A stretch of DNA of 64,000 nt, from NCBI GenBank assembly GCA_945882415.1, contig CAMCWC010000004.1:62001-126000 (forward strand), given 5' to 3'. Shown here in pieces: positions 1 to 64,000 of the stretch; within the stretch, counting starts at the first letter, position 1, and each line of letters opens with the position of its first letter. Both the position numbers and the translations under genes were made by a program. Below the pieces are notes generated by a model that was not told where the DNA came from, did not search any database, and saw nothing but the letters and a program-made list of their open reading frames with translations. The DNA is from Chthonomonas calidirosea. Its GTDB lineage: Bacteria; Armatimonadota; Fimbriimonadia; Fimbriimonadales; Fimbriimonadaceae.

Positions 1-1
1 C

Positions 2-427
2 CACTACGCGGCACTGGGAGACCATGTGGCGGCTCGTAGCCACTATGAACGAGCAGCCAACTTCAAGGGCGACTTTCAAGAAATGAGCGTTCTACAGCAC
101 TCGGAACTCTCCTACTTCCAAGCAAGGTCTCTGCAAGCACTCGGGAGAGCGGTGGAAGCAGAAGAGATGCTTCTAGCCCTGAAGAACTACGCCATTCAGC
201 TCCGGAACACGACGGCCAAAATCGACTACTTCGCAACATCTCTACCAACAATGCTTCTGTTTAAAGACAATCTACAGGCTAGACAAAACAAGTCTGCCGA
301 TCTTATGCTTGCTCAAGCCTATGCCGGATTAGGCAACTTTGAATCTGCACGGCTAGCGCTGAACTTAGCACTAGCATACGATCCATACTGCCCATTCGCC
401 CTCGATCTCTCACAGGAGCTAAGATAG
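2..427 (+). CDS. TPR protein, C-terminal part (start outside window)
   Basis: Only the last 141 residues are visible; the frame is open to the left edge, so the true start lies upstream. The visible part is all helical, with tetratricopeptide-like spacing of small and aromatic residues, for example 'LGNFESARLALNLALAYDP' near the end. Large DUF5107-type proteins end in such TPRs and often sit next to glycoside hydrolases, which would fit the GH2 and GH30 genes that follow, but the diagnostic N-terminal domain is not in view. The TAG stop shares its last base with the GTG start of the GH2 gene, so the two are probably translated as one operon. Confidence 0.7.
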   Translation, partial: HYAALGDHVAARSHYERAANFKGDFQEMSVLQHSELSYFQARSLQALGRAVEAEEMLLALKNYAIQLRNTTAKIDYFATSLPTMLLFKDNLQARQNKSADLMLAQAYAGLGNFESARLALNLALAYDPYCPFALDLSQELR

Positions 428-3036
428 TGCAGATATCACTCGCCGGAAGCTGGCAAGTTGCACTCGATCCCAAAGGGGAGTTTCGCGAAAGTCAAATCAA
501 GAATGTTCCAACGCAATCGGCCATGTTGCCTGGCTCATTGGATGAGAGCGGAATTGGTGAAGTCAATCTCGAACAAGGGTATCTAGGAGGACTCTCTCGA
601 AAGGTCTCCTATGTTGGTCCAGCCTGGTTTACCAAAACCGTAGCAGTTCCCGACGAGATTCGTAACCAAACGGTCGAGTTAGTGTTAGAACGGTGCCACT
701 GGTTCTCCGATCTTTGGGTCAATGGTGTGCACATGGGACGCAGAGAAAGCCTGAGCGTCGCGCATCACTATGAATTTGAACTAACAGAAAGTGAGCAAGT
801 AGAGCTCACGATGAGGATTGACAACACGCCAATCATTCCTATCGGTCGTATTGGACATGCACTCACAGACTGGACCCAAACAAATTGGAACGGCATCATC
901 GGCGAAATGAGCATAAAGCCGATTGATAACCGAATCAAACTAAAGAGTGTCAGCCGGACCCAAAGCGATTTCTCCATTCGTGGCAAGGCTACCGGGGAGG
1001 TTCACATTGCGTTGTCCGGTGGCGAAACCCTGTACTCAAAGCCGACCGATAGTGATGAATTTCAGATCGACATACCGCTGAACAAATTGCCTGAGTGGAG
1101 CGACGAAAACCCGTCGCTAAATCACCTTCGACTGACTAGCGCAACCGAATCTTGTTCACTTTCCTTGGGACAGAGGACCTTCGTCGCCGAGGGCCGATTC
1201 TTCAAGTTGAATGACCAATTCGTCTTCCTCCGCGGCACTCTTGAGTGCTGCATATTCCCTAAGACTGGCTATCCTCCGATGGATACCGAGTCATGGACCG
1301 GACTCTTTAAGAGAGTGAAAGAGTTCGGTCTCAACCACGTTCGGTTCCATTCTTGGTGCCCGCCAGAAGCCGCTTTCCTCGCTGCAGATGAAGTAGGAGT
1401 CCTGCTTCAAGTCGAATGCCCACTGTGGACCGGTCACTGGGCGCTTAGCTCCGATCCCGAGGTGATGCGCTTCATCCGAGAAGAAGCCTTCCGAATTTTG
1501 GAAGCCTATTCCCACCATCCCTCGTTCGTCCTCTTCTGCCTTGGGAACGAGATGTCATTCTATGGCGAAGAGCCTCCGGTAGATGAACTAATAAATTCTC
1601 TAAAGGCGAAGTATCCGCATATTCTCTTCAACTTCTCGAGCCACGGAACGCATCTGAGTCCGGCTTGCGATTACTATGTGCAAGCCGACAACGGTAAGCC
1701 CGGGGCCGAGAATGAGCCACTACGCGGCAGTACCTGGTTCGGCGTTGGTTCAAGGTTCGACCGCGAAGCGCCAAGTTCCATCCTCAATTGTGATAAGGCA
1801 GCAAATCAGTTTGATCGGCCGGTTATTGCGCATGAAGTTGGCGAATGGGCCGTTTTCCCTGATCTTGCTGAGATACCAAAGTACGACGGTGTTCTGGAAC
1901 CAAGGAATTTTAAGAAGATCGCCGAGCAACTAAAGGAGCGGGGCATGATTGACCAAGCCGCCGACTTCACCAACGCCTCTGGCCATCTAAGCGCGAAGCT
2001 CTACAAAGAAGAAATCGAGACGCTAATGCGGACATCCAACCTTGCCGGATACCAACTGCTTGGATTATCCGATTTCCCGGGTCAAGGTACGGCCACAATC
2101 GGAATGTTAAACGCCTTTTGGGAACCCAAAGGCTTTGTCTCCGGGGAGGAATTCCGGCGCTTCGTATCCCCAACGGTTCCGTTGCTCAGTCTCTCAAAGT
2201 TTGTTTGGAAGAGGGACGAGGTGCTAAATGGGACCGTGAGAATTGCACACAGTGGACCAAGCATCAATGAAGAGGTGACGTGGTCGATATTCGATGAGAA
2301 CAATCAGTGCTTGCGCTCCGGTTCCTTCGGTCGGTTTGACATTAAGGCTTTCAACGAAAACGAGATCGGCGCGCTGGAAATTGCGCTCACCGATTTACCC
2401 GCACCGGCGCGCTATGAGGTTAGAGTTGCCGTGGGCGAGCATGAGAACGTCTGGACCATCTGGAACTTTGAACCCGAACCCGAACTTCCAGAAGTAGCTA
2501 CCACAAAGGTGTTCCACTGGTATCGCGCCGATGCTCGACAGGCAATTCTGAATGGCGAGAAAGTCTGGTTACGCCTTAACCCAAGTAAGAGCCATATGGG
2601 AATCGCGGGACGCTTCGCGCCCGCCTTCTGGTCGCCAATTCATTTTGTCGAGCAAGTTGGCACGCTAGGAACCCTCATTCAGTCAGAGCATCCCGCCTTT
2701 GCCGATTTCCCAACCGAGAACCATTCCGATTGGCACTGGTGGGAGATCCTCATGAAGTCGCAGTCGCTCAATCTCAGCTCCTTCCCGGCAGAGTTCTCGC
2801 CGGTACTTCAGGTAATTGATCGCTATGAGCGTAACTATAGGTTGGGCTCCATCTTCGAAGCAAAGATCGGCTCGGCTTCGGTTCTCGTAACATGTATCGA
2901 TTTCGAAACCCCAGATCGCGTCGTAGCGCGACAACTCGAGCGCTCATTAAGGAGCTACCTCAATTCGTCTAGTTTCAGCCCGCAGCAAACGGTCGAGTTG
3001 GGCCAGTTAGACCTTCTCTTCCGACACAATCCATGA
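427..3036 (+). CDS. Glycoside hydrolase family 2 protein
   Basis: 869-residue GH2-type glycosidase that would cleave a beta-linked sugar by a retaining mechanism. An N-terminal jelly-roll sugar-binding domain (about 1-165) is followed by an Ig-like sandwich and a TIM barrel (about 260-620). The probable acid/base is E375 in 'CLGNEMS' and the probable nucleophile is E470 in 'IAHEVGEW', both where the family places them. The C-terminal 250 residues are an extra beta-rich region. No signal peptide is visible, so it may act in the cytoplasm on imported oligosaccharides. It starts with GTG overlapping the previous stop and overlaps the next gene by 4 nt (ATGA). The exact substrate (galactoside, glucuronide or mannoside) cannot be read from the sequence. 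Confidence 0.88.
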   Translation: MQISLAGSWQVALDPKGEFRESQIKNVPTQSAMLPGSLDESGIGEVNLEQGYLGGLSRKVSYVGPAWFTKTVAVPDEIRNQTVELVLERCHWFSDLWVNGVHMGRRESLSVAHHYEFELTESEQVELTMRIDNTPIIPIGRIGHALTDWTQTNWNGIIGEMSIKPIDNRIKLKSVSRTQSDFSIRGKATGEVHIALSGGETLYSKPTDSDEFQIDIPLNKLPEWSDENPSLNHLRLTSATESCSLSLGQRTFVAEGRFFKLNDQFVFLRGTLECCIFPKTGYPPMDTESWTGLFKRVKEFGLNHVRFHSWCPPEAAFLAADEVGVLLQVECPLWTGHWALSSDPEVMRFIREEAFRILEAYSHHPSFVLFCLGNEMSFYGEEPPVDELINSLKAKYPHILFNFSSHGTHLSPACDYYVQADNGKPGAENEPLRGSTWFGVGSRFDREAPSSILNCDKAANQFDRPVIAHEVGEWAVFPDLAEIPKYDGVLEPRNFKKIAEQLKERGMIDQAADFTNASGHLSAKLYKEEIETLMRTSNLAGYQLLGLSDFPGQGTATIGMLNAFWEPKGFVSGEEFRRFVSPTVPLLSLSKFVWKRDEVLNGTVRIAHSGPSINEEVTWSIFDENNQCLRSGSFGRFDIKAFNENEIGALEIALTDLPAPARYEVRVAVGEHENVWTIWNFEPEPELPEVATTKVFHWYRADARQAILNGEKVWLRLNPSKSHMGIAGRFAPAFWSPIHFVEQVGTLGTLIQSEHPAFADFPTENHSDWHWWEILMKSQSLNLSSFPAEFSPVLQVIDRYERNYRLGSIFEAKIGSASVLVTCIDFETPDRVVARQLERSLRSYLNSSSFSPQQTVELGQLDLLFRHNP

Positions 3037-4973
3037 CCACTCTCCTTGCATTAGCGACCATGAAGATCCTTCTCCTTACAGATATTGGTATAGAACATTG
3101 GCAATCTGGATTCGATAAAACCCAGTTGAATCGAGCAGTCGGAAGAGGACCTTTACTCGTGAAAGGGGTGTCCTATGCCAACGGTATTGGAACTCATGCC
3201 CATGGCGGAGCAAGTTTTGCTTTAGATGGACAAGTGCTCTCTATCCAAGGCATGGTCGCAATCAACGACACCGGGCGAAACGGCTCCGTCGAGTTTTCGG
3301 TTTGGGGAGATTCGAAACAGCTCTGGACAAGCGGACTCGTACGCGGCGGTTCAGACCCCGTGAAGTTTAATGTAGATCTCACCGGAGTCAAACAACTCAC
3401 GTTGGTCACCTCCGATGGCGGAATCGGCGATGCCGAAGATCACGGCAACTGGCTCGATACTTCATTCACCTATAAAGGAAACAAGCCAGAACCCACACGA
3501 TACAAAAAGCCGCTCACCCTGCTTCCGAGAGAAACCCACCAAACCATGAGTAACTTTGGGGCCTCAGACTCATGGACCGTAGAACCACTAATCCACTGGT
3601 CAGAAGATAAGCGGAAAGAAGTAGCGCGCCTACTGTTTGATAAGAAGACTGGCGCGGGTCTCAGCGGTTGGAGGCATAACCTGGGCGGCGGGCTAAACAA
3701 TGTGTCCATCACCATGGCCCTTCGCCAAGCCGACACCTACGACGCTGGTGATGGCAAGTTCGACTTCACAAAGGTCCCCGGACAAAGGTGGATGCTGAAA
3801 GCGGCCAAAGACTACGGCGTTGAGAGCATGTTAGCCTACGCCGTCAGCCCACCAACGCGACTGACGAAGAACGGGCTAACCAACTGCACGGATGGCCTAG
3901 GCACAACGAACTTAAAGGAAGGTGCCGAAGGCGCCTTCGCAAAATACCTTGTTGGGGCCGTGAAGCACTTTGTCGATCAAGGCTATCCTTTCAAGTTCAT
4001 CAGCCCGATAAACGAACCAGACTACGAGTGGAACGGCGCCCCAAACCCGACCACCCAAGAAGGCTGCCGCGCAAGCAACGATGACCTCGTTAAGATCACA
4101 ACCGCGCTGGCAAAGGAAGCCAAAAGCAAAGGCCTAGGAGTTAAAGTTGTGACTCCAGAAGCAACCAGCCCCTATATCGGATACGACAGGAACCCGACAA
4201 TCAGCAAAAAATACGGGGCCGAATACGGTGACTACTCGTCCCTCTTTGCCGATCAAAAGCAGTGGCGAAAGGAAGTTGCGCCCATCTATGGCTATCACTC
4301 CTACTTCGTTGAAAAACTGGAGAATATGAAGTCGGTGCGAACAAATCTCGGAATCGAGCTCAAGAAGGCTGGCCCGCTAGAAGTCTGGATGACTGAGTTT
4401 TGTCACCTGCAAGGACCACACGGAGAAGGCGGCCGTGGTCGCGACCTCGGCATGTCTACCGCCCTCAACATGGCTCGGCTCATGCAGCTAGACATCACCG
4501 AAGTTGGTGCGTCCGCCTGGCAATGGTGGCTAGCCGTTAGTGATGCCGACTTTAAGGATGGCCTCGTCTATGTCGATGATCTGTACCAACCCAACGGTTC
4601 GGTCTACGCATCAAAGTCGTTGTGGGTAATGGGACAGTTTGCTCGCTTCGTGCACCCAGGCTATCAGCGAATCAGTATCAATGGACCGTTCGCAGATGTC
4701 ACCGCAACGCTCGTCAGTGCTTACAAGAATCCGCAGACTTCCGAGTTAGTCGTCATCCTTGTGAACCCGGCAACCCAGTCGGACCGAGTGCAAGTATCGG
4801 TAGAAGGGAAGCATAACGCCAAAGCGTGGATCACTTCCGACCGACCGGGCCACAACATCGCCCCCCTCCGCATCCCTTCCTTAGCCTCGGTAGAAGTCCC
4901 GTCCAGAAGCGTCATCACCCTGGTTCTAACTCCGAAAGCGACAAAGAAGTCAACCGAATCGGCCGCTCAATAG
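3033..4973 (+). CDS. NPCBM + GH30-type glycoside hydrolase
   Basis: 646 residues. After a hydrophobic start (possible weak signal peptide, residues 1-19) comes an NPCBM/NEW2-type carbohydrate-binding domain (about 20-150, with the hallmark 'GIGTHAHG'), then a GH30-like TIM barrel with a closing beta domain. Likely catalytic residues are the acid/base E328 in 'SPINEPDYEW' and the nucleophile E455 in 'WMTEFCH'. GH30 enzymes of this sort include endo-beta-1,6-galactanases and related xylan or glucan enzymes; the substrate here is inferred only. It is translationally coupled to the GH2 gene by a 4-nt overlap, so the pair plausibly degrades one polysaccharide in sequence. Confidence 0.85.
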   Translation: MTTLLALATMKILLLTDIGIEHWQSGFDKTQLNRAVGRGPLLVKGVSYANGIGTHAHGGASFALDGQVLSIQGMVAINDTGRNGSVEFSVWGDSKQLWTSGLVRGGSDPVKFNVDLTGVKQLTLVTSDGGIGDAEDHGNWLDTSFTYKGNKPEPTRYKKPLTLLPRETHQTMSNFGASDSWTVEPLIHWSEDKRKEVARLLFDKKTGAGLSGWRHNLGGGLNNVSITMALRQADTYDAGDGKFDFTKVPGQRWMLKAAKDYGVESMLAYAVSPPTRLTKNGLTNCTDGLGTTNLKEGAEGAFAKYLVGAVKHFVDQGYPFKFISPINEPDYEWNGAPNPTTQEGCRASNDDLVKITTALAKEAKSKGLGVKVVTPEATSPYIGYDRNPTISKKYGAEYGDYSSLFADQKQWRKEVAPIYGYHSYFVEKLENMKSVRTNLGIELKKAGPLEVWMTEFCHLQGPHGEGGRGRDLGMSTALNMARLMQLDITEVGASAWQWWLAVSDADFKDGLVYVDDLYQPNGSVYASKSLWVMGQFARFVHPGYQRISINGPFADVTATLVSAYKNPQTSELVVILVNPATQSDRVQVSVEGKHNAKAWITSDRPGHNIAPLRIPSLASVEVPSRSVITLVLTPKATKKSTESAAQ

Positions 4974-4981
4974 TAACGCCA

Positions 4982-5007
4982 CGGCGGGCCCACCTTTGGG
5001 CCTGCCG
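4982..5007 (+). terminator. Hairpin after the glycosidase operon
   Basis: An 11-bp stem with one G-T wobble and a 4-nt loop starts 8 nt after the GH30 stop codon. There is no T-run after it, so it is either a factor-assisted terminator or an mRNA 3' end stabiliser. Confidence 0.5.
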
Positions 5008-5239
5008 CGCAATAACCTAGGCAAGAGCGTGGGTCGCTCTGAAGGAGCGTTGAGTGCTAGGAAAAGCGAAAACGGCCAGTTAATGAAAGGAAGCAGGGTC
5101 TGCCAGCATAGGTGTCTTCCTTTAGTTGGACATTCATAACTTGTCTGCCGTGGAGTATCAGTCCGACATGGGCGCACCGTCTGCAAAGGAACGGCCTGCC
5201 AGCAAGACGAGAAGATTAAGTTACTTGTAGTGCGTAAGA

Positions 5240-5518
5240 CTAGGGACCATTTTGCGAGGAGTCTTCACCGTTTTGCCTCTCTTTTCCGTCCCCACCCGGG
5301 TGCAACGTCTCCGTTGCCTGCCCAGCCAGGGCGACCAACACCTTCTCCCCCACAAACTTCAGTCGGTAAGCCAAGTCTCGGCTCAAGAACTCATCCGAAC
5401 GCAGGAGCGTCAAAGGGCGGCGGCCGGATGGAGCAACCAAGACCAGCTGACTGGTAGGTTCAAGCTCGATCTGGTAGTTACCAAACTTTCCACCTCGCAT
5501 AACCGCCGTTTTGGACAT
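5240..5518 (-). CDS. Small hypothetical protein
   Basis: 92 residues if started at the ATG at 5518, which has a purine-rich AAGGGG stretch about seven bases upstream; a longer version to 5614 has no such site and an unlikely Ser/Cys-rich extension. The core ('MRGGKFGNYQIELEPTSQLV' onward) looks like a compact beta-rich domain with a polar, disordered tail. It matches no family I can name. The 230 bases between it and the GH30 gene contain only a short AGAGCG/CGCTCT hairpin near 5023-5042. Confidence 0.45.
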   Translation of the reverse strand: MSKTAVMRGGKFGNYQIELEPTSQLVLVAPSGRRPLTLLRSDEFLSRDLAYRLKFVGEKVLVALAGQATETLHPGGDGKERQNGEDSSQNGP

Positions 5519-5767
5519 CGGCACCCCTTTTTTCAGAGCCGTAGCCGCAAACTTCACCGATTCCGCGTTTGCTAGACTTGGTGCATGCGCGGAACATGCG
5601 GGCCTCCGGTTCACAGGCGATACACGTATCGGTTTGCGTGACTTCTTCGGCTTTGGTTGAACTTGAATTCTTCACTGACCGTCATACTCCGGTCAACCCG
5701 AGGAGCACGACTCAATGCTCTCCGAAGATTTTAATCCGCACACCCTCCAAGTTCATCTCCGGCCCAC

Positions 5768-6436
5768 CTACCAAGGATCGCTGGGCCAGCAGGGCGTCGC
5801 GGATGCATCGACAATTTCCGGATACCGACCCTCCACCAGAGTCGCCTTCGCATGGCCGTCGACAAAGCCCATTGCGTTACGCCCGCCGTGCCAAGTGGCC
5901 AAGGTGTCATAGAGCGGATGAAAGAAGCCATCGTTGGTTCCTTCGTCGCCGGTGGTCTCCTCGCCAAACAGGAATTGGCGAGAAACATCTGGACTACTAG
6001 AAAGCGGCATCGTCGCCATCAATCCTTGCGCCGGCGGAAACTGGACGAGGCAACCGTTAAAGGCAAAGCTCTGACCGCTTCGACTAATCGAAGGGTCCAG
6101 GGGAGAGCCAAAAACTTCCTTCGACTTCACATAAGGATAGAGGCTGCCTTTGGCCGGGTCGAACTGACCAGACCGAGAATCGCCGAAGTTGATGTAAAAG
6201 GTGTACCCACCGATAACGCCAGCCCCCCGAGCCCCTTCGGTAACGAGCGGCGGTCGATCGTCCGCGGACTCGGCATAAAGCAGGGTGGCCATCACCAGTT
6301 GGCGCACGTTGCTGATGGCGGCGCTGGACTTTGCTGCTTGCTTCGCCCGGGCAAACACGGGGAAGAGAATGGCCGCCAACACCGCAATGATGGCAATCAC
6401 AACCAATAACTCGATCAAAGTGAACGCTCGCCTCAT
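5768..6436 (-). CDS. Pseudopilin with H-X9-DG domain
   Basis: 222-residue secreted pilin-like protein. The type IV prepilin leader is complete: '[20 protein letters not shown]' puts the cleavage point before the Phe, with Glu+5, and the hydrophobic helix follows. Near the C-terminus 'HGGRNAMGFVDG' is the prepilin-associated H-X9-DG motif found in the large pseudopilin families of Armatimonadota and Planctomycetes. The chosen ATG at 6436 has a strong GGAGGT site and overlaps the stop of the upstream sigma-factor gene (ATGA), so its translation is probably coupled to that gene. It probably assembles in or decorates a type II/IV secretion-like envelope structure; the ligand is unknown. Confidence 0.85.
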   Translation of the reverse strand: MRRAFTLIELLVVIAIIAVLAAILFPVFARAKQAAKSSAAISNVRQLVMATLLYAESADDRPPLVTEGARGAGVIGGYTFYINFGDSRSGQFDPAKGSLYPYVKSKEVFGSPLDPSISRSGQSFAFNGCLVQFPPAQGLMATMPLSSSPDVSRQFLFGEETTGDEGTNDGFFHPLYDTLATWHGGRNAMGFVDGHAKATLVEGRYPEIVDASATPCWPSDPW

Positions 6437-7656
6437 CGAACGACCTCCATTCGATGTTCGTTCGCAAAAATCCATTCGGCATCTTTGAGGCGTTCTTCAA
6501 TCAAAACGGAAACTCCGTTCGGTTCCTTCGAGAAGGTGATTCGCTCGTCTCTGGGGCGGCCGGGTTCATCCACAAAACGCTGGCCCGTGAACCTATTCTT
6601 GTCGCTGGCAATCAGCTTAAAGTCTTGCCGCACTTTCTTGTCTTCGTAAACCAGCTGTTGAGTCTTAGGCAAAACCTGAACCTTGGCGTCGACTCCCCAG
6701 TTCGGATCGCCATAACTAACGCGAAACCGCATGCCGCTCGGGATCATGCTGATCTCCGAAGTCGCCGGCATGTTCACCTTTCGTCCGGTCCGACGCACCA
6801 CGAAGGTAAGCGTGCCTCGCCACTTACCCTCAAAAGCCTTGAGTTCTGGCATCGGAAGCGTGGCCTTGGAGCTACTTGCTCGTTGGGACGAGACGGCCGC
6901 GCCAATCACGGCGACGAACAGGAATGAAGAGGCAATGGCGAGCGTTATTCGTTGGGTGTTGGTCATGAGTATCCATCCGAGGGAGATCGAGCCAATCGCC
7001 GGGGCTGGCGCATAAAGCGCAGCTTGGACAATTCGGCTCTCTTCGGATGGCGATAAGGAAACAACTTCGTATTGCTTGAGCACCGGCACAATGCCGGAAG
7101 CGCTAAGCCCGAGCCGACGCCGAATGCGATCGATCGCACGGTTCGTCCGCATCCGGGCCGCATCTTCGGTCACTCCCATCCGATCCGCCACTTCCTTATG
7201 AGTAAGCCCTTCTGCCGTGTGCAGCAAAAGGCATTCCCGGTCGGCGGAGCTAAGTGATAGAAGCAGTTCATCTATCGCGTGGGAGAGGTCCTCGTTGGCA
7301 GAGTTCATTTGAGTCTGATTCCGGGCGAACTCATGGTTCGCCTGTGTTTCTCGGGCAAGGCGTCGGCGAGTTCCGCGATTCTCGGTGTTGCACAGGTGCA
7401 CCGTCACCTGGACAAGCCAGCCCGCCACTTCATCCCGGGAAACCTTCTGGGGTTTCTGGGCAAGCAGCGCAAAGGCTCGCCCGGCGATATCCGGGGCGAG
7501 GTCGGGTTCAGTCAATCGGCGCTTAGCAACCCCCGTAAGGAGCGCACCGTGTCGCTCGATCAGCGTTCGAAACGCTGATTCATCGCGCCTTGCGGTCCAA
7601 GCCAGGAGTAACTCTTTGTCGGTTTTCACAATAACTGGGTCGTTTCCTATCGACAT
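6433..7656 (-). CDS. ECF-type sigma factor fused to a membrane-anchored outer domain
   Basis: 407 residues from the ATG at 7656; a longer version to 7809 would add about 50 residues of unlikely composition. Residues 10-180 form an ECF sigma factor: sigma2 region, then a sigma4 helix-turn-helix ('LTHKEVADRMGVTEDAARMR'). One transmembrane helix follows at about 237-256, and residues 260-407 form a beta-rich domain ('FEGKWRGTLTF') that resembles lipocalin-like extracytoplasmic domains. The layout suggests a sigma factor held at the membrane by its own sensor domain, perhaps freed by proteolysis. It overlaps the pseudopilin gene by 4 nt. Sigma activity is a family assignment; the tether model is inference. 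Confidence 0.75.
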   Translation of the reverse strand: MSIGNDPVIVKTDKELLLAWTARRDESAFRTLIERHGALLTGVAKRRLTEPDLAPDIAGRAFALLAQKPQKVSRDEVAGWLVQVTVHLCNTENRGTRRRLARETQANHEFARNQTQMNSANEDLSHAIDELLLSLSSADRECLLLHTAEGLTHKEVADRMGVTEDAARMRTNRAIDRIRRRLGLSASGIVPVLKQYEVVSLSPSEESRIVQAALYAPAPAIGSISLGWILMTNTQRITLAIASSFLFVAVIGAAVSSQRASSSKATLPMPELKAFEGKWRGTLTFVVRRTGRKVNMPATSEISMIPSGMRFRVSYGDPNWGVDAKVQVLPKTQQLVYEDKKVRQDFKLIASDKNRFTGQRFVDEPGRPRDERITFSKEPNGVSVLIEERLKDAEWIFANEHRMEVVR

Positions 7657-7740
7657 CCAACCCTGAATCGCCGCGCGCTTGTGGAAGCGAACACTTTTCT
7701 TGGAAAATTTCTTTCTGCTCCGACTGACCCCGCCAAGCCA

Positions 7741-8017
7741 CGCACCCAACCTGCAATCGCACTTGAGATTCCCGAAATCGAAGGTTGACTTTCCTCGTCC
7801 GCCGCACATTAGAGTAGGTGAGGTGAACCGTGGGAAAACGGAAAAATTTCACTCGGCTCCAAGAGACGAGTGCTTCTAAACACATATTCCTCGCGCGCCC
7901 GGCCTCCAAAAGCGAATCCGAACCCAAAGTGCGCTGTATTTAGTTGATCTGCCAACGGGGGAACGTTAATTGATTCCACAGACGAGTCCAGAATGGACCG
8001 AGGAGAAATCGTGGAGT
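7741..8017 (+). repeat. Intergenic repeat, copy A
   Basis: Most of the gene-free stretch 7657-8118. Three blocks recur in the same order and strand at 10312-10660. Block 1 (7741-7805) matches 10312-10376 at about 51 of 65 positions with no gap, and the resemblance continues more weakly for 50 bases. Block 2 is a 'GGGAAC(G/A)TTAAT' core at about 7958. Block 3 is 'GTCCAGAATGGACC' at 7986-7999 plus a similar tail to 8017. A CACTCG/CGAGTG hairpin lies at about 7850-7872. The two copies bracket the TPR/MBL gene. Confidence 0.65.
7785..7815 (+). promoter_or_regulatory. Putative promoter in repeat copy A
   Basis: TTGACT at 7785-7790, then 18-19 bases, then TTAGAG/TAGAGT at 7809-7815. It points toward the TPR/MBL gene at 8119. 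The same -35 hexamer and spacer are conserved in copy B, which has a better -10. Confidence 0.45.
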
Positions 8018-8118
8018 TACCTGGACGCTTTTGCAACTCAGCGCCGGGCCTCGACTAGAAGGAGAGACTGACAAGCCACTAGAAAAAGATATCGATTGCA
8101 ACGCATACTCGGAAGCGT

Positions 8119-10098
8119 ATGGGCAATCCTAAAGATGTCAAGAGTACCGCTGAAGAGTTCATCCGGCTATTTTGGGCTGCCCGCAAAGAGCATTCGATAC
8201 TAAGAGATGTGGCGACGCCGGACAGTCCCGCCCATGTCGAAGCTGTTCAATATGCCGATTCCCAAAGCTGGTCGTGGGCAAAAGATCTTATCGAAGCCAG
8301 CCGACTCGAAAGGGCGAATAACCCCGATAGTGCCCTGGCGTTACTTAATAGCCTAGTCCCTTCCGTCCCCGATGGATGGCGTGGGTTCTTGTATTTTCTG
8401 GTTGGGACATCACACAGTGCGAGGCACGAACTTGACAGCGCGATCAGTGCTTATCGCAAGGCGATTGAGGATCCAAAGTTCGAGCCTTTAGGGAAAGCGT
8501 GGTACAACCTCGGAGTCACGTTCGCGGCCAAAGGGGAATTTGAGGAAGCCATCGGTGCATACCGCAAGGCGATAGACGACCCGAATTATGAAACGCCAGG
8601 GGACGCGTGGAATAATCTTGGAGCTGAACTTGCGGGAAAAGGGGATATTGAGGCAGCCATCAGTGCATACCGCAAGGCGATCGACGACCCGAATTATGAA
8701 AATCCAGGGGAAGCGTGGAACAACCTCGGAGCAGCGCTCTACACCAAAGGTGATCTTGAGCAGGCCATCGGTGCTTACCGCAAGGCTATTGACGCCCCGC
8801 AGATCCAGTTTCCAGGCTACCCTTGGTTCAACCTCGGAGTAGCGCTCGAGGCCAAAGGTGATCGTGAGAATGCCATCAGTGCTTACCGCCAGGCAGTCGA
8901 TCTGCCTGGAGTGAGTCAAGCATCAGCCCGATTCCGTTTGTCTCTGTTGGAGGCGAACATTGAGCCTGCGGCTCTGTCAGTGGATGACAGGGCGTTGCTC
9001 GAAAACCGGGTTTCCGCCAGCACATCAGAGCAGATCGAAGACAAGATCGTTGACAGAATTACGGAAGTGGGCCAAACGCAGTACGACAAGTATTGGAATG
9101 ATCGGAAGGCATCTGACCGTGACGATACGCTAAGCATTCTGCGTGGATGGAGCAGTGCGGTCACCCTATTGGAGGGCTCAGAGCGGCTCTGGCGCGGTGG
9201 TGGTTACTTTATCAAGTGGCGAGGGCACGGTGTGGTGATTGATCCGGGCTTTGATTTCCTGCGAAATTTTCACGACGCGGGATTCCATGGCAGAGAGGTT
9301 GGAGTGGTCCTAGTTAGCCACAATCATCCTGACCACAACAGCGACCTGAAAGGCATAGACGACCTTTGCTACGAAATGTGGAAGCGAGGACAGCGCAATG
9401 GCGAGCAGGGCGGTAAGCCCTATGTCTTGTTGTGGGATCAGGATTCTGAAAACGCCACAAAGTTCGGATCCGAATCCCCCCAACATCAGTTTCCGCCGAT
9501 CGTCATGCCATCAGGTTTCTCCCAACCGATTGATTTGCAGGCCCACGACTCAAAGATTCCGCTGAGAATTATTCCCTTTAAAGTCAAACACGGCAGCGAT
9601 GTGAAACATGCCATGGGGATGGTGATCGAATTGCTTGGGGAAAACGGCGAAACAGTGGTGAGGATTGGCTATACTGCGGACACCGCGTACTTCTTCGATT
9701 TAAAATTGCACTTAAAGGATTGCGACGTTGTCATCGCGCACATCAGTCAGCCGAGCATTGATGAGCTCAAGGACGAAACGAAGCTGAAGTCAATCCATCT
9801 CGGCTATCGGGGGACTGCGAAACTTTTGAGTGAGTGCCAGCCAAAGTTAGCGCTGATCGGAGAATTTTGGGCGGGGCTGACTGATCTGCGCATTCCGTTA
9901 GTGAAAGGCCTCCAAGATAGGTCGGGCGTAAAGCACATACTACCGTCCGGCCTGGGTATGCACCTCCGACTGCCATCACTTGACGTTGAGTGTACGGAGT
10001 GCCGCAAGCCGACGCCTTTCGCGAAGTTAAAAGTTGCACCGCCTGCGGATTCGTTCGGTAGCCTGGGTTATCTTTGCGGCGACTGCATGCTTAACTGA
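8119..10098 (+). CDS. TPR repeats + metallo-beta-lactamase fold + zinc-ribbon-like tail
   Basis: 659 residues. Residues 1-95 are helical. About 95-280 hold at least four near-identical 36-residue TPR units ('AWNNLGAELAGKGDIEAAIS'), repeated at the DNA level with a 108-bp period. About 345-620 form a metallo-beta-lactamase-fold hydrolase of the UlaG/ComEC-like kind, with the metal motif H401-x-H403-x-D405-H406 ('SHNHPDHN'); later metal positions ('YTADTAYF', 'SIHLGY') are also present. The last 40 residues carry two CxxC pairs ('CTECRK', 'CGDCML'), a zinc-ribbon pattern. Cytoplasmic by appearance. Substrate unknown; phosphoesters or nucleic acid are family possibilities. Its flanking repeats and lack of operon partners suggest an acquired gene. 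Confidence 0.8.
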   Translation: MGNPKDVKSTAEEFIRLFWAARKEHSILRDVATPDSPAHVEAVQYADSQSWSWAKDLIEASRLERANNPDSALALLNSLVPSVPDGWRGFLYFLVGTSHSARHELDSAISAYRKAIEDPKFEPLGKAWYNLGVTFAAKGEFEEAIGAYRKAIDDPNYETPGDAWNNLGAELAGKGDIEAAISAYRKAIDDPNYENPGEAWNNLGAALYTKGDLEQAIGAYRKAIDAPQIQFPGYPWFNLGVALEAKGDRENAISAYRQAVDLPGVSQASARFRLSLLEANIEPAALSVDDRALLENRVSASTSEQIEDKIVDRITEVGQTQYDKYWNDRKASDRDDTLSILRGWSSAVTLLEGSERLWRGGGYFIKWRGHGVVIDPGFDFLRNFHDAGFHGREVGVVLVSHNHPDHNSDLKGIDDLCYEMWKRGQRNGEQGGKPYVLLWDQDSENATKFGSESPQHQFPPIVMPSGFSQPIDLQAHDSKIPLRIIPFKVKHGSDVKHAMGMVIELLGENGETVVRIGYTADTAYFFDLKLHLKDCDVVIAHISQPSIDELKDETKLKSIHLGYRGTAKLLSECQPKLALIGEFWAGLTDLRIPLVKGLQDRSGVKHILPSGLGMHLRLPSLDVECTECRKPTPFAKLKVAPPADSFGSLGYLCGDCMLN

Positions 10099-10176
10099 TG
10101 AAGACATTCATCTAGCTACTTTTCGTGGAGTTGCTTGAATGCGACTAAGAATCTGGAATTGCGAATTCCGTCCCCT

Positions 10177-10230
10177 AATGTCAATATCGACACTTAGGTT
10201 ACAGATTGTTCCGGACACATAGGTAACACT
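10177..10230. mobile_element. Possible insertion-sequence end relic
   Basis: Two directly repeated 14-mers, ACACTTAGGTTACA (10190-10203) and ACACATAGGTAACA (10215-10228), lie 25 bases apart and are joined by 'GATTGTTCCGG'. This pattern resembles the tandem transposase-binding sites at the ends of IS481-like elements as I remember them. No transposase remains nearby. A palindrome GGAATT-GCG-AATTCC lies just upstream at 10155-10169. Confidence 0.35.
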
Positions 10231-10356
10231 TGCTTTCTAAGGGTACGCAACGACGCCTTCGCACGAGTGTTGCTCGCGGAAGGCAAATGGTACACCCTCA
10301 TCCCCAGGTCCCTGCACCCAACTCCCAATCGCTCTCAAAATCTGCGAGATCGTAGG

Positions 10357-10386
10357 TTGACTTTTCTCGTCCGCCGCCCCTATAGA
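10357..10386 (+). promoter_or_regulatory. Putative promoter in repeat copy B
   Basis: TTGACT (10357-10362), 18 bases, TATAGA (10381-10386). About 40 bases downstream a TTCCGC...GCGGGAA hairpin (10424-10443) is followed by an AT-rich stretch ending in TTTTT (10460s). A promoter plus hairpin and T-run with no ORF would fit a very short RNA; this is speculative. Confidence 0.4.
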
Positions 10387-10604
10387 AGCGTGGGGCAAAT
10401 CAGTCGAAAAGCGAAAATTTACATTCCGCGCCTAAGGCGGGAACATTAATAAATAAATTTTTGGCGAGACTAACGGAAGGAATCGAGGGAACAGAAGGGC
10501 TTCAGAGGAAACGATCTGAAGGATGACTGCCGAGGCGTTCAAACAAACCCGAACCCGCATCCCCGCCACGCAAGGCAACGCAAAGCCATTCAAGGCCATT
10601 CAAA

Positions 10605-10619
10605 GCGCCCCTAAGGGGC
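10605..10619 (-). terminator. Hairpin downstream of tRNA-Ala
   Basis: GCCCC-TTA-GGGGC on the minus strand followed by GCTTTG, about 35 bases beyond the tRNA 3' end. It is short and the T-run is weak; the second hairpin GGTCC-ATTCT-GGACC lies between it and the tRNA. Confidence 0.4.
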
Positions 10620-10651
10620 TGCGGAAGGTCCAGAATGGACCAAAAGAGAAG

Positions 10652-10727
10652 TGGTGGAGGCAAGGGGATTCGAACCCCTGACCCTCTGCTTGCAAAGCAG
10701 ATGCTCTACCAACTGAGCTATGCCCCC
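10652..10727 (-). tRNA. tRNA-Ala (anticodon TGC)
   Basis: Complete cloverleaf: acceptor GGGGGCA/TGCCTCC (one G-T), D arm 'GCTCAGTTGGTAGAGC', anticodon stem TCTGC/GCAGA around the loop TTTGCAA with TGC, and T arm 'GGGGTTCGAATCCCC'. The 3' CCA is encoded at 10652-10654. Its first ten bases overlap the end of the esterase gene on the same strand. Confidence 0.97.
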
Positions 10728-11485
10728 GACCGATTTGAAATTGTACCACTCACGATCTCGCGAAAGAAAGTGATCATCATCGGCATCGCTTCCGAAGTGA
10801 ATCGGTGCCCATCTGGGTGGACATAAGTGATCACCGGCGTCGCGCCGTCGTACCGCGTCGTGTACTCCGCGATCTTCTTGCCGTCTCCCCGATGGCCGTC
10901 GATGCGAAGAACCCGGAGGATCGATCTTCGCTGACTGGCGAAGCTAACGATCGTGTCCGTCTCCCCGGCCATGATGAAGGCGGGTTTAGGTTCAATTGGC
11001 ATCAACCCGACCGGGGAAGCCGAAGGACCAAACGCCGCAAACTTGTCGCCGCGTTTCGACCAAAGCAGGTAGGAGAACCGGCCGCCGTTACTATGCCCCA
11101 TCGAAAAAGTCCGGGAAGGGGCAACGCGAAATCGGGAGGAGACATCCTTCAAAACCGTATCGAAGAAGGCTAAATCGCGGTCGCCTTGCTCTCCAGCGTT
11201 CTGCTGCCATCCGTTCTTTTCGCCCTTAGGATCGGTCATCCCCGGCGTCGGAAGACCCTGCATGTAAACCACAATCGCCTCCGGCCAGAGCTGCTCCAGC
11301 CGAAAACTCCGGGCCGCGTTCCGGCGGTTACCACCATGACCGTGGAACCCGAAAATCAACGGAGGATTCGCCGTAGTTCGCGAAGGCGCAATAATCGTCG
11401 CCTCCCGCTGAACTCCGGCAACGTCATACACTTTCTCTTCCGCCGAAGAAACGGCAAGCAGCAAGGCAATCGCAACAAATGGCAT
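10718..11485 (-). CDS. Secreted alpha/beta-hydrolase, PHB-depolymerase/LpqC-like esterase
   Basis: 255 residues with a signal peptide (about 1-15, 'MPFVAIALLLAVSSA'). The fold is alpha/beta hydrolase: oxyanion-hole region 'GFHGHGG', nucleophile Ser in 'GHSNGG', Asp near 'AGETDTIV' and His in 'HPDGHRF'. This matches the LpqC/poly(3-hydroxybutyrate) depolymerase and feruloyl-esterase group; it should release short acyl or aromatic esters outside the cytoplasm. The reading frame ends with the TAG that is part of the 5' end of tRNA-Ala (its last codons are tRNA bases), so gene and tRNA share ten bases. Confidence 0.82.
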   Translation of the reverse strand: MPFVAIALLLAVSSAEEKVYDVAGVQREATIIAPSRTTANPPLIFGFHGHGGNRRNAARSFRLEQLWPEAIVVYMQGLPTPGMTDPKGEKNGWQQNAGEQGDRDLAFFDTVLKDVSSRFRVAPSRTFSMGHSNGGRFSYLLWSKRGDKFAAFGPSASPVGLMPIEPKPAFIMAGETDTIVSFASQRRSILRVLRIDGHRGDGKKIAEYTTRYDGATPVITYVHPDGHRFTSEAMPMMITFFREIVSGTISNRSGA

Positions 11486-11544
11486 GCTAGCATTGACCGG
11501 TCATTTTGCCAAGAGTTCAGTAGATCGGTGTCAAACTGAGGCTC

Positions 11545-12318
11545 ATGTCGCCAAGACTCGCTTTTGCCCTAGACGCGGCCCACAAAGCTGGCAAATTCAC
11601 CCTCTCCCTGTTCCAAACCGGAACGATGGTGGATACCAAAAGCGACGACACCCCCGTAACCGCCGCCGACCGCGGCGCCGAGCGAATCATTCGCGAACTA
11701 ATCGAAAAGCAGTTCCCGAACGATCACATCCTGGGTGAAGAAGAAGGCGGCGACGCCGCCCTAGCCGACCGCTGGGTCATCGACCCGATCGACGGAACCA
11801 AAGCCTTCGTCGCCGGAGTTCCAAGCTACAGCACCCTGCTCAGCTATGAAGTCGACCGCCGCCCCGTCCTCGGCATCGCCTACTTCCCAGGGCTAGACCT
11901 TATGTTCTTCGCCGAGACGGGCGAAGGCGCCTACGTCAACGGCCGCCCAATCCACGTCAGCGAAAAAGGACTCGACGGCAGCATCCTCTGCTGCGGCAGC
12001 CTCCGCACCATGCAGCGCCTCAACCGCCTCGATCCGTACCTCAAGGCCGGCGAAAGAGCCATGGACGTCCGAACCTGGGGCGACGCCTACGGCTATGCCC
12101 TCGTCGCCTGGGGCAAAGCCGAAGCCATGATCGACCCCCGCGTCGCCCTCTGGGATGTCAGTAGCGTCGGACTCATCGTCACCGAAGCCGGCGGCAAGTT
12201 CACCACCCCCGACGGCGCCGACGGCTACACGCCCATCGACGACAAGGGAGGCTATGCCGCCCTCGCCACGAACGGTGTCGTGCACGACGAACTCGTCGAG
12301 ATGTTCCGAGCTGCATGA
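11545..12318 (+). CDS. Inositol monophosphatase-family phosphatase (HisN-like)
   Basis: 257 residues, the usual length of the Mg-dependent inositol monophosphatase family. The three metal motifs are intact: 'GEEEGG', 'WVIDPIDGTKAF' and the late 'WDVSSVGLIVTEAGG'. Family members dephosphorylate inositol phosphates, histidinol phosphate or 3'-phosphoadenosine phosphates; 'DGTKAFVAG' and the overall pattern lean toward histidinol-phosphatase HisN, but no other his genes are here to confirm it. First gene of a six-gene operon in which each stop overlaps the next start by 4 nt. Confidence 0.82.
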   Translation: MSPRLAFALDAAHKAGKFTLSLFQTGTMVDTKSDDTPVTAADRGAERIIRELIEKQFPNDHILGEEEGGDAALADRWVIDPIDGTKAFVAGVPSYSTLLSYEVDRRPVLGIAYFPGLDLMFFAETGEGAYVNGRPIHVSEKGLDGSILCCGSLRTMQRLNRLDPYLKAGERAMDVRTWGDAYGYALVAWGKAEAMIDPRVALWDVSSVGLIVTEAGGKFTTPDGADGYTPIDDKGGYAALATNGVVHDELVEMFRAA

Positions 12319-12725
12319 GACTGCTCGGCGTAGATTTGGGAACAAAGCGCATCGGCTTGGCAATCGGCGAAAGCTCGCCCCAAGTTGTCTCGCCCCGCCC
12401 GGCATTGACCGCGCGCGGAAAGCTGACCCTCGACGCCGAACAAGTCGCCGCGAAAGCAAAGGTTGAAGAAGTCGACGCCATCGTCGTTGGCCTACCGGTC
12501 GAACTCGACGGCACCGAAGGCCGCATGGCAAAGGTCATGCGCCAATTCGGCGCAAACCTTGAAGCCCTAGGCTACAAAGTCCACATGGTCGACGAAAGCT
12601 TCACCAGCGTCGAAGCCACCGACGCCATGGCCGGACTCGATATGACCGAAGCCGAACGCCGAAAACGCCGTGACGGCGAAGCCGCCTGCCGAATCCTAGA
12701 GCGATTCTTCCGGGGGCAACCATGA
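12315..12725 (+). CDS. ruvX: RuvX/YqgF Holliday-junction resolvase-like nuclease
   Basis: 136 residues, typical for this RNase-H-fold family. The first strand 'LLGVDLGTKRIGLAIG' carries the catalytic Asp, 'IVVGLPVELDGTEG' is the signature loop, and 'VDESFTSVEA' supplies further acidic residues. In E. coli the protein processes the 5' end of pre-16S rRNA; resolvase activity is also reported in the family. It is overlapped by 4 nt on both sides (hisN-like gene and mltG); the ruvX-mltG order is common in bacteria. Confidence 0.92.
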   Translation: MRLLGVDLGTKRIGLAIGESSPQVVSPRPALTARGKLTLDAEQVAAKAKVEEVDAIVVGLPVELDGTEGRMAKVMRQFGANLEALGYKVHMVDESFTSVEATDAMAGLDMTEAERRKRRDGEAACRILERFFRGQP

Positions 12726-13744
12726 ACCGCCGCCCGCGCGTCATCCTGATCGTCTGCGTTTTTCTGGTCGTCGACCTCATTCTCGTCAGCGTCTGGTTCA
12801 AAACCCGCCTCGCGCCAAAGCCAAACGGCGAACCCAAGCTCATCCGCTTCGAGTCCAGAACGAGCTTGGAGCGAGCCTTAGGAAGGCTGCAAACCGAAGG
12901 TTTTGTCACCGACTCCTTCGCCGCCCACCTTTTCTCCCGACTAGAACGCACCCCGCAAACCGTCCAAACCGGAACCTACGAACTCCGCCCCGGAATGGAG
13001 CTCGGCGAAATCTTCCGCGTCCTCCAAAAGCCGATCCGCCAAATGGTCCGCATGCCCGAAACCAACTGGGCCCGCCGCTCCGCGAACTTGCTGGCAAAAG
13101 CGAACGTCTGCACCGCCGCCGAATACCTGGCCCTGGTCAATAATCCGAGCGCCTTTAAGGATGTCGTCAACTTCCCGCTTCCAGAAAAGTCCCTCGAAGG
13201 CTATCTCTACCCCGACACCTACGACTTCCCGCCCCTCCTAGGCGCCCGCGGTGTCATTGTTCGTCAGCTTGCCAACTTTGAAAAAAAGGTCTGGCAGGGC
13301 TTGGATGAACCTGAGAATCTGCATCGCGTCATCACCGTTGCCTCTCTGGTCGAACTCGAAGTGAAGGAAGACAACGAGCGCCCCATCGTCGCTGGCGTCA
13401 TCGAGAACCGGCTTTCGAAGGGAATGCGCCTGCAAATTGATGCGGCGATCAACTACGGAATCCAAAAGTGGAGACCGCTGTTGCGTAGCGAATACAAGAG
13501 CATCGACTCGCCCTACAACCTCTACCGCAACGACGGACTCCCGCCAACCCCAATCTGCTCGCCTACGGTGGAAAGTATTCAGGCCGCCCTGAAACCAGCC
13601 CAACATTCATACTTGTATTACGTTGCCATGCCGACCGGGGAATCTCGGTTCGCGGCGACGATTGAGCAGCACAACGTGAACTTCCGAGCGCGAAAGACCG
13701 CCCAACGAGCGTTGCGGCAACTTCGACAAGGTTTGACAGAATGA
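12722..13744 (+). CDS. mltG: Endolytic murein transglycosylase MltG
   Basis: 340 residues. One N-terminal transmembrane helix (about 6-26) is followed by a LysM-like region and the YceG/MltG catalytic domain. Family marks are 'LEGYLYPDTYDF', the catalytic Glu in 'ASLVELEVKED', and 'IDAAINYGIQ' and 'SPYNLYRNDGLPPTPICSP' near the active site. The enzyme cuts nascent glycan strands at the membrane and sets their length. Start and stop overlap the neighbours by 4 nt. Confidence 0.95.
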   Translation: MNRRPRVILIVCVFLVVDLILVSVWFKTRLAPKPNGEPKLIRFESRTSLERALGRLQTEGFVTDSFAAHLFSRLERTPQTVQTGTYELRPGMELGEIFRVLQKPIRQMVRMPETNWARRSANLLAKANVCTAAEYLALVNNPSAFKDVVNFPLPEKSLEGYLYPDTYDFPPLLGARGVIVRQLANFEKKVWQGLDEPENLHRVITVASLVELEVKEDNERPIVAGVIENRLSKGMRLQIDAAINYGIQKWRPLLRSEYKSIDSPYNLYRNDGLPPTPICSPTVESIQAALKPAQHSYLYYVAMPTGESRFAATIEQHNVNFRARKTAQRALRQLRQGLTE

Positions 13745-14799
13745 AAACTTGGAAAACCGGCGAATTCGATCATGCCCGCGTCGGCCGGGGATTCCGCAAG
13801 TTCACACCCGCAGAAGCCGTGCATGGCCTAAAAGACGTCGATCTGGACCGACTCAAAGAGCGCGGAAAGAAGCTGATCCTTCTCGACGTTGACCACACCT
13901 TGGTCGAATGGAAAGGCGAAGCCCCCGCCCCAGGAGTGTCCGAATGGCTAACGAAGGCCAAAGAAATGGGCTTCCAGTTATGCCTCATCAGCAACACGCG
14001 TCGGCCCGAAAGGTTAATGCGACTCTCCGAATCGCTGAATGTCGCCGTAGTGCGGGGCCGAATGAAACCCAGCCGCGCCATGTTTCGGCTCGCCCTACTT
14101 AAGTTCCAGTGCGCGCCGTCAGAGGCAATCATGATCGGCGATCAACTGGTTACCGATATTTTTGGCGCGAACCGGAGCGGAATCGATGCAATTTGGGTTG
14201 AAAAGATGGAAGGCCCGGAGTTCAAGGGAACTGCCGTGAACCGCGCCATCGAGGGATTCTTGAAAACACAAATATACAAGGCCTTAATCCTAGGAAAGGA
14301 AGGCACGGGTGGTCCGGAAGTTCAGGAGCGAACGCTCCTAAAGCAGCTCACACGTTTCATCGTCGTCGGGGGAACGTCGTTTGTTATCGACAGCTTCGTC
14401 AAGCTTGTGATCATGCGCTTCACCGGCCTGGGCCTCGCTATTGGCGGTGCGTTGCAAGGCACGGTTGTTCAAGAAATCATGCGCAGCTCGGCTCCGCTGA
14501 AATTGGCCTCACCCGTTGCAGGTCTGATCGCGTGGGGAATTGCGACTTTCAACAGCTTGATCTTTAATCGGTCGTGGACATTTGAAGCCGTTGGCAAGGC
14601 ACCTCGCGCCGTTCAGGTGCGGAAATTCTATGTCATCACGACGGTTGCCGCCCTGTTGAACATTGGCCTATTCTCGTTCTTCTACAACGTTTTGCCTGGT
14701 GACAGCGTTTTGTTGGCGAACGTCCTTGCCGCGGCAATAGTTGCGGTTTGGAACTTCCTGGGCCAGCGGTACTACGCCTTCCGAGCCCCGGCAGAATGA
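13741..14799 (+). CDS. YqeG-type HAD phosphatase fused to a GtrA-like membrane domain
   Basis: 352 residues. Residues 1-175 are a YqeG-family (HAD IIIA) phosphatase with 'LLDVDHTLV' (nucleophile D49), 'ISNT', K109 and 'MIGDQLVTDIFGA'. Residues 205-350 are a GtrA-like domain with about four membrane helices, from 'LTRFIVVGGTSFVID' to the typical end 'NFLGQRYYAF'. YqeG proteins are phosphatidylglycerophosphate or related phosphatases in some lineages; GtrA proteins move polyprenyl-linked sugars. Here both are one chain. Its place between mltG and aroE matches where YqeG alone is often found beside aroE. Joint function is inference. Confidence 0.85.
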   Translation: MKTWKTGEFDHARVGRGFRKFTPAEAVHGLKDVDLDRLKERGKKLILLDVDHTLVEWKGEAPAPGVSEWLTKAKEMGFQLCLISNTRRPERLMRLSESLNVAVVRGRMKPSRAMFRLALLKFQCAPSEAIMIGDQLVTDIFGANRSGIDAIWVEKMEGPEFKGTAVNRAIEGFLKTQIYKALILGKEGTGGPEVQERTLLKQLTRFIVVGGTSFVIDSFVKLVIMRFTGLGLAIGGALQGTVVQEIMRSSAPLKLASPVAGLIAWGIATFNSLIFNRSWTFEAVGKAPRAVQVRKFYVITTVAALLNIGLFSFFYNVLPGDSVLLANVLAAAIVAVWNFLGQRYYAFRAPAE

Positions 14800-15590
14800 A
14801 CCAGGTGTACCCCTGGCGAGACGCACCGGCCGCGCGGTTTGCCGTGATCGGAGATCCGGTGAGTCACTCGCTGTCGCCAAAAATGCAGAATGCGGTTCTT
14901 CAAGAACTCGGTGAACCCGGGGAATACATTGCCATTCAAGTGCCAGAAGCCGAAGTAGGAAAAGCGCTTGACCACCTTTCGAGCCTCGGGTTCGAAGGGA
15001 TAAACGTGACCGTGCCCAACAAATCGGCCGCGCGCCAATGGTGCGAAAGGGTGTCTGAGTTCGCCTCCGCGGCAGAAGCAGTTAACACCATTGCCCTTCA
15101 AGGGCGAGAAGGAAATAACACGGACGGTCCCGGCTTTTTGGAAACAATTTCCCAGTTTCCCGGCCGACGCGCCACCGTTCTGGGTGCAGGCGGATCTGCC
15201 CGAGCCATCGTGCTGTCATTGTCCGCGGCTGGTTACGAGGTCCGGCTCTGGAACCGAACCGAGGCAAGGGCTCACGAACTTGCCGCCGTTATCCCAGGAG
15301 TGGTGGTCCTAGCCGAGCCAACCGTCGCAGACGCAGACATCGTCATCAACGCGACAAGCGCATCCCTAACTGGAGCCGTGCTGGAGCTCGATTGGGCCGC
15401 CGCAGACCCCGAGGCAGTGGCCTATGATCTCATGTACAGTTCTGAGCCAACGGCATTTCTGGCTGCCGCCGGATCGCGCCCAAAGCTCGATGGCCGCGCT
15501 ATGCTGGTGGCGCAAGGAGCGCTTGCCATGGAATTCTGGCTTGGACGCCCCGTCCCGCGAGAGCCGATGCGGCGGGCGGTTGGACTTTGA
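14796..15590 (+). CDS. aroE: Shikimate dehydrogenase
   Basis: 264 residues from the ATG at 14796, which overlaps the previous stop. The shikimate pocket ('GDPVSHSLSPKMQN', 'NVTVPNKSAA' with the catalytic Lys, 'NTDGPGF' with the catalytic Asp) and the NADP Rossmann motif ('VLGAGGSARAIVLSL', then 'NRTEAR') are all present. It reduces 3-dehydroshikimate to shikimate in aromatic amino-acid synthesis, in the cytoplasm. The stop overlaps the TTG start of tsaC. Confidence 0.95.
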   Translation: MNQVYPWRDAPAARFAVIGDPVSHSLSPKMQNAVLQELGEPGEYIAIQVPEAEVGKALDHLSSLGFEGINVTVPNKSAARQWCERVSEFASAAEAVNTIALQGREGNNTDGPGFLETISQFPGRRATVLGAGGSARAIVLSLSAAGYEVRLWNRTEARAHELAAVIPGVVVLAEPTVADADIVINATSASLTGAVLELDWAAADPEAVAYDLMYSSEPTAFLAAAGSRPKLDGRAMLVAQGALAMEFWLGRPVPREPMRRAVGL

Positions 15591-16471
15591 TTCTGGAGGC
15601 GTCTTCAGAAAACCTCGCTCATTGCGCCGCCGCCCTGCGTCGCGAAGAGCTGGTAGTGATGCCGACCGAAACGGTGTACGGCCTGGCGGGTTTGGCCCGA
15701 AGCTCCGCAGCCAATCGCCGGATATACGAGGTCAAAAGCCGCCCCTCCAATAACCCTCTGATCGTTCACGTCGGCAGCATCGATGACGCAAAAAATGTCG
15801 CTTCAACGTGGACTGATTCCGCTGACAAGCTAACCGCGGCATTCTGGCCGGGCCCCTTGACGATCGTCCTGCCGACAGACTCGGAATTAGGAACGGTCGC
15901 AATCCGAATGCCCGCGCATCCGGTTGCGCTTCGGCTGCTTGAGCTGGTTGGCGAACCAATCGTCGCTCCAAGCGCCAACGTTTTCACTCGACTTTCCCCA
16001 ACCCGCGCGGAGGACGTTTCCTCGGAAATCTCCCAGAAGGTGTTCGCGATCCTCGATGGGGGCCCGTGTGAGGTTGGTATTGAGTCGACGATCGTCGACT
16101 GCCGTCGCTCGGATGCGGTCGCGATTTTAAGATCCGGTTCAATTTCTCGCGCAGATATTGAGCAATTTATCCCGGTGGTGGATTCAGATGCCGACGTCCG
16201 CGTTCCCGGCCAGTACAAGCGTCACTACGCTCCGAAGATTCCCGTGCGACTTGTGGAAGTCCCTACGCCGGAAGCGCATGGCCTCACCATTCTGTCCGCG
16301 ACGATCAAGCAGATTCCGATGCCCCGAGAGCCAAGCGCCTACGCGGCGAGACTCTACGCCGCCCTGCACCAGATGGAAGAAATGAATCCTGCTGAGATCG
16401 AAATCGAAACGCCGCCACGAACTTTGGAGTGGGCAGCAGTCTGGGACCGTCTCAACCGAATGGTGGGTTAG
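15587..16471 (+). CDS. tsaC: Threonylcarbamoyl-AMP synthase, Sua5 type
   Basis: 294 residues. The YrdC domain (about 10-190: 'MPTETVYGLAG', 'KSRPSNNPLIVHV', 'WPGPLTIVL', 'APSANVFTRLSPTRAEDV') is followed by the linker 'VPGQYKRHYAP' and a small Sua5 C-terminal domain, so it is the long Sua5 form. It makes threonylcarbamoyl-AMP from Thr, bicarbonate and ATP, the first step of tRNA t6A37 formation; its partner tsaD is at 34461. The TTG start overlaps the aroE stop (TTGA). It converges on nagA with a 4-nt overlap. Confidence 0.93.
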   Translation: MILEASSENLAHCAAALRREELVVMPTETVYGLAGLARSSAANRRIYEVKSRPSNNPLIVHVGSIDDAKNVASTWTDSADKLTAAFWPGPLTIVLPTDSELGTVAIRMPAHPVALRLLELVGEPIVAPSANVFTRLSPTRAEDVSSEISQKVFAILDGGPCEVGIESTIVDCRRSDAVAILRSGSISRADIEQFIPVVDSDADVRVPGQYKRHYAPKIPVRLVEVPTPEAHGLTILSATIKQIPMPREPSAYAARLYAALHQMEEMNPAEIEIETPPRTLEWAAVWDRLNRMVG

Positions 16472-17505
16472 GCTTCGAGCCGATATCGATCGACGATCTT
16501 AAACTCTTCGTCAAAAACCAGCCACTGCCGGATCGGGGGATTCCCAACCACCGATCTCGGATTCAGACAACAGCTTCGAATGGCGAGCTCCGGTCCAAAG
16601 TCCTGCGCCAAATTTTGGAACGCGTCTGCTAGCGTGATCGCGCTTCCAGCTAGTGTCCCGTTCTTTAGTCGCACCTGACCTTTTCCGACCACACACTCAA
16701 GTCCCCACATAAAGAGTTCTGTCCCTTCCTTCAGCCCAGAAGCCATAGTTGAGTCGCTGACGGCGATGATCTTGTCGGACTTTGCGCGAACCAAAACCCG
16801 AGCCGCTGGAGGCGATACGTGGATCCGATCGTAGATCAGCTCCGTTCGGATTCGATCGTCGAGCAACGCAAACCCAACCGTTCCGGCTTCTCGGTGATGC
16901 AAAGGCCGCATTGCGTTGAATGTATGGGTCGTGTGCCGCGCCCCAGCGTCGGCCGCCATTACGCATTCTTCAAAAGTGGCATTCGTGTGCCCAAGGCTGG
17001 AGACGACGTGGCGTTCCGTGAGTTGCGCGATTAGTTCATATCCCCCCGGGATTTCTGGGGCGAGAGTGACCAGCTTGAGTCGAGGATGGTTGAGAACTTC
17101 TTCCCACTTGTCGCCGTGCTCGGCAGGGTTTTGGATGAAGGCAGCAGGCTGAGCACCGGGGAAGACCGGCGAAATGAACGGACCTTCCAAGTGAAAACCG
17201 GCAACGACGGGATGGTTCGGGAGCCCTTCGATCGCTCGCTTCACGTCTTCAACGAGCGCGGTGACGGTGGTGAAGAGCACTTTGTCGTAACCAATCGCGT
17301 CGAGTTGCTGCGCAAGTTCGAGTTGTTGCTCGGCATCACTGGTCATGAAGTCGATGCCGAAGGCTCCGTGGAAATGGATGTCAACAAATCCTGGAGCAAG
17401 GAGCGGCGCATCCTGGGCATCGGTGGGTGTCCAGGTTCCGGAATCGAGGTCAACGTTGTATGTCTCAAATCCCGACGGACCGATTGCGCGGAAAGTGCCC
17501 TTCAT
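16468..17505 (-). CDS. nagA: N-acetylglucosamine-6-phosphate deacetylase
   Basis: 345 residues of the amidohydrolase family. Metal and substrate motifs are present: 'PGFVDIHFHGA', 'HLEGPFI', 'SLGHTNA', 'THTFNAMRPLHHREAG', and the general base Asp in 'IAVSDS'. It removes acetate from GlcNAc-6-phosphate in amino-sugar or peptidoglycan recycling. Its ATG overlaps the dprA stop by 4 nt. Confidence 0.93.
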   Translation of the reverse strand: MKGTFRAIGPSGFETYNVDLDSGTWTPTDAQDAPLLAPGFVDIHFHGAFGIDFMTSDAEQQLELAQQLDAIGYDKVLFTTVTALVEDVKRAIEGLPNHPVVAGFHLEGPFISPVFPGAQPAAFIQNPAEHGDKWEEVLNHPRLKLVTLAPEIPGGYELIAQLTERHVVSSLGHTNATFEECVMAADAGARHTTHTFNAMRPLHHREAGTVGFALLDDRIRTELIYDRIHVSPPAARVLVRAKSDKIIAVSDSTMASGLKEGTELFMWGLECVVGKGQVRLKNGTLAGSAITLADAFQNLAQDFGPELAIRSCCLNPRSVVGNPPIRQWLVFDEEFKIVDRYRLEA

Positions 17506-18530
17506 GGCTTTATAGCGTAGCCCGGACCGTCCCGAAGTATCTTGCCGTCAAGCTCCAGCATGGTGAGTTCTCCTAGGACATCTGAAGCCGTTGCGCCGAC
17601 CGCGGCGACAATCTTGTCGGTCGGTTGCGGCTCCACGGTAAGAACCGCGAGGATTCGTCCCGCCAATGAATCTGCATCAGTCTGGGCAAAACTGCTGGCA
17701 GCAAACAAAGATGGAGTGGTGTCCATATCCAGCGATTCCAGCACTTGGTCGGGGTGATCGACCAGGGTTGCGCCATCTCGGATCAAGGCGAAGGAGCCTA
17801 AAAAGTTTGGATTATTGATGTTTGCAGGAACGACAAAAACCGGTCGGCCGATGTCATTTGCGATGTTAGCCGTGCTTAGAGCGCCCGATCTTGCCGGTGC
17901 TTCAACCACCAGCACCGCGAGGCTTAGAGCCGCAATGAGGCTGTTCCTTTGCAGGAACTTGTATTCGTTCGGCTTGCTGCCGCAGGCAAACTGGCTCAAG
18001 ATCGCGCCTCGCTCCCGGATTTGCATAAACAGTCCGGCATGGGCAGCCGGGTAGGTCACATCCACGCCGCAAGCGAGGACGGCAACGGTTGCGCCTTCTA
18101 CCGCCAAAGCGCCTTTGTGAGCGGCGGCATCAATTCCGAGCGCACCGCCGCTGACCACCGTCACTCCGCGCTGGGCAAAGGCTTCTGCAAACTTTTGGGC
18201 GCATGCCTTGCCATAGGTGCTTGCGCCGCGGGTTCCGACAATGGCAATGGTCGGTCGATGCAGGCAACTCAAATCGCCCCAACCGAACAGCGCGGGCGGG
18301 GGAATCTCGAGTTCGTGCAGTAACTCCGGCATCTCCGCCGGCCGAATCGGCTCGGCACCATTTCGAAGTGCATCCGTAAGGGCGTCTAGGGGCGCGTTTC
18401 GGGCACGATTTCGCTCGACCTCGGTTAGGAGAGGGCTAGCGAGAAAATCATCCTCAGACGCAAGTATCGCCCGCGCTTTGGCGGGCGATACTTCGCTGGC
18501 GAGGAGTTGTTGAATGAACTCCGTCGTCAT
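17502..18530 (-). CDS. dprA: DNA-processing protein DprA
   Basis: 342 residues. The extended Rossmann fold is clear ('IAIVGTRGASTYG', 'SGGALGIDAAAHKGAL', 'FLQRNSLIAALS', 'ARSGALSTA'), with a C-terminal winged-helix-like domain from about residue 280. DprA loads RecA on incoming single-stranded DNA during natural transformation; the pseudopilins in this genome and ComEC-like functions elsewhere would be the natural partners. It sits 11 nt downstream of the PQQ-propeller gene. Confidence 0.94.
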   Translation of the reverse strand: MTTEFIQQLLASEVSPAKARAILASEDDFLASPLLTEVERNRARNAPLDALTDALRNGAEPIRPAEMPELLHELEIPPPALFGWGDLSCLHRPTIAIVGTRGASTYGKACAQKFAEAFAQRGVTVVSGGALGIDAAAHKGALAVEGATVAVLACGVDVTYPAAHAGLFMQIRERGAILSQFACGSKPNEYKFLQRNSLIAALSLAVLVVEAPARSGALSTANIANDIGRPVFVVPANINNPNFLGSFALIRDGATLVDHPDQVLESLDMDTTPSLFAASSFAQTDADSLAGRILAVLTVEPQPTDKIVAAVGATASDVLGELTMLELDGKILRDGPGYAIKP

Positions 18531-18541
18531 GTTAGGTGGGC

Positions 18542-20332
18542 TTAGCCGCCGATACCGCCGCCGCCACCACCGCCGCCGATTCCGCCACCACCGGCTCCGC
18601 CAGGCTGGCCATTATTCTGCGATCCTGGCAACTTAACCGGAGCGAGCGAGTTATCGATGGTGAGCGCGAAGTCTTGCTTTGCTTCGTTGCCGAGCCAGTC
18701 AAGAACCGTGACCACGAACTTCTTGCGACCATTCGTGAGGACCCGGTTGGCTCCAGCTGTGCTGAATCGTACGACAATCAGTCCATCTCGGCCAATCGTG
18801 TAATCCAATTTCTGGCCATCAACTTCAATCTTGAGCGTGCTCTCGTTCCATCCAGATGCCTCATCGGAAATCTTGAACGCGAGGAACAGCGGAGGCTGAC
18901 CGGAAACCTGGTCTCCCGGGTTAGGGAAGAGCATCGTGACTTGCGGAGCCGTGAGGTCTACGCCGAGAAGATTGTCGAAGGCTAGGACGCTGCCATCTTT
19001 TGCTGGGACCAAGAGGGTGTTTCCAGAAACGGTAGCCGCTCCCGATGCTTGCACGAACACTGGAGGGAGGGTGTTCTGACCTTGTCCGCCAGGACCGCCG
19101 CCACCTGGGCCGCCACCACCAGGTCCGCCGCCGCCGTTTCGACCGCCGCCACCAGCACCTTGGCCGCCGCCGCCGTTTCGGCCGCCGCCAGCACCGCCAC
19201 CGCCGAATCCGCCGGCGCCACCGGCACCGCCGAATCCACCAGCGCCGCCGCCGCCACCAAATCCACCGCCGAAGCCGCCACCAGGACCGCCTGCGCCAGG
19301 ACCACCGGCACCTGGTCCGCGACCACCGGCCGCACCGCCAGCTGGCTCTTCAAGCGGACGAATCACGTAGCTCCAGATTGGCTTGCTCTGCGTCGGGTCC
19401 ACCAAATTGACGGCACCGTTCGCGGTAAGAACCACGTACTTGCTGCCAGATGAAGTCGGCGTCGCGATAGGACCGCTGCCCAGGTTCACCGGAACCTTCG
19501 AAATCAGCGTTCGGTTGAGGTCATAAATCTTGCAGATGCCCTCGGAACTGGTAACCAGAATTCCTGACGACGAAACCGCCGGAGAGTAGATCAACTGAAG
19601 ACCAGTGGCGACTTGCCATTTCAGGCTGCCGGTTGCCGCGTTTAGTGCGACCAAAACGCCGCCCGAGTTGGCGTAGATCGTATCCGCGGCGACGATTGGA
19701 ACCGCACCGGAAACAACTCGCTCGAATCGCTGCTTCCAATTCACCTTTTGGGTCGCGATGTTGATCGAGAGCAATTCTTGCTGCGTGTTGAAAACAAGGA
19801 TGTTGTTTGCAAAGCCAGCAATTCCGCCGGAAATTCCACCCGGAACAGCCAAAGGTGCCGTCCAGGCCGTTTCGCCCGTGTTTGCATCAAGTGCTACCAG
19901 CGTGTTGTTTGCCTGGGCGAAGACAACGTATTTATCTTCAACAACGATTGGCTGACCGATGGGTGAGCCTGGGGTGTTGATGGTCCACTTCGGTTCGCCC
20001 TTCGCGGGGTCAATTCCGTAGGCGATCTTGTTGTCGCCGATCGCGACGATGACGCCTGCAGCCTTTACCGGGGCAGAACGGAAAGCGCCTGCAATTGGAT
20101 CCAGTTGCGGATATCGCCACTTCAGATTCCCAGACGCCTTTTCGATCGAAAAGACTCGACCACCAACGCTGGTGTACATGGTGTCTCCATCCACCAGCGG
20201 TGCGCCGCTGGGGGCGACCGTCGTTGGGTACAGCCATCGCCACGCGAGCGGTGCCGGTCCGTCAAGTTGGGCCATAGCGACCGTAGCGAAGAGGGCCATA
20301 CAGCCGGTTGTGAAAGTGCGCATTTTTCGCAT
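18542..20332 (-). CDS. Secreted PQQ-type beta-propeller protein with Gly-rich segment
   Basis: 596 residues with a signal peptide (about 1-21, ending 'VAMAQ'). Residues 25-325 are repeated propeller blades with PQQ-like 'ALDANTGETAW', 'ALNAATGSLKW' motifs. About 340-430 is almost pure Gly with Ala, Phe, Pro, Asn (for example 'GGGFGGGFGGGGGAGGFGG'), and the protein ends in a second Gly tail ('GGGGGGGGIGG'). Between them is an Ig-like domain ('DLTAPQVTMLFPNPGDQVSG'). Probably an envelope or matrix protein; no enzyme site is visible. Confident of the gene, not of its role. Confidence 0.8.
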   Translation of the reverse strand: MRKMRTFTTGCMALFATVAMAQLDGPAPLAWRWLYPTTVAPSGAPLVDGDTMYTSVGGRVFSIEKASGNLKWRYPQLDPIAGAFRSAPVKAAGVIVAIGDNKIAYGIDPAKGEPKWTINTPGSPIGQPIVVEDKYVVFAQANNTLVALDANTGETAWTAPLAVPGGISGGIAGFANNILVFNTQQELLSINIATQKVNWKQRFERVVSGAVPIVAADTIYANSGGVLVALNAATGSLKWQVATGLQLIYSPAVSSSGILVTSSEGICKIYDLNRTLISKVPVNLGSGPIATPTSSGSKYVVLTANGAVNLVDPTQSKPIWSYVIRPLEEPAGGAAGGRGPGAGGPGAGGPGGGFGGGFGGGGGAGGFGGAGGAGGFGGGGAGGGRNGGGGQGAGGGGRNGGGGPGGGGPGGGGPGGQGQNTLPPVFVQASGAATVSGNTLLVPAKDGSVLAFDNLLGVDLTAPQVTMLFPNPGDQVSGQPPLFLAFKISDEASGWNESTLKIEVDGQKLDYTIGRDGLIVVRFSTAGANRVLTNGRKKFVVTVLDWLGNEAKQDFALTIDNSLAPVKLPGSQNNGQPGGAGGGGIGGGGGGGGIGG

Positions 20333-20371
20333 CGTAACCGTTCGTCTCCGGGGAAAACTCCCCCGTACATT

Positions 20372-20399
20372 GTAGACAGAGCCCGTCCGGGATGTCTAC
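20372..20399. promoter_or_regulatory. Inverted repeat between divergent genes
   Basis: GTAGACA (20372-20378) and TGTCTAC (20393-20399) form a perfect 7-bp inverted repeat with a 14-base spacer, in the short region between the propeller gene and the deacetylase gene. It could be an operator for either gene or a leader hairpin. Confidence 0.3.
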
Positions 20400-20457
20400 C
20401 GGACACACTCAGTCATACTTGGGACGCGCGAAGCGGTCACCGCGTCACGCTTGAGCG

Positions 20458-21144
20458 ATGCCGAGCCTCATTCTTTGTTATCACAAGGTCGGACCGGAGT
20501 CGGCCGAAGGTCGATTTTTGAACGTCTCGCCCGAAACTTTGGCCAAGCACGTCAAATTTTTCCTTCGACGCGGATTTCAGGGCCGCACCGTCAGCGGCTT
20601 GGCATTGGCCCCAAACGTTCGAGAAATCGCCTTCACGTTCGATGACGCATACCAATGCGCCACCGATCACGTTCCGGAAATTTTTAAGCCTCACGGGCTC
20701 TCGGCCACCTTTTACGCAGTCCCCGGGTTGGAGGAATCATCTTGGGACGGGACGCGAGCCAGAAAGCTTGCGTCTATGGAAAAACTGCTTGAACTTGAAA
20801 GGGGCGGGCACGAAATCGGGAATCACACCTACCGGCACCCGCACTTGGCCGGCTTAACCCGACGAATCGTGCTTGAGGAGCTTCTTTTGGCGCAACAAGC
20901 ACTCGTTGACCAGGGCCTTTCAATCACATCGGTTTGCTACCCATTTGGCTCGCACAATGATCTCACGGTTCGCGTGGCGAAGCGGATCGGTCTAGTTAGA
21001 GGTGTCACGTTATCAAAGGGATTGGTCCCTGAAGGGGCAGATCCTCTTCGCTTGCCTCGCGTTGTAGTGGGCTTTCGGGATGGTCCCCCTTTGCTGACCT
21101 ACAAGATTTGGGTCCGTCCCCTGTTGCAGCGCGTCGGACTTTGA
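20458..21144 (+). CDS. Polysaccharide deacetylase (NodB-like)
   Basis: 228 residues, no signal peptide. NodB motifs: 'LCYHKVG' at the start, 'AFTFDDAY' (catalytic Asp and metal Asp) and 'GHEIGNHTYRHPHL' (the HxxxH metal ligands). Family members remove N-acetyl groups from chitin, peptidoglycan or lipid-linked sugars; the substrate is not readable here. tRNA-Ile follows 20 nt after the stop. Confidence 0.87.
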   Translation: MPSLILCYHKVGPESAEGRFLNVSPETLAKHVKFFLRRGFQGRTVSGLALAPNVREIAFTFDDAYQCATDHVPEIFKPHGLSATFYAVPGLEESSWDGTRARKLASMEKLLELERGGHEIGNHTYRHPHLAGLTRRIVLEELLLAQQALVDQGLSITSVCYPFGSHNDLTVRVAKRIGLVRGVTLSKGLVPEGADPLRLPRVVVGFRDGPPLLTYKIWVRPLLQRVGL

Positions 21145-21164
21145 GGTATCTTCTGAAATCGCGT

Positions 21165-21241
21165 GGGCTCGTAGCTCAGTTGGTTAGAGCACACCCCTGA
21201 TAAGGGTGAGGTCACAGGTTCGAGTCTTGTCGGGCCCACCA
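21165..21241 (+). tRNA. tRNA-Ile (anticodon GAT)
   Basis: Complete cloverleaf: acceptor GGGCTCG/CGGGCCC, D arm 'GCTCAGTTGGTTAGAGC', anticodon stem CACCC/GGGTG around CTGATAA, and T arm with GGTTCGAGTC. CCA is encoded at 21239-21241. Confidence 0.97.
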
Positions 21242-21280
21242 GTCTTCCTTCCGGTAATCCGTTGAAGGAAGACTTTTTTT
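21242..21280 (+). terminator. Rho-independent terminator of tRNA-Ile
   Basis: A perfect 10-bp stem GTCTTCCTTC/GAAGGAAGAC with a 12-base loop is followed by seven T. It begins directly after the CCA end of the tRNA. Confidence 0.93.
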
Positions 21281-21295
21281 ATTCCAGAGTTTTGG

Positions 21296-23461
21296 TCACT
21301 GGCCGGGCAGTTGGGCGGCTTTGATCTCAATTCGATTCAATCGGCCGTCTGACTTGCCACGATTGATGATGCGGATGAATCGCACTCGTGGTGCCGGTCC
21401 TCGGTATCGAACCGCGCCGTCGGCGTCTTTTCGGTTCGCAAAAGCCCACCGAAAGTCTGCTTCGATGGCGAAGGGCGAAGCTTCGTCCACGCGTTGCCCG
21501 GTGCCGTATCCGAGAATCTGGAATGACTTCCAAAAATCGCCCTCAGAAAAGAGCGCAATTTCCGCGATGGTTCTGTCTCGCCCGAGATCAATTTCGACCC
21601 ACGCACGATCCTTACCGACCAAAGTAACGCCCGACGGTGCACCGTTCCCAACCAAGGAAACAAGCTTTGCTGGAGGATCGTTTTCCGAGTTGGAAATGGA
21701 CTTTCCTTTGGCAAGATCGGATTGCTCGATCGGAAGATCTGGCAGATTGAGTCTCGCCTCGAGGAACGCCACCGCCTGATTTCCGCGAGCCGCTGTGTCC
21801 ACGAGTTGCCAGGTCTTGATCCAAAAATCGTCGGAGACTCCATTTTTGGTAACGCGAAGGAGTCGCATGCCAGCCGGTTCACCTGCCGTTGTTGCGGGAA
21901 GCACCACGCTGCCGGTTCCCGTTTTTCCTTCGGCAAAAGGTACGCCAGTGCTTGGGTTCAACAGAATGTAATCGGCTCCCGAAATTGGGCGCCCTACAAG
22001 GTCAAGTACTCGAATAATCGTGGTCTTGGGTAACTCGACGGCCTTTCCTCGATGCTTCGCGTCGATAAAGGCAATGTCCGTTGCGGGTAGCAATGCTTGG
22101 ACCGAAAGCGGCGTGACATCGAATATTGGGCTGGACGAGGGTTCGTAAGGAATCGTGAGCGTTCCCGGCAGCGTTCCCTCGAACCGGGTGTCGCCGTAAC
22201 CCGTTAAGCCCGGAGCCAAGTCTGATGACCCTCGACGAGATGTCGAGAATGGCGGCTTCGTCTGATCGAAGTTGGTGGCCGAAAAGTCTGGTGCTCCGAG
22301 GCTAAGAGCGACGGATTTGATGGACCCGTCCGGGAGCAAGGTCGCCTCAGCGGAGCGTGAAGGATTTACCCGCGCCGACGTCCCAGAGGGGCACCACGAG
22401 TATCGGCTCATGGGTAGCAAAAGCTCGTTGAACAAGCTCGTCGTCTTTTTGAGTTGAGCCCATTGCTCTGGGGCTACACGTACGCTCGGCGCGCCGTCGT
22501 AGAACGTCCAATGGTTGTCCTCTGGATTCGCGTCTGCGCCCTCAGTGACCAGTTGAATTCGAATGGGTTTTGCGAAATCTTCCCCAAGCTTCGATACTGC
22601 AGGCTTGGAAACCTTAACCGTTTCGCTCTTTCCGGGGGCAAGTGGAGCGGCGCTACCAATCTCGCTTCCGGTTCGCTCATCGCCTTTGGCGCTCAGGCTG
22701 AACTTGGCAGGCTCGGTACCAAGATTCGTAACGGTAATGCTTAGTCCGTCCGCCGCTGACTCGACGGAGTCAATCGCCAAATCAGGACCCGTCGCGCTAG
22801 TGGCTGGCTCAAACTCCACAATAAGCGTGGGCTGACCGATCGTGGACTGCGCGCTTGCGAACTCAAATTTGTTCGCAAGCTTCAGCGCGATCCCAAAATT
22901 CTGCTCTGGAGTTGAAATCCAGTTCTGGACGGTAGGGCCAAGACCACCGACGAGCACCTCCGATTCCGAAGATGTCACTTGGAGGTTAGGAATTTCAGTG
23001 GCGTCGTTGTTGCCTTGAGCACCAGGTCGTTGCCAGCCCGCCCTTTGGCCAAAACGCTCACGCCAAGTCGCCGCATTGATAGGGGCAGGTGTCTTGGTAC
23101 CAACGGGCAGGTTTGGCTTGGCCTGAAAGTTCTTGATGAATGTCCGTAATGGACCTTCTGACCACGGGGACTTAACCGCACCGATCTGGCGAAACTCGGG
23201 TTTGTCTCCGGCGACGATGGTTAGACGCAGCGTCGCCGACTTGACTTTGACTCTGTTTCCGTTAAGGGTAGAGATCTCGGGGAACCGGATCAGAATGGTT
23301 CGATCCGGTCCGCCGCTGAGTGTTGCGCTGCCCCCGAAATTTTCATCCGGCTCGAGGCTAACGATATGCGTATCTTGGGCGCGGCTAAAGGAAGCCGACT
23401 CTGTCTGGGAGCTTGCCGTAGCAAAGGGCAGAACCGCTAAACCCAAGACGAGGCCTAGCAT
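21296..23461 (-). CDS. Large secreted protein with DNRLRE-like and discoidin-like domains
   Basis: 721 residues with a signal peptide (about 1-17). Residues 20-220 resemble the DNRLRE type ('DTHIVSLEPDENFGGSATLS', 'ATLRLTIVAG'), 220-310 look like a CARDB/Ig-type adhesion domain, and the end (about 600-718, 'VEIDLGRDRTIAEIALF', 'RFIRIINRG') resembles an F5/8 C discoidin domain. The middle is unassigned. Such parts bind surfaces or glycans; no catalytic site is seen. It follows the small basic protein gene by 5 nt. Confidence 0.72.
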   Translation of the reverse strand: MLGLVLGLAVLPFATASSQTESASFSRAQDTHIVSLEPDENFGGSATLSGGPDRTILIRFPEISTLNGNRVKVKSATLRLTIVAGDKPEFRQIGAVKSPWSEGPLRTFIKNFQAKPNLPVGTKTPAPINAATWRERFGQRAGWQRPGAQGNNDATEIPNLQVTSSESEVLVGGLGPTVQNWISTPEQNFGIALKLANKFEFASAQSTIGQPTLIVEFEPATSATGPDLAIDSVESAADGLSITVTNLGTEPAKFSLSAKGDERTGSEIGSAAPLAPGKSETVKVSKPAVSKLGEDFAKPIRIQLVTEGADANPEDNHWTFYDGAPSVRVAPEQWAQLKKTTSLFNELLLPMSRYSWCPSGTSARVNPSRSAEATLLPDGSIKSVALSLGAPDFSATNFDQTKPPFSTSRRGSSDLAPGLTGYGDTRFEGTLPGTLTIPYEPSSSPIFDVTPLSVQALLPATDIAFIDAKHRGKAVELPKTTIIRVLDLVGRPISGADYILLNPSTGVPFAEGKTGTGSVVLPATTAGEPAGMRLLRVTKNGVSDDFWIKTWQLVDTAARGNQAVAFLEARLNLPDLPIEQSDLAKGKSISNSENDPPAKLVSLVGNGAPSGVTLVGKDRAWVEIDLGRDRTIAEIALFSEGDFWKSFQILGYGTGQRVDEASPFAIEADFRWAFANRKDADGAVRYRGPAPRVRFIRIINRGKSDGRLNRIEIKAAQLPGQ

Positions 23462-23466
23462 CTGAA

Positions 23467-23631
23467 TCAGGCTTCCGCTTTCTTTGGAGCTTTCTTTGCG
23501 GCTGGCTTAGCAGCCTTAGGAGCGGACGCTTTCTTCTCGTCCTTGTTTGCGATCGCTTCTTTGATAGATTCCTTGATCTTTTGCAGCTTGCGATGTCGTC
23601 GCTGCCGAATTTCTTTGTTTCGAACTCTCAT
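23467..23631 (-). CDS. Small basic Lys/Ala-rich protein
   Basis: 54 residues from the ATG at 23631, which has AAGGGA eight bases upstream. It opens with a very basic stretch ('MRVRNKEIRQRRHRKLQKIK') likely to be helical and ends in Lys-Ala-Pro repeats ('PAAKKAPKKAEA') like histone-H1-type tails. It probably binds nucleic acid or the ribosome, but this rests on composition only. It lies 22 nt after rfaE1 in the lgt-rfaE1 operon. Confidence 0.6.
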   Translation of the reverse strand: MRVRNKEIRQRRHRKLQKIKESIKEAIANKDEKKASAPKAAKPAAKKAPKKAEA

Positions 23632-23653
23632 AAATTGTTCCCTTGAACTTGGA

Positions 23654-24625
23654 TCAGAAAGGATACCCTCGTGAGGCGATTCGTTCCAAATCTTCCGACG
23701 TTGGAACGGCGACTCCGATACGCTGAACCACTGCACCTGCGGTTTGGGCAGCAAGATCGAAGCAGATTTTTTGGAATCCAACGGCTGCGAGTCCTAGCGC
23801 AATCGTCGCAATCGCGGTGTCCCCAGCGCCGGCTGGATCAAATACATTCACCGAAATCGGATCGACCAAGAACTCTTCGGTCGCCATACCGTCACCACTT
23901 AGAGTCACGAGGGCGTGATGGCAACCAACTACTTGCTTGAACTCTTCAGCCGCACGTACGGCATCCTCACGATGAATTTCGCGTCCGAGCAGAGCCTCCG
24001 ACTCGGGCTTATTCAGGCTGACGAGGGCTGCCCCGGCGTAACGATGCGCAGTGGATGGCTTTGCGTTCGCGATAAACGGAATGCCAAGGTCATGCGCTCG
24101 CGCCTTTGCGCTTGCGATCACGAAATCGGTGAGGCAGCCCTTTTGGTAGTCCGACGCCAAAATCGCATCTGGCCGTTGATTAGCGATTGCGGAGTCTAAG
24201 CGCTCGAGCAGGGCCGCTTCGACATCACGATTGATGGCTTCGGTGACTTCTTGATCAATCCGAAGCACTTGGTGCGCGGAGTTCGCTACTACCCGGGTTT
24301 TCCTAGTCGTCGGTCGGGAAGGGTCTTGGACCAAAAAGTCGCCGCCGAGCCCAGAGTTTGAAATGGCGTTCTGGAAGTCCTTCGCGGCAGCGTCCGCCCC
24401 CGTAACGCCGATGATCGCTGCATGACCACCGAGGGCCAAAACGTTCAGCGCAACATTGGCCGCTCCGCCCGGAACCGCAGAGGTTTCTCGATGACGAATG
24501 ACCATCACCGGGGCTTCGGGCGAAATGCGGGTGGCGGTTCCGTAGATGTACTCGTCCAGCATCACGTCGCCGATGACGAGAACCGATCGGTCTTGAAACG
24601 ATTGGAGTAGTTCTCGAAAAGTCAT
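23654..24625 (-). CDS. rfaE1: D-glycero-beta-D-manno-heptose-7-phosphate kinase
   Basis: 323 residues of the PfkB/ribokinase fold, the kinase half of HldE without the nucleotidyltransferase half. Seen: 'VIGDVMLDEYIYGTATRISP', 'PGGAANVALNV', 'LNKPESEALLG' and the catalytic 'FDPAGAGDT'. It phosphorylates heptose 7-phosphate on the way to ADP-heptose for LPS, which implies an outer membrane. Overlaps lgt by 4 nt. Confidence 0.9.
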   Translation of the reverse strand: MTFRELLQSFQDRSVLVIGDVMLDEYIYGTATRISPEAPVMVIRHRETSAVPGGAANVALNVLALGGHAAIIGVTGADAAAKDFQNAISNSGLGGDFLVQDPSRPTTRKTRVVANSAHQVLRIDQEVTEAINRDVEAALLERLDSAIANQRPDAILASDYQKGCLTDFVIASAKARAHDLGIPFIANAKPSTAHRYAGAALVSLNKPESEALLGREIHREDAVRAAEEFKQVVGCHHALVTLSGDGMATEEFLVDPISVNVFDPAGAGDTAIATIALGLAAVGFQKICFDLAAQTAGAVVQRIGVAVPTSEDLERIASRGYPF

Positions 24626-25425
24626 GCCGTGCGCAGCTCTTGCTGAACCATGCCTTTCCTGCCAAACACGGCCATGAGGACGGCGCCAATGACCACTAGC
24701 ACGAGAGCTGCAACTTGCGCCTCCGTGATCGGCAAAGAACCCATGTATGTCGAACTCGCCTTTCCGAGCGCAACGTCTTCCACTGATCCTGCTCGCCAGA
24801 ACTCGTAAATGAACCGCGCCATTCCATGAAGAATGAACATCAATCCGAAAGTCTGTCCTGGGCTATGTGGCCGCTTCTCATACGCGAGTAGCAAGGCAAA
24901 GCCAGCTAGGTTCATCGCCGTGTCGTAAAGCTGGGCCGGGTGGTGCAGCAGCTCCTGACCGACGAACTTGACTCCAAGCGGAAAATTGGGTGGGCAAACG
25001 CCGCCGAAGCAACAGCCATTCAGGAAGCAGCCAATGCGACCGATCGCATGACCGAGCAAGAACGCGGGAGCGATAAGGTCGCCATAAAGAGGAAAGCTGA
25101 AGCCTTTACGCTTGCACCAGATCATGCAGGCGATCAGGCCAAACAGGATTCCGCCGAAACTAGTAAGCCCCTGGAAGCGCAGCGTGAGAAGCTCGCTCAT
25201 GTGGTCTTTGTAGTAGCCCCACTCCTGAGCGATGAACACGACTCTAGCCCCCAAAACTCCCGCAAATAGCATCGGAAGGAACGAGTCGATCACATCTTCC
25301 GAAGTCAAGCCGAACCGGGGAGCGCGTTTTTGGGCGATGTACAGACCCGAGAAGAACGCGATGACCATCAAGAGCCCGAAGCTCGGTAGCTCAAACGAGC
25401 CGGACTTAAAGAGCGTCGGGAACAT
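24622..25425 (-). CDS. lgt: Prolipoprotein diacylglyceryl transferase
   Basis: 267 residues with about seven membrane helices. The signature 'GHAIGRIGCFLNGCCFGG' contains the conserved Arg, Asn and Gly residues, with 'HPAQLYD' after it. Lgt moves diacylglycerol from phosphatidylglycerol to the lipobox Cys of prolipoproteins; a candidate substrate is the lipoprotein at 50791. Confidence 0.95.
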   Translation of the reverse strand: MFPTLFKSGSFELPSFGLLMVIAFFSGLYIAQKRAPRFGLTSEDVIDSFLPMLFAGVLGARVVFIAQEWGYYKDHMSELLTLRFQGLTSFGGILFGLIACMIWCKRKGFSFPLYGDLIAPAFLLGHAIGRIGCFLNGCCFGGVCPPNFPLGVKFVGQELLHHPAQLYDTAMNLAGFALLLAYEKRPHSPGQTFGLMFILHGMARFIYEFWRAGSVEDVALGKASSTYMGSLPITEAQVAALVLVVIGAVLMAVFGRKGMVQQELRTA

Positions 25426-25482
25426 GGAAAGCGGAGTGTACCAGCGACCTTTTTGCCCACCAAAGGCCTCGGGCCTATGCGG

Positions 25483-25995
25483 TTACTGGTGAACGACGTT
25501 GGGATACATCGAGCGTCGGAAGGTCAGCGAGTCCTCGTAGCGTCGAATCTGAGACTCGATTTCCTCGGGATGATTTTGGGCGTAGCGCAAGGCAGCCGCA
25601 ATGTCGCCGCGAGAAAGGGAAGGGAAGCTCGATTCGAGTCGTTCGACCGATCCAAGCTTTCGCAGCTCGCGAACAATCTCCCAGATCGCAACGCCGCCTG
25701 ATTGCAAGCGAGCAATTTGCGATTCTCCATCGCGGGTGATCTGCTGCTCGGCCACGGCTTCAAGCCGGCGGAATACTTGCAGCCGCGCATCAATCTCGGC
25801 ACTTGGAACTTGAAGAAGCTCACCCGCCTTCTCGGCAGACAGTTCGTTCGCATCCACGGCCATGATCACAAGATCCTCGTACAACCCAGGCACCTGCCGG
25901 AAGAGGGTGTTAAGAAACGTTTCGCATCGCTCGGGATCAAGCGAAGAGAGACGCTGCAACTGCTTCAGTTGCCAAGGAGCGATTTGTTTCCACAT
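25483..25995 (-). CDS. DUF433-domain protein
   Basis: 170 residues. The last 70 ('GGVAIWEIVRELRKLGSVER', 'FPSLSRGDIAAALRYAQNHP') match the DUF433 helix-turn-helix domain, often an antitoxin-like DNA-binding part. The first 100 residues are helical and unassigned; 'LSAEKAGELLQVPSAEIDAR' looks like a second helix-turn-helix. No toxin gene is adjacent. It lies 57 nt upstream of lgt and may regulate that operon. Confidence 0.68.
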   Translation of the reverse strand: MWKQIAPWQLKQLQRLSSLDPERCETFLNTLFRQVPGLYEDLVIMAVDANELSAEKAGELLQVPSAEIDARLQVFRRLEAVAEQQITRDGESQIARLQSGGVAIWEIVRELRKLGSVERLESSFPSLSRGDIAAALRYAQNHPEEIESQIRRYEDSLTFRRSMYPNVVHQ

Positions 25996-26207
25996 GTCGT
26001 GTGCAGTTGAACGCGGCGTTGCATTCGGAACCGTTATTTTGACAAGCGGCGGGCACAGCTTCGTGCGTATTCCGACCGATATGACTTTACTCTACGTATT
26101 CAAACAGACGTTGCGTGGTCCCGTTTCTGCGGGATTTGGTTGCGATATCCTGAAAAAACATTCAGAATGGGCAGTCCGCCGGACAGTCCGCCTGTGACCA
26201 AAGTCTT

Positions 26208-26555
26208 ATGTACGCCCTGAACTTTTACACTGACCTCTACGGTGACGTGCTTCGGAACAACCGCAAAACCGTCACGATTCGACTTGGCGACAAGTCAGAC
26301 AAGTACAAGACCGGCATGATTGTTTGGATTACGGTCGGCCCAAGGTTTGGAAGACGGCAAAAGCTTTACAGTGCAATTTTAGATCGGGTAGAAGTCAAAA
26401 CAATTGCGGAACTCAGTCCGCGAGATATTGAGCGAGAGAACCCAGAGTTTCGATCCGGAGACGACGTTCTTGCAATGATGAGCCGCATCTACGGTGAGCT
26501 GATCACTCCAGAGCATCGCGTGACCGTCATCTACTTCTCCCGCGTGGACGAGTAG
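26208..26555 (+). CDS. Small ASCH/PUA-like protein
   Basis: 115 residues. 'RKTVTIRLGDKSDKYKTGMI' followed by a strand-rich core and 'IAELSPRDIERENPEFRSGD' looks like an ASCH-type RNA-binding beta barrel. Function unknown; RNA or modified-base binding is the family expectation. The upstream 212 bases (25996-26207) have no gene; they contain a CAGTCCGCCGGACAGTCCGC direct repeat just before the start. Two nucleotides separate it from the next gene. Confidence 0.6.
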   Translation: MYALNFYTDLYGDVLRNNRKTVTIRLGDKSDKYKTGMIVWITVGPRFGRRQKLYSAILDRVEVKTIAELSPRDIERENPEFRSGDDVLAMMSRIYGELITPEHRVTVIYFSRVDE

Positions 26556-26557
26556 CC

Positions 26558-27184
26558 ATGCAGCCCGAAATCATTTCGCAAAATCAGCCTTTGTCCGCGA
26601 ACCAGTCGCACCTGGTCGCGGCCCTCAACCAGCCAGAGCTGCTCATGAAAAGGCAGATTCTCAAACTGGTTGGTAAAAAGTTTAGGTTCTTCGCCGGCGA
26701 TCAAGCGGTCCTGTTTGCAGAGCAGAAGGGCTTCAAGATGAAGGAAGAGATCAGGATCTGTCTGGACGAGCAACTCCAGAAGCCGGTGATCGGAATCTTT
26801 GCCCGACAGATCATCGACTTCTCCGCAAAGTACGACGTCGTTGACCTGGAAACGAACCAGCGCATCGGTGTATTCGAGCGGAAAGGTTGGCAAAGCATCA
26901 TCCAAGACACCTGGATTGTCTATGATGCCTGGGAGCGGGAGATTGGCCAGATCAAAGAAGATCATTTGATCCTGGCGTTGGTCCGAAGATTCCTCTCGAA
27001 CCTCGTTCCACAGAACTTCGATCTGACCGTCGGTGGCGCGCGAACCGTTGACTTGAAGCAGACTTTCAACCCGTTCACCTACAACCTAAAGATCCAGTTC
27101 ATGGTCCCGCCGGAGCAGTTCGACCGGCGGATCGGGCTGGCCGGGGCGTTATTGCTCGGCTGCATCGAAGGCCGCCAGAACTAA
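26558..27184 (+). CDS. LURP-one/scramblase-like protein, copy 1
   Basis: 208 residues, clearly a paralogue of the next gene. Repeated beta strands ('IRICLDEQLQKPVIGIF', 'YDVVDLETNQRIGVFERKG', 'IVYDAWEREIGQIKED') and a final hydrophobic helix ('RRIGLAGALLLGCIEG') fit the Tubby-like LURP-one/phospholipid-scramblase fold. Members bind membranes or lipids; the role here is unknown. Probably cotranscribed with the ASCH-like gene and mnmG. Confidence 0.55.
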   Translation: MQPEIISQNQPLSANQSHLVAALNQPELLMKRQILKLVGKKFRFFAGDQAVLFAEQKGFKMKEEIRICLDEQLQKPVIGIFARQIIDFSAKYDVVDLETNQRIGVFERKGWQSIIQDTWIVYDAWEREIGQIKEDHLILALVRRFLSNLVPQNFDLTVGGARTVDLKQTFNPFTYNLKIQFMVPPEQFDRRIGLAGALLLGCIEGRQN

Positions 27185-27215
27185 ACATTCAATCCGCGAG
27201 CGGTGGAGCTTTTCA

Positions 27216-27827
27216 ATGAATTACCCACCGCTCGTTCCTTCACCCCGAGATGAGGCGCAGTTTGCCGCAATTCTCAATGCGTCCGAACTTCTCCTGAAGA
27301 AGCAGGTCATACGCTTGCTCGGCAAGAAACTCCGAATCCTGGAGCGGGGCAATGTCGTGCTGACGGTTGAGCAGGAAGGGCTCATGATCAAAGCACCGAT
27401 CCGAGTTTTTCTCGACGAAGCGCAAACCCGGCCCGTCCTCGGCGCTTTCACCCCGCCGCAAGTGATTGGCTACCAACCGCACGACATCGTTGACCTTATG
27501 TCGAACCAAAAGATCGGCGTGATCCACAAGGTCGGAAACGATGATTTTCGGATTTACGATGCATGGGGGCGGGAAATTGGCGAACTCAGAGAGGACAGCT
27601 TGCTCCTCTCCATCATGCGAAAAGTTCTTTTCAACCTGATCCCGCAAAAGTACGATCTCAAGATCGCTGGAAAAAAGGTTGCGCGGTACTCCCAGAACTG
27701 GAATCCGCTCACCTATCGGCTAACCGTTCGGTATCTCGTGCCGGCGAGTCAGTTCGATCGTCGGCTCGGACTCGCGGCGGCGGTGATGTTGGCTTGCCTT
27801 GAAGGTCGAGAAACGTCGGTCGGTTAA
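27216..27827 (+). CDS. LURP-one/scramblase-like protein, copy 2
   Basis: 203 residues, the tandem paralogue of the preceding gene; 'LLLKKQVIRLLGKKLRI', 'VDLMSNQKIGVIHKVG', 'IYDAWGREIGEL' and 'QFDRRLGLAAAVMLACLEGR' align along the whole length, at roughly 40% identity by eye. Both lack signal peptides. The pair likely arose by local duplication and diverged. mnmG starts 23 nt downstream. Confidence 0.55.
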   Translation: MNYPPLVPSPRDEAQFAAILNASELLLKKQVIRLLGKKLRILERGNVVLTVEQEGLMIKAPIRVFLDEAQTRPVLGAFTPPQVIGYQPHDIVDLMSNQKIGVIHKVGNDDFRIYDAWGREIGELREDSLLLSIMRKVLFNLIPQKYDLKIAGKKVARYSQNWNPLTYRLTVRYLVPASQFDRRLGLAAAVMLACLEGRETSVG

Positions 27828-27850
27828 AACTAACCTAGTACAATTCCCGA

Positions 27851-29731
27851 GTGAACGCGTTCGACGTCATTGTGGTCGGTGCTGGCCATGCGGGCATCGA
27901 AGCTGCACTGTCTGCCGCCCGGATGGGCCGAAAGGTGGCGTGCATCACATTGCGCCTCGATCGGATTGGATATCTGCCGTGCAATTGCAGCATCGGCGGA
28001 CCGGCAAAGGGCCACATTGCTCGCGAGATTGATGCGATCGGTGGGCAGATGGGCGTGACGACCGATCACACGCTGACCCATATCCGCCGGGTTGGAACCG
28101 GACGTGGACCAGCGGTTCAGACGATCAGAGCTCACGTTTGTAAGGATCTCTATCCGCAGTACATGCGGCAGGTGGTCGAAACCCAACTCGGACTCACGCT
28201 GATTTCCGCTAGCGTGGAGAGGGTAGTCACCGAAAATGGGGCGGTAACCGGAGTGGTACTCGCTGACGGAACGGTGATCTCCGCCAGAGCCGTCGTTCTG
28301 ACGACCGGAACGTTTTTGAACGGTCTTTGCCACCTCGGGAAGGAGAAGACGGTCGCGGCCCGCCATGGAGATCAGGCCTCAATCGGTCTCTCGGCGTCGC
28401 TGCACGATTTAGGTTTTCATATCCGCCGGTTCAAAACCGGAACAACTCCGCGGATTCGGCTTTCGAGCGTCGACTTTTCGAAGACGCTAGAAACCCCGAG
28501 CGAAGACGACGCGGGTCCGTTCAGCTTCTTGCACTCTCGCACCATGCCGAAGCACGACCTATTGCCGTGTTGGCAAACGCACACTTCGCTTGCCACTCAC
28601 GAGGTCGTGCACGAAAATCTGCACCAAAGCGCGATGTACGGTGGCCAGATCGAGGGCGTTGGACCGCGATACTGCCCCAGCATCGAGGACAAAATTGTCC
28701 GGTTCGCCGATAAAGATTCTCACCCGGTCTGGCTAGAACAGGAAACTTGGACGGGCGAGGAGGTGTACGTTCAGGGCGTTTCCACCAGCCTCCCGGCTGA
28801 TGTTCAGCTCGCGTTGCTCAAGACCATCGGCGGTCTTGAGAACGTTGAGATGATCCGACCGGGCTACGCGGTTGAGTACGACATGGTCGATCCGCTCCAG
28901 CTCTCTCCTGCTCTCATGGCGAAGCATGTTCCTGGGCTATTTTTGGCAGGACAGTTGAACGGTACGAGCGGCTACGAAGAAGCGGGCGGGCAGGGCATCG
29001 TGGCGGGCATCAACGCGGCCAAGTATTCCGAAGGCGAGCCTCCAGTGTGGTTCCCGCGGGATAACAGCTTCATCGGCGTCATGGTCGACGATCTTGTCAC
29101 GAAAGGCGTAGACGATCCGTACCGAATGCTCACGGCTCGCGCTGAGCATCGTCTGCTGCTTCGGAACGACAACGCCGACGTACGGTTAACCCCAATGGCG
29201 AGGGAGCTTGGCTTGTGCTCAGAAATGCGCTGGGAGCGATTCCAGGCGAAGCAAGAGGCGATTGCCCGTGGACGCGCCGAACTCGAAAATCGCTTTGTGT
29301 TCCCGGCTGATTCTGAAATGCTGACTGCCTTCGGAAGCAATCCGCTGGCGAGCAAAGCATCTCTTTTCGATTTAGTTAAGCGACCGGAACTTCGCCTCGC
29401 CGGAGTGCTTCAGATGTTCCCAAACCTCGGTATCTCGACCGATCGAGACGTGCTGGAGCAGATCGAACTTGCCGCCGTGTTTGACGGCTATATCGACAAG
29501 CAAACGAAGCTGGCGAACCAGTCAAGAAAGCTCGATGATATGCCGATTCCGTCGGAATGGGATTACCACGCGATGAATGGCCTGAGCTACGAGAGTCGCG
29601 AAAAGCTGTCGCGCATCAAGCCAGTCACCGTTGGACAAGCGTCGCGCGTGCCTGGTGTGCGCCCGTCCGATATCGCGCTCCTTGTGGGCTACCTTCGGGG
29701 CGTGGTCGCAGGCTCACAAGTCCAGAAGTGA
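27851..29731 (+). CDS. mnmG: tRNA uridine-5-carboxymethylaminomethyl synthase MnmG
   Basis: 626 residues, the normal length. FAD site '[15 protein letters not shown]', first signature '[16 protein letters not shown]', '[10 protein letters not shown]', and second signature '[19 protein letters not shown]'; the C-terminal helical domain binds tRNA and MnmE. With MnmE it modifies wobble U34 of several tRNAs. GTG start. It converges with the HAD gene, overlapping it by 18 nt. Confidence 0.96.
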
Positions 29732-30400
29732 ACTCGCGAGCATCATCAAAAGCAGCGTATGTAGCTCTTCAACGCTGTCCACAAGGTGGGTGTGGGGATG
29801 TGGCTGCAACTGCTCCCGAGTATGCGTACCGTAAGTAACGCCAATCACCAAGCCGCATCCGGCATTGGTGCCTTCGTGCAGGTCGCTGGGAGTGTCGCCG
29901 ATTTTGATCACCTGACCGGGGTCTTGGCATCCGACCTGGCCCATGAGGTCTTGGATCATGAACGGGGCCGGACGTCCTTCGGGCACTCGGTCGCTAGCAG
30001 ACCGAGCATCAAGCTTGTCATGCCATCCGAGGCGGTCCAAAATGGTGTCGACGGTTTCGGTATCAAAACCCGTGTCGATTCCGATTTTGACCCCGCAAGA
30101 TTGGAGTTCTGAGAACAGAACCTCGATTCCAGCATAAGCACCGACGCCAGGTTCGGTTCGGTAGTAGGTCAGCATTCGTTGCCGAAAGTCTTCGTGCATC
30201 GCTTCGACGGCCTCGTCCGATGCGGTGGGAGCTAATTTCCGGATCGCAACGATCTTTTTAATGCCCATGTATTCGTTGGCCTGCTCAAAACTGGTCTCAA
30301 ACCCGCCGGCAACGACCGCATCCACGAGGCACTTTGCCACGCCATTTGGATCATCCATCACCGTTGTGCCCGCCAAATCGAAAACTGCCAAATCGAACAT
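29714..30400 (-). CDS. Phosphonatase-like HAD hydrolase (TIGR03351 type)
   Basis: 228 residues. HAD motif I is 'VFDLAGTTV' (nucleophile Asp), motif III/IV '[18 protein letters not shown]'. It lacks the phosphonoacetaldehyde hydrolase Schiff-base Lys context that I can recognise but matches the phosphonatase-like group known as TIGR03351. That group is typically found next to the FAD oxidoreductase of the neighbouring divergent gene, suggesting a joint role in aminophosphonate breakdown. The two start 53 bases apart. Confidence 0.78.
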
Positions 30401-30453
30401 GCACGCGTTGTACCTTGCGTTCTCACGATATCTGCCTTAGTAAAATCCGCTTT

Positions 30454-31602
30454 ATGATTCGTCAGCAGACCGATGCGGTAGTGGTAGGGGCGGGAATTGT
30501 CGGGCTTGCCCATGCCTATGCCCTCGCCAAACGAGGCCATCGGGTCACGGTAATCGAGCGGCACCCCTTCGCTTCCTCGGCCTCGGTGCGCAATTTCGGA
30601 ATGGTCTGGCCCATTGGGCAGCCTCTCGGTCCGATGCGGAACCTAGCTTTACAAAGCCGAGACCTGTGGCTTGAAGTTTGCCAGGATGCCGGAATGTGGT
30701 TCGAAGCGTGCGGGTCGCTCCACGTTGCTTACCACGAGGACGAACTGCAAGTTCTTAACGAGTTCGCGGCCAGTGCGGGTGAAGACGTCGGAGTTGTACT
30801 GTCGCCTGAAGCGGCTCTCCAAAGAGCCCCGCAACTGCGTCAGGAAGGCCTCCTAGGCGGTTTGTGGTCACCGCATGAACTCTGCGTCGATCCAAGGACT
30901 GCGGTCGCGGAAATCGCGTCGTATCTCACGACAAAGTTCGATGTCGACTTTCGGTTTGGCGACTCGGCGCTCGTTGTGGATCAAGGTGAGGTCGTCACCG
31001 ATTCTGCGCGGATCTCAGCTCGGGCGATTGTGGTGTGTCCCGGCGCCGGAGTTTCGGGAGTCTACGGACCACTCCTCGTCAAAAACGGCATGGTCCAGGT
31101 TCGTTTGCAAATGCTTCGGGCCACGCCGCAGGAGGCTAGCTATCGGATCGGAACCCACTTGTGTGCTGGTTTGACCTCGCTTCATTACCAAAGCTTCCGA
31201 GACTGCCCAACTCTTCCGCATCTCCGGGCACGGCTCGAGGCCGATCACGCGCCGCTGTTGGAGAACGGCGTTCATGTGCTAGTGAGTCAACACGCCGACG
31301 GCTCGGTCACGATTGGCGACTCGCACCATTACGGTCCGCATCACATGCCGTACTCCAGTGAAGCGGTGGACGACATGATTCTCGGCTATCTGGATACATT
31401 CCTGCCGACGGACAAACTCGCGATCACACAACGATGGGAAGGTGTATACGGCAAACATCCGACGGAGCCCTATCTCGTTCTGAAACCTGAGCCGAACGTT
31501 TTTGTGGTCGGCGCGATCGGCGGAGCGGGGATGACGCTGAGTTTTGGCGTCGGCGAAAAAACGGTCGTCGAGCAAATTTTGCCCGCTCTAGAAAAAATCT
31601 GA
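30454..31602 (+). CDS. FAD-dependent aminophosphonate-type oxidase (TIGR03364 type)
   Basis: 382 residues from the ATG at 30454. DAO-family FAD oxidoreductase: 'AVVVGAGIVGLAHAYALAKR' then 'VIERH', and the C-terminal FAD motif 'FVVGAIGGAGMTLSFGVGEK'. The sequence and its divergent partner fit TIGR03364, a group proposed to deaminate 2-aminoethylphosphonate or a hydroxylated form oxidatively, producing the substrate for the partner hydrolase. Activity is inferred from the family and gene pairing; no phosphonate transporter is in the window. Confidence 0.78.
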   Translation: MIRQQTDAVVVGAGIVGLAHAYALAKRGHRVTVIERHPFASSASVRNFGMVWPIGQPLGPMRNLALQSRDLWLEVCQDAGMWFEACGSLHVAYHEDELQVLNEFAASAGEDVGVVLSPEAALQRAPQLRQEGLLGGLWSPHELCVDPRTAVAEIASYLTTKFDVDFRFGDSALVVDQGEVVTDSARISARAIVVCPGAGVSGVYGPLLVKNGMVQVRLQMLRATPQEASYRIGTHLCAGLTSLHYQSFRDCPTLPHLRARLEADHAPLLENGVHVLVSQHADGSVTIGDSHHYGPHHMPYSSEAVDDMILGYLDTFLPTDKLAITQRWEGVYGKHPTEPYLVLKPEPNVFVVGAIGGAGMTLSFGVGEKTVVEQILPALEKI

Positions 31603-31673
31603 AAATGCTTGTCGGTTTTGCGGACTCCCGTTCGGCAAGCTAGTGACGAGCCAGTCTGCTCGCAGGAAAAAAC

Positions 31674-32006
31674 ATGAAATTCGTGATCTTGATCAAAGGT
31701 GAAGATAAGTGGGCCGAGCTTTCGCCCGCCCAGATGCAGGAAGGTTTGCAGAAGTACCAGGCTTTTGCGGCTCGACTTCGAGAAGAGGGGCGGTTCGTTG
31801 ACGCTGAAGGACTGGATGCCAAGATTGTTCGGATCGGAGCAGAAGGGGTTGCCACCGACGGTCCATTCGCCGAAGCCAAAGAGATGATCGGCGGCTACTA
31901 CGTCTTCACGGCCGCTGACTGGGATGAAGCGACCGCAATTGCCAAGGACTGTCCGTCTTTGGAGTACGGCGGAAACATCGAACTTCGCGCTCAAATGAGC
32001 TACTGA
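31674..32006 (+). CDS. YCII-related (DGPF) protein
   Basis: 110 residues of the YCII/DGPF family, with 'ATDGPFAEAKEMIGGYYVFT'. Such proteins are a dimeric ferredoxin-like fold of unknown function. They are the standard upstream partner of ECF42-group sigma factors, and the next gene is one, starting 6 nt downstream. The family is known to be the main regulatory target of its sigma factor in some actinobacteria. Confidence 0.88.
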   Translation: MKFVILIKGEDKWAELSPAQMQEGLQKYQAFAARLREEGRFVDAEGLDAKIVRIGAEGVATDGPFAEAKEMIGGYYVFTAADWDEATAIAKDCPSLEYGGNIELRAQMSY

Positions 32007-32012
32007 GGTCAA

Positions 32013-33224
32013 TTGAAAGAACTGGAGGTTTCGTTTCGCCGCGAATCCTCCAGGATTCTTGCTCGGCTAGTGGCACGATTTGGGATTGGGAATCAGGATC
32101 GCGCGGAGGATGCCGTCCAGTCGGCCTTTGTAAAGGCAACCCAATCCTGGCCCGCGAGTGGCGTTCCTCAGAACCCCGGCGCTTGGCTCTATGTAGTCGC
32201 AACGCATGCCCTGATTGACGGCTTGCGAAGGGAGCAAATTTATGCGCCCGAATCAGAGGAACTCGCCGCTTCGACTTTTGACCCGGATGCGCTGGAGGAC
32301 GCGGAGTTGCAGATGCTCTTCATGTGCTGCCATCGCAGCCTAGACGAGGCGTCGACGACTTGTCTCATTCTTCACACCCTTTGCGGAATGAGCGTCGCCG
32401 AAATTTCGGCAGGACTGCTGTCCACTAGCGAAGCGATTTCTCAGCGGATTGTCCGAGCAAAGCGACGCTTACGGGAGTCCGGAGCCACCTTCAGCCTCCC
32501 GACCGGAGATCAGCTCTTCAGCGCAAAGGAAGTGGTCCTGAGATCGATCTATCTCATGTTTAACGAGGGGCATTTGGCGTCTTCTGGCAGCCAGCTTGTG
32601 CGTTCGGAGCTTTGTGACGAGGCAATCCTGTTAGTCGAGCGATTTCGGGCTTCCCGAATTGGAGACGATCCGGCTGCGGATGCATTGCTCGCGCTCCTGC
32701 ATTTTCACCGTTCCCGGTTTCCGGCGCGAGTGGCCGAAGATGGCAGCCTAGTTCAGTTGGCAGATCAGGATCGATCTTTGTGGGATCGGGAGCGGATCGC
32801 GGCTGGCTTTTGGTACCTGGAAGCCTCTTTGCGGGGAGATATTCTGAGCCGGTATCACATTGAGGCAGCGATCGCCGGTTGCCACGCCCGAGCTGCCAGC
32901 TTTGAGGGGACGGATTGGGTGGAGGTTCGGCAGTACTTTGGCGATCTCGTAGAACGGTTTCCGTCACCCATTGCCTGCCTGAACGAGTGCGTCGCGATTG
33001 CCATGGCAGAGGGAACGATCGCGGGCCTACAGAGATGGGAAGCAGTCGTAAGTGCCGACCGGCGAAGCCTCGTCGGTTACGTTCATACCCACACCATCCA
33101 CGGATGGCTATTGGAGAGGATGGGCCGACCTATGGAGGCACGGGACGCGCTCAACTTGGCCCTCGCAAGCACGCAAAATATGCTGGAACGGCAATTTCTG
33201 ACCCGCTGGTTGGACCGGCTTTAG
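32013..33224 (+). CDS. ECF42-group RNA polymerase sigma factor
   Basis: 403 residues, the usual long form. Sigma2 ('FGIGNQDRAEDAVQSAFVKA') and sigma4 ('GMSVAEISAGLLSTSEAISQ') are followed by a 220-residue C-terminal extension with TPR-like helices, ending 'GRPMEARDALNLALAST'. In ECF42 proteins the extension controls activity and no anti-sigma factor is encoded; none is seen here. The start is TTG at 32013; 'SRRESS'-like upstream alternatives are absent. Confidence 0.87.
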   Translation: MKELEVSFRRESSRILARLVARFGIGNQDRAEDAVQSAFVKATQSWPASGVPQNPGAWLYVVATHALIDGLRREQIYAPESEELAASTFDPDALEDAELQMLFMCCHRSLDEASTTCLILHTLCGMSVAEISAGLLSTSEAISQRIVRAKRRLRESGATFSLPTGDQLFSAKEVVLRSIYLMFNEGHLASSGSQLVRSELCDEAILLVERFRASRIGDDPAADALLALLHFHRSRFPARVAEDGSLVQLADQDRSLWDRERIAAGFWYLEASLRGDILSRYHIEAAIAGCHARAASFEGTDWVEVRQYFGDLVERFPSPIACLNECVAIAMAEGTIAGLQRWEAVVSADRRSLVGYVHTHTIHGWLLERMGRPMEARDALNLALASTQNMLERQFLTRWLDRL

Positions 33225-33264
33225 CCGAACCAACGCCCGGTTCTGGTATCACCAAAGGTTCCCG

Positions 33265-33966
33265 ATGCTCGACATTCGCAACATCAACGTTTACTACGGC
33301 GCGATTCATGCGCTAGAAGACGTCACCGTCAAAGTTGAACCTGGCGAAATCGTGGCAATTATTGGCAGTAACGGTGCCGGAAAAAGCACCCTGTTGCGCA
33401 CGATCAGCGGGCTTCTCCGCCCTCGAACGGGCACGATGAGCTTCAAGGGTAAGGACCTGACGACGATGGCTCCGCACGACATCGTGCGCGCGGGAATCTC
33501 TCACTCGCCCGAGGGTCGACGCATTTTTACAAACATGTCGGTTCACGAGAACCTGCAACTTGGCGCTTTCATTCGGAAGGATGCCGGGGTTGCCGACGAC
33601 ATGGAGCACGTTCTGAAACGATTCCCGCGCCTTCGGGAGCGATTCAAGCAGAACTCGGGGACGATGTCGGGCGGAGAGCAGCAAATGCTTGCGATCGGTC
33701 GCGCCCTGATGGCTCGCCCAGAAATCTTGCTTCTCGATGAGCCAAGTCTCGGCCTTGCCCCCAACCTCGTAACCGAGATTTTCAACATCGTGCTCGACCT
33801 TAACAAGGAAGGGACGACAATTCTATTGGTCGAACAAAACGCAAACCGAGCGTTGGAAATTGCCCACCGCGCTTACGTTTTGGAAACCGGCAAGATCGTG
33901 CTCTCCGACACCGGAAAGTCGCTCCTCGCGAATCCAAAGGTCAAAGAAGCGTATCTGGGCGGATAA
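33265..33966 (+). CDS. livF: Branched-chain amino-acid ABC transporter ATPase LivF
   Basis: 233 residues, the LivF length. Walker A 'GSNGAGKST', Q-loop region 'GISHSPEGRRIF', signature 'MSGGEQQML' and Walker B 'LLLDEPSLGLAPN' are intact; 'EGRRIF' is the LivF mark. It would power uptake of branched-chain amino acids or amides together with LivG, LivH, LivM and LivK, none of which is adjacent. 18 nt before rimI. Confidence 0.9.
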   Translation: MLDIRNINVYYGAIHALEDVTVKVEPGEIVAIIGSNGAGKSTLLRTISGLLRPRTGTMSFKGKDLTTMAPHDIVRAGISHSPEGRRIFTNMSVHENLQLGAFIRKDAGVADDMEHVLKRFPRLRERFKQNSGTMSGGEQQMLAIGRALMARPEILLLDEPSLGLAPNLVTEIFNIVLDLNKEGTTILLVEQNANRALEIAHRAYVLETGKIVLSDTGKSLLANPKVKEAYLGG

Positions 33967-33984
33967 CGCCGAGTAAGGATCCCC

Positions 33985-34464
33985 ATGTCCGTTAAATCCA
34001 CCCTTCGACTTGAGAAATTCGACGAGTCTCACTTGTCGGCTCTTTTGTTGATTGAGCCGACGGTGAACACCGCACCTTGGTCCGAGCGTGCTTTTCGCAA
34101 CGAGCTGAACCACGACAACGGCATTTTTCGAGTAGCGATTCAGGACGGTGAGGTGGTCGGCTACGGCGGTGTTTGGCTCGTGATTGACGAGGCGCACATC
34201 ACGACGGTAGCGGTGAAGCCCGAGGTCCAGCGACAAGGAATCGGACGACGACTCGTAATCGAGTTGCTCTCGGCGGCCCGAGATCAAGGCATGCTTTGCA
34301 GCACGCTCGAGGTACGAGCTGGAAACGACGTGGCGATCCGACTTTACGAGCGACTCGGATTTCAACAGGCCGCCGTTCGGCGCAAGTACTACCCCGATAA
34401 TCAGGAAGACGCCGTCGTGATGTGGCTGTACGACCTGAAGAGTTGGGAGCCGCCGTTCCGGTGA
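33985..34464 (+). CDS. rimI: Ribosomal protein S18 alanine N-acetyltransferase RimI
   Basis: 159-residue GNAT enzyme. 'ITTVAVKPEVQRQGIGRRLV' is the acetyl-CoA loop, 'LEVRAGNDVAIRLYERLGF' and 'RRKYYPDNQEDAVVM' match RimI. It acetylates the N-terminus of S18 and perhaps other proteins. Its TGA overlaps the GTG start of tsaD, a classic bacterial rimI-tsaD pair. Confidence 0.9.
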   Translation: MSVKSTLRLEKFDESHLSALLLIEPTVNTAPWSERAFRNELNHDNGIFRVAIQDGEVVGYGGVWLVIDEAHITTVAVKPEVQRQGIGRRLVIELLSAARDQGMLCSTLEVRAGNDVAIRLYERLGFQQAAVRRKYYPDNQEDAVVMWLYDLKSWEPPFR

Positions 34465-35498
34465 GCCTCGTTCGTGACCTGAATTTCTTTACGAAGCCCT
34501 TGCTCGCGATCGAGTCGAGTTGCGACGAAACCAGTGCCGCCGTGTTGGTAGGCCGAGAGATTCGCTCGAACGTGATTGCGAGCCAAATCGAACTACACGC
34601 CAAGTGGGGCGGGGTCGTGCCGGAGGCCGCGTCCAGAGCGCACGTCGAGGCGATCATTCCGGTTGTTCGTGAAGCTTTAGATTCCGCTGGAGTCGCGCTC
34701 TCCGAAATTGGCGGAATTGCGATCACTAATCGCCCGGGGTTGGTGGGTGCGTTAAGCGTTGGGGTGACTTCCGCAAAAGCGCTCGCAATGTCGCTTGGCA
34801 TTCCGTTCTTGGGCGTTCATCACCTCGAAGGGCACCTTTGCAGCATCTTCGCGGAGCACGAGGATTTCCCTACGGAGCACGTCGCGCTTGTGGTTTCGGG
34901 TGGGCACACTGAGCTGGTTCACGTTCAGGCTCCGGGCCAATATCGATTGATTGGCGCGACGATCGATGACGCCGCCGGTGAAGCCTTCGATAAAGGGGCG
35001 CGCCTCTTGGGACTCGGGTATCCAGGTGGGCTTGCCGTCCAGCAAGCGGCCAAAGCGGGAAACCCGAAGCGATACAAACTGCCGGTCGGCTTACGCGGAG
35101 ATACGACCGACTTTAGTTTCAGCGGTCTGAAGACGGCTATGCTTCGGCTCACCGAGGTTGAAGGCGATCGAATCAACATTGCCGACGCGGCTGCGAGCCT
35201 TCAGGAGGCGATTGTCAGCGTGCTGGTCAAGCGGACATTTCTCGCGATCGATGAAACGGGTGTGCGTGCCCTTTCGCTCGTGGGTGGTGTGGCGGCGAAC
35301 GTTGCCCTTCGCGAGCGACTCTCAGATGAGGCTCGGAAGCGAGGTATCGCCTTTGCCGTGCCAGCGTTTTCGCTTTGCACAGACAATGCCGCGATGATTG
35401 GTTTGGCCGGGTCTTGGCGCCTCGAGCGAGGCGAGCGATCCGACGTCAGCCTAGATGCGCTACCGAATGCGGACATTTGGGATGCGAATCCGGTCTAA
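34461..35498 (+). CDS. tsaD: tRNA N6-threonylcarbamoyladenosine transferase TsaD
   Basis: 345 residues from the GTG at 34461. 'LAIESSCDETSAAV', the metal pair in 'HHLEGHLCS', 'VVSGGHTELVHV' and 'DDAAGEAFDKGARLLGLGYPG' are all family-typical, as is 'SGLKTAMLR'. It transfers the threonylcarbamoyl group made by TsaC (gene at 15587) onto A37 of ANN-decoding tRNAs. TsaB and TsaE are not in the window. Confidence 0.96.
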   Translation: MSLVRDLNFFTKPLLAIESSCDETSAAVLVGREIRSNVIASQIELHAKWGGVVPEAASRAHVEAIIPVVREALDSAGVALSEIGGIAITNRPGLVGALSVGVTSAKALAMSLGIPFLGVHHLEGHLCSIFAEHEDFPTEHVALVVSGGHTELVHVQAPGQYRLIGATIDDAAGEAFDKGARLLGLGYPGGLAVQQAAKAGNPKRYKLPVGLRGDTTDFSFSGLKTAMLRLTEVEGDRINIADAAASLQEAIVSVLVKRTFLAIDETGVRALSLVGGVAANVALRERLSDEARKRGIAFAVPAFSLCTDNAAMIGLAGSWRLERGERSDVSLDALPNADIWDANPV

Positions 35499-35516
35499 GT
35501 CTCGTAACTTGTCATT

Positions 35517-35729
35517 GTGGTCTTCGATCCGACTCCCATCCGACGTTGCGTCTGCTTTAACGTAACCTTTGAGGAGCTATCGGAAGCGGGAGTTGCTACC
35601 CTAGAAGAAGCCAGCGAGAGGTTTGGTTGCGGCACGAAGTGTGGCACCTGTCGGCCGTACATCACGAAAATGCTTGTGACCGGCGAAACGGCGTTCTCGA
35701 TTGACGCCGATGTGAGTCAAGCAGCCTAA
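35517..35729 (+). CDS. Small BFD-like [2Fe-2S] protein
   Basis: 70 residues, GTG start. 'RRCVCFNVTFEEL' and 'FGCGTKCGTCRPYI' give the CxC...CxxxxCxxC pattern of the bacterioferritin-associated-ferredoxin fold ([2Fe-2S], helix-turn-helix). It could pass electrons for iron release or serve another oxidoreductase; no bacterioferritin is adjacent. It ends 6 nt from the convergent xerD. Confidence 0.82.
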   Translation: MVFDPTPIRRCVCFNVTFEELSEAGVATLEEASERFGCGTKCGTCRPYITKMLVTGETAFSIDADVSQAA

Positions 35730-35735
35730 CGGGAT

Positions 35736-36638
35736 TTATTGGCGCGGGTGGGCATCGAGGTACCGCTTCCTAATCTCGTCCATTTCCAGTTGCGTGTAAA
35801 CCTGGGTTGTGGCGATGGACTCGTGCCCAAGCAATTCCTGAACGGCCCGGAGGTCGGCGCCGCCCTGCAAAAGGTGCACGGCATAGGTGTGCCGCAAGGT
35901 GTGCGGCGACAAATGGCCTTCAATGCCCGCGAGGGTGGCCATTCGCCGAATGCGCTGGTACGCAGTCTGGCGTGCCATCACCTTTCCGGTATCGCTGATG
36001 ATGAGTTGTTCCATCGGCTTTTTGAGGAGCTTGGGTCTCGCTTCATCAAGATATTGTCGAAGCCACCGCGCGGTTTCATCGGGAAGTGGAACCACGCGGG
36101 TCTTGCCGCGCTTTCCGGTCACCCGAATGACCTGATCGTTCAATCGGACGGCATCCAGGGTTATTCCGACGGCTTCGGAGATTCTCAGTCCTGCTCCGTA
36201 AATGAGTTCAAAAAGAGCCCGGTCTCGGTAGGTCGCGGCTTCTTCCGGGACCGCTGCGGCAAGAAGCTCATTGACCTTAGGCTTTGTCAGTGCCTTAGGA
36301 AGGGTCTTCGGTGGCTTAAATCCTCCGGTGCTGGGGAGGTCAATCGTTGGCCCCGCATTGTTCCGCTTCAGGAACTTAAGAAAAGATCGCAGGGCACTCA
36401 CGCGGCGTTGAGCGCTCGTTCGAGCCATTGGGGCACCAAGGGTTGCCTCAAAGCTCAGAAGCATCGGCATGGTCAGTTGAGACCAGTGGGGCAGTTCTTG
36501 ACCGGCGAAGTGGATCGCGATGGCGTGGAGGTCGTTCTGATAGGCGAGGAGGGTGTGTTCGCTGGCTCCTCGTTCATGCTTCAAATGGTCGAGGAACCAG
36601 GCAACGTCTTGCTTCAGTTCGTCGACTTTCGTTTCCAT
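35736..36638 (-). CDS. xerD: Tyrosine recombinase XerD/XerC
   Basis: 300 residues, the Xer length. N-terminal SAM-like core-binding domain (about 5-95), then the catalytic domain with Arg in 'GAGLRISEAV', Lys in 'TGKRGKTR', 'SPHTLRHTYA' (His, Arg), 'LGHESIATT' (His) and Tyr in 'QVYTQ'. It resolves chromosome dimers at dif with its partner recombinase. Housekeeping Xer is favoured over a phage or integron integrase by length and context. It overlaps the upstream glycosyltransferase gene by 25 nt. Confidence 0.9.
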   Translation of the reverse strand: METKVDELKQDVAWFLDHLKHERGASEHTLLAYQNDLHAIAIHFAGQELPHWSQLTMPMLLSFEATLGAPMARTSAQRRVSALRSFLKFLKRNNAGPTIDLPSTGGFKPPKTLPKALTKPKVNELLAAAVPEEAATYRDRALFELIYGAGLRISEAVGITLDAVRLNDQVIRVTGKRGKTRVVPLPDETARWLRQYLDEARPKLLKKPMEQLIISDTGKVMARQTAYQRIRRMATLAGIEGHLSPHTLRHTYAVHLLQGGADLRAVQELLGHESIATTQVYTQLEMDEIRKRYLDAHPRQ

Positions 36639-38290
36639 ACCATCAACTCTGGACGGATGTACTCCAAGTCATGGATGCGAATCCCATCGATTCCGAAGGC
36701 TTTGTCGATTTCGTAGTCCTTTTTGATCGCTTCCATGAAAGTTACCGCCCGGTCCACGAGGAGCTTTTCAACCGGATCTTTCGGTTCAATTCCGGCGGCT
36801 TTGATCCGAAGCGGATCGCCATACTCGAACGAGCTAATGGCGATGCGGTCTGGTTTTGTTTGCTCGAGCAAGCCTAAGTTAAACGCATACGGGTCATCGG
36901 GTGATTGCGCAAAGAAGACGGTTGGAGGATTTGCGGTCTCTTGCATTTCGCCAAGCCTTGAGCTGAGCGAAGCCTGAGGGCCGAGAGTTGCGTTGCGATA
37001 GGTGGGCGCCGTATAAAACCACGGCAGGCTAGCAATCCCGACGTTGCCCTGCTGCGTGCGCAAATATTGAACCGCACTATCTCGGGGGTCGTCTCCGGTC
37101 ATCCAAAGGGTTAGGTTAATCGCCTGGCGCATTCCACCCGGATCGATTCCTCCGATTCCGGCAATGCCGAGGGCAGCGCCGATCCGACCGAGGTTCGGCT
37201 GTTTCTCGCAGTAGTCCATGAACACCCCAAACCCAGCGGCGAGGCCGACGATAAGAGGGAAAGTGTAGCGAAGGAACTTCACCTCAGCACGACCGATGAG
37301 AACGAAGTAGATCAGCGCAAAAGCGATGATCGCAAAAATCCAAGGCTGTTTCTGCCGTGCCCCGATTCCGAGACCCAGAATTCCGAGGAGCGTTAGAAGC
37401 GGACCGATGCCGACGAGAAGATTGCTGATGTGATACAGGAACCCGGACGAGGTTCCGACAAACACCAGACCGTGCCCGGTGCTGGTGTGAGCCATTTCGT
37501 ATTTGAAGTCGGTGAGAAACTCGGTGGTGTCCAGCAGGACACCGGGGGTGCAGATCACGAAAGAAAGCAGCGCGACCCCAATCGCAGCGGCGGAGAGCTT
37601 TAGCCAATCCTTCCTGGCGCCGAAGAACGCGGCAATTACGAGAGTCGCGAGAACGAGGATGCCGGTGTACTTGGTTCCAGCGCTGAGACCAGCGAAGAGT
37701 CCGCTAAGCATCGCCCAGCGCATCAGGTTCTTGGGCTCAGGATCGTCCTCCGTGGGTAGCAAAAGAACGGCAAAGAAGGTCGAGGCAGCGAGAAGGAATG
37801 TCGCGGGCACATCAACGGTTTGGAACCGGGAATGAACCACAAACGCCGGCGCAACGAGCGGAACAAGCGCTCCGAAGACGGCCCCAAACTGCCCAACGAA
37901 TCGTCGAAGCGTTAGGAACACGAACACCACGGTTCCGGCCCCGCAAAGGGCGCTGAGCCATCGACCCACTTGGTGAATGCGAGACACCCAAGCCCAGGTG
38001 CTGTTCGCGTCGTTCTCTGCCGGTCCGCCGGTGTACGCCGTTACGGCATCCGACGCAACCCGAAGCACCGTGAGATACAGCGTTCCGTAGTTATAAAACC
38101 CGGGGGTGAACTTGCCTTGGGTCGGGACGATCTGTTGCGAAGCAGCGAAGATCGGGAGTTCATCCGGGTGATAGCTCTGATTGTGGAGATCGTTTTGCAG
38201 TCCCCAACCGATGCCAAAGCCGCGGAGGCCAAGGGCGAGGATAAACAGCCCGATGGCGATCCACAGGTTGAGCTTCTTCGGCGACTTCAC
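36614..38290 (-). CDS. GT39/PMT-like membrane glycosyltransferase
   Basis: 558 residues with about ten membrane helices. The first outside loop has the DE-type motif ('YHPDELPIF') expected for polyprenyl-phosphate-sugar-dependent GT-C enzymes, and the C-terminal 130 residues form a soluble domain. It probably transfers a sugar from a lipid carrier to protein or glycan outside the cytoplasmic membrane; the acceptor is unknown. It starts 15 nt downstream of the next gene's end and overlaps xerD. Confidence 0.78.
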   Translation of the reverse strand: MKSPKKLNLWIAIGLFILALGLRGFGIGWGLQNDLHNQSYHPDELPIFAASQQIVPTQGKFTPGFYNYGTLYLTVLRVASDAVTAYTGGPAENDANSTWAWVSRIHQVGRWLSALCGAGTVVFVFLTLRRFVGQFGAVFGALVPLVAPAFVVHSRFQTVDVPATFLLAASTFFAVLLLPTEDDPEPKNLMRWAMLSGLFAGLSAGTKYTGILVLATLVIAAFFGARKDWLKLSAAAIGVALLSFVICTPGVLLDTTEFLTDFKYEMAHTSTGHGLVFVGTSSGFLYHISNLLVGIGPLLTLLGILGLGIGARQKQPWIFAIIAFALIYFVLIGRAEVKFLRYTFPLIVGLAAGFGVFMDYCEKQPNLGRIGAALGIAGIGGIDPGGMRQAINLTLWMTGDDPRDSAVQYLRTQQGNVGIASLPWFYTAPTYRNATLGPQASLSSRLGEMQETANPPTVFFAQSPDDPYAFNLGLLEQTKPDRIAISSFEYGDPLRIKAAGIEPKDPVEKLLVDRAVTFMEAIKKDYEIDKAFGIDGIRIHDLEYIRPELMVWKRKSTN

Positions 38291-38305
38291 GATTCGGCAG
38301 TGTAC

Positions 38306-39373
38306 TTAGCCTTTCGATTTGCCCTTGGTTTTGCCCTTAGGCGGCGGAGTCTTTTTGGCCGGAGCCTTCTTGGCTGGTGCGGCCTTGGTCACGCTAAGCA
38401 AGGACATCACCGTTCGGCCCTTGAGTTTTTGCTCAACCAAGGGGTCGTTTTCTTGCTCGGTTAAGACCAGTTCAAAACCACCTTCTGATTCGGCAACTGC
38501 TCCCAATGTTCTTCCGGTCGCTGGATCGATATCGTAGGTGACCTTTGCCTTCAGCCGAAGGGGGAACCGCTTAATCCCGGTGACCTCTTCATCAACCTCG
38601 GCAAGTTGATTTAGGAACTGACTCAGGTCCGTTTCGTGATTCAGATCAGCGTCGATTCGGTACACATCCTTTGGGCCGCGCTTTGTGGTGCCCTTGAAAG
38701 TGTAGGTAATGTCGAGCCGCTGGACGGCTTGCTTGCCATCGGTGCCCTTGAGCTTCTGAGGCTGGAAACCGACGGTGCGCTTCCAGCTATCTCCGACAAC
38801 AACCTCATCGAAAGGGAACTTTGGATTGAAGTCGAGGGATGAGTCGAGCGAGCCTATGAATACGGAGAGCCGCTGGACCTCTTCGATAAACACGCCGAAA
38901 AAGTCTTGGGCACGCTTTGCGAGCGCTGACTTGGTCGCTAGGTTGAGTTTGTCGGCCGCCGCCTTTTCCTTCTTTGGCGGATTGAGATCCTTATCGGCCA
39001 AGACTTCGTTGATTGGCGACATGGTCAGCAAGTAGTTGAAATTGATCTTCTCGGTGGTCGTTTTGATGCCTGAGTCGAACGTCTCACCCTCGATCACTTT
39101 GATCGTGGGGCGTCGATAAATGACGTCGGCGATGCCGTCTGGTTTGAGCTGCTTAACTTCGGTGGTGAAGTCGTACTCCAAGCCCTCATCTTGCGGAATG
39201 AAGGTTCGCAGTTCGCCGGCGCGGACCTGAATCTGGATGTCCGCTCGCACGCGATAGGTTGACTTTTCTCCGAGGACGTACGTCCTCGTAAGCGTGACCG
39301 GTTTGGCTTGGGCTTGCTGGATCGGAAAGGCGCTCAGAAAAGCAAGCACGGCGATGGGGCTCATGCCAGACAT
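38306..39373 (-). CDS. Secreted protein of unknown function
   Basis: 355 residues with a signal peptide (about 1-23, 'QQAQA'). The body is beta-rich with strands such as 'YDFTTEVKQLKPDGIADVIY' and 'YTFKGTTKRGPKDVYRI', similar in texture to DUF6263-type proteins, and ends in a Lys/Pro/Ala/Gly tail ('KKTPPPKGKTKGKSKG') that may bind peptidoglycan or nucleic acid. No enzyme motif is seen. Confidence 0.65.
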   Translation of the reverse strand: MSGMSPIAVLAFLSAFPIQQAQAKPVTLTRTYVLGEKSTYRVRADIQIQVRAGELRTFIPQDEGLEYDFTTEVKQLKPDGIADVIYRRPTIKVIEGETFDSGIKTTTEKINFNYLLTMSPINEVLADKDLNPPKKEKAAADKLNLATKSALAKRAQDFFGVFIEEVQRLSVFIGSLDSSLDFNPKFPFDEVVVGDSWKRTVGFQPQKLKGTDGKQAVQRLDITYTFKGTTKRGPKDVYRIDADLNHETDLSQFLNQLAEVDEEVTGIKRFPLRLKAKVTYDIDPATGRTLGAVAESEGGFELVLTEQENDPLVEQKLKGRTVMSLLSVTKAAPAKKAPAKKTPPPKGKTKGKSKG

Positions 39374-39403
39374 GATAGCCTAGCATTTGCGCCATCGCCG
39401 CAG

Positions 39404-39429
39404 AAATCTCACCGCTCGGGATGAGATTT
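39404..39429 (-). terminator. Hairpin at the end of the acyl-CoA dehydrogenase gene
   Basis: AAATCTCA/TGAGATTT, a perfect 8-bp stem with a 10-base loop, begins inside the stop codon region of the acyl-CoA dehydrogenase. The following T-run is only TTTCT, so efficiency is uncertain. Confidence 0.45.
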
Positions 39430-40540
39430 ACTTCGTGATCTGTTTGGCGATGACCATCCGCTGGATTTCTGAGCAGCCTTCGCCAATTTCGGTGAGCTTG
39501 GCGTCTCGCCAGAGCTTCTCGACAAGGAACTCGCGGGTCATGCCTCGGCCACCGTGGATCTGGACCGCTCGGTTGGTCACGCGATTTGCGGTTTCGCTAC
39601 TGTAAAGCTTCGCGATGGAGCTTTCCTTGATGATCGGAAGACCCATGTCGAAGAGCTGGGCTCCTTTCTGGAGCAACAAGCGAGCGGCTTCGACTTCGAC
39701 TTCGCTGTCAGCGAGCATGTTCTGCACGCTCTGCATATCGCAGAGCCGGCGATTGAACTGTTCGCGCTGCTTGGAGTACTCGACAGCCAGTTCGTGAGCC
39801 TTTTCAGCGATTCCGACCGCCATTCCGGCGATGCCAAGTCGACCCCGGTAGAGCAAGCCGATCGCTTCTTCGAACTTACATGGCGTGTGCCAGCCAACGG
39901 CGTTGTTTAAGCCGAACTGCACGGTGTTCGAGGCGGAAACTCCGACGGTGTGAATTCGCTTTTCGAGGGTGAATCCAGGTTGATTGGTTTCCAGGAGGAA
40001 CGCGCTGAGCTCTTTTTCGGAGGTTCGCGCGATGATCACGATGAGGTCGGCTTTGCCGCCGTTCGTGATGAACATCTTTCGCCCGGTGATGTTGTAGAAG
40101 CCGTCTCGACCTTCGATCGGCTCGGCGACGGTCTTGACTCGGCGCGCATCCGATCCGGCGTCTGGCTCGGTGAGTCCCCAAGCGACCTTCACGCGGCCGG
40201 CAGTGACGTCGGCCAAGTACTTTTCTTGCTGTTCCGGGGTGCCAAACGCTACGATGTGAGCGACGACGAGAGCATTGATGGCCGCGACGTTCATTGCCAA
40301 CGCAGGGTCGCCCTTTGCCAGTTCACGAATCGCTTCGCAATATGCGGCACAGCTGACGCCGCCTTGATCGACGGGCAGGCCCATCTTGAGCAGACCGACG
40401 GTGCCGAGCTTCTCCCAGATTTCGTCGTCGAAACCTGTTTGCTCTTCCCATTTTCGGGTGTTTGGTAGAACGTCATTCGCGACGAACTCGCGGACTCGAT
40501 CTAGAAAGGTTGATTCTTCGGGATGGATGGATAGATACAT
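39428..40540 (-). CDS. Acyl-CoA dehydrogenase
   Basis: 370 residues. FAD and substrate motifs 'AWGLTEPDAGSDARRV', 'KMFITNGGKADLIVI', 'QREQFNRRL' and the catalytic Glu354 in 'EIGEGCSEIQRMVIAKQI' match short- to medium-chain acyl-CoA dehydrogenases. It introduces the alpha-beta double bond in fatty-acid or branched-chain acyl-CoA oxidation. It is divergent from the B12-domain regulator, which may control it; the multifunctional beta-oxidation protein at 43385 would act next. Confidence 0.92.
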   Translation of the reverse strand: MYLSIHPEESTFLDRVREFVANDVLPNTRKWEEQTGFDDEIWEKLGTVGLLKMGLPVDQGGVSCAAYCEAIRELAKGDPALAMNVAAINALVVAHIVAFGTPEQQEKYLADVTAGRVKVAWGLTEPDAGSDARRVKTVAEPIEGRDGFYNITGRKMFITNGGKADLIVIIARTSEKELSAFLLETNQPGFTLEKRIHTVGVSASNTVQFGLNNAVGWHTPCKFEEAIGLLYRGRLGIAGMAVGIAEKAHELAVEYSKQREQFNRRLCDMQSVQNMLADSEVEVEAARLLLQKGAQLFDMGLPIIKESSIAKLYSSETANRVTNRAVQIHGGRGMTREFLVEKLWRDAKLTEIGEGCSEIQRMVIAKQITK

Positions 40541-40643
40541 AGCTCGCCTTTGAGAGAATCTCTCCCTGGGATTTACAGCTATTTTACCGGCATGGTTACC
40601 TTTAGACCCTCAGATTTATTCTTCAGTAATTTTTTATGACGAA

Positions 40644-40672
40644 ACATATCAGTCGCGCGTATTGTAATATGT
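40644..40672. promoter_or_regulatory. Inverted repeat, candidate operator for the B12-domain regulator
   Basis: ACATAT (40644-40649) and ATATGT (40667-40672) form an inverted repeat with a 17-base spacer, ending 10 bases before the regulator's ATG and inside the 142-base divergent region shared with the acyl-CoA dehydrogenase. AT-rich dyads of this kind suit an autoregulating repressor. Confidence 0.4.
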
Positions 40673-40682
40673 CAAGGTCAAT

Positions 40683-41636
40683 ATGATAAACGTCTATGAA
40701 GAACTCGGAGATACTTCGCGTCGCCAAATTCTGGCGGAGCTTCGAGCGGGGCATAGGAACGTCTCGGAAATTTGTGAAGCCACGGATCTGAAGCAGCCGA
40801 ATGTGAGCAACCACCTCGCACGAATGCGAGCACGCGGCATCGTTCGAGCCACCAAATCGGGCCGACAGGTCTATTACAGCCTTGCTACGCCAGAGATTGA
40901 AGCGATTGTGAACTCTGTATTCACGCAGCCTGAGTTGCGCGCAGCAGACGTGCACCTTGGCGAACTGGCCAAAGAGTACGCCCGAGCCGCGGTTCAGGGT
41001 GATGAGCAGACTTGCTCCGAGATCATGGACGCCGCATTCCGCGCGCAAGTCTCGCTGATCGAAATCTACGAGGACTTGTTGGCCCCCGCCATGACGATGG
41101 TTGGGAACTGGTGGAAGGTCGAGGCGATTGACGAGGCCCAGGAGCACATGGCCAGCGCGGTTACGGAGCGAATGTTGGCTCGAACCTCGCAGATCATGGG
41201 ACCAATGCGTCGGCACGGCCGGGTTGCCCTTCTTGGCTGCGCGCCTAACTCTTGGCACGTCATCGGACTTAGAATGATTGGTGATTACCTTCGCTTACAT
41301 GGATGGCGCACGCTATTCCTCGGTGCCAATGTGCCAGTCAAGAGCTTCATCACCACGGTGCGAAACCATCGACCGACTTTGGTTCTGTTGAGCTGTGCAG
41401 CAGAAGAGAGCGCGGCGGACACGGAAGCCTTGCTGAAAGAGCTCGTTCGCGTCCGAGACCGTCGCCAGCCTTACACGATTGGCGTAGGTGGCGCGATGGT
41501 CAATCAGGATCCGGCGCGCTTCCTATCGGCAGGAGCCGACTTTGCCGCGAAGGACCTGCGTTCGTTCGCGACGGAGCATCTGCCGAACATGGACGCCCGC
41601 AGTGCCGAGCAAGAGAACGCGGCGTCTCGGAACTAA
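40683..41636 (+). CDS. ArsR-type regulator with CarH-like B12-binding sensor
   Basis: 317 residues. Residues 5-75 are an ArsR-like winged helix ('LKQPNVSNHLARMRARGIV', 'GRQVYYSLA'). About 95-180 form the four-helix bundle of CarH/MerR-B12 regulators with the exact W-x9-EH motif (W144, E154, H155), and 180-300 form a B12-binding Rossmann domain with the probable cobalt-ligand H192 in 'NSWHVIGLRM' and 'LFLGANVP'. CarH proteins repress in the dark with adenosylcobalamin and are released by light. Here the DNA-binding part is ArsR-like rather than MerR-like. Likely target is its own operon or the divergent dehydrogenase. Confidence 0.82.
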   Translation: MINVYEELGDTSRRQILAELRAGHRNVSEICEATDLKQPNVSNHLARMRARGIVRATKSGRQVYYSLATPEIEAIVNSVFTQPELRAADVHLGELAKEYARAAVQGDEQTCSEIMDAAFRAQVSLIEIYEDLLAPAMTMVGNWWKVEAIDEAQEHMASAVTERMLARTSQIMGPMRRHGRVALLGCAPNSWHVIGLRMIGDYLRLHGWRTLFLGANVPVKSFITTVRNHRPTLVLLSCAAEESAADTEALLKELVRVRDRRQPYTIGVGGAMVNQDPARFLSAGADFAAKDLRSFATEHLPNMDARSAEQENAASRN

Positions 41637-41679
41637 GCGGAGCTGATCGCACGGTTCCCCCTAGTCGTATACTAACTTC

Positions 41680-41901
41680 GTGGCAGAACGCGGTCAAATG
41701 ATAGGGGGAAAAGGGCGAGTCTCAGATCCTGACCGCTCTTACGACCGCGAATTCTGGGCGGCAGCGACCTCGGAAGAAAGGATTCGAGCCATGTTTGAGT
41801 TCACCGAACTCTATCACGAGGTGATTCATCCTGGCAGCGGGTCTGAACGACTGGATCGATCTGTTGGCGGCGTTCGACGCCGCGGAGAACCCGAGAACTA
41901 A
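41680..41901 (+). CDS. Small hypothetical protein
   Basis: 73 residues, GTG start (an ATG at 41698 would give 67). 'DREFWAAATSEERIRAMFEF' resembles the short orphan proteins seen beside nucleotidyltransferase-type toxins, where they may be antitoxins, but no such gene is adjacent. It ends 23 nt before a strong bidirectional terminator. Moderate confidence that it is expressed. Confidence 0.5.
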   Translation: MAERGQMIGGKGRVSDPDRSYDREFWAAATSEERIRAMFEFTELYHEVIHPGSGSERLDRSVGGVRRRGEPEN

Positions 41902-41924
41902 ACGGAAAAAACCTGACGCACAAA

Positions 41925-41960
41925 AAACTCGTCCTGCCGCGAAAGCGGCAGGACGAGTTT
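41925..41960 (-). terminator. Bidirectional terminator after rplT
   Basis: A perfect 16-bp stem with a GAAA/TTTC tetraloop. On the minus strand it is followed by T6 (downstream of rplT); on the plus strand by GTTTGCGTTT after the small gene. Confidence 0.93.
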
Positions 41961-41969
41961 GCGTTTGAA

Positions 41970-42335
41970 TTAGGCCTTTGCTGCGCGGGCGGCTTTCGCC
42001 TGGGCGACGACGGCTTTGAAAGCGTCCATGTCGGCAATCGCCAGTTCACTGAGCATCTTTCGGTTGACTTGAATGCCACCAACGGTAAGTCCGTGGATGA
42101 ATTCGCTGTATTTGATGTCGCAGTGGGTGCAGGCGGCGGTGATTCGGACGATCCAGAGTCGTCGGAAATCTCGCTTACGGCGGCGACGGTCGCGGAAGGC
42201 ATATTGCCCCGCTTTCATCACCTGTTCGTGAGCGCGCTTGAAGACGTTCTTCTTACGTCCCCAATAGCCGGATGCTGCTTCGATGACCTTCTTGTGCCGT
42301 TTGTGGCGCATAAGGCCGCGTTTTACACGTGCCAT
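41970..42335 (-). CDS. rplT: 50S ribosomal protein L20
   Basis: 121 residues, the family length. 'MARVKRGLMRHKRHKKVIEA', 'GRKKNVFKRAHEQVMKAGQYAFRDRR' in part, and 'LWIVRITAA' are L20 hallmarks; the N-terminal arm is very basic. It binds 23S rRNA early in 50S assembly. A strong AGGAG lies ten bases before the ATG. Last gene of infC-rpmI-rplT. Confidence 0.97.
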   Translation of the reverse strand: MARVKRGLMRHKRHKKVIEAASGYWGRKKNVFKRAHEQVMKAGQYAFRDRRRRKRDFRRLWIVRITAACTHCDIKYSEFIHGLTVGGIQVNRKMLSELAIADMDAFKAVVAQAKAARAAKA

Positions 42336-42413
42336 ATATTAATGTTTCTCCTTTGGTTGCGTACCGGGTCCCATCCTGCAGCCTAAGGCCGGGAGGTAGT
42401 GGTAGAGATCGTG

Positions 42414-42431
42414 GACCGAGTTTCCTCGGTC
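42414..42431 (-). promoter_or_regulatory. Hairpin in the rpmI-rplT spacer
   Basis: GACCGAG-GAAA-CTCGGTC, a 7-bp stem with a GNRA tetraloop, starts just after the rpmI stop. The spacer to rplT (98 bases) also holds CCGG-rich pairs. In many bacteria L20 binds its own leader; this spacer could do so, or the hairpin may partly terminate. Confidence 0.4.
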
Positions 42432-42433
42432 AA

Positions 42434-42727
42434 TTACGCTGAAAGCATCGACAAGAGAGTTGCTCGGGCTTCGTTAGACTGAGCAACCTTGTCGACGGGG
42501 GCTTTCGCAATGCGGTTTGACTTCTTGGTCAGACCCAAAACGAGCAGTCTGCGCATGCGCTTCTGCTCGCCCTGGAACACTTCCGGTTCCGACTCAAGCC
42601 GTCGTCTCGCCGACTTCCGCTTGTGTTGGAACTGGTGGTTGTTGTGGGTCTTCCGCCGGGTGATCTTCCCGGTTCCCGTTATCTTGAACCGCTTTGCCGC
42701 CGTCTTGTTTGTTTTGATCTTTGGCAT
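42434..42727 (-). CDS. rpmI: 50S ribosomal protein L35, C-terminally extended
   Basis: 97 residues against the usual 64-66. The first 65 are standard L35 ('[20 protein letters not shown]', '[16 protein letters not shown]', '[10 protein letters not shown]'); residues 68-97 are an extra helical tail. The ATG lies 134 nt inside infC in another frame, with only a distant GGAGG (14 bases) and a purine-rich AGAAGAAAG before it, so its translation probably depends on ribosomes finishing infC. Confidence 0.95.
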
Positions 42728-43283
42728 CTTTCTTCTTCTGTCCTCCGGTGGAAGGCTTAGCGAGCAGAATCATGGTCATCATTCGTCCTTCCATTTGAGG
42801 AGCGCGTTCGACGATCGCGATATCTGCCACAAGTTCTGCGAACCTGTCCAACTTTTGCCGCCCGAGTTCAGGGTGAGTGACCTCACGGGCCCGGAACATA
42901 CACGTCACCTTGACTTTGTCGCCTTCAGCAATGAACTTCCTTGCTTTAGTGACGTTCGTCTGGATGTCGTTTTCCGCAATACGCGGACTAATCTTTATAC
43001 CCTTTACTTCCTGCTGGGGCTTCTTTTTGTTATTTCCCAGTTTCGATTCCAAGTATTTATGCTTGCCGTAGTCGATGATTCGGCATACGGGAGGATCAGC
43101 ATTTGGGGAAACCATCACAAGGTCGAGGCCTTGTTCTCTGGCCAATGTGAGCGCGGCTCGGCTTTGCATGATGCCAAGCTGCTTGTTATCAGCATCAACC
43201 ACACGAATTTCGCGGAACCGGAGCACACGCTCGTTGACGGGAGGACCCGGATCGGGTCGATTGTCTCTTCTAAATCTCTGGAT
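42594..43283 (-). CDS. infC: Translation initiation factor IF-3, probable AUC start
   Basis: 229 residues if begun at the ATC at 43283. The conserved start of IF-3, '[15 protein letters not shown]', lies upstream of the first GTG (43226), so that GTG cannot be the real start. The ATC has GAGG eight bases upstream and follows a consensus promoter (43319-43347) by about 30 bases. Both IF-3 domains are present ('[14 protein letters not shown]', '[15 protein letters not shown]', '[13 protein letters not shown]'). The last 46 residues are a disordered Gln/Asp/Pro tail read through the start of rpmI. Rare start codons in infC allow autoregulation in E. coli (AUU). Confidence 0.9.
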
Positions 43284-43318
43284 GTTCGTAACCTCGTGCC
43301 AATTGTCGGCAGGAATCG

Positions 43319-43347
43319 AGTATATCTGGCCCCCGAGGGCTCGTCAA
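43319..43347 (-). promoter_or_regulatory. Sigma70-type promoter of infC
   Basis: On the minus strand: TTGACG (43347-43342), exactly 17 bases, TATACT (43324-43319). Transcription would start near 43311, giving a leader of about 28 bases with GAGG at 43295-43292 and the ATC at 43283. The divergent beta-oxidation gene starts 37 bases beyond the -35 box. Confidence 0.8.
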
Positions 43348-43384
43348 CTAAAAGCCCTTCTTACGTAGGACAATCGAGAGAAGC

Positions 43385-45559
43385 ATGAGCCAACCCAACT
43401 CCATCCGAAACGTGTGCGTCATTGGTGCGGGAACCATGGGAAGCGGGATTGCAGCCCACTTGGTCAACCTGGGATTGAAGGTCACTTTGCTCGACCAAAC
43501 AATGGAGCGCGCCGTTGTCGGCTTTGATCGCGCCAAGATGGCGAAGCCTCCCCACTTCTTCTTGCCGGAACGAGCGAATCAGGTTCGATTGGGCGGCGTT
43601 GACCTTAACTCGAACTGGATCCTTGAAGCAGATTGGGTGGTCGAGGCGGTGGCAGAAAAGCTCGAGATCAAGCGGGAGTTGTACGCCTCCATCGAGCCCA
43701 ATCTGCGGGACGATGCATTCATTTCCACCAACACAAGCGGCCTTGAGATCGCCCACCTTGCCGAAGGCCGATCCGACTCTTTTCGGCGCCGATTTGTTGG
43801 AACACATTTTTTTAATCCGCCACGATATCTCAAGCTCCTTGAACTGATTCCGACCGCCGAGACCGATCCTGCGGTTGTTCAGACTTTGACCGCGTTCCTA
43901 GAAGATTCCGTCGGTCGAAGGGTTGTGCCAGCCAAAGACACCCCTGGCTTCATTGCCAATCGCTACGGAATGTGGTGCATGTACCTTGCGACCCACGTCG
44001 CAGAAAAGCTTCGGCTGACCGTTGAGCAGGTCGATGCAATTACCGGCCCCTTCATTGGTCGGCCCAAGAGCGGGACGTTCCGTTTGAATGACCTAGTCGG
44101 GCTGGACGTGATGGAGGACATCGCGAGCAACTTGATTCAGCGATGCGTTAACGATGCGCATGTAGGCGTTTTGCACCGCCCGGAATCGATCAACTCGCTG
44201 ATGGCTCGTGGATTCCTGGGCGAAAAGTCCGGACAGGGTTACTATCGACGCGACGGAAAGCAACTGCTTTCATTCGATCTTGTGACGAACACCTATCGCG
44301 AGCGGATGGAGCCCGAACTGCCATCCATCTCAGAGTTCGGCAAACTGCCTCTTGCCGAGCGACTTCGTTCCGGACTCGCCGCGAAAGATGAAGTCGGCGA
44401 GTACCTGCGGATGTACCTGCTACCGATTCTGCGATACGCCAACGTGGTGAAAGAAGAGGTCTCGTATGGAGTGCAAGACTTCGACCAAGTAATGAAGTGG
44501 GGCTTTGGCTGGGAGATGGGGCCGTTCGAGATGATCGACGCCATCGGGGCAGAGCAGGTTGGCGTGGAGCCGGTCAAGTTCTATTCCGAACGCAAGATTC
44601 GGAGCTTCACCGGGGAATATGTCGAACCGGTTGCCCAACCAGAATACGTGACCCTCGCCGATTTGCCGGTTATCGAAGAGCATGAGACCTTCCGAGTTCA
44701 AGACTTGGGAGATGGCGTTCGGGCGGTTGTCCTGAAAACCAAGCTTGGGCTGATCACCCCCGCCCTGGTGGAGGGCCTGTCGCGATGGCTCACGAGCCAA
44801 TCGGACGCTCCGCTTGTGCTCACCACGCCCGGAAAGGCGTACAGCGTCGGTTTTGATCTCAACTTTTTCCACGACGCGATTCAGAAAGAAGACTGGGCGA
44901 GCATCGATGTCGCGCTGCAGGATTTGCAGACCCTCGGTGAGCTTCTTGAAGCGCGGCGAACGGTAGCGGCGATTCATGGCTATGGTCTTGGCGCGGGCTT
45001 TGAACTCGCTCGATCCTGCAGTCGAATTGTCGCGGCGGCAGATGCCCAGATTGGGCTACCCGAATCGAAGGTCGGGCTGTTGCCCGGCGGACGTGGCGTT
45101 ACTCTCATGCGGCTGAGACATCAAGCCACCTCGGCAACTCTCGCTGATGCCTGCTTAACCTTAACAGAAGGGAAGACGAGCATCAACGCGGATCAGGCCC
45201 GGTCATTCGGTTACCTTGGCCCAGATGACGTGACGTGCTACCACCCAGATCGCTTGCTGTGGCAAGCGAAGCAAGTTGCGCTCGAGGTTACGGTTTCCCA
45301 GCGGCCGGAATGGAAAGACGTCGTTGGGCCGACGGTCGGAATGATTGACCGACTGCAGAAAGAGAAAATGGCGAAGGGTGACCTGACCGAGTATGACGAG
45401 GTCATCGGGGATCGGCTGAAGGCGATTTTTGCGAAAACGAACTCGTACGAAAACGCCTTACGTATGGAGCGGTCCGAGTTCCTCGATCTATGTCAGCGCA
45501 ACCTGAGCCAAGTCAGATTGCGCCACATGATCGAGCATAAGACGGCGCTCCGAAACTAG
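43385..45559 (+). CDS. 3-hydroxyacyl-CoA dehydrogenase / enoyl-CoA hydratase fusion
   Basis: 724 residues. The order is dehydrogenase first: NAD site 'VCVIGAGTMGSGIAAHLVNL', 'STNTSGLEI', 'HFFNPPRYLKLLEL' (catalytic His), the two helical HCDH domains to about 410, then a crotonase domain (about 430-640) with 'GYGLGAGFELARSCS' and 'GLPESKVGLLPGGRGV'. This order is opposite to FadB/FadJ. It would hydrate and oxidise enoyl-CoA in beta-oxidation; an acyl-CoA dehydrogenase lies at 39428. Confidence 0.9.
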   Translation: MSQPNSIRNVCVIGAGTMGSGIAAHLVNLGLKVTLLDQTMERAVVGFDRAKMAKPPHFFLPERANQVRLGGVDLNSNWILEADWVVEAVAEKLEIKRELYASIEPNLRDDAFISTNTSGLEIAHLAEGRSDSFRRRFVGTHFFNPPRYLKLLELIPTAETDPAVVQTLTAFLEDSVGRRVVPAKDTPGFIANRYGMWCMYLATHVAEKLRLTVEQVDAITGPFIGRPKSGTFRLNDLVGLDVMEDIASNLIQRCVNDAHVGVLHRPESINSLMARGFLGEKSGQGYYRRDGKQLLSFDLVTNTYRERMEPELPSISEFGKLPLAERLRSGLAAKDEVGEYLRMYLLPILRYANVVKEEVSYGVQDFDQVMKWGFGWEMGPFEMIDAIGAEQVGVEPVKFYSERKIRSFTGEYVEPVAQPEYVTLADLPVIEEHETFRVQDLGDGVRAVVLKTKLGLITPALVEGLSRWLTSQSDAPLVLTTPGKAYSVGFDLNFFHDAIQKEDWASIDVALQDLQTLGELLEARRTVAAIHGYGLGAGFELARSCSRIVAAADAQIGLPESKVGLLPGGRGVTLMRLRHQATSATLADACLTLTEGKTSINADQARSFGYLGPDDVTCYHPDRLLWQAKQVALEVTVSQRPEWKDVVGPTVGMIDRLQKEKMAKGDLTEYDEVIGDRLKAIFAKTNSYENALRMERSEFLDLCQRNLSQVRLRHMIEHKTALRN

Positions 45560-45561
45560 CC

Positions 45562-46686
45562 TTAGTTGCTGGCGATGATTTCGACGTTCGCTCGCGGAAC
45601 GGTGACCTCTTCGCCAGAAGGCAGCTTCGCGGTGAGAACGCGGACTTCGGTGCCTGACTCGAGGACCTGCAGGGTCGCCGGAAGTCCAGTAACCGTTCCC
45701 AGTTCGCCAAAGTACGGTTCGCGGATCATTCGAATCGGGGTTCCGACCGTGAGTTCGAAGACATCCGCGGCGCGGACCGACTCCGCCTGATCTAGCGGGA
45801 GTGGGACAATGACCTCCGGGCGAATAACGCCGGCACGAATCTGAGTGGCGCCATTGACACTGGCTTCCTTTCCTTCCAAAGATCGGAAGAGGTCGAAGGT
45901 GCGCTGCGCCATGTTGAGGTAGCCGAAGCCTTCGGTGACGACGAGGGTGAGCGGAATGTTTTCCGAGCCGGTAATCGCTACGCCGATGTCGTAGCCAAGG
46001 AAATTGATCAGATCCTCGTCTCGCAATCCGCCGGCGACAAGGGCGATAACACCAACGCTGGCGGCTTTCTTGATTGCGCTCAGCGCCATTCCCGCGCCGC
46101 CGATGAGAATCTTGCCCCGGTCGCTTTCGTGGATGTGATCGGCCTCTAGAACGCTTTCAGGAGAGTTCGCCGCAACGCGGATGGTTCCAACGCGCTCGCC
46201 GCCAACACCGAAGATGCCCTGGACCATGGCGGCTCGGGTCTCGACAATCGCGCCTTCATCTGGGAGCACATCAACGATCCGCCCTTTGATGTAGGCGTTG
46301 ATTTCGACCGGGATCGATGGCTCTCGAATGAGCACGTTTCCGGTGACTTCGGAGACGGATTCGATCGTGCCGGTGAAGTCCGCTTCAACCTTCGTTTTGA
46401 AGAAGCCCATCAGGCCTTTGGTCTCGGCGATAACATCGCCCTTTGTAACCTTAGCTCCTGGCTTCAGGGGGAAGACCGATGGGACGTCGCGGGCTTCGAT
46501 GCCGAGCTTATCGGCCATTTTCATGGTTTGCAGCACGCCCGGAAGCATGGCCACGGCGACCACGGAATCGGGTTCTACGTGGTCACTAACTTTCACGAGT
46601 ACGTCGCCTTTGATCGGAAGGCGTCGAAGGCGACGTACAAAGATGTCACCGCTTACGGTTAGTCCCGGGGTGTATGCGCTAGCCAA
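45562..46686 (-). CDS. Conserved barrel/KOW-like protein of unknown function
   Basis: 374 residues, no signal peptide. The N-terminal part has a 'VLVKVSDHVEPDSVVA' barrel-sandwich look, the centre is Gly-rich alternating strands ('GKILIGGAGMALSAIKKAAS', 'GVIALVAGGLRDEDL'), and the end ('EPYFGELGTVTGLPATLQVL', 'VTVPRANVEII') is like the KOW motif of NusG/L24 proteins. I do not recognise the family by name. 18 nt downstream of the oxidoreductase gene. Confidence 0.65.
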   Translation of the reverse strand: MASAYTPGLTVSGDIFVRRLRRLPIKGDVLVKVSDHVEPDSVVAVAMLPGVLQTMKMADKLGIEARDVPSVFPLKPGAKVTKGDVIAETKGLMGFFKTKVEADFTGTIESVSEVTGNVLIREPSIPVEINAYIKGRIVDVLPDEGAIVETRAAMVQGIFGVGGERVGTIRVAANSPESVLEADHIHESDRGKILIGGAGMALSAIKKAASVGVIALVAGGLRDEDLINFLGYDIGVAITGSENIPLTLVVTEGFGYLNMAQRTFDLFRSLEGKEASVNGATQIRAGVIRPEVIVPLPLDQAESVRAADVFELTVGTPIRMIREPYFGELGTVTGLPATLQVLESGTEVRVLTAKLPSGEEVTVPRANVEIIASN

Positions 46687-46704
46687 AGTAGTGGCAGTTT
46701 ACAT

Positions 46705-47811
46705 TCATCCAACGGGAAGGAATTCGTGAAGCTCGGTTTCGCCGAGCGCCGCCGGTCGAACCAGCTCAGAACTCAAGTGAATGTGCTGAGATGTCGTGCT
46801 GCTTTGTTCAAAGGCATGCATCACCTCAAGCACGTGCCCGGCAAGTTCGCCGCTTGCTCGGTGAGGGCGACCATCGCGGATCGCGATAGCCATATCAAGA
46901 ACGCCAACTCCGCGCGAGTTGCCGTTGAACCCATGTAGGTTTGGCACAACTTCCCACTCGGCTTGACCGCGCTGGCGAATCTGAACCTCACCACCAAAAC
47001 CGTTCGGGTCTGGAACCAAGAGCGAGCCCTCCGTGCCGTAAACGATGATGCTAGGAACCTTGCTGTACCAAACGTCAAAGCTGGTGGTGATTTCGCCGAC
47101 CGCGCCGTTTTGGAAGTCCATGATTCCGGCGATATGGGTTGGGGTTTCGACTTCGATGACCTTGCCGTGCTTTGGCTGGCTGGTGATCGTGCGAGTAGGG
47201 AAGGTTATTCGCGTTGAACCGGTGACCCGCTTGACCGAGCCGATCATGTTGGCGAGAGCGGTGAGATAGTACGGACCCATGTCTAGCATTGGTCCACCGC
47301 CGCGCTCGTAATAGAACTCCGGCGACGGGTGCCAAGACTCGTGACCATGGCAAAGCATGAAGGAGTGGGAGCCAATCGGCTCGCCGATGTCGCCGCGATC
47401 AATGGCGGCTCGTGCGGTTTGATGTCCGCCGCCAAGGAACGTGTCGGGTGCTCCGCCGACGCGAACCCCCTTTTCTTTTGATGTTTGAAGAAGCTGCTGC
47501 GCTTCAGCAAGGTTTACGGTCAGCGGCTTTTCGTTGTAGACATGCTTGCCGTTTTCGACGGCGGCCTGGGCAACGGAGGCGTGCGCCTTTGGAATCGTGA
47601 GATTCAAAACTAGGTCCACGTCCGGATGGGCAATCAGTTCGTCGGGGCTCAGGGCAAGCGGAACGCCGTTCTTTTCCGCCGCTTGCTTGGCTCGATCGAG
47701 GTCCAAATCTGCCACGGCAACAATCGAAGTCGCGGTGTACTTTCCAAGGTTCTCGAAGTAAATGCCGCTGATGTTTCCGCACCCGACGATGCCAATCTTC
47801 AATGGACTCAT
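46705..47811 (-). CDS. Gfo/Idh/MocA-family oxidoreductase
   Basis: 368 residues. N-terminal Rossmann site 'IGIVGCGNISGIYFENLGKY', 'VLNLTIPKAHASVAQAAVEN', 'HVYNEKPLTV' (the EKP catalytic Lys), then the alpha/beta substrate domain ('GGGPMLDMGPYYLTALANMI'). Such enzymes use NAD(P) to oxidise or reduce sugars and cyclitols; the substrate is unknown. Confidence 0.88.
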   Translation of the reverse strand: MSPLKIGIVGCGNISGIYFENLGKYTATSIVAVADLDLDRAKQAAEKNGVPLALSPDELIAHPDVDLVLNLTIPKAHASVAQAAVENGKHVYNEKPLTVNLAEAQQLLQTSKEKGVRVGGAPDTFLGGGHQTARAAIDRGDIGEPIGSHSFMLCHGHESWHPSPEFYYERGGGPMLDMGPYYLTALANMIGSVKRVTGSTRITFPTRTITSQPKHGKVIEVETPTHIAGIMDFQNGAVGEITTSFDVWYSKVPSIIVYGTEGSLLVPDPNGFGGEVQIRQRGQAEWEVVPNLHGFNGNSRGVGVLDMAIAIRDGRPHRASGELAGHVLEVMHAFEQSSTTSQHIHLSSELVRPAALGETELHEFLPVG

Positions 47812-47843
47812 GGCAAGTACGGTACCCAGTTAGAGACCGCAGG

Positions 47844-47880
47844 AAAAAGCCTCCTTCATTGCCTAGGCACCGAAGGAGGC
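47844..47880 (-). terminator. Terminator of the secreted-protein gene
   Basis: On the minus strand GCCTCCTTC/GAAGGAGGC, a perfect 9-bp stem with a 14-base loop, followed by T5. It begins 7 nt after the stop of the gene at 47888. Confidence 0.9.
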
Positions 47881-47887
47881 GAGTGGG

Positions 47888-49285
47888 TTAGTTGATGTTA
47901 GCGGATACGGATCCGTACGAGGTAGAGCCTGGATTCCAGATCCAGGGGGTGCCATTACGAGTTCCGCTCAACCGGAACTCAATTGCGTTGCCAGACTTTG
48001 CGTAGACGGTGTACAGGGTGCCATAGGTCATCGTCAGCAGTCCGCCACTGTTCCCGCCGGTTCCTGCGGCATTAAAGGTGGCTGGTGCCCCAAACGTCGC
48101 ACCGGAGATGATTCCTTGCAAGTTACTCGTGAAAGTTGGCCCAACGAAGAAGTTGGAACTCAAGGCTCCCGAGTACGAAGTGATCTTTCGATCGACTCTG
48201 GTGCCCGGAAGGCCCCACGCTCGGCGGAATCCGCTGATGGTCACCGCGAAGGAGTTCACGCCTCCACCTTGCTGCCCGGGGCCGGCAGAGCCAGAGACGG
48301 GTTGAAGGGTGGCATTTAGAGTTTGGCTGAACGCCGAGGTATCGAGCGTCGTGGCGGCGATTAGCGTGGTCAAAGCGCCTTGTGTTCCGGTGAACTCCAC
48401 GGTGTATGCACCAGGAGCGATGCCGTTGAGATCTGGCATCAACACCTTCTGTCCGACGTTCGCCGCGAACGGTCCGGCTTGGGTGTAAGTGACACCGTTG
48501 ATCGTGTACTGGATTTCATCCAAGTTGATGTCCGGCACAACGACGACGCTGGGTCGATCTGGGTTATTGGTGTCTTGAACTCTCGCCAGGTTGAGGATGA
48601 TGTCGTCAACCGCCAAGTTCTTAAGCTTGATCGTAGTGGTTCCGCTCACTCGACTGTTGGCATAGAACGGGGAAACCGTATTTACGCTGGAGAAGTTGTA
48701 GGCGGTGTTGCTGGCACTGCTGCAAGAAAGTTCAACGGCCGAGTACGTTTCACCCATGTGAGTGATTGTCTCGGAGGTCGACACGCCTTGTGCGTAGCTC
48801 GAATTCCGACCAGCATTGAAAGAGAACGGGGAAGCTCCAGTTGCCGATTCTGTAGTGGTAGCGGTGCCGGTTCCTGCGGAAGTAGAGGGAGTTGCAAACG
48901 AGTTTGTCGAGATGAAGAACGAGTAAGGCGTTCCTGGTGCACCGCGAACGAAGGCCTTAACCCGGACTACATCGCTAGTCGTATTGGATACGTTTGGAGC
49001 AAGAAGCTCGTGATTGTAAACGTTTTGGGCAGATCGCTTGATCGAGAGCGTGCCGTCCGCACTCAGGATCTGAACTGCGTGGTCCAGGTAAGCGTTACCT
49101 GAATTATACGAAACGGATGCTTGAGCCCTCTGGCTCCAAGAAACCGCATCACTGGTCGTAACGGGTAACGTCCTCGTTACTGCGTTGGCCCTAACCTCCG
49201 CATCAACTTGGAATACAACAGACGGTTGCGCAAAAGCAAAAAGTGGTGTACAGCAAACTGCTGCGGCGAGAAGCTCTCTAACCAT
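47888..49285 (-). CDS. Secreted protein of unknown function
   Basis: 465 residues with a signal peptide (about 1-19, 'LFAFAQ'). Entirely beta-rich, high in Ser, Thr, Asn and Gly, like surface or extracellular matrix proteins ('STNSFATPSTSAGTGTATTT'). No PEP-CTERM tail, lipobox or sortase signal is visible. Function unknown. Confidence 0.65.
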   Translation of the reverse strand: MVRELLAAAVCCTPLFAFAQPSVVFQVDAEVRANAVTRTLPVTTSDAVSWSQRAQASVSYNSGNAYLDHAVQILSADGTLSIKRSAQNVYNHELLAPNVSNTTSDVVRVKAFVRGAPGTPYSFFISTNSFATPSTSAGTGTATTTESATGASPFSFNAGRNSSYAQGVSTSETITHMGETYSAVELSCSSASNTAYNFSSVNTVSPFYANSRVSGTTTIKLKNLAVDDIILNLARVQDTNNPDRPSVVVVPDINLDEIQYTINGVTYTQAGPFAANVGQKVLMPDLNGIAPGAYTVEFTGTQGALTTLIAATTLDTSAFSQTLNATLQPVSGSAGPGQQGGGVNSFAVTISGFRRAWGLPGTRVDRKITSYSGALSSNFFVGPTFTSNLQGIISGATFGAPATFNAAGTGGNSGGLLTMTYGTLYTVYAKSGNAIEFRLSGTRNGTPWIWNPGSTSYGSVSANIN

Positions 49286-49354
49286 ACATTGGCATGATCG
49301 TCAGAAAATCCCGAAGGTTCTGTGACGGTAGCAAAATACGGTATTTTTTGCAGG

Positions 49355-50686
49355 TTAGTTGTCCTGAACAGTTGCGATTGCTTGATCAAGAATTGTGATG
49401 AAGTGCGCAATTTCATCTTCGGTGACCGACAAATTTGGCCGAGTGCGGATCGATCTTGAACCTGCACCTAGTAAAAGTGTCTGATATTCGGTCAGTGCAA
49501 CGTCGATTAGTCGCGCTTTTCGGGACGTTGAATCTAAAGATATCCCTTGATATAAGCCAAGGCCGCGCACGTTCCGAACCATTGGGAAGTATTTGCTTAC
49601 GAGATCTCTTAAACCCTTGGCAAGTAGCTCACCTTTGATTGCCGCTTTAGAAATCAAGTCTTCCTGTTCAATGATCTCGAATTCACGAACAACACGCACC
49701 ATATCAGCCAAGGAGCCTCCCCAGGTCGAATCCAGAACGCCGACATCTTCGAGTGGTTCAACCATATAAACCACGCCGTTGCCGAACTTCTTTCCGGTCG
49801 CGATGGCCATGGGAGGGTATGGAAGATCAAAGTGATCTATCGCCCACATCTTTCCGGTTGCCCCAAGCCCAGTTTGGACTTCGTCGAAGCCTAGGTACAC
49901 GTCGTACTTGTGGGCGAGTTCGGAAAGGCCCTGGAAGAACTGAGGGATCGCTACTCGGTGACCGCCCGCACCTTGAATTGGCTCAACGATGATTCCAACA
50001 ATTTCATCGCTCATGAGCGATAGCGCGCTTTCAACTTGCTGAAGCGAATGTTCAGCGGCGCGAAGGTTCTCTTCTTCCGATAAGTCGCTGCTGTACGAAG
50101 GGAAGGGCAACTTGATATTTCCGGTAGTAGTGAGTCCAAGGAAGTCCTTCGTCGCAACCGGGTCAATGGTTTGCGTCACACCAAGAGCAAAAACCGTTCG
50201 GCCATGAAAGGCCTTGTCAAAGTACAGGAATCGGCGGTGTCCGCTCGGCCCACCTTTCTTTGCTCGCTTCTGGTTGAACTTGGCAACCAGGTATTTCATC
50301 ATGTTTTCGACCGCTTCGGCGCCGGAGTTCACGGCGTAGACTTCGAGCTTGTCGCTCTTCATGATCTCCGGGGCGATTCGGTAGAGAAGCTGGTAGTAGT
50401 CCAGACATTCTTTCGTTAGAAAGTCTGGGTTGGCGACTTTATTGTTCGCGGCCACCACAAGACGTTTGGTGTACTCCGGCTCGTACAAGCCGGGGTGGTT
50501 GTGGCCGATGAGCTTGCTGCCGTAGTATCCGGCCCAGTCGAACAGGCGCTGCCCGTCCACCGTTTCCAAGTACATCCCCTCCCCCTTCGCAATGTCGAGA
50601 ACGAAGGGATATGGCTCGGCGATCACAAACTCGGAAAGCTCGGTGAGCATGCGTTGCGAGATCGGGCCGGGGAAAACGGAGGACAT
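49355..50686 (-). CDS. lat: L-lysine 6-aminotransferase-like class III transaminase
   Basis: 443 residues. PLP motifs 'YAVNSGAEAVENMMKYL', 'DKAFHGRTVFALGVT', 'LGFDEVQTGLGATGKMWAI' and the Schiff-base Lys in 'IATGKKFGNGVV' fit class III; 'STWGGSLADMVR' is typical of lysine 6-transaminase Lat. It would move the epsilon amino group of Lys to 2-oxoglutarate in lysine breakdown or piperidine-carboxylate formation. Ornithine-type transaminases are the main alternative. Confidence 0.78.
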   Translation of the reverse strand: MSSVFPGPISQRMLTELSEFVIAEPYPFVLDIAKGEGMYLETVDGQRLFDWAGYYGSKLIGHNHPGLYEPEYTKRLVVAANNKVANPDFLTKECLDYYQLLYRIAPEIMKSDKLEVYAVNSGAEAVENMMKYLVAKFNQKRAKKGGPSGHRRFLYFDKAFHGRTVFALGVTQTIDPVATKDFLGLTTTGNIKLPFPSYSSDLSEEENLRAAEHSLQQVESALSLMSDEIVGIIVEPIQGAGGHRVAIPQFFQGLSELAHKYDVYLGFDEVQTGLGATGKMWAIDHFDLPYPPMAIATGKKFGNGVVYMVEPLEDVGVLDSTWGGSLADMVRVVREFEIIEQEDLISKAAIKGELLAKGLRDLVSKYFPMVRNVRGLGLYQGISLDSTSRKARLIDVALTEYQTLLLGAGSRSIRTRPNLSVTEDEIAHFITILDQAIATVQDN

Positions 50687-50790
50687 TCAATGATTGTGAA
50701 CCCTCGGGGACGGTTTGAACGTAGCGCAAAGCTGGTGCCAACGTCCTATCGGAGATAATCCGCATTGGTACCATTCGCAATCGAGAAAAC

Positions 50791-51213
50791 ATGAAGAACA
50801 ATCACCCCCTTTGGCTCACGTCAGTAGTTATTGCCGTTTCGGCCCTATCTGGGTGCGGTGGCACTTCGTTTGTTCAGGCCGTCCCTACGACCCTCAACTT
50901 CGCGACCACAGATTCGGCAAACACGCAAATCGTCGTGACCCGCAGCAACCGGGTGCCGGGTGCTGGTCAGGAATGCACTTTGTCTTCCCAACCTGAGTGG
51001 TGCTCCAACCCGAGCATTCAGGAATTGCGCTTCGATGTCCAGCCCTCATTCACGCTTTACCGCGCGTACGTGGTCAACACCTCTCCGAACGATCGAGTTT
51101 GCAGCATTCGCGTCACCCGCAAGGGAACCAACGAGACGTACCAAAAGGTCGTCCCGGCGAACTCGACCGTGTGGTTCTGGGAACTCGGAATCGACACGGT
51201 CGAGCGACGCTGA
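50791..51213 (+). CDS. Small lipoprotein of unknown function
   Basis: 140 residues with a lipoprotein signal peptide and lipobox 'SALSGC' (Cys22), so it should be processed by Lgt and LspA. The mature part is a small beta domain with four further Cys ('ECTLSSQPEWC', 'DRVCSI'). Function unknown. It converges on the riboswitch-controlled pseudopilin, 2 nt apart. Confidence 0.65.
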   Translation: MKNNHPLWLTSVVIAVSALSGCGGTSFVQAVPTTLNFATTDSANTQIVVTRSNRVPGAGQECTLSSQPEWCSNPSIQELRFDVQPSFTLYRAYVVNTSPNDRVCSIRVTRKGTNETYQKVVPANSTVWFWELGIDTVERR

Positions 51214-51215
51214 TC

Positions 51216-51980
51216 CTATTCGAGATCGAACAGTTCGTCGGTCGAAAAGTCTCCGTCTCGGTCTAGCTCACCTAGCTGGACCGGGTTGAACTCGGACTCG
51301 TTGTAGGCACCGCCATAGCCAAAGGTTCCGCGTCGAAGCTTCGGCCGCAAGGCTGATGCGTGCCCATCGGCCCACGCCACTAACCCGGTGCTCAGATGTC
51401 GCCCGTGGAAGGTTGGGTACTCGCTGGACGGGGGCTCCAGGTAGGTATTGCCCTCAAGCTGATGCGGCAGGCCGAAGCTCATCCGCGCGGAGGTACCAAA
51501 GGCAACGGTGTCGGCAACCGATCCCACCGCGCCATAGTTCACGGGCTTTGCCACCTCGTTGTAGGTCGGCGGAACGTAATCCGTCGGGCTGAGATAGTTG
51601 TAGTTGTATCCGTAGCCAGTGAGTCCAACCGTGGTCCGCAAAGTGTCCGGGAATGCCGGGTCGGTTTGAATTCCTTTGTTCTTGGTGTACGGAAAGAGCA
51701 GCCCCTCGTTTTCTCTAAGGGTAGCTCCGTCGAAGCTGCCCCACCAGTAAAACACCTTGCCTGAAGCGGCGGAGCCGGTAGCGACGCGCATCATGGTGTC
51801 GTCGTAGTCGTTGCCGTAAAGCAACCAGGCGAGGCCGATCTGTTTCAGGTTGCTCAGCGACTGGGTCTTTTTTGCGGCGGCCTTGGCTTGGGCGAAGACG
51901 GGGAAGAGAATGGCGGCGAGAATCGCAATGATGGCGATGACGACGAGAAGCTCAATGAGAGTAAACGCTCGATTCTTCAT
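51216..51980 (-). CDS. Pseudopilin with H-X9-DG domain, riboswitch-controlled
   Basis: 254 residues from the ATG at 51980, whose GAGGT site lies six bases upstream; a GTG at 51992 would put that site inside the gene. Prepilin leader '[20 protein letters not shown]', cleavage before Phe, Glu+5. The C-terminal '[12 protein letters not shown]' is the H-X9-DG motif. Same family as the gene at 5768. A cobalamin riboswitch precedes it directly and the Shine-Dalgarno site is in a hairpin. Its job is unknown; surface display or secretion is the family expectation. Confidence 0.87.
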
Positions 51981-51986
51981 GAATAA

Positions 51987-52001
51987 CCTCACAAGGTGAG
52001 G
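51987..52001 (-). promoter_or_regulatory. Shine-Dalgarno-hiding hairpin (riboswitch output)
   Basis: On the minus strand CCTCAC-CTT-GTGAGG, a perfect 6-bp stem. Its right arm is the GTGAGGT ribosome-binding site of the pseudopilin, so formation of the stem would block translation. Confidence 0.7.
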
Positions 52002-52090
52002 CCGTCAGTTGCGGAGAAATGGACAGGGAGGCGACATTGCGCCGCTCCGGGGACCCATGCTCGTAGGTGACAGCACTCGCTGTTCTTTTC

Positions 52091-52206
52091 TGCGAAGCGG
52101 GCATTCGGACTTTCGACCAAGGTCGATTTACCGTTGCGGCACAGTGCCGGAATTTCACCGGACTTTCCCCAATTTACAGATGCCCCACGACAGGGCACCC
52201 TTCGCA
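52091..52206 (-). ncRNA. Cobalamin riboswitch aptamer
   Basis: On the minus strand the closing stem P1 is TGCGAAG (52206-52200) with CTTCGCA (52097-52091). Between them are 'GGTGCCC...GGGGCATC', 'GGGGAAAGTCCGGTGAAATT', 'CCGGCACTGTGCCGCAACGG' with the B12-box core, a TCGACC/GGTCGA hairpin and 'AGTCCGAATGCCCGC'. This order matches the cobalamin riboswitch class. A downstream region to 51980 holds the expression platform. Expected action: bound cobalamin stops translation of the pseudopilin. Confidence 0.93.
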
Positions 52207-52215
52207 ATGACTGTT

Positions 52216-52221
52216 ATTATA
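52216..52221 (-). promoter_or_regulatory. Putative -10 box of the riboswitch transcript
   Basis: TATAAT on the minus strand, overlapping the TAATAA end of the amidase gene and about ten bases before P1. No clear -35 hexamer is seen at 16-18 bases. Confidence 0.45.
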
Positions 52222-52912
52222 ACCGGGCTTTTTCGCTCGCGGTGGCAGGTTTGACCACGGCAAGGGTTGCTTTCGTCATTGCCGAAATGATCTTTTGCTG
52301 GCCTTCAGCGGAACCGATGAATGCTTCGTCTGCGGGGTTCGTGAGCACGCACATCTCGACGAGCAAAACCGGGACTTTGGAGAAAATCGAACCGGTGAGC
52401 GCGCCTTGTTTGGCTCCGATGGCAGTCTTTAGATCAGATTTCAGACCGTTATCTTTCTGCGCGCCTTTCAAAGCGGCGGCATAGATAGCGTGAAATTTTT
52501 TGGCGGCAACGGCGGTTTTCTCGAGAACGTCCTTGCCAGGGCCAGTGATGCCGTCTTTGGTGGTTCCGGTGCGGTCGGGGTAGTACACCGCGAAGCCGGT
52601 GCCAGATGCGGCGTCGCAGTGGAGGCGAATTAAAAGGTCCGCCTTCGCGTCGTTGGCGATTTCGGCTCGCCGGCGGTTGAGCACTTTTTCGAGTTCCTCC
52701 GATTTCGTGAGAACGACTGTTACGCCTTCCGCTTCAAGTGCTTTCTGCAGGCCCTTGGCAATCTTCCAAGCGAGGCTGACTTCGGTATAAACCTTGCCCT
52801 TGGTTCCCGTGCCGACCTCACTCGGGTGTCCAGCGTCGATGCAGACGGTTTGTGCCGTGGCCATCTGAACCAGGAAAAGACACGGCAGTACGAACTTAAG
52901 CTTCACCCGCAA
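52217..52912 (-). CDS. N-acetylmuramoyl-L-alanine amidase (Amidase_3)
   Basis: 231 residues with a signal peptide (about 1-20, 'MATAQ'). Zinc motifs: 'VCIDAGHPSEVGTG', Glu in 'VYTEVSLAWKI', 'LLIRLHCDA' and the catalytic Glu in 'LLVEMCVLTN'. It cleaves the amide between MurNAc and the stem peptide in the envelope, as AmiA/B/C and CwlB do. No cell-wall-binding or AMIN domain is attached. Confidence 0.9.
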   Translation of the reverse strand: MRVKLKFVLPCLFLVQMATAQTVCIDAGHPSEVGTGTKGKVYTEVSLAWKIAKGLQKALEAEGVTVVLTKSEELEKVLNRRRAEIANDAKADLLIRLHCDAASGTGFAVYYPDRTGTTKDGITGPGKDVLEKTAVAAKKFHAIYAAALKGAQKDNGLKSDLKTAIGAKQGALTGSIFSKVPVLLVEMCVLTNPADEAFIGSAEGQQKIISAMTKATLAVVKPATASEKARL

Positions 52913-52919
52913 GGTTTAC

Positions 52920-53147
52920 CTAACGGACTCGAATGGGCTGCAATTGAGCAGTGCGGGCTCGTCGTCCGCGACCCAGCCATTGCCAAGCCATGATGAGACC
53001 GAGGAATCCGACAATGATTCCGTCATCCACAAAGCCGATGAGTGGAATCAGGTCTGGAATGAGATCCAGGGGTGACGCGCCGTAGAGCACGCCAACGATC
53101 AGCGGAAGAAGGGAGAAGCCATTTTTCTCTCGGAATGCCTTGAGCAT
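52920..53147 (-). CDS. DUF1232 (YkvA-like) small membrane protein
   Basis: 75 residues. 'SPLDLIPDLIPLIGFVDDGI' is the DUF1232 signature, followed by one hydrophobic helix ('GFLGLIMAWQWLG') and a basic tail. Function of the family is unknown. 8 nt upstream of the amidase, so probably cotranscribed. Confidence 0.88.
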   Translation of the reverse strand: MLKAFREKNGFSLLPLIVGVLYGASPLDLIPDLIPLIGFVDDGIIVGFLGLIMAWQWLGRGRRARTAQLQPIRVR

Positions 53148-53162
53148 GCAACTGAGACCGTC

Positions 53163-53193
53163 GGTCCGGGGCTAGGGTTTCCGACCCCGGACC
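53163..53193 (-). terminator. Strong hairpin after fucI
   Basis: GGTCCGGGG/CCCCGGACC, a perfect 9-bp stem with a 13-base loop, lies between the fucI stop and the DUF1232 start. No T-run follows, so it may only attenuate. Confidence 0.5.
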
Positions 53194-53201
53194 ATAAGTC
53201 C

Positions 53202-54971
53202 TTATCCGTAGAGAGGGCCGTAGTTGGCGCAGGCGCGGAAATCTGCGCCGACGCTCTCCATTCCCGAACCAAATCGGTGCCACGCCGCCGGACGGAACAC
53301 TTGCGCGGACTCGACATTGTGCATGTCTACCGGGATTCGGAGCACAGCCGCCAACGTGATGAGGTCGGCGCCAATGTGCCCGACCGAGATCGCACCGTGG
53401 TTCGCGCCCCAATGCGCCATCACCTGATACTCGTCGGCAAACGCTCCGTGTCCGGTGACGCGCGGGCGGAACCAGGTGGTCGGCCAGCTTGGGTTCGTGC
53501 GTGCGTCGAGGGCGTTGTGAACCGCTTCTGGAAGCTCGATCGTTTCGCCTTCCGCAATCTGGAGCACCGGGCCAAGCCCGTGGACCAGATTGATGCGGAA
53601 CATCGTCACCGGGTAGCCGCCACGGGTGGTGAAGTCGGTCGACCAACCGCCGCCCGGGAAGTACTCGGTGATGCTCGGGCAGAAGCGGGTGGCTTCAACG
53701 CATTGTTTCGCATCGTCGGCGTTCATTTCCCACCAAGGCTGAAGCCCACCCTCGCCCGTCCAGTCCAGGGCGCTCGGGCCGGAGTTGATGAGGTGCAGGA
53801 AACCGCTCTCGGGCCGCCATCCGGTGACTCGCTCCACCGCGTCGGGGGACCAGTAGGTGCGGACGTCACTGAACATCTGCGCCGTGCCGGTGAGGAGGTG
53901 GCCAAAGAGCATCGAGGCACCGTTCAGGGCGTCATTTTCGGTGGCGACGACGAACGGTTGGCGAATGCCGTTCCAGTCGAAGCTGCTGCAAAGCATGGCT
54001 TCCAGGAAGTCGCCGTTGGGGTTGTAGTCGGTCCATTGGCGCTGACCTTGGAATCCGCCCGCGATGGCGTTGTGGCCCCGCGCTTGTTCGGGGTAGCCCA
54101 ACTCGGCGAGGCGCGGGTTGCCGATCATGAGGTCCCGCGCGATAAGGGTCATCTTGATGCTGGTTTCCCACTCGGAATCCAGGTGCTCGCGGGTGCGGGT
54201 CTTCTCGGGCGAGTTGAAGTCTTCGCCCTCGAGCAGGTTCTCTTTGCACCAGGTGAGGGCTCTTTCGTACTCTTCGTGGTCGTAAATGCCGTTCTGTATT
54301 CGGCCGGTGAACTCGGTCATGTCGACCGATTCCACGCGCATGCCCAGGTAGCGGCGGAAGAAATCGCCGTTTACCACGCTTCCGGCGATGCCCATGCTTG
54401 TTCCGCCCATGGCCAGATACGCTGTGTTTCGCATGGTGGCCGCCGCCACTCCTGCGCGGACGAACTGGAACAGCCGCTCGCGGACGTCGGTCGGGACGTT
54501 TTCATCGCCAAGGTCTTGCACGTCTTGGCCGTAGATGCCAAAGCTCGGAACGCCGAACTGCGCATGCCCGCTGAGAGTCGCCGCAAGATAAACCGCGCCG
54601 GGCCGGTCTGTCCCGTTAAAGCCCCAAATCGCCTTCGGCATCGTCGGGTCGTCGTCCATCGTTTCCGACCCGTAGCACCAGCAAGGCGTGACGGTGAGCG
54701 TCAGCCCGACGCCCTCCCGCCGAAACTTATCCGCGCACGCCGCCGCTTCGGAGAATCCGCCGATGCAGGTGTCGGCAATCACACACTCCACCGGCTCGCC
54801 CGTGCTGTGCTTCAGTGTCTCGCTGATGAGGGCGGCCACCGAACGCGCCATCGCCATCGTGATCTCTTCCAAAGACTCCCGAACCCCGCCGTAACGACCA
54901 TCAATAGTCGGCCGAATTCCGAGCTTAGGAAGCGGAGTGACGAGTCGATTCTGCGGCGGATTGATCTTCAT
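53202..54971 (-). CDS. fucI: L-fucose isomerase
   Basis: 589 residues, close to the 591 of E. coli FucI. '[18 protein letters not shown]' opens the chain; manganese ligands are Glu in '[20 protein letters not shown]', Asp in the same block and His in '[14 protein letters not shown]' or '[16 protein letters not shown]'. It interconverts L-fucose and L-fuculose (and D-arabinose with D-ribulose). No fucK or fucA is adjacent. The Pro/Gly-rich complementary strand also has long open frames, but they follow this gene's codon pattern in mirror. Confidence 0.93.
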
Positions 54972-54976
54972 TGACG

Positions 54977-54994
54977 TCCGGGAAGTTACCCGGA
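54977..54994 (-). terminator. Short hairpin between thrB and fucI
   Basis: TCCGGG/CCCGGA, 6-bp stem with a 6-base loop in the 52-base gap after thrB. Weak. Confidence 0.3.
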
Positions 54995-55023
54995 TAGGTG
55001 GCGTATTCGGCGACCCGAAACTC

Positions 55024-55956
55024 TCACACCGGCAGGCGGCCGATGTGGGTGCCTTGGTCGGTGGCGTCGAGGATCCAGTAGCGGCTTTTCAGACCCTCCG
55101 TAGCGAAAGCTTGGTTCATCGCGCGGCCGATTCGGTCGAAGCCGTGGCGGGCGAAGGCAATGGTGCCGGGGCCGGCGCCGGAGAGGGCAACCGCGACCGC
55201 TCCCTCGTCCAATGCCGCCGACTTTGCAGCGACCGCGCCCGGGATGGCGGGGAGGCGGTAGGGCTCGTGAATCCGGTCGTTCAGCGACTGCGCCAAAAGG
55301 GTGTCGTCTCCGGCGCGGAGGGCTTCGGCGACCAGCATGGCGCGGCCGATGTTGTAGATCGCGTCGGCTTTGCTGTACTGGCTCGGCAAGGCGGCGCGGG
55401 CCTCGCTGGTGAAGTATTTGAACTCAGGAACGCAGACCACCGCTTTGATCGGCACGTGCGGAATGCGTTTGGTCAGCACCCGCCCGCCATCTGGAACCAC
55501 GATGACGAATCCACCGAGCAGGGCCGGAGCGACGTTATCTCCATGTCCCTCGAGCTCTACGGCGCGTTCCAAAACCAGAGTTCGGTCAAGCTCGGCCGGA
55601 TCCTCGCCCGCCTGGGCGCGAAGAACCGCTTGCGAGAATAACACCCCGGCTAGGGTAGCGGTCGAGCTTGACCCAAGGCCAGAAGCGCACGGAATGGCGT
55701 TGTGGCAAACGATCTTCGCGTGGCCGCTGAGCTCAACTCCGGCCCGCTCAAGCTCTTCGCGCAAGATGGTCGCGGTTAGGTTGGTGTGGTCGGTCGCCAG
55801 CACGCTGGCCCCCTCACCGTGGTTCTCCACGGAGAAGCCTGAACCCTCGCTGGAGAGATGTAACTCGAACGAGTTCCAAAGGTCCAGCGCCAATCCCATA
55901 CAGTCAAAGCCAGGGCCGATGTTGGCTGTTGTAGCGGGGATTCGGACGCGGATCAT
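55024..55956 (-). CDS. thrB: Homoserine kinase
   Basis: 310 residues from the ATG at 55956, which overlaps the thrC stop (ATGA). GHMP-kinase motifs: '[20 protein letters not shown]', the ATP loop '[18 protein letters not shown]' and '[14 protein letters not shown]'. It phosphorylates homoserine, giving the substrate of ThrC. Confidence 0.95.
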
Positions 55957-57032
55957 AGGTTGAGTCCTCTTAAAAGCGCATCGACATTGGCTTCCACCTT
56001 CTGGATATCGGCCCCCTCGGCAACGGCCGAATCGGGGTCTTTGAGGCCGTGCCCGGTGAGGACGCACACAATGCGTTTGCCTTCGGGATTTAAAGTGCCG
56101 TTTTGCACCGCCTGATGCAGGCCGGCGAGCCCAGCGGCGGAAGAAGGCTCGCAGAACACCCCTTCAGTTTCGGCGACGAGGTGATACGCGCGGAAAATCT
56201 CCTCGTCGGTTACGGCGAGCATTTGTCCGTTCGATTCGCGAATGGCGGTCAGAGCTTGTTCGGCCCGGGCCGGGGCACCGATGCGGATAGCGGTCGCGCG
56301 GGTCTCCGGGTTCGGGCAGGGAAGACCGGTGACCAGCGGCGCGGCACCTGCGGCCTGGGCACCGAGCAATTGCGGCTTGCGACTCGGTCTAGGGCAAACG
56401 TCGCATCGGCACGGCCCAGGGCATTCCGAGAAGCCCATCCAGTAGCTCGAGATGTTGCCTGCATTACCTACCGGAAGACAAAGCCAATCTGGAAAGCCGC
56501 CAAGCTGCTCGCAAACTTCCCAAGCCGCGGTCTTTTGCCCTTCTAATCGGGCCGGGTTAACCGAGTTCACGAGAGCGATGGGTGCACGGTCGCTCACTTC
56601 CCGCACCATTCGCAACGCGGCATCGAACGAGCCATCAATCGCAATCACGCGGGCTCCGTAGGCGATCGCCCCGGCCAGCTTGCCTAGGGCGATTTTGCCG
56701 TCGGGAATAAGCACAACGCACATTTGTCCGGCTCGGGCCGCATAAGCGGCGGCAGCGGCGGCGGTGTTGCCGGTACTGGCGCAAATCACGGTTTGAGCGC
56801 CGTCGGCCACGGACTGCGTGATCGCGGTCGTCATGCCGCGATCTTTGAAGCTACCGGTGGGGTTGAGCCCTTCGAACTTGGCATAGAGCTCAGCCCCAGG
56901 GGCGATTCGGGCAGCAAGCTTCGGCAGCGGAATCAGCGGCGTATTGCCCTCGCAAAGCGTTACGGGAGCTACCGATTTGCTGATGTTCATTCGGTCGCCG
57001 TAGGCGTGAATGATCCCTTTCCAGGCGGCCAT
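55953..57032 (-). CDS. thrC: Threonine synthase
   Basis: 359 residues, PLP fold type II. Schiff-base Lys63 in 'NPTGSFKDRGM', 'CASTGNTAAAAAAYAARAG', 'PVGNAGNISSYWMGF' and 'EPSSAAGLAGL'. It converts phosphohomoserine to threonine. A short insert after 'MGF' holds four Cys (C204, C208, C210, C213: 'ECPGPCRCDVCP') that usual ThrC proteins lack. Upstream of and coupled to thrB. Confidence 0.94.
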   Translation of the reverse strand: MAAWKGIIHAYGDRMNISKSVAPVTLCEGNTPLIPLPKLAARIAPGAELYAKFEGLNPTGSFKDRGMTTAITQSVADGAQTVICASTGNTAAAAAAYAARAGQMCVVLIPDGKIALGKLAGAIAYGARVIAIDGSFDAALRMVREVSDRAPIALVNSVNPARLEGQKTAAWEVCEQLGGFPDWLCLPVGNAGNISSYWMGFSECPGPCRCDVCPRPSRKPQLLGAQAAGAAPLVTGLPCPNPETRATAIRIGAPARAEQALTAIRESNGQMLAVTDEEIFRAYHLVAETEGVFCEPSSAAGLAGLHQAVQNGTLNPEGKRIVCVLTGHGLKDPDSAVAEGADIQKVEANVDALLRGLNL

Positions 57033-57061
57033 GACTGGGCAGGTTACCGCGCCTCGCCAGG

Positions 57062-57667
57062 TCAGAAACGCTGACCGAAGCTGACAAATATTCCGGTGCC
57101 GTTGTAGGCTGGATTGGATGGAACCAGACCGCCTCCATTCGAGATGTGGATTTTACGGATGCCAAACTCGATGGACTTGCCTGGGCTCAGGCGGTATCGC
57201 ACCCCCAACCCGTAACGGTACGAGCCGTTGACCCGCGAGCCTTTAGGCGGAAACTGGTCGGTGAACCAGGCAAAACCGGGCACGAGGTCGGCGAAGAACG
57301 TTCCGCCACGGAAGTCAAAAATGTGCAACCTCGCGACCGCGCTGATGCCAAAGCCACCGGTCCGGACCGAAAAAGGACCGGGCTCGGGCTGATCGACTTG
57401 CGTGCTGTTACCAGAGGCGTAGTACAGGCAAGCGTTCCAACCGAACGAAATTCGGTCCCAAGGCTTTTTGCGAATGCGCAACGTTTGCTCGGCATAAACG
57501 GTGCCGATGCTGATGTCTCGGTGCGCCTGATCGGTCTTGAAGTACTCAAACCCGATTTTGATCGGCGGTCGGATCGAGATGTTTTCGGGGAGTTGGACCT
57601 GCCCGAATGAATTCGAGATTAGGCCACCAGCTATAATGATCGGGGTTGAAAAATAGACGTTTTTCAT
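57062..57667 (-). CDS. PagL-like lipid A deacylase/acyloxyacyl hydrolase-like barrel
   Basis: 201 residues with a signal peptide (about 1-22). An eight-strand outer-membrane barrel is likely (alternating strands, final Phe). Near the C-terminus 'IRKIHISNGGGLVPSNPAYN' has the His-x-Ser-Asn pattern of PagL, which removes a fatty acid from lipid A. The catalytic assignment is moderate. It is divergent from the DUF2975 gene with only 10 bases between starts. Confidence 0.65.
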   Translation of the reverse strand: MKNVYFSTPIIIAGGLISNSFGQVQLPENISIRPPIKIGFEYFKTDQAHRDISIGTVYAEQTLRIRKKPWDRISFGWNACLYYASGNSTQVDQPEPGPFSVRTGGFGISAVARLHIFDFRGGTFFADLVPGFAWFTDQFPPKGSRVNGSYRYGLGVRYRLSPGKSIEFGIRKIHISNGGGLVPSNPAYNGTGIFVSFGQRF

Positions 57668-57677
57668 CGTTCATATA

Positions 57678-58217
57678 ATGTTTTACATTAAAAATATAAA
57701 TTGGGTCAATATCTCCAAAGTCTTTGGGTACTTTTTCACCTCCGTTACGGCGGTTTGCTGTCTGTGGCCTCTGCTGATTTGGTTTGTTCCTGGCATCAGC
57801 GACCTGGCCCTTCAGATTAAGTTTGGGGTTCAGGAGCCGGGTGAGGTTGGGGCGGCGACACGGCTGGTGGGATTTCTCAGCAGCGCAGGAATCTGCGCAA
57901 TGACCGCAAGATGCGCCTGGTCACTTCGGGATTATTGCCTCGAAGTTTCGGAAGAACGGTGGTTTTCGGAGCGCGCCGTTCTAGCTCAGCGTCGGGCGGC
58001 ATTTTGGTTTGCCGCGTTGGCTCCGGTTTTGTTGATGCACCGTTGGTTTATGTCGGAGAAGTTGGCGCAGATGCTGGGCGCCGAGGTCGGGAAGATGCTT
58101 CCGGTGTTCTGGGTTTCGGCCATCTTCCTGTTGATCGTTGCCATCGGTTTATGGTTCTTGTCCGGAATCAGTAACCGCGCCGCCGCACTGCACTCCGAGA
58201 TGGAAGGCTTCATCTAG
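57678..58217 (+). CDS. DUF2975 membrane protein
   Basis: 179 residues with four membrane helices ('FGYFFTSVTAVCCLWPLLIW', 'LVGFLSSAGICAMTARCAW', 'AAFWFAALAPVLLMHRWF', 'FWVSAIFLLIVAIGLWFLSG'). DUF2975 proteins are paired with a small Xre regulator, as here 3 nt downstream; in Bacillus the pair is YoaS/YozG. Role unknown, possibly membrane sensing. Confidence 0.78.
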   Translation: MFYIKNINWVNISKVFGYFFTSVTAVCCLWPLLIWFVPGISDLALQIKFGVQEPGEVGAATRLVGFLSSAGICAMTARCAWSLRDYCLEVSEERWFSERAVLAQRRAAFWFAALAPVLLMHRWFMSEKLAQMLGAEVGKMLPVFWVSAIFLLIVAIGLWFLSGISNRAAALHSEMEGFI

Positions 58218-58220
58218 TCG

Positions 58221-58436
58221 ATGCCGATCATTGTGGACCTCGATGTAATGCTGGCCCGAAGAAAGGTGAAGTCTCGTCAACTCGCCGAAATCGTAGGAAT
58301 TTCGGAAGTTAACATTTCGCAACTCAAGACCGGAAAAGTTCATGGGGTGCGATTCTCGACTTTGGAGGCAATCTGTCGGGCGTTGGATTGTCAACCGGGC
58401 GACATCTTGCGTTACGAGCCTTCGGATGCGAGCTAA
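58221..58436 (+). CDS. YozG-like Xre-family regulator
   Basis: 71-residue helix-turn-helix protein ('SRQLAEIVGISEVNISQLKT', 'FSTLEAICRALDCQPGDIL'). The short length and 'CQPGDILRYEP' ending match YozG, the usual companion of DUF2975. It likely controls its own operon with the membrane partner. Confidence 0.9.
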   Translation: MPIIVDLDVMLARRKVKSRQLAEIVGISEVNISQLKTGKVHGVRFSTLEAICRALDCQPGDILRYEPSDAS

Positions 58437-58481
58437 CCCCCGTCGTCCTGCCATCATGAACCGGGAAATGGTGGCAACGAG

Positions 58482-59657
58482 ATGATGCAACGCAAAACGG
58501 AGAAGCTGAAAAAGAAGGGCGGCAAGCTCAAAAAGACCGCCACGCCGCCGATGGTGAAGCTTGCGACGATGCTTTTCCCGGATGAAGCGGAGCGCGAGCT
58601 GTTTATCGAGGCGATCCTGGAGGGCCAGAGTCGCGAGAAGGCGATCTTGGTGATCGAAGAACGGCCCGAGATCCGAACCTTCCCCCGCGTGAGCGCCGCG
58701 CCATGGCAGCCGGAGTTCGTCATTCGGCTGCAAGAGACTTTCAAGCCCGCCCAACACCCGCTCTACGCTCGCGGCAGCTACTACTCGCTGGACTTTTCGT
58801 CGGTCTTCGCGGCTTCAGCCATGATGGCGATCCCGGAAGCACCAAAGACGATTTTGGACCTGTGCTCATCTCCCGGAGGAAAAGGGATCTTCGCCTGGCG
58901 GATGTTCCAGCCAGAGGCATTGATCTGCAACGAGACGATGCGGAACCGCACGGAATCGCTGATCAATAATTTGCACCGATGCAAGGTTGAGCGATCCCAA
59001 GTATGGGTCGCCGACCCTCGGGTTTACGCGAAGAAGTTCCCGGCGACCTTTGACTTCATCATCGTCGATGCGCCGTGCTCAGGCCAGTCGATGATCGCCA
59101 AAGGAGACAAGGCAGTCGGGGCGTTCACGAACTCGATGGTGGACATGAACCACAGCCGCCAGCGACGGATCACCGGAAATGCGATCAACGCCCTCAAGCC
59201 GGGCGGGCACCTGCTCTACATGACTTGCACCTACTCCTACAAAGAGAACGAGAAGATTCTCGAGTGGATGCTGGATGAGTATCCGTTCATGGAAGCGGTC
59301 CCGGTTCCGCATTTAGCGGGCTACCAATCCGAGTACACGCAGTTTCCGTGCTACCGACTGTTCCCGCAGCAAGGCATGGGAGCGGGCGCTTTTACCTGCC
59401 TCCTGCGCCGAACGGACGTTGCGACAACCGAGCCGGTGGATCTGAGCACCCTACCGCCGTTTTGGGCTTACGGCGATGCTTTGCCGTTCACGCCAAAAGC
59501 TCCGGCACCGGAGGAAGAGGCGGAAAAGGAGAAGCCTCCGAAGAATCGCCCAAACCCGCGTCCCGCGAAGCCGAAGTTCAAACCACGAACCGGTCCGCCC
59601 AAGCCAGGCGGACGGCGGGGCCGCTCGCGAAACCAATCGAAGCGACCCGGTAGATAG
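58482..59657 (+). CDS. RsmB/NOP-family RNA m5C methyltransferase
   Basis: 391 residues. SAM site 'ILDLCSSPGGKGIFAWRMFQ' and the two catalytic Cys regions 'DAPCSGQSM' and 'LLYMTCTYSYKENEK' (TC motif). The N-terminus is Lys-rich ('MMQRKTEKLKKKGGKLKK') and the C-terminus is a long Lys/Pro/Arg-rich tail, both probably RNA-binding. RsmF-like rRNA m5C methylation is the best guess; tRNA is an alternative. Confidence 0.87.
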   Translation: MMQRKTEKLKKKGGKLKKTATPPMVKLATMLFPDEAERELFIEAILEGQSREKAILVIEERPEIRTFPRVSAAPWQPEFVIRLQETFKPAQHPLYARGSYYSLDFSSVFAASAMMAIPEAPKTILDLCSSPGGKGIFAWRMFQPEALICNETMRNRTESLINNLHRCKVERSQVWVADPRVYAKKFPATFDFIIVDAPCSGQSMIAKGDKAVGAFTNSMVDMNHSRQRRITGNAINALKPGGHLLYMTCTYSYKENEKILEWMLDEYPFMEAVPVPHLAGYQSEYTQFPCYRLFPQQGMGAGAFTCLLRRTDVATTEPVDLSTLPPFWAYGDALPFTPKAPAPEEEAEKEKPPKNRPNPRPAKPKFKPRTGPPKPGGRRGRSRNQSKRPGR

Positions 59658-59659
59658 TC

Positions 59660-61417
59660 TTAGCCGGGAACGACGATCTCGACGGCCGTGAGGCGGCCGT
59701 TGTCGCCGGTCAAGCTAGCGGCCGTTCCGGAGAACAGCTTGGTTGCGCCATCCATCATAACGGCGTCGACTCGGTAGCTTCGATCTTTCCGAAGCTTTTT
59801 GGGGTCGGTTCGCAAGGCGAATCGAATCGGGAATGCGCCTGGGCGAACAGCGGTGATCTGGTCAACCACCGTCTCACGTGCTCCATTCACTTCGTACAGG
59901 GTGAAAGTCGCCGTCGCCGTCGGGGGAACCACGGTGTTGGCGGGTGCCGTCCACCGGCCCTGCAGATACTCGGCCCCTTCAGAGAAAGCCGGTCGCCCGG
60001 ACTGGTTTGCCAGCCGGTCGGCGGTTTTATACAGCCATTGCGTGATGCGGACCATCTTTGCGTAATTGAGCTTGTCCGCGGTGTCGCCGGGGCGGTGATA
60101 GTCCGGGTGCTCCCCGGTCCAGACCTTTAGGGAAGGCACGCCGTACGGAACGAAGTTCCGGGTGTCGCTGCGCGCAGTTCGGTCGTCTTTGTCGTCGCGC
60201 AGGTTGAGGTTTGTGCCTTGGCTGGTCTCCTTAACCAGCTTGTAGAGATCGGGGGAGTTCAGTCGGGCGATCCCGGCATACACCGAATCTCGGTTGTCAT
60301 CGGCCGCGTCGTTCAATGGACGGTTGTCGCTGTCCCGGCCGACCATATCAAGGTTGAGATAAGCAACGGTGTCCTTGAGGTTCACGATCGGATTCCGGCT
60401 GTAGTAAAGCGAGCCAAACGTGCCGGTCTCCTCACCTGTCCAAAGCGAAAAGATGATCGTTCGTTTCGGCTTGATCGTCGCGTTCTTAAAAGCGCGCGCA
60501 ATGAGCAGGCTAGCGGCAACGCCGCTCGCGTTGTCGTCGGCACCAGGGAAGTGGACCTTTCCGTCAGTGCTGAGGCCGAGATGGTCAAGGTGCGAGCCGA
60601 ACAGAACCGCTTGATTCTTCAGCTTCGGATCCGATCCCTCAATCTTCGCGACCACGTTGTGCATCGGGAACTCGGTGATGACTTTTGATTGTGCGGCCAC
60701 GACTAGTTTGGTGGGGATCGCTTCGACGCTTGCCGCATTGGGTGACTGGGCGAAAAATTCGGGCAGAGTGTAGGTGCTCGCGAGCTTCTCGGCTGTCGCT
60801 TTGGTCAGCCGGACATTCCGAAATTCAGGGCCACCAAGCGGTAAGTCTTTGATCACGAGTTCGGTCGCGGCCGTGTTACCGAGGGTCTCGGCATACCGCA
60901 CAATCCCGAGCGGTGGATTTGGCGTTGTTGGAGCCAGGCTCTGCAAAAGGGCAGCGTTGTCTCGCTGCTGAGACGGATGAACGATGACCAACTTTCCGCG
61001 CAAGCTTCGCCGCTGGGCATCGCTGAGAGACTTGCCAGCAGGAACCCAAACAAAGGCGGCCTCAACCTCTCGGTTCACCGTCTGGGACGCGATCAGGACG
61101 AAATCCGTTCCGTACACAAGGGAGAGTTTCTTGTCCTTGGTCGAAATGGTCGTTGTGGTTGGGTCGACTCCGACGCGTTGCAAGGTGAATCGCTGCTCGT
61201 ATTCGCCGTTCTTGGCCGCGGGTGGAATGCCAGCTGCTTTGAGCCAATCAACGCAGAATTTCGAAGCGTTGGCAAAGTCCTCGGTCATCGAATTGCGGCC
61301 CTTGTATTTCGGGTCGGCTAATTCGGAAACGATACTTCTCGCATCGGCTTCTAGAAATGTGGGTGCCGATTGCGGTTGGAACAATAACGATGCGGCGAAA
61401 AGCCACGAGGTGGGCAT
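59660..61417 (-). CDS. Secreted M28-family metallopeptidase
   Basis: 585 residues with a signal peptide (about 1-17). A PA-type insert lies at about 100-240. Zinc motifs: 'LFGSHLDHLGLS' (His), 'HFPGADDNASGVAASLL' (bridging Asp), 'SLWTGEETGTFGSLYYS' (catalytic Glu pair), 'LNLDMVGRD' (Asp) and 'HPDYHRPGDTADKL' (His). An aminopeptidase acting outside the cytoplasm is expected. The last 120 residues form an extra beta domain. The convergent rsmB-like gene ends 2 nt away. Confidence 0.88.
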   Translation of the reverse strand: MPTSWLFAASLLFQPQSAPTFLEADARSIVSELADPKYKGRNSMTEDFANASKFCVDWLKAAGIPPAAKNGEYEQRFTLQRVGVDPTTTTISTKDKKLSLVYGTDFVLIASQTVNREVEAAFVWVPAGKSLSDAQRRSLRGKLVIVHPSQQRDNAALLQSLAPTTPNPPLGIVRYAETLGNTAATELVIKDLPLGGPEFRNVRLTKATAEKLASTYTLPEFFAQSPNAASVEAIPTKLVVAAQSKVITEFPMHNVVAKIEGSDPKLKNQAVLFGSHLDHLGLSTDGKVHFPGADDNASGVAASLLIARAFKNATIKPKRTIIFSLWTGEETGTFGSLYYSRNPIVNLKDTVAYLNLDMVGRDSDNRPLNDAADDNRDSVYAGIARLNSPDLYKLVKETSQGTNLNLRDDKDDRTARSDTRNFVPYGVPSLKVWTGEHPDYHRPGDTADKLNYAKMVRITQWLYKTADRLANQSGRPAFSEGAEYLQGRWTAPANTVVPPTATATFTLYEVNGARETVVDQITAVRPGAFPIRFALRTDPKKLRKDRSYRVDAVMMDGATKLFSGTAASLTGDNGRLTAVEIVVPG

Positions 61418-61451
61418 GAGGCATAGGATACGTTGGATTGCCTCGAATTAC

Positions 61452-61489
61452 AAACAAAAACTGCCGTCAACGGATTTCCGTGACGGCAG
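61452..61489 (-). terminator. Terminator of the aldo/keto reductase operon
   Basis: On the minus strand a 13-bp stem (CTGCCGTC plus ACGGA, one bulge) with a 2-base loop, followed by T5 and TTTG. It lies 20 nt after the aldo/keto reductase stop. Confidence 0.9.
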
Positions 61490-61508
61490 CTTCGATAGGT
61501 TAGTCGGG

Positions 61509-62432
61509 TCAGGCGACTGGGCCGTCTTCGAGCCAAGTCAGCTCTTCGGGCGTTAGCTCGATGTCAACGGCTTTCAGGTTGTCTTCAAGCTGTTCAACGG
61601 TTCGAGGGCCGATCAATCCGAATACATTGATCGGCTGGTTGAGGGTCCAAGCGAGCGCAAGCTGGGTTCCGCTGACGCCCTTCTCGGCGGCCATTTGTTC
61701 AACGCGTTCGCGTCGGGCGAAATTGATCTCGTTGTGATAAACGCGGATGATGTCTGGAACCTCGTCGAGGTGAGCGAAGAATCCGCCGCCGCCGCTGGAC
61801 CAGGAGAAGAGGCCCACGGGTTGAGTGGCGTACCAGGCTCGCTCTTCGCGAGTTGGCTGCGAGCATCCAGTCCACATTGGCTCATTCGCCAGGGCCAAGC
61901 TGAGGTTTGGAGACGATGCGCTGAACCCTTGCAGGCCATGCTTCTCCGCATACTCGTTGGCTTCGGCGATTCGGGCCGCAGACCAGTTGCTGCCGCCGAA
62001 CGCTTTAATTCGACCCGCATCCTTGTGCTCGTTCAGCCATTCGACAACTTCGCCCGCCGGAACGGCCTCGTTGTCACGGTGAAGAACATAGAAATCGCTG
62101 TAGCTAACGCCCTGTCGCTCCAGGTTGCCGCGAATCTCTTCGTCCATCGCCTCTCGGGTCGTCCGGTTCCAATTCTCTCGGCCGTAGTGGTGGTGGCTGC
62201 CTTTATCAAATCGAATCAACGCGTCTTCGCCGCGTGCTTCGTAATAGGCTTTCATCACGACGGAGAATCCTGGGCCGTAGTGGTAGCTGTTGTCGATGAT
62301 GTTTCCACCCGCCGCACGGTACGTATCCAAAAGGGCGAACGCCTTTTCGTTGTCGTTCTGCGGAAGAGGGATCACGCCCATGACGAGCCGGGAGATTTGC
62401 TTATCGAAGTGAGGAACGGTTCCGTATTTCAT
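61509..62432 (-). CDS. Aldo/keto reductase
   Basis: 307 residues, TIM barrel. 'NIIDNSYHYGPGFSVVMKAY' (catalytic Asp and Tyr), 'RFDKGSHHHY' (Lys), 'FYVLHRDNEAVP' (His) and 'GSNWSAARI' are AKR marks. Probably NADPH-dependent reduction of a sugar or keto compound. Its start overlaps the Gfo/Idh/MocA stop by 4 nt, suggesting that both act on one carbohydrate. Confidence 0.86.
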   Translation of the reverse strand: MKYGTVPHFDKQISRLVMGVIPLPQNDNEKAFALLDTYRAAGGNIIDNSYHYGPGFSVVMKAYYEARGEDALIRFDKGSHHHYGRENWNRTTREAMDEEIRGNLERQGVSYSDFYVLHRDNEAVPAGEVVEWLNEHKDAGRIKAFGGSNWSAARIAEANEYAEKHGLQGFSASSPNLSLALANEPMWTGCSQPTREERAWYATQPVGLFSWSSGGGGFFAHLDEVPDIIRVYHNEINFARRERVEQMAAEKGVSGTQLALAWTLNQPINVFGLIGPRTVEQLEDNLKAVDIELTPEELTWLEDGPVA

Positions 62433-63421
62433 GATTTGAGTTCGTTCGCAAAGGTGAAGCCTGCGCTTGCGCGAAGAGCATCAAGGGTTCGCATATTGCC
62501 GAGGGTGTCCGCTTTAGTCATGTGCGGGCACTCTTTTTCAGCAAGGAATGCCGCGACAGCGTCGGCTTCGAGCGCGTACAGTTCGTTGTTCGTGAGAACG
62601 AATTCTTGCTCGATTGGGTCCTTGCCGTGTCGTTCTAGGCGGAGTTTGCCGCTGCTGCACTTCCAGGGTTCGTCGACGAAGAGCCGTCCAGTTTCTCCGT
62701 AGACGCGGGCGTCGTTGCGCAGGCTAACGTGAATTCCGGTGCCAAAGTGCGCCACGGCGCCGCTCGGGAACCCGAGCAGTCCAGCAGAGGATTCGTCGTA
62801 GCCTTTGTCGGAAAAGAGACCGGAGAAACTGTGCGTACTTGGCTCTTCACCCACGGCGAGTCGAGAGAAGGAAACGCAATAGGAACCGACGTCCATCAGT
62901 CCGCCGCCGCCGAGCGCGCCATCGGCGCGGAAGTTGGTCCAGTCCTTGCCGGCTTGGAAGCCGAATTCAGAATTCACCTGGAGCACCTGGCCAATTTCGC
63001 CATCCCGCAAGATTTTCTTGATTTCTATCGTTTGCGGAGCGCACCGATACATGAATGCTTCCATGAAGAAAACACCCGTTTCGTCAACGACTTTGAGGGC
63101 AGTTTCGGCCTCTAGGGCGTTGAGCGTGAACGGCTTTTCACAAAGGATCGCCTTGCCGGCTCGCGCTGCGTCGATCGTGTTTTGCATGTGAAGGTGATGC
63201 GGGGTCGCAATATAGACCGCATCCACATTTGGATCGCCGAGCAAGTCCTCATATGACCCGTATGGTTTTCCGCCGAACTGGTCGGTGAACTTCTTCGCGC
63301 CCTCATCGGACCGCGAACCGACCGCTACCAACTCTCCCGTTTTGGACTCTTTGAGCCCGTTTGCAAACTGGCGAGCAATTCCGCCGGTTGCCATGATTCC
63401 CCATCGAACGCGTTCAGACAT
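62429..63421 (-). CDS. Gfo/Idh/MocA-family oxidoreductase
   Basis: 330 residues. 'RWGIMATGGIARQFANGL', 'VYIATPHHLHMQNTIDAARA', 'ILCEKPFTLN' (EKP Lys) and 'GGGGLMDVGSYCVSFSRLAV' are family motifs, of the dehydrogenase type that acts on glycosides or trans-dihydrodiols. NAD(P)-dependent. Coupled to the aldo/keto reductase gene; the substrate is unknown. Confidence 0.9.
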   Translation of the reverse strand: MSERVRWGIMATGGIARQFANGLKESKTGELVAVGSRSDEGAKKFTDQFGGKPYGSYEDLLGDPNVDAVYIATPHHLHMQNTIDAARAGKAILCEKPFTLNALEAETALKVVDETGVFFMEAFMYRCAPQTIEIKKILRDGEIGQVLQVNSEFGFQAGKDWTNFRADGALGGGGLMDVGSYCVSFSRLAVGEEPSTHSFSGLFSDKGYDESSAGLLGFPSGAVAHFGTGIHVSLRNDARVYGETGRLFVDEPWKCSSGKLRLERHGKDPIEQEFVLTNNELYALEADAVAAFLAEKECPHMTKADTLGNMRTLDALRASAGFTFANELKS

Positions 63422-63457
63422 TTCGGCGGGAGATTACCGCCGGAACATACTTTGGTG

Positions 63458-63787
63458 ATGGCTTCGTTCGATGAGTTTTTGGCAATTGAGTTACGGGCGG
63501 GAACAATCGTCGAGGTTGCTCCGTTTCCGGAAGCTCGAAAGCCGGCATACCAATTGACAATCGACTTCGGAGAGTTTGGGATTCGAAAGTCGAGTGCGCA
63601 AATTACAACCCTTTACCGGGCGGAAGAACTTGTTGGGACACAAGTGATGGCGGTCACAAACTTTCCCGCAAAGCGAATCGCCGGATTTGTGTCCGAAGTA
63701 TTGGTGTGCGGCGTAAACGATGCCGATGGCAACGTCGTTCTCGTCCGGCCAGATTTCCCGGTGACCAACGGCTCTCGGCTTTACTAA
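63458..63787 (+). CDS. csaA: tRNA-binding protein CsaA
   Basis: 109 residues from the ATG at 63458; TTG and GTG codons just before it are less likely. 'RAGTIVEVAPFPEARKPAYQ', 'KSSAQIT', 'VMAVTNFPAKRIAGF' and 'SEVLVCGV' are the EMAP/OB-fold motifs of CsaA, a dimeric tRNA-binding protein with reported chaperone-like and secretion-related effects. It converges with the Fe-S gene, sharing 4 nt. Confidence 0.92.
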   Translation: MASFDEFLAIELRAGTIVEVAPFPEARKPAYQLTIDFGEFGIRKSSAQITTLYRAEELVGTQVMAVTNFPAKRIAGFVSEVLVCGVNDADGNVVLVRPDFPVTNGSRLY

Positions 63788-64000
63788 GCCTTTTTGGGAG
63801 TGAAGCTTGTTCCGCAACCGCAGCTCTTGGCCACGTTTGGATTTTCGAACTTGAATCCACCGCCGATCAAGTTGCCGGTGTAATCGAACGTGGCTCCCCG
63901 CAAGAAAACGGCTGACTTGGCATCACAAACCACTTTCACACCCTCAAAGGTTTGTTCCAAGTCGATCTGCTTCAATTGCGTGTCGATTCGCGTGACGTAC
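63784..64000 (-). CDS. IscA/ErpA-like iron-sulfur assembly protein (start outside window)
   Basis: The last 71 residues are visible; the frame is open to the right edge. 'FLRGATFDYTGNLIGGGFKF', 'ENPNVAKSCGCGTSF' gives the two C-terminal Cys of the A-type carrier; the first ligand Cys lies beyond the edge. It should carry Fe-S clusters to apo-proteins. No other isc or suf gene is in the window. Confidence 0.88.
   Translation of the reverse strand, partial: YVTRIDTQLKQIDLEQTFEGVKVVCDAKSAVFLRGATFDYTGNLIGGGFKFENPNVAKSCGCGTSFTPKKA

What the first reader, a model, noticed from the sequence alone, without database searches (positions are those of the whole stretch)
40683..41636. CarH-type B12 photosensor joined to an ArsR-like DNA-binding domain
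The W-x9-EH motif (W144, E154, H155) and the cobalt-ligand His192 context are those of CarH photoreceptors, but the N-terminus reads as an ArsR winged helix, not MerR. CarH architecture is normally MerR-type. It is divergent from an acyl-CoA dehydrogenase, not from carotenoid genes, so the regulated process would differ from the known carotenoid case.
Basis: partly seen in the sequence, partly recalled or inferred. Interest (0 to 1): 0.68.

Follow-up and report, generated by a model that had tools for sequence, protein, structure and literature searches.

The report
ArsR-type regulator with CarH-like B12 sensor
This is a real, conserved bacterial gene switch in which a vitamin-B12 domain of the light-sensing CarH kind is joined to a DNA-binding domain of an unrelated (ArsR) family; it sits beside a fatty-acid-oxidation gene, and although its response to light is untested, it shows that the B12 light sensor has been coupled to a second kind of DNA-binding machinery.

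Summary
Window 40683-41636 (+) encodes 317 aa: an ArsR winged helix (Pfam HTH_5; topology a1-a4-b1-b2-a5; the top structural matches are ArsR repressors) followed by B12-binding_2 and B12-binding. There is no MerR domain. The cobalamin domain matches the experimentally light-responsive SasPcob, CtMerR and AbDPcob domains better than methionine synthase or methyltransferase corrinoid proteins. E154, H155 and H192 are kept in 41 of 42 relatives. The capping W144 is not: 28 have Tyr, and the window lacks the Gly of the published GxxH light signature. Light sensing is therefore likely but unproven.

Full-length orthologs occur in about 42 genomes of one family and more distantly in four other families of the phylum; dN/dS is 0.018. 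In 33 genomes it is divergent from the same acyl-CoA dehydrogenase. Relatives share a palindromic candidate operator (ATATATCA-n8-TGATATAT) over the regulator's own promoter. It is found in 16 of 33 held-out regulator loci and 0 of 20 dehydrogenase loci lacking the regulator. Known CarH operators are direct repeats.

Best reading: a cobalamin-dependent, probably green-light-released ArsR-type autorepressor, with the dehydrogenase a probable but unproven target. New variant of a known kind.

The parts
40683..41636 (+). CDS, 317 aa: ArsR-type winged helix (residues 1-82), linker with a low-confidence stretch (83-86), cobalamin-binding four-helix cap (about 92-172), Rossmann-like cobalamin-binding domain (about 180-300), C-terminal helix
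40683..40928 (+). ArsR-type DNA-binding domain; near-invariant recognition-helix region K37-Q-P-N-V-S-N-H-L45
   Evidence: Pfam HTH_5; AF2 model pLDDT 93.8; best structural matches CzrA, CadC, HlyU, SqrR; conservation
40968..41180 (+). B12-binding_2 (cap) domain, residues 96-166, with G141xxW144 and E154-H155
   Evidence: conservation
41226..41543 (+). B12-binding (Rossmann) domain, residues 182-287, with the cobalt-ligand candidate H192 (N189-S-W-H192) and G214xxxP218
   Evidence: conservation
40644..40667 (.). candidate operator palindrome ACATATCAGTCGCGCGTATTGTAA, overlapping the regulator's presumed -10 region, 39 to 16 bp before its ATG
   Evidence: motif fit; window pattern match 40646-40665; family motif cross-validated, although the window site itself was not significant when held out
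40581..40586 (-). TAAAAT, presumed -10 of the acyl-CoA dehydrogenase promoter (AGTAnAAT motif conserved in orthologs, also where the regulator is absent)
39428..40540 (-). divergent acyl-CoA dehydrogenase, 370 aa, conserved neighbour and probable target
   Evidence: Pfam and NCBIfam; adjacency in 33 genomes

Best explanation
The protein is a one-component transcriptional repressor in which an ArsR-type winged-helix dimer is controlled by a C-terminal cobalamin domain of the CarH/photocobilin kind. In the dark, adenosylcobalamin sits between the cap (W144, E154) and the Rossmann domain (H192 on the cobalt) and favours the oligomer that binds a palindromic operator over the gene's own promoter. 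Green or blue light cleaves the Co-C bond, the domain rearranges and DNA binding is lost, so the regulator and probably the divergent acyl-CoA dehydrogenase are derepressed. Shown here: the domain make-up, conservation of the cobalamin residues, the fold (predicted), the conserved neighbour, and a cross-validated palindrome found only where the regulator is. Inferred: adenosylcobalamin as ligand, the light response, the direction of regulation, and the dehydrogenase as target.
For: HTH_5 + B12-binding_2 + B12-binding. The cobalamin domain is closest by sequence to CtMerR (E 9.6e-22) and SasPcob (2.3e-18) and by structure to SasPcob, CtMerR and AbDPcob (Z 25.7, 25.2, 25.0), against MetH 21.8, monomethylamine corrinoid protein 21.2 and TtCarH 19.7. 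SasPcob, CtMerR and AbDPcob bind adenosylcobalamin and respond to green light, and CtMerR goes from tetramer to monomer although it has Arg at the TtCarH His132 position (PMC11796333). E154, H155, H192 in 41/42 and G214xxxP218 in 42/42 homologs. N-terminal fold matches ArsR repressors, CzrA Z 14.5. Palindromic motif: log-likelihood 89 against 40-53 for shuffles; 16/33 held-out loci at p<=0.05 and 12/33 at p<=0.01; 0/20 loci without the regulator. The genome encodes a PduO-type adenosyltransferase, two photolyase-family genes and one phytoene/squalene-synthase-family gene. G017 lacks a close dehydrogenase ortholog and its regulator has lost W, EH and the His ligand.
Against: The strict light signature GxxW/EH/GxxH/GxxxP is met by only 8 of 42 homologs, and the window protein itself has N189 in place of Gly. 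Tyr replaces the capping Trp in 28 of 42. The TtCarH His132 position is Lys145. No photoprotective gene is adjacent. The operator in the window was not significant when held out of training, and no close copy (up to 1 mismatch) of the core motif occurs elsewhere in the genome. The dehydrogenase link may partly be inherited gene order: a block including C2up, L20, IF3 and FadB is widely conserved, and homologs in other families of the phylum have no dehydrogenase beside them.
Confidence: 0.55

Rival explanations
1. Cobalamin-level sensor: the same ArsR-type repressor reports the amount or form of cobalamin (adenosyl, methyl, hydroxo), and light is irrelevant in the cell.
For: Strict light signature incomplete in most members; Trp to Tyr at the adenosyl cap; related corrinoid folds serve non-light roles and also match well; adenosyltransferase present.
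Against: Closest domains by sequence and structure are the light-responsive ones. No methylmalonyl-CoA mutase in the genome, so the obvious B12-beta-oxidation link is missing. No cobalamin biosynthesis or transport gene was recognised beside it.
Confidence: 0.25
2. Pure autoregulator with no role at the dehydrogenase: adjacency is inherited gene order only. (This can hold together with either sensing mode.)
For: Operator overlaps the regulator's promoter, not the dehydrogenase -10; that -10 persists in genomes without the regulator; no dehydrogenase neighbour in other families of the phylum.
Against: The pair stays together where the rest of the syntenic block is not detected (L042, L063). Loss of a close dehydrogenase ortholog coincides with decay of the cobalamin residues in G017.
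Confidence: 0.3
3. Cobalamin-binding role lost: the protein works as an apo or heme-type (SCHIC-like) sensor, or as a CarA-like B12-independent repressor.
For: AppA SCHIC matches the fold (Z 20.3); one homolog (L066) has lost the cobalamin residues.
Against: EH and the His ligand are kept in 41/42 homologs and dN/dS of the cobalamin domain is 0.010.
Confidence: 0.08

Closest known systems
CarH/LitR (MerR-type B12 photoreceptor, e.g. Thermus thermophilus CarH)
   Same: N-terminal winged-helix DNA-binding domain plus C-terminal cobalamin domain with W-x9-EH and a His cobalt ligand
   Different: DNA-binding domain is ArsR, not MerR; Lys at the His132 position; candidate operator is a palindrome rather than 11-bp direct repeats (PMC9304148); no carotenoid genes beside it
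CtMerR (Chloracidobacterium thermophilum, 8JBS/8JBT) and the photocobilins SasPcob and AbDPcob
   Same: Closest cobalamin domains by sequence and fold; also lack His132
   Different: CtMerR has a MerR-type DNA-binding domain; photocobilins carry a bilin-binding domain, which is absent here
ArsR/SmtB repressors (CzrA, SmtB, SqrR, HlyU)
   Same: Winged-helix fold and domain length; scores 74.7 bits against a cut-off of 55 for the NCBIfam ArsR/SmtB model
   Different: Only one Cys in the domain (C31, Val in 39 of 42 homologs), so no conserved Cys metal site; sensing appears to have moved to the added cobalamin domain
MerR-type CarH of the same bacterial class (L077, L076)
   Same: Same kind of cobalamin domain; 16 of 113 genomes
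   Different: MerR domain; different neighbours (fasciclin, NmrA/DUF2867 proteins, subtilase, class-III aminotransferase)

Membership tests
CarH/LitR | N-terminal MerR-type DNA-binding domain | tested here: not met
   No MerR model in the Pfam scan; helix-strand order is ArsR-type
CarH/LitR | B12-binding_2 plus B12-binding with W-x9-EH and a His cobalt ligand | tested here: met
   (window protein; capping residue is Tyr in most relatives)
CarH/LitR | NCBIfam CarH equivalog model above cut-off | tested here: not met
   47.1 bits against 400
CarH/LitR | second histidine for the bis-His light state (TtCarH His132) | tested here: not met
   Lys145; but CtMerR (Arg), SasPcob (Gln) and AbDPcob (Tyr) also lack it
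CarH/LitR | operator of 11-bp direct repeats | tested here: inconclusive
   a palindrome is the best motif found; binding itself was not tested
CarH/LitR | adenosylcobalamin binding and light-dependent DNA release | not testable with these tools
   needs purified protein
Light-responsive cobalamin-domain signature (PMC11796333) | GxxW, EH, GxxH and GxxxP all present | tested here: not met
   three of four; N189 replaces Gly of GxxH; 8 of 42 homologs meet all four
ArsR/SmtB | winged helix, Pfam HTH_5, a1-a4-b1-b2-a5 | tested here: met
ArsR/SmtB | conserved Cys metal-binding sites | tested here: not met
   residues 1-82 hold a single Cys, C31, which is Val in 39 of 42 homologs
Photocobilin | bilin-binding globin-like domain next to the cobalamin domain | tested here: not met
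   no further domain in Pfam; protein ends about 20 residues after the cobalamin domain

The most novel reading that the evidence does not exclude
A second architectural lineage of B12 photoreceptor transcription factors, in which light breaks an ArsR-type complex on a palindromic operator and controls fatty-acid oxidation instead of carotenoids.
Probability: 0.3. Interest if true: 0.75.

Novelty: new variant of a known kind. Interest (0 to 1): 0.52.

Why it matters
CarH is the established B12 photoreceptor transcription factor and works by tetramer break-up on direct repeats through MerR domains. An ArsR-linked version would show that the same light-breakable domain can drive a different DNA-binding fold and operator logic, would move the regulated process from carotenoids towards fatty-acid oxidation, and would offer a new green-light switch. 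It also shows that the published sequence signature would miss most members (34 of 42 here).

Tried and rejected
Reading the N-terminus as MerR: rejected. Methylmalonyl-CoA mutase as the link between B12 and beta-oxidation: the family is absent from the genome. A genome-wide regulon: no match to the core palindrome with up to 1 mismatch. The motif AGTAGAAT and the word GACGAAACAT were considered as operators: the first is the dehydrogenase -10, kept without the regulator; the second is shared by few loci. Mutual exclusion with MerR-type CarH: suggestive only (4 of 16 overlap; Fisher p 0.17 in the class, 0.053 in the family). Plasmids: no record covers 80% of the protein, and the listed matches cover either the cobalamin domain or the ArsR domain. 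Full-text searches found no paper on an ArsR-cobalamin-domain photoreceptor; this library lacks most subscription papers and preprints.

Full report
Observation. The ORF 40683-41636 (+) encodes 317 residues. Pfam finds HTH_5 (11-55, E 1.4e-11), B12-binding_2 (96-166, 5.2e-15) and B12-binding (182-287, 2.1e-18), all above cut-off, and no MerR model. NCBIfam gives the ArsR/SmtB model 74.7 bits (cut-off 55) and the CarH equivalog 47.1 bits (cut-off 400), the latter over the cobalamin domain only. A shadow ORF on the other strand (40623-41258) has no family match.

Fold. AlphaFold2 with 34 homologs gives mean pLDDT 92.9 with a weak linker at 83-86. The N-terminal domain alone (pLDDT 93.8) has the order a1-a2-a3-a4-b1-b2-a5, and its best solved matches are ArsR-family repressors: CzrA Z 14.5, CadC 13.7, HlyU 13.7, SqrR 13.6, SmtB 12.9. 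The cobalamin domain matches SasPcob 25.7, CtMerR 25.2 and AbDPcob 25.0, then methionine synthase 21.8, monomethylamine corrinoid protein 21.2, AppA SCHIC 20.3 and TtCarH 19.7. Sequence search ranks CtMerR first (E 9.6e-22).

Cobalamin residues. In 42 family sequences E154, H155 and H192 are each kept in 41, and G214 and P218 in all. The cap residue 144 is W in 11, Y in 28, F in 2 and A in 1. The published light signature GxxW/EH/GxxH/GxxxP (PMC11796333) is met in full by 8; the window protein fails at GxxH because residue 189 is Asn. The paper reports a main-chain contact for that Gly, so Asn need not abolish binding (inference). The TtCarH His132 position is Lys145; CtMerR, SasPcob and AbDPcob also lack His there, and CtMerR still goes from tetramer to monomer in light. 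The residues therefore argue for cobalamin binding strongly and for light sensing moderately.

Distribution and selection. 113 genomes of the class were searched; full-length homologs occur in one family, and homologs with HTH_5 plus both cobalamin domains occur in other families of the phylum. The near-identical copy in a pond metagenome genome gives dN/dS 0.018; in the DNA-binding domain there are 26 synonymous and 0 non-synonymous changes. MerR-type CarH exists in 16 of the 113 genomes, with other neighbours; 4 genomes have both.

Neighbourhood. The divergent acyl-CoA dehydrogenase lies within 300 bp of the regulator in 33 genomes (G057 from its contig coordinates). Much of this is a conserved block that also holds C2up (an uncharacterised protein, window 38306-39373), ribosomal protein L20, IF-3 and a FadB-like protein, with ETF subunits further on in several. 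In L042 and L063 the pair is kept while the rest of the block is not detected nearby. In G017 no dehydrogenase ortholog is found at E 1e-100, C2up lies next to the regulator, and the regulator has lost W, EH and the His ligand: a single but pointed case. Twenty dehydrogenase loci without an adjacent regulator were read, most in genomes that lack it; most keep the gene order without it.

Operator. Palindromic motif discovery on upstream regions gave ATATATCA-n8-TGATATAT. In six-fold cross-validation on 33 clusters, 16 held-out loci reach p<=0.05 and 12 p<=0.01 against shuffles; the full fit scores 89 against 40-53 for shuffled sets. The same model scores 0 of 20 dehydrogenase loci lacking an adjacent regulator and 2 of 9 loci from other families at p<=0.05. 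Part of the motif resembles promoter elements, so the promoter may contribute to it. In the window the fitted site is 40644-40667, just upstream of the regulator's start; it was not significant when held out. The dehydrogenase -10 (40581-40586) lies roughly 60-80 bp away. The plain reading is autorepression, with the effect on the dehydrogenase open. Known CarH operators are 11-bp direct repeats bound by tetramers (PMC9304148); a palindrome fits an ArsR dimer.

Physiology. The genome has a PduO-type adenosyltransferase, two photolyase-family genes and one phytoene/squalene-synthase-family gene, and no methylmalonyl-CoA mutase. This is compatible with a light-exposed organism that makes adenosylcobalamin.

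Conclusion. A cobalamin-domain regulator of the CarH/photocobilin kind with an ArsR DNA-binding domain is real, conserved and, as far as the searched library shows, undescribed as such (one survey, PMC11796333, mentions HTH fusions of light-responsive cobalamin domains without naming the type). Light control is the likeliest function but is inferred.

Noticed in passing
52091-52180 (-): Rfam AdoCbl-II riboswitch at the gathering threshold (37.3 against 36.5 bits), about 100 bp upstream of a pseudopilin-like ORF (51216-51992, -), an unusual target; may be spurious.
   Followed up: partly
L075:5672-6583 (-): In genome G007 a CarH-like cobalamin domain is followed by a C-terminal XRE/Cro-type HTH (HTH_3), another DNA-binding partner for this domain.
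   Followed up: partly
L066:6179-7186 (-): Homolog in G017 that keeps the ArsR domain but has lost W, EH and the His ligand, reminiscent of CarA beside CarH; no close dehydrogenase ortholog was found in that genome.
   Followed up: partly
L074:5743-6900 (+): Cobalamin-domain protein with about 165 N-terminal residues that match no Pfam family.
   Followed up: no
window 1-64000, pattern ATATCA-n8-TGATAT with up to 3 mismatches: Only 2 matches in 64 kb against 7.45 expected from shuffles, suggesting the motif may be avoided outside the regulator promoter.
   Followed up: no
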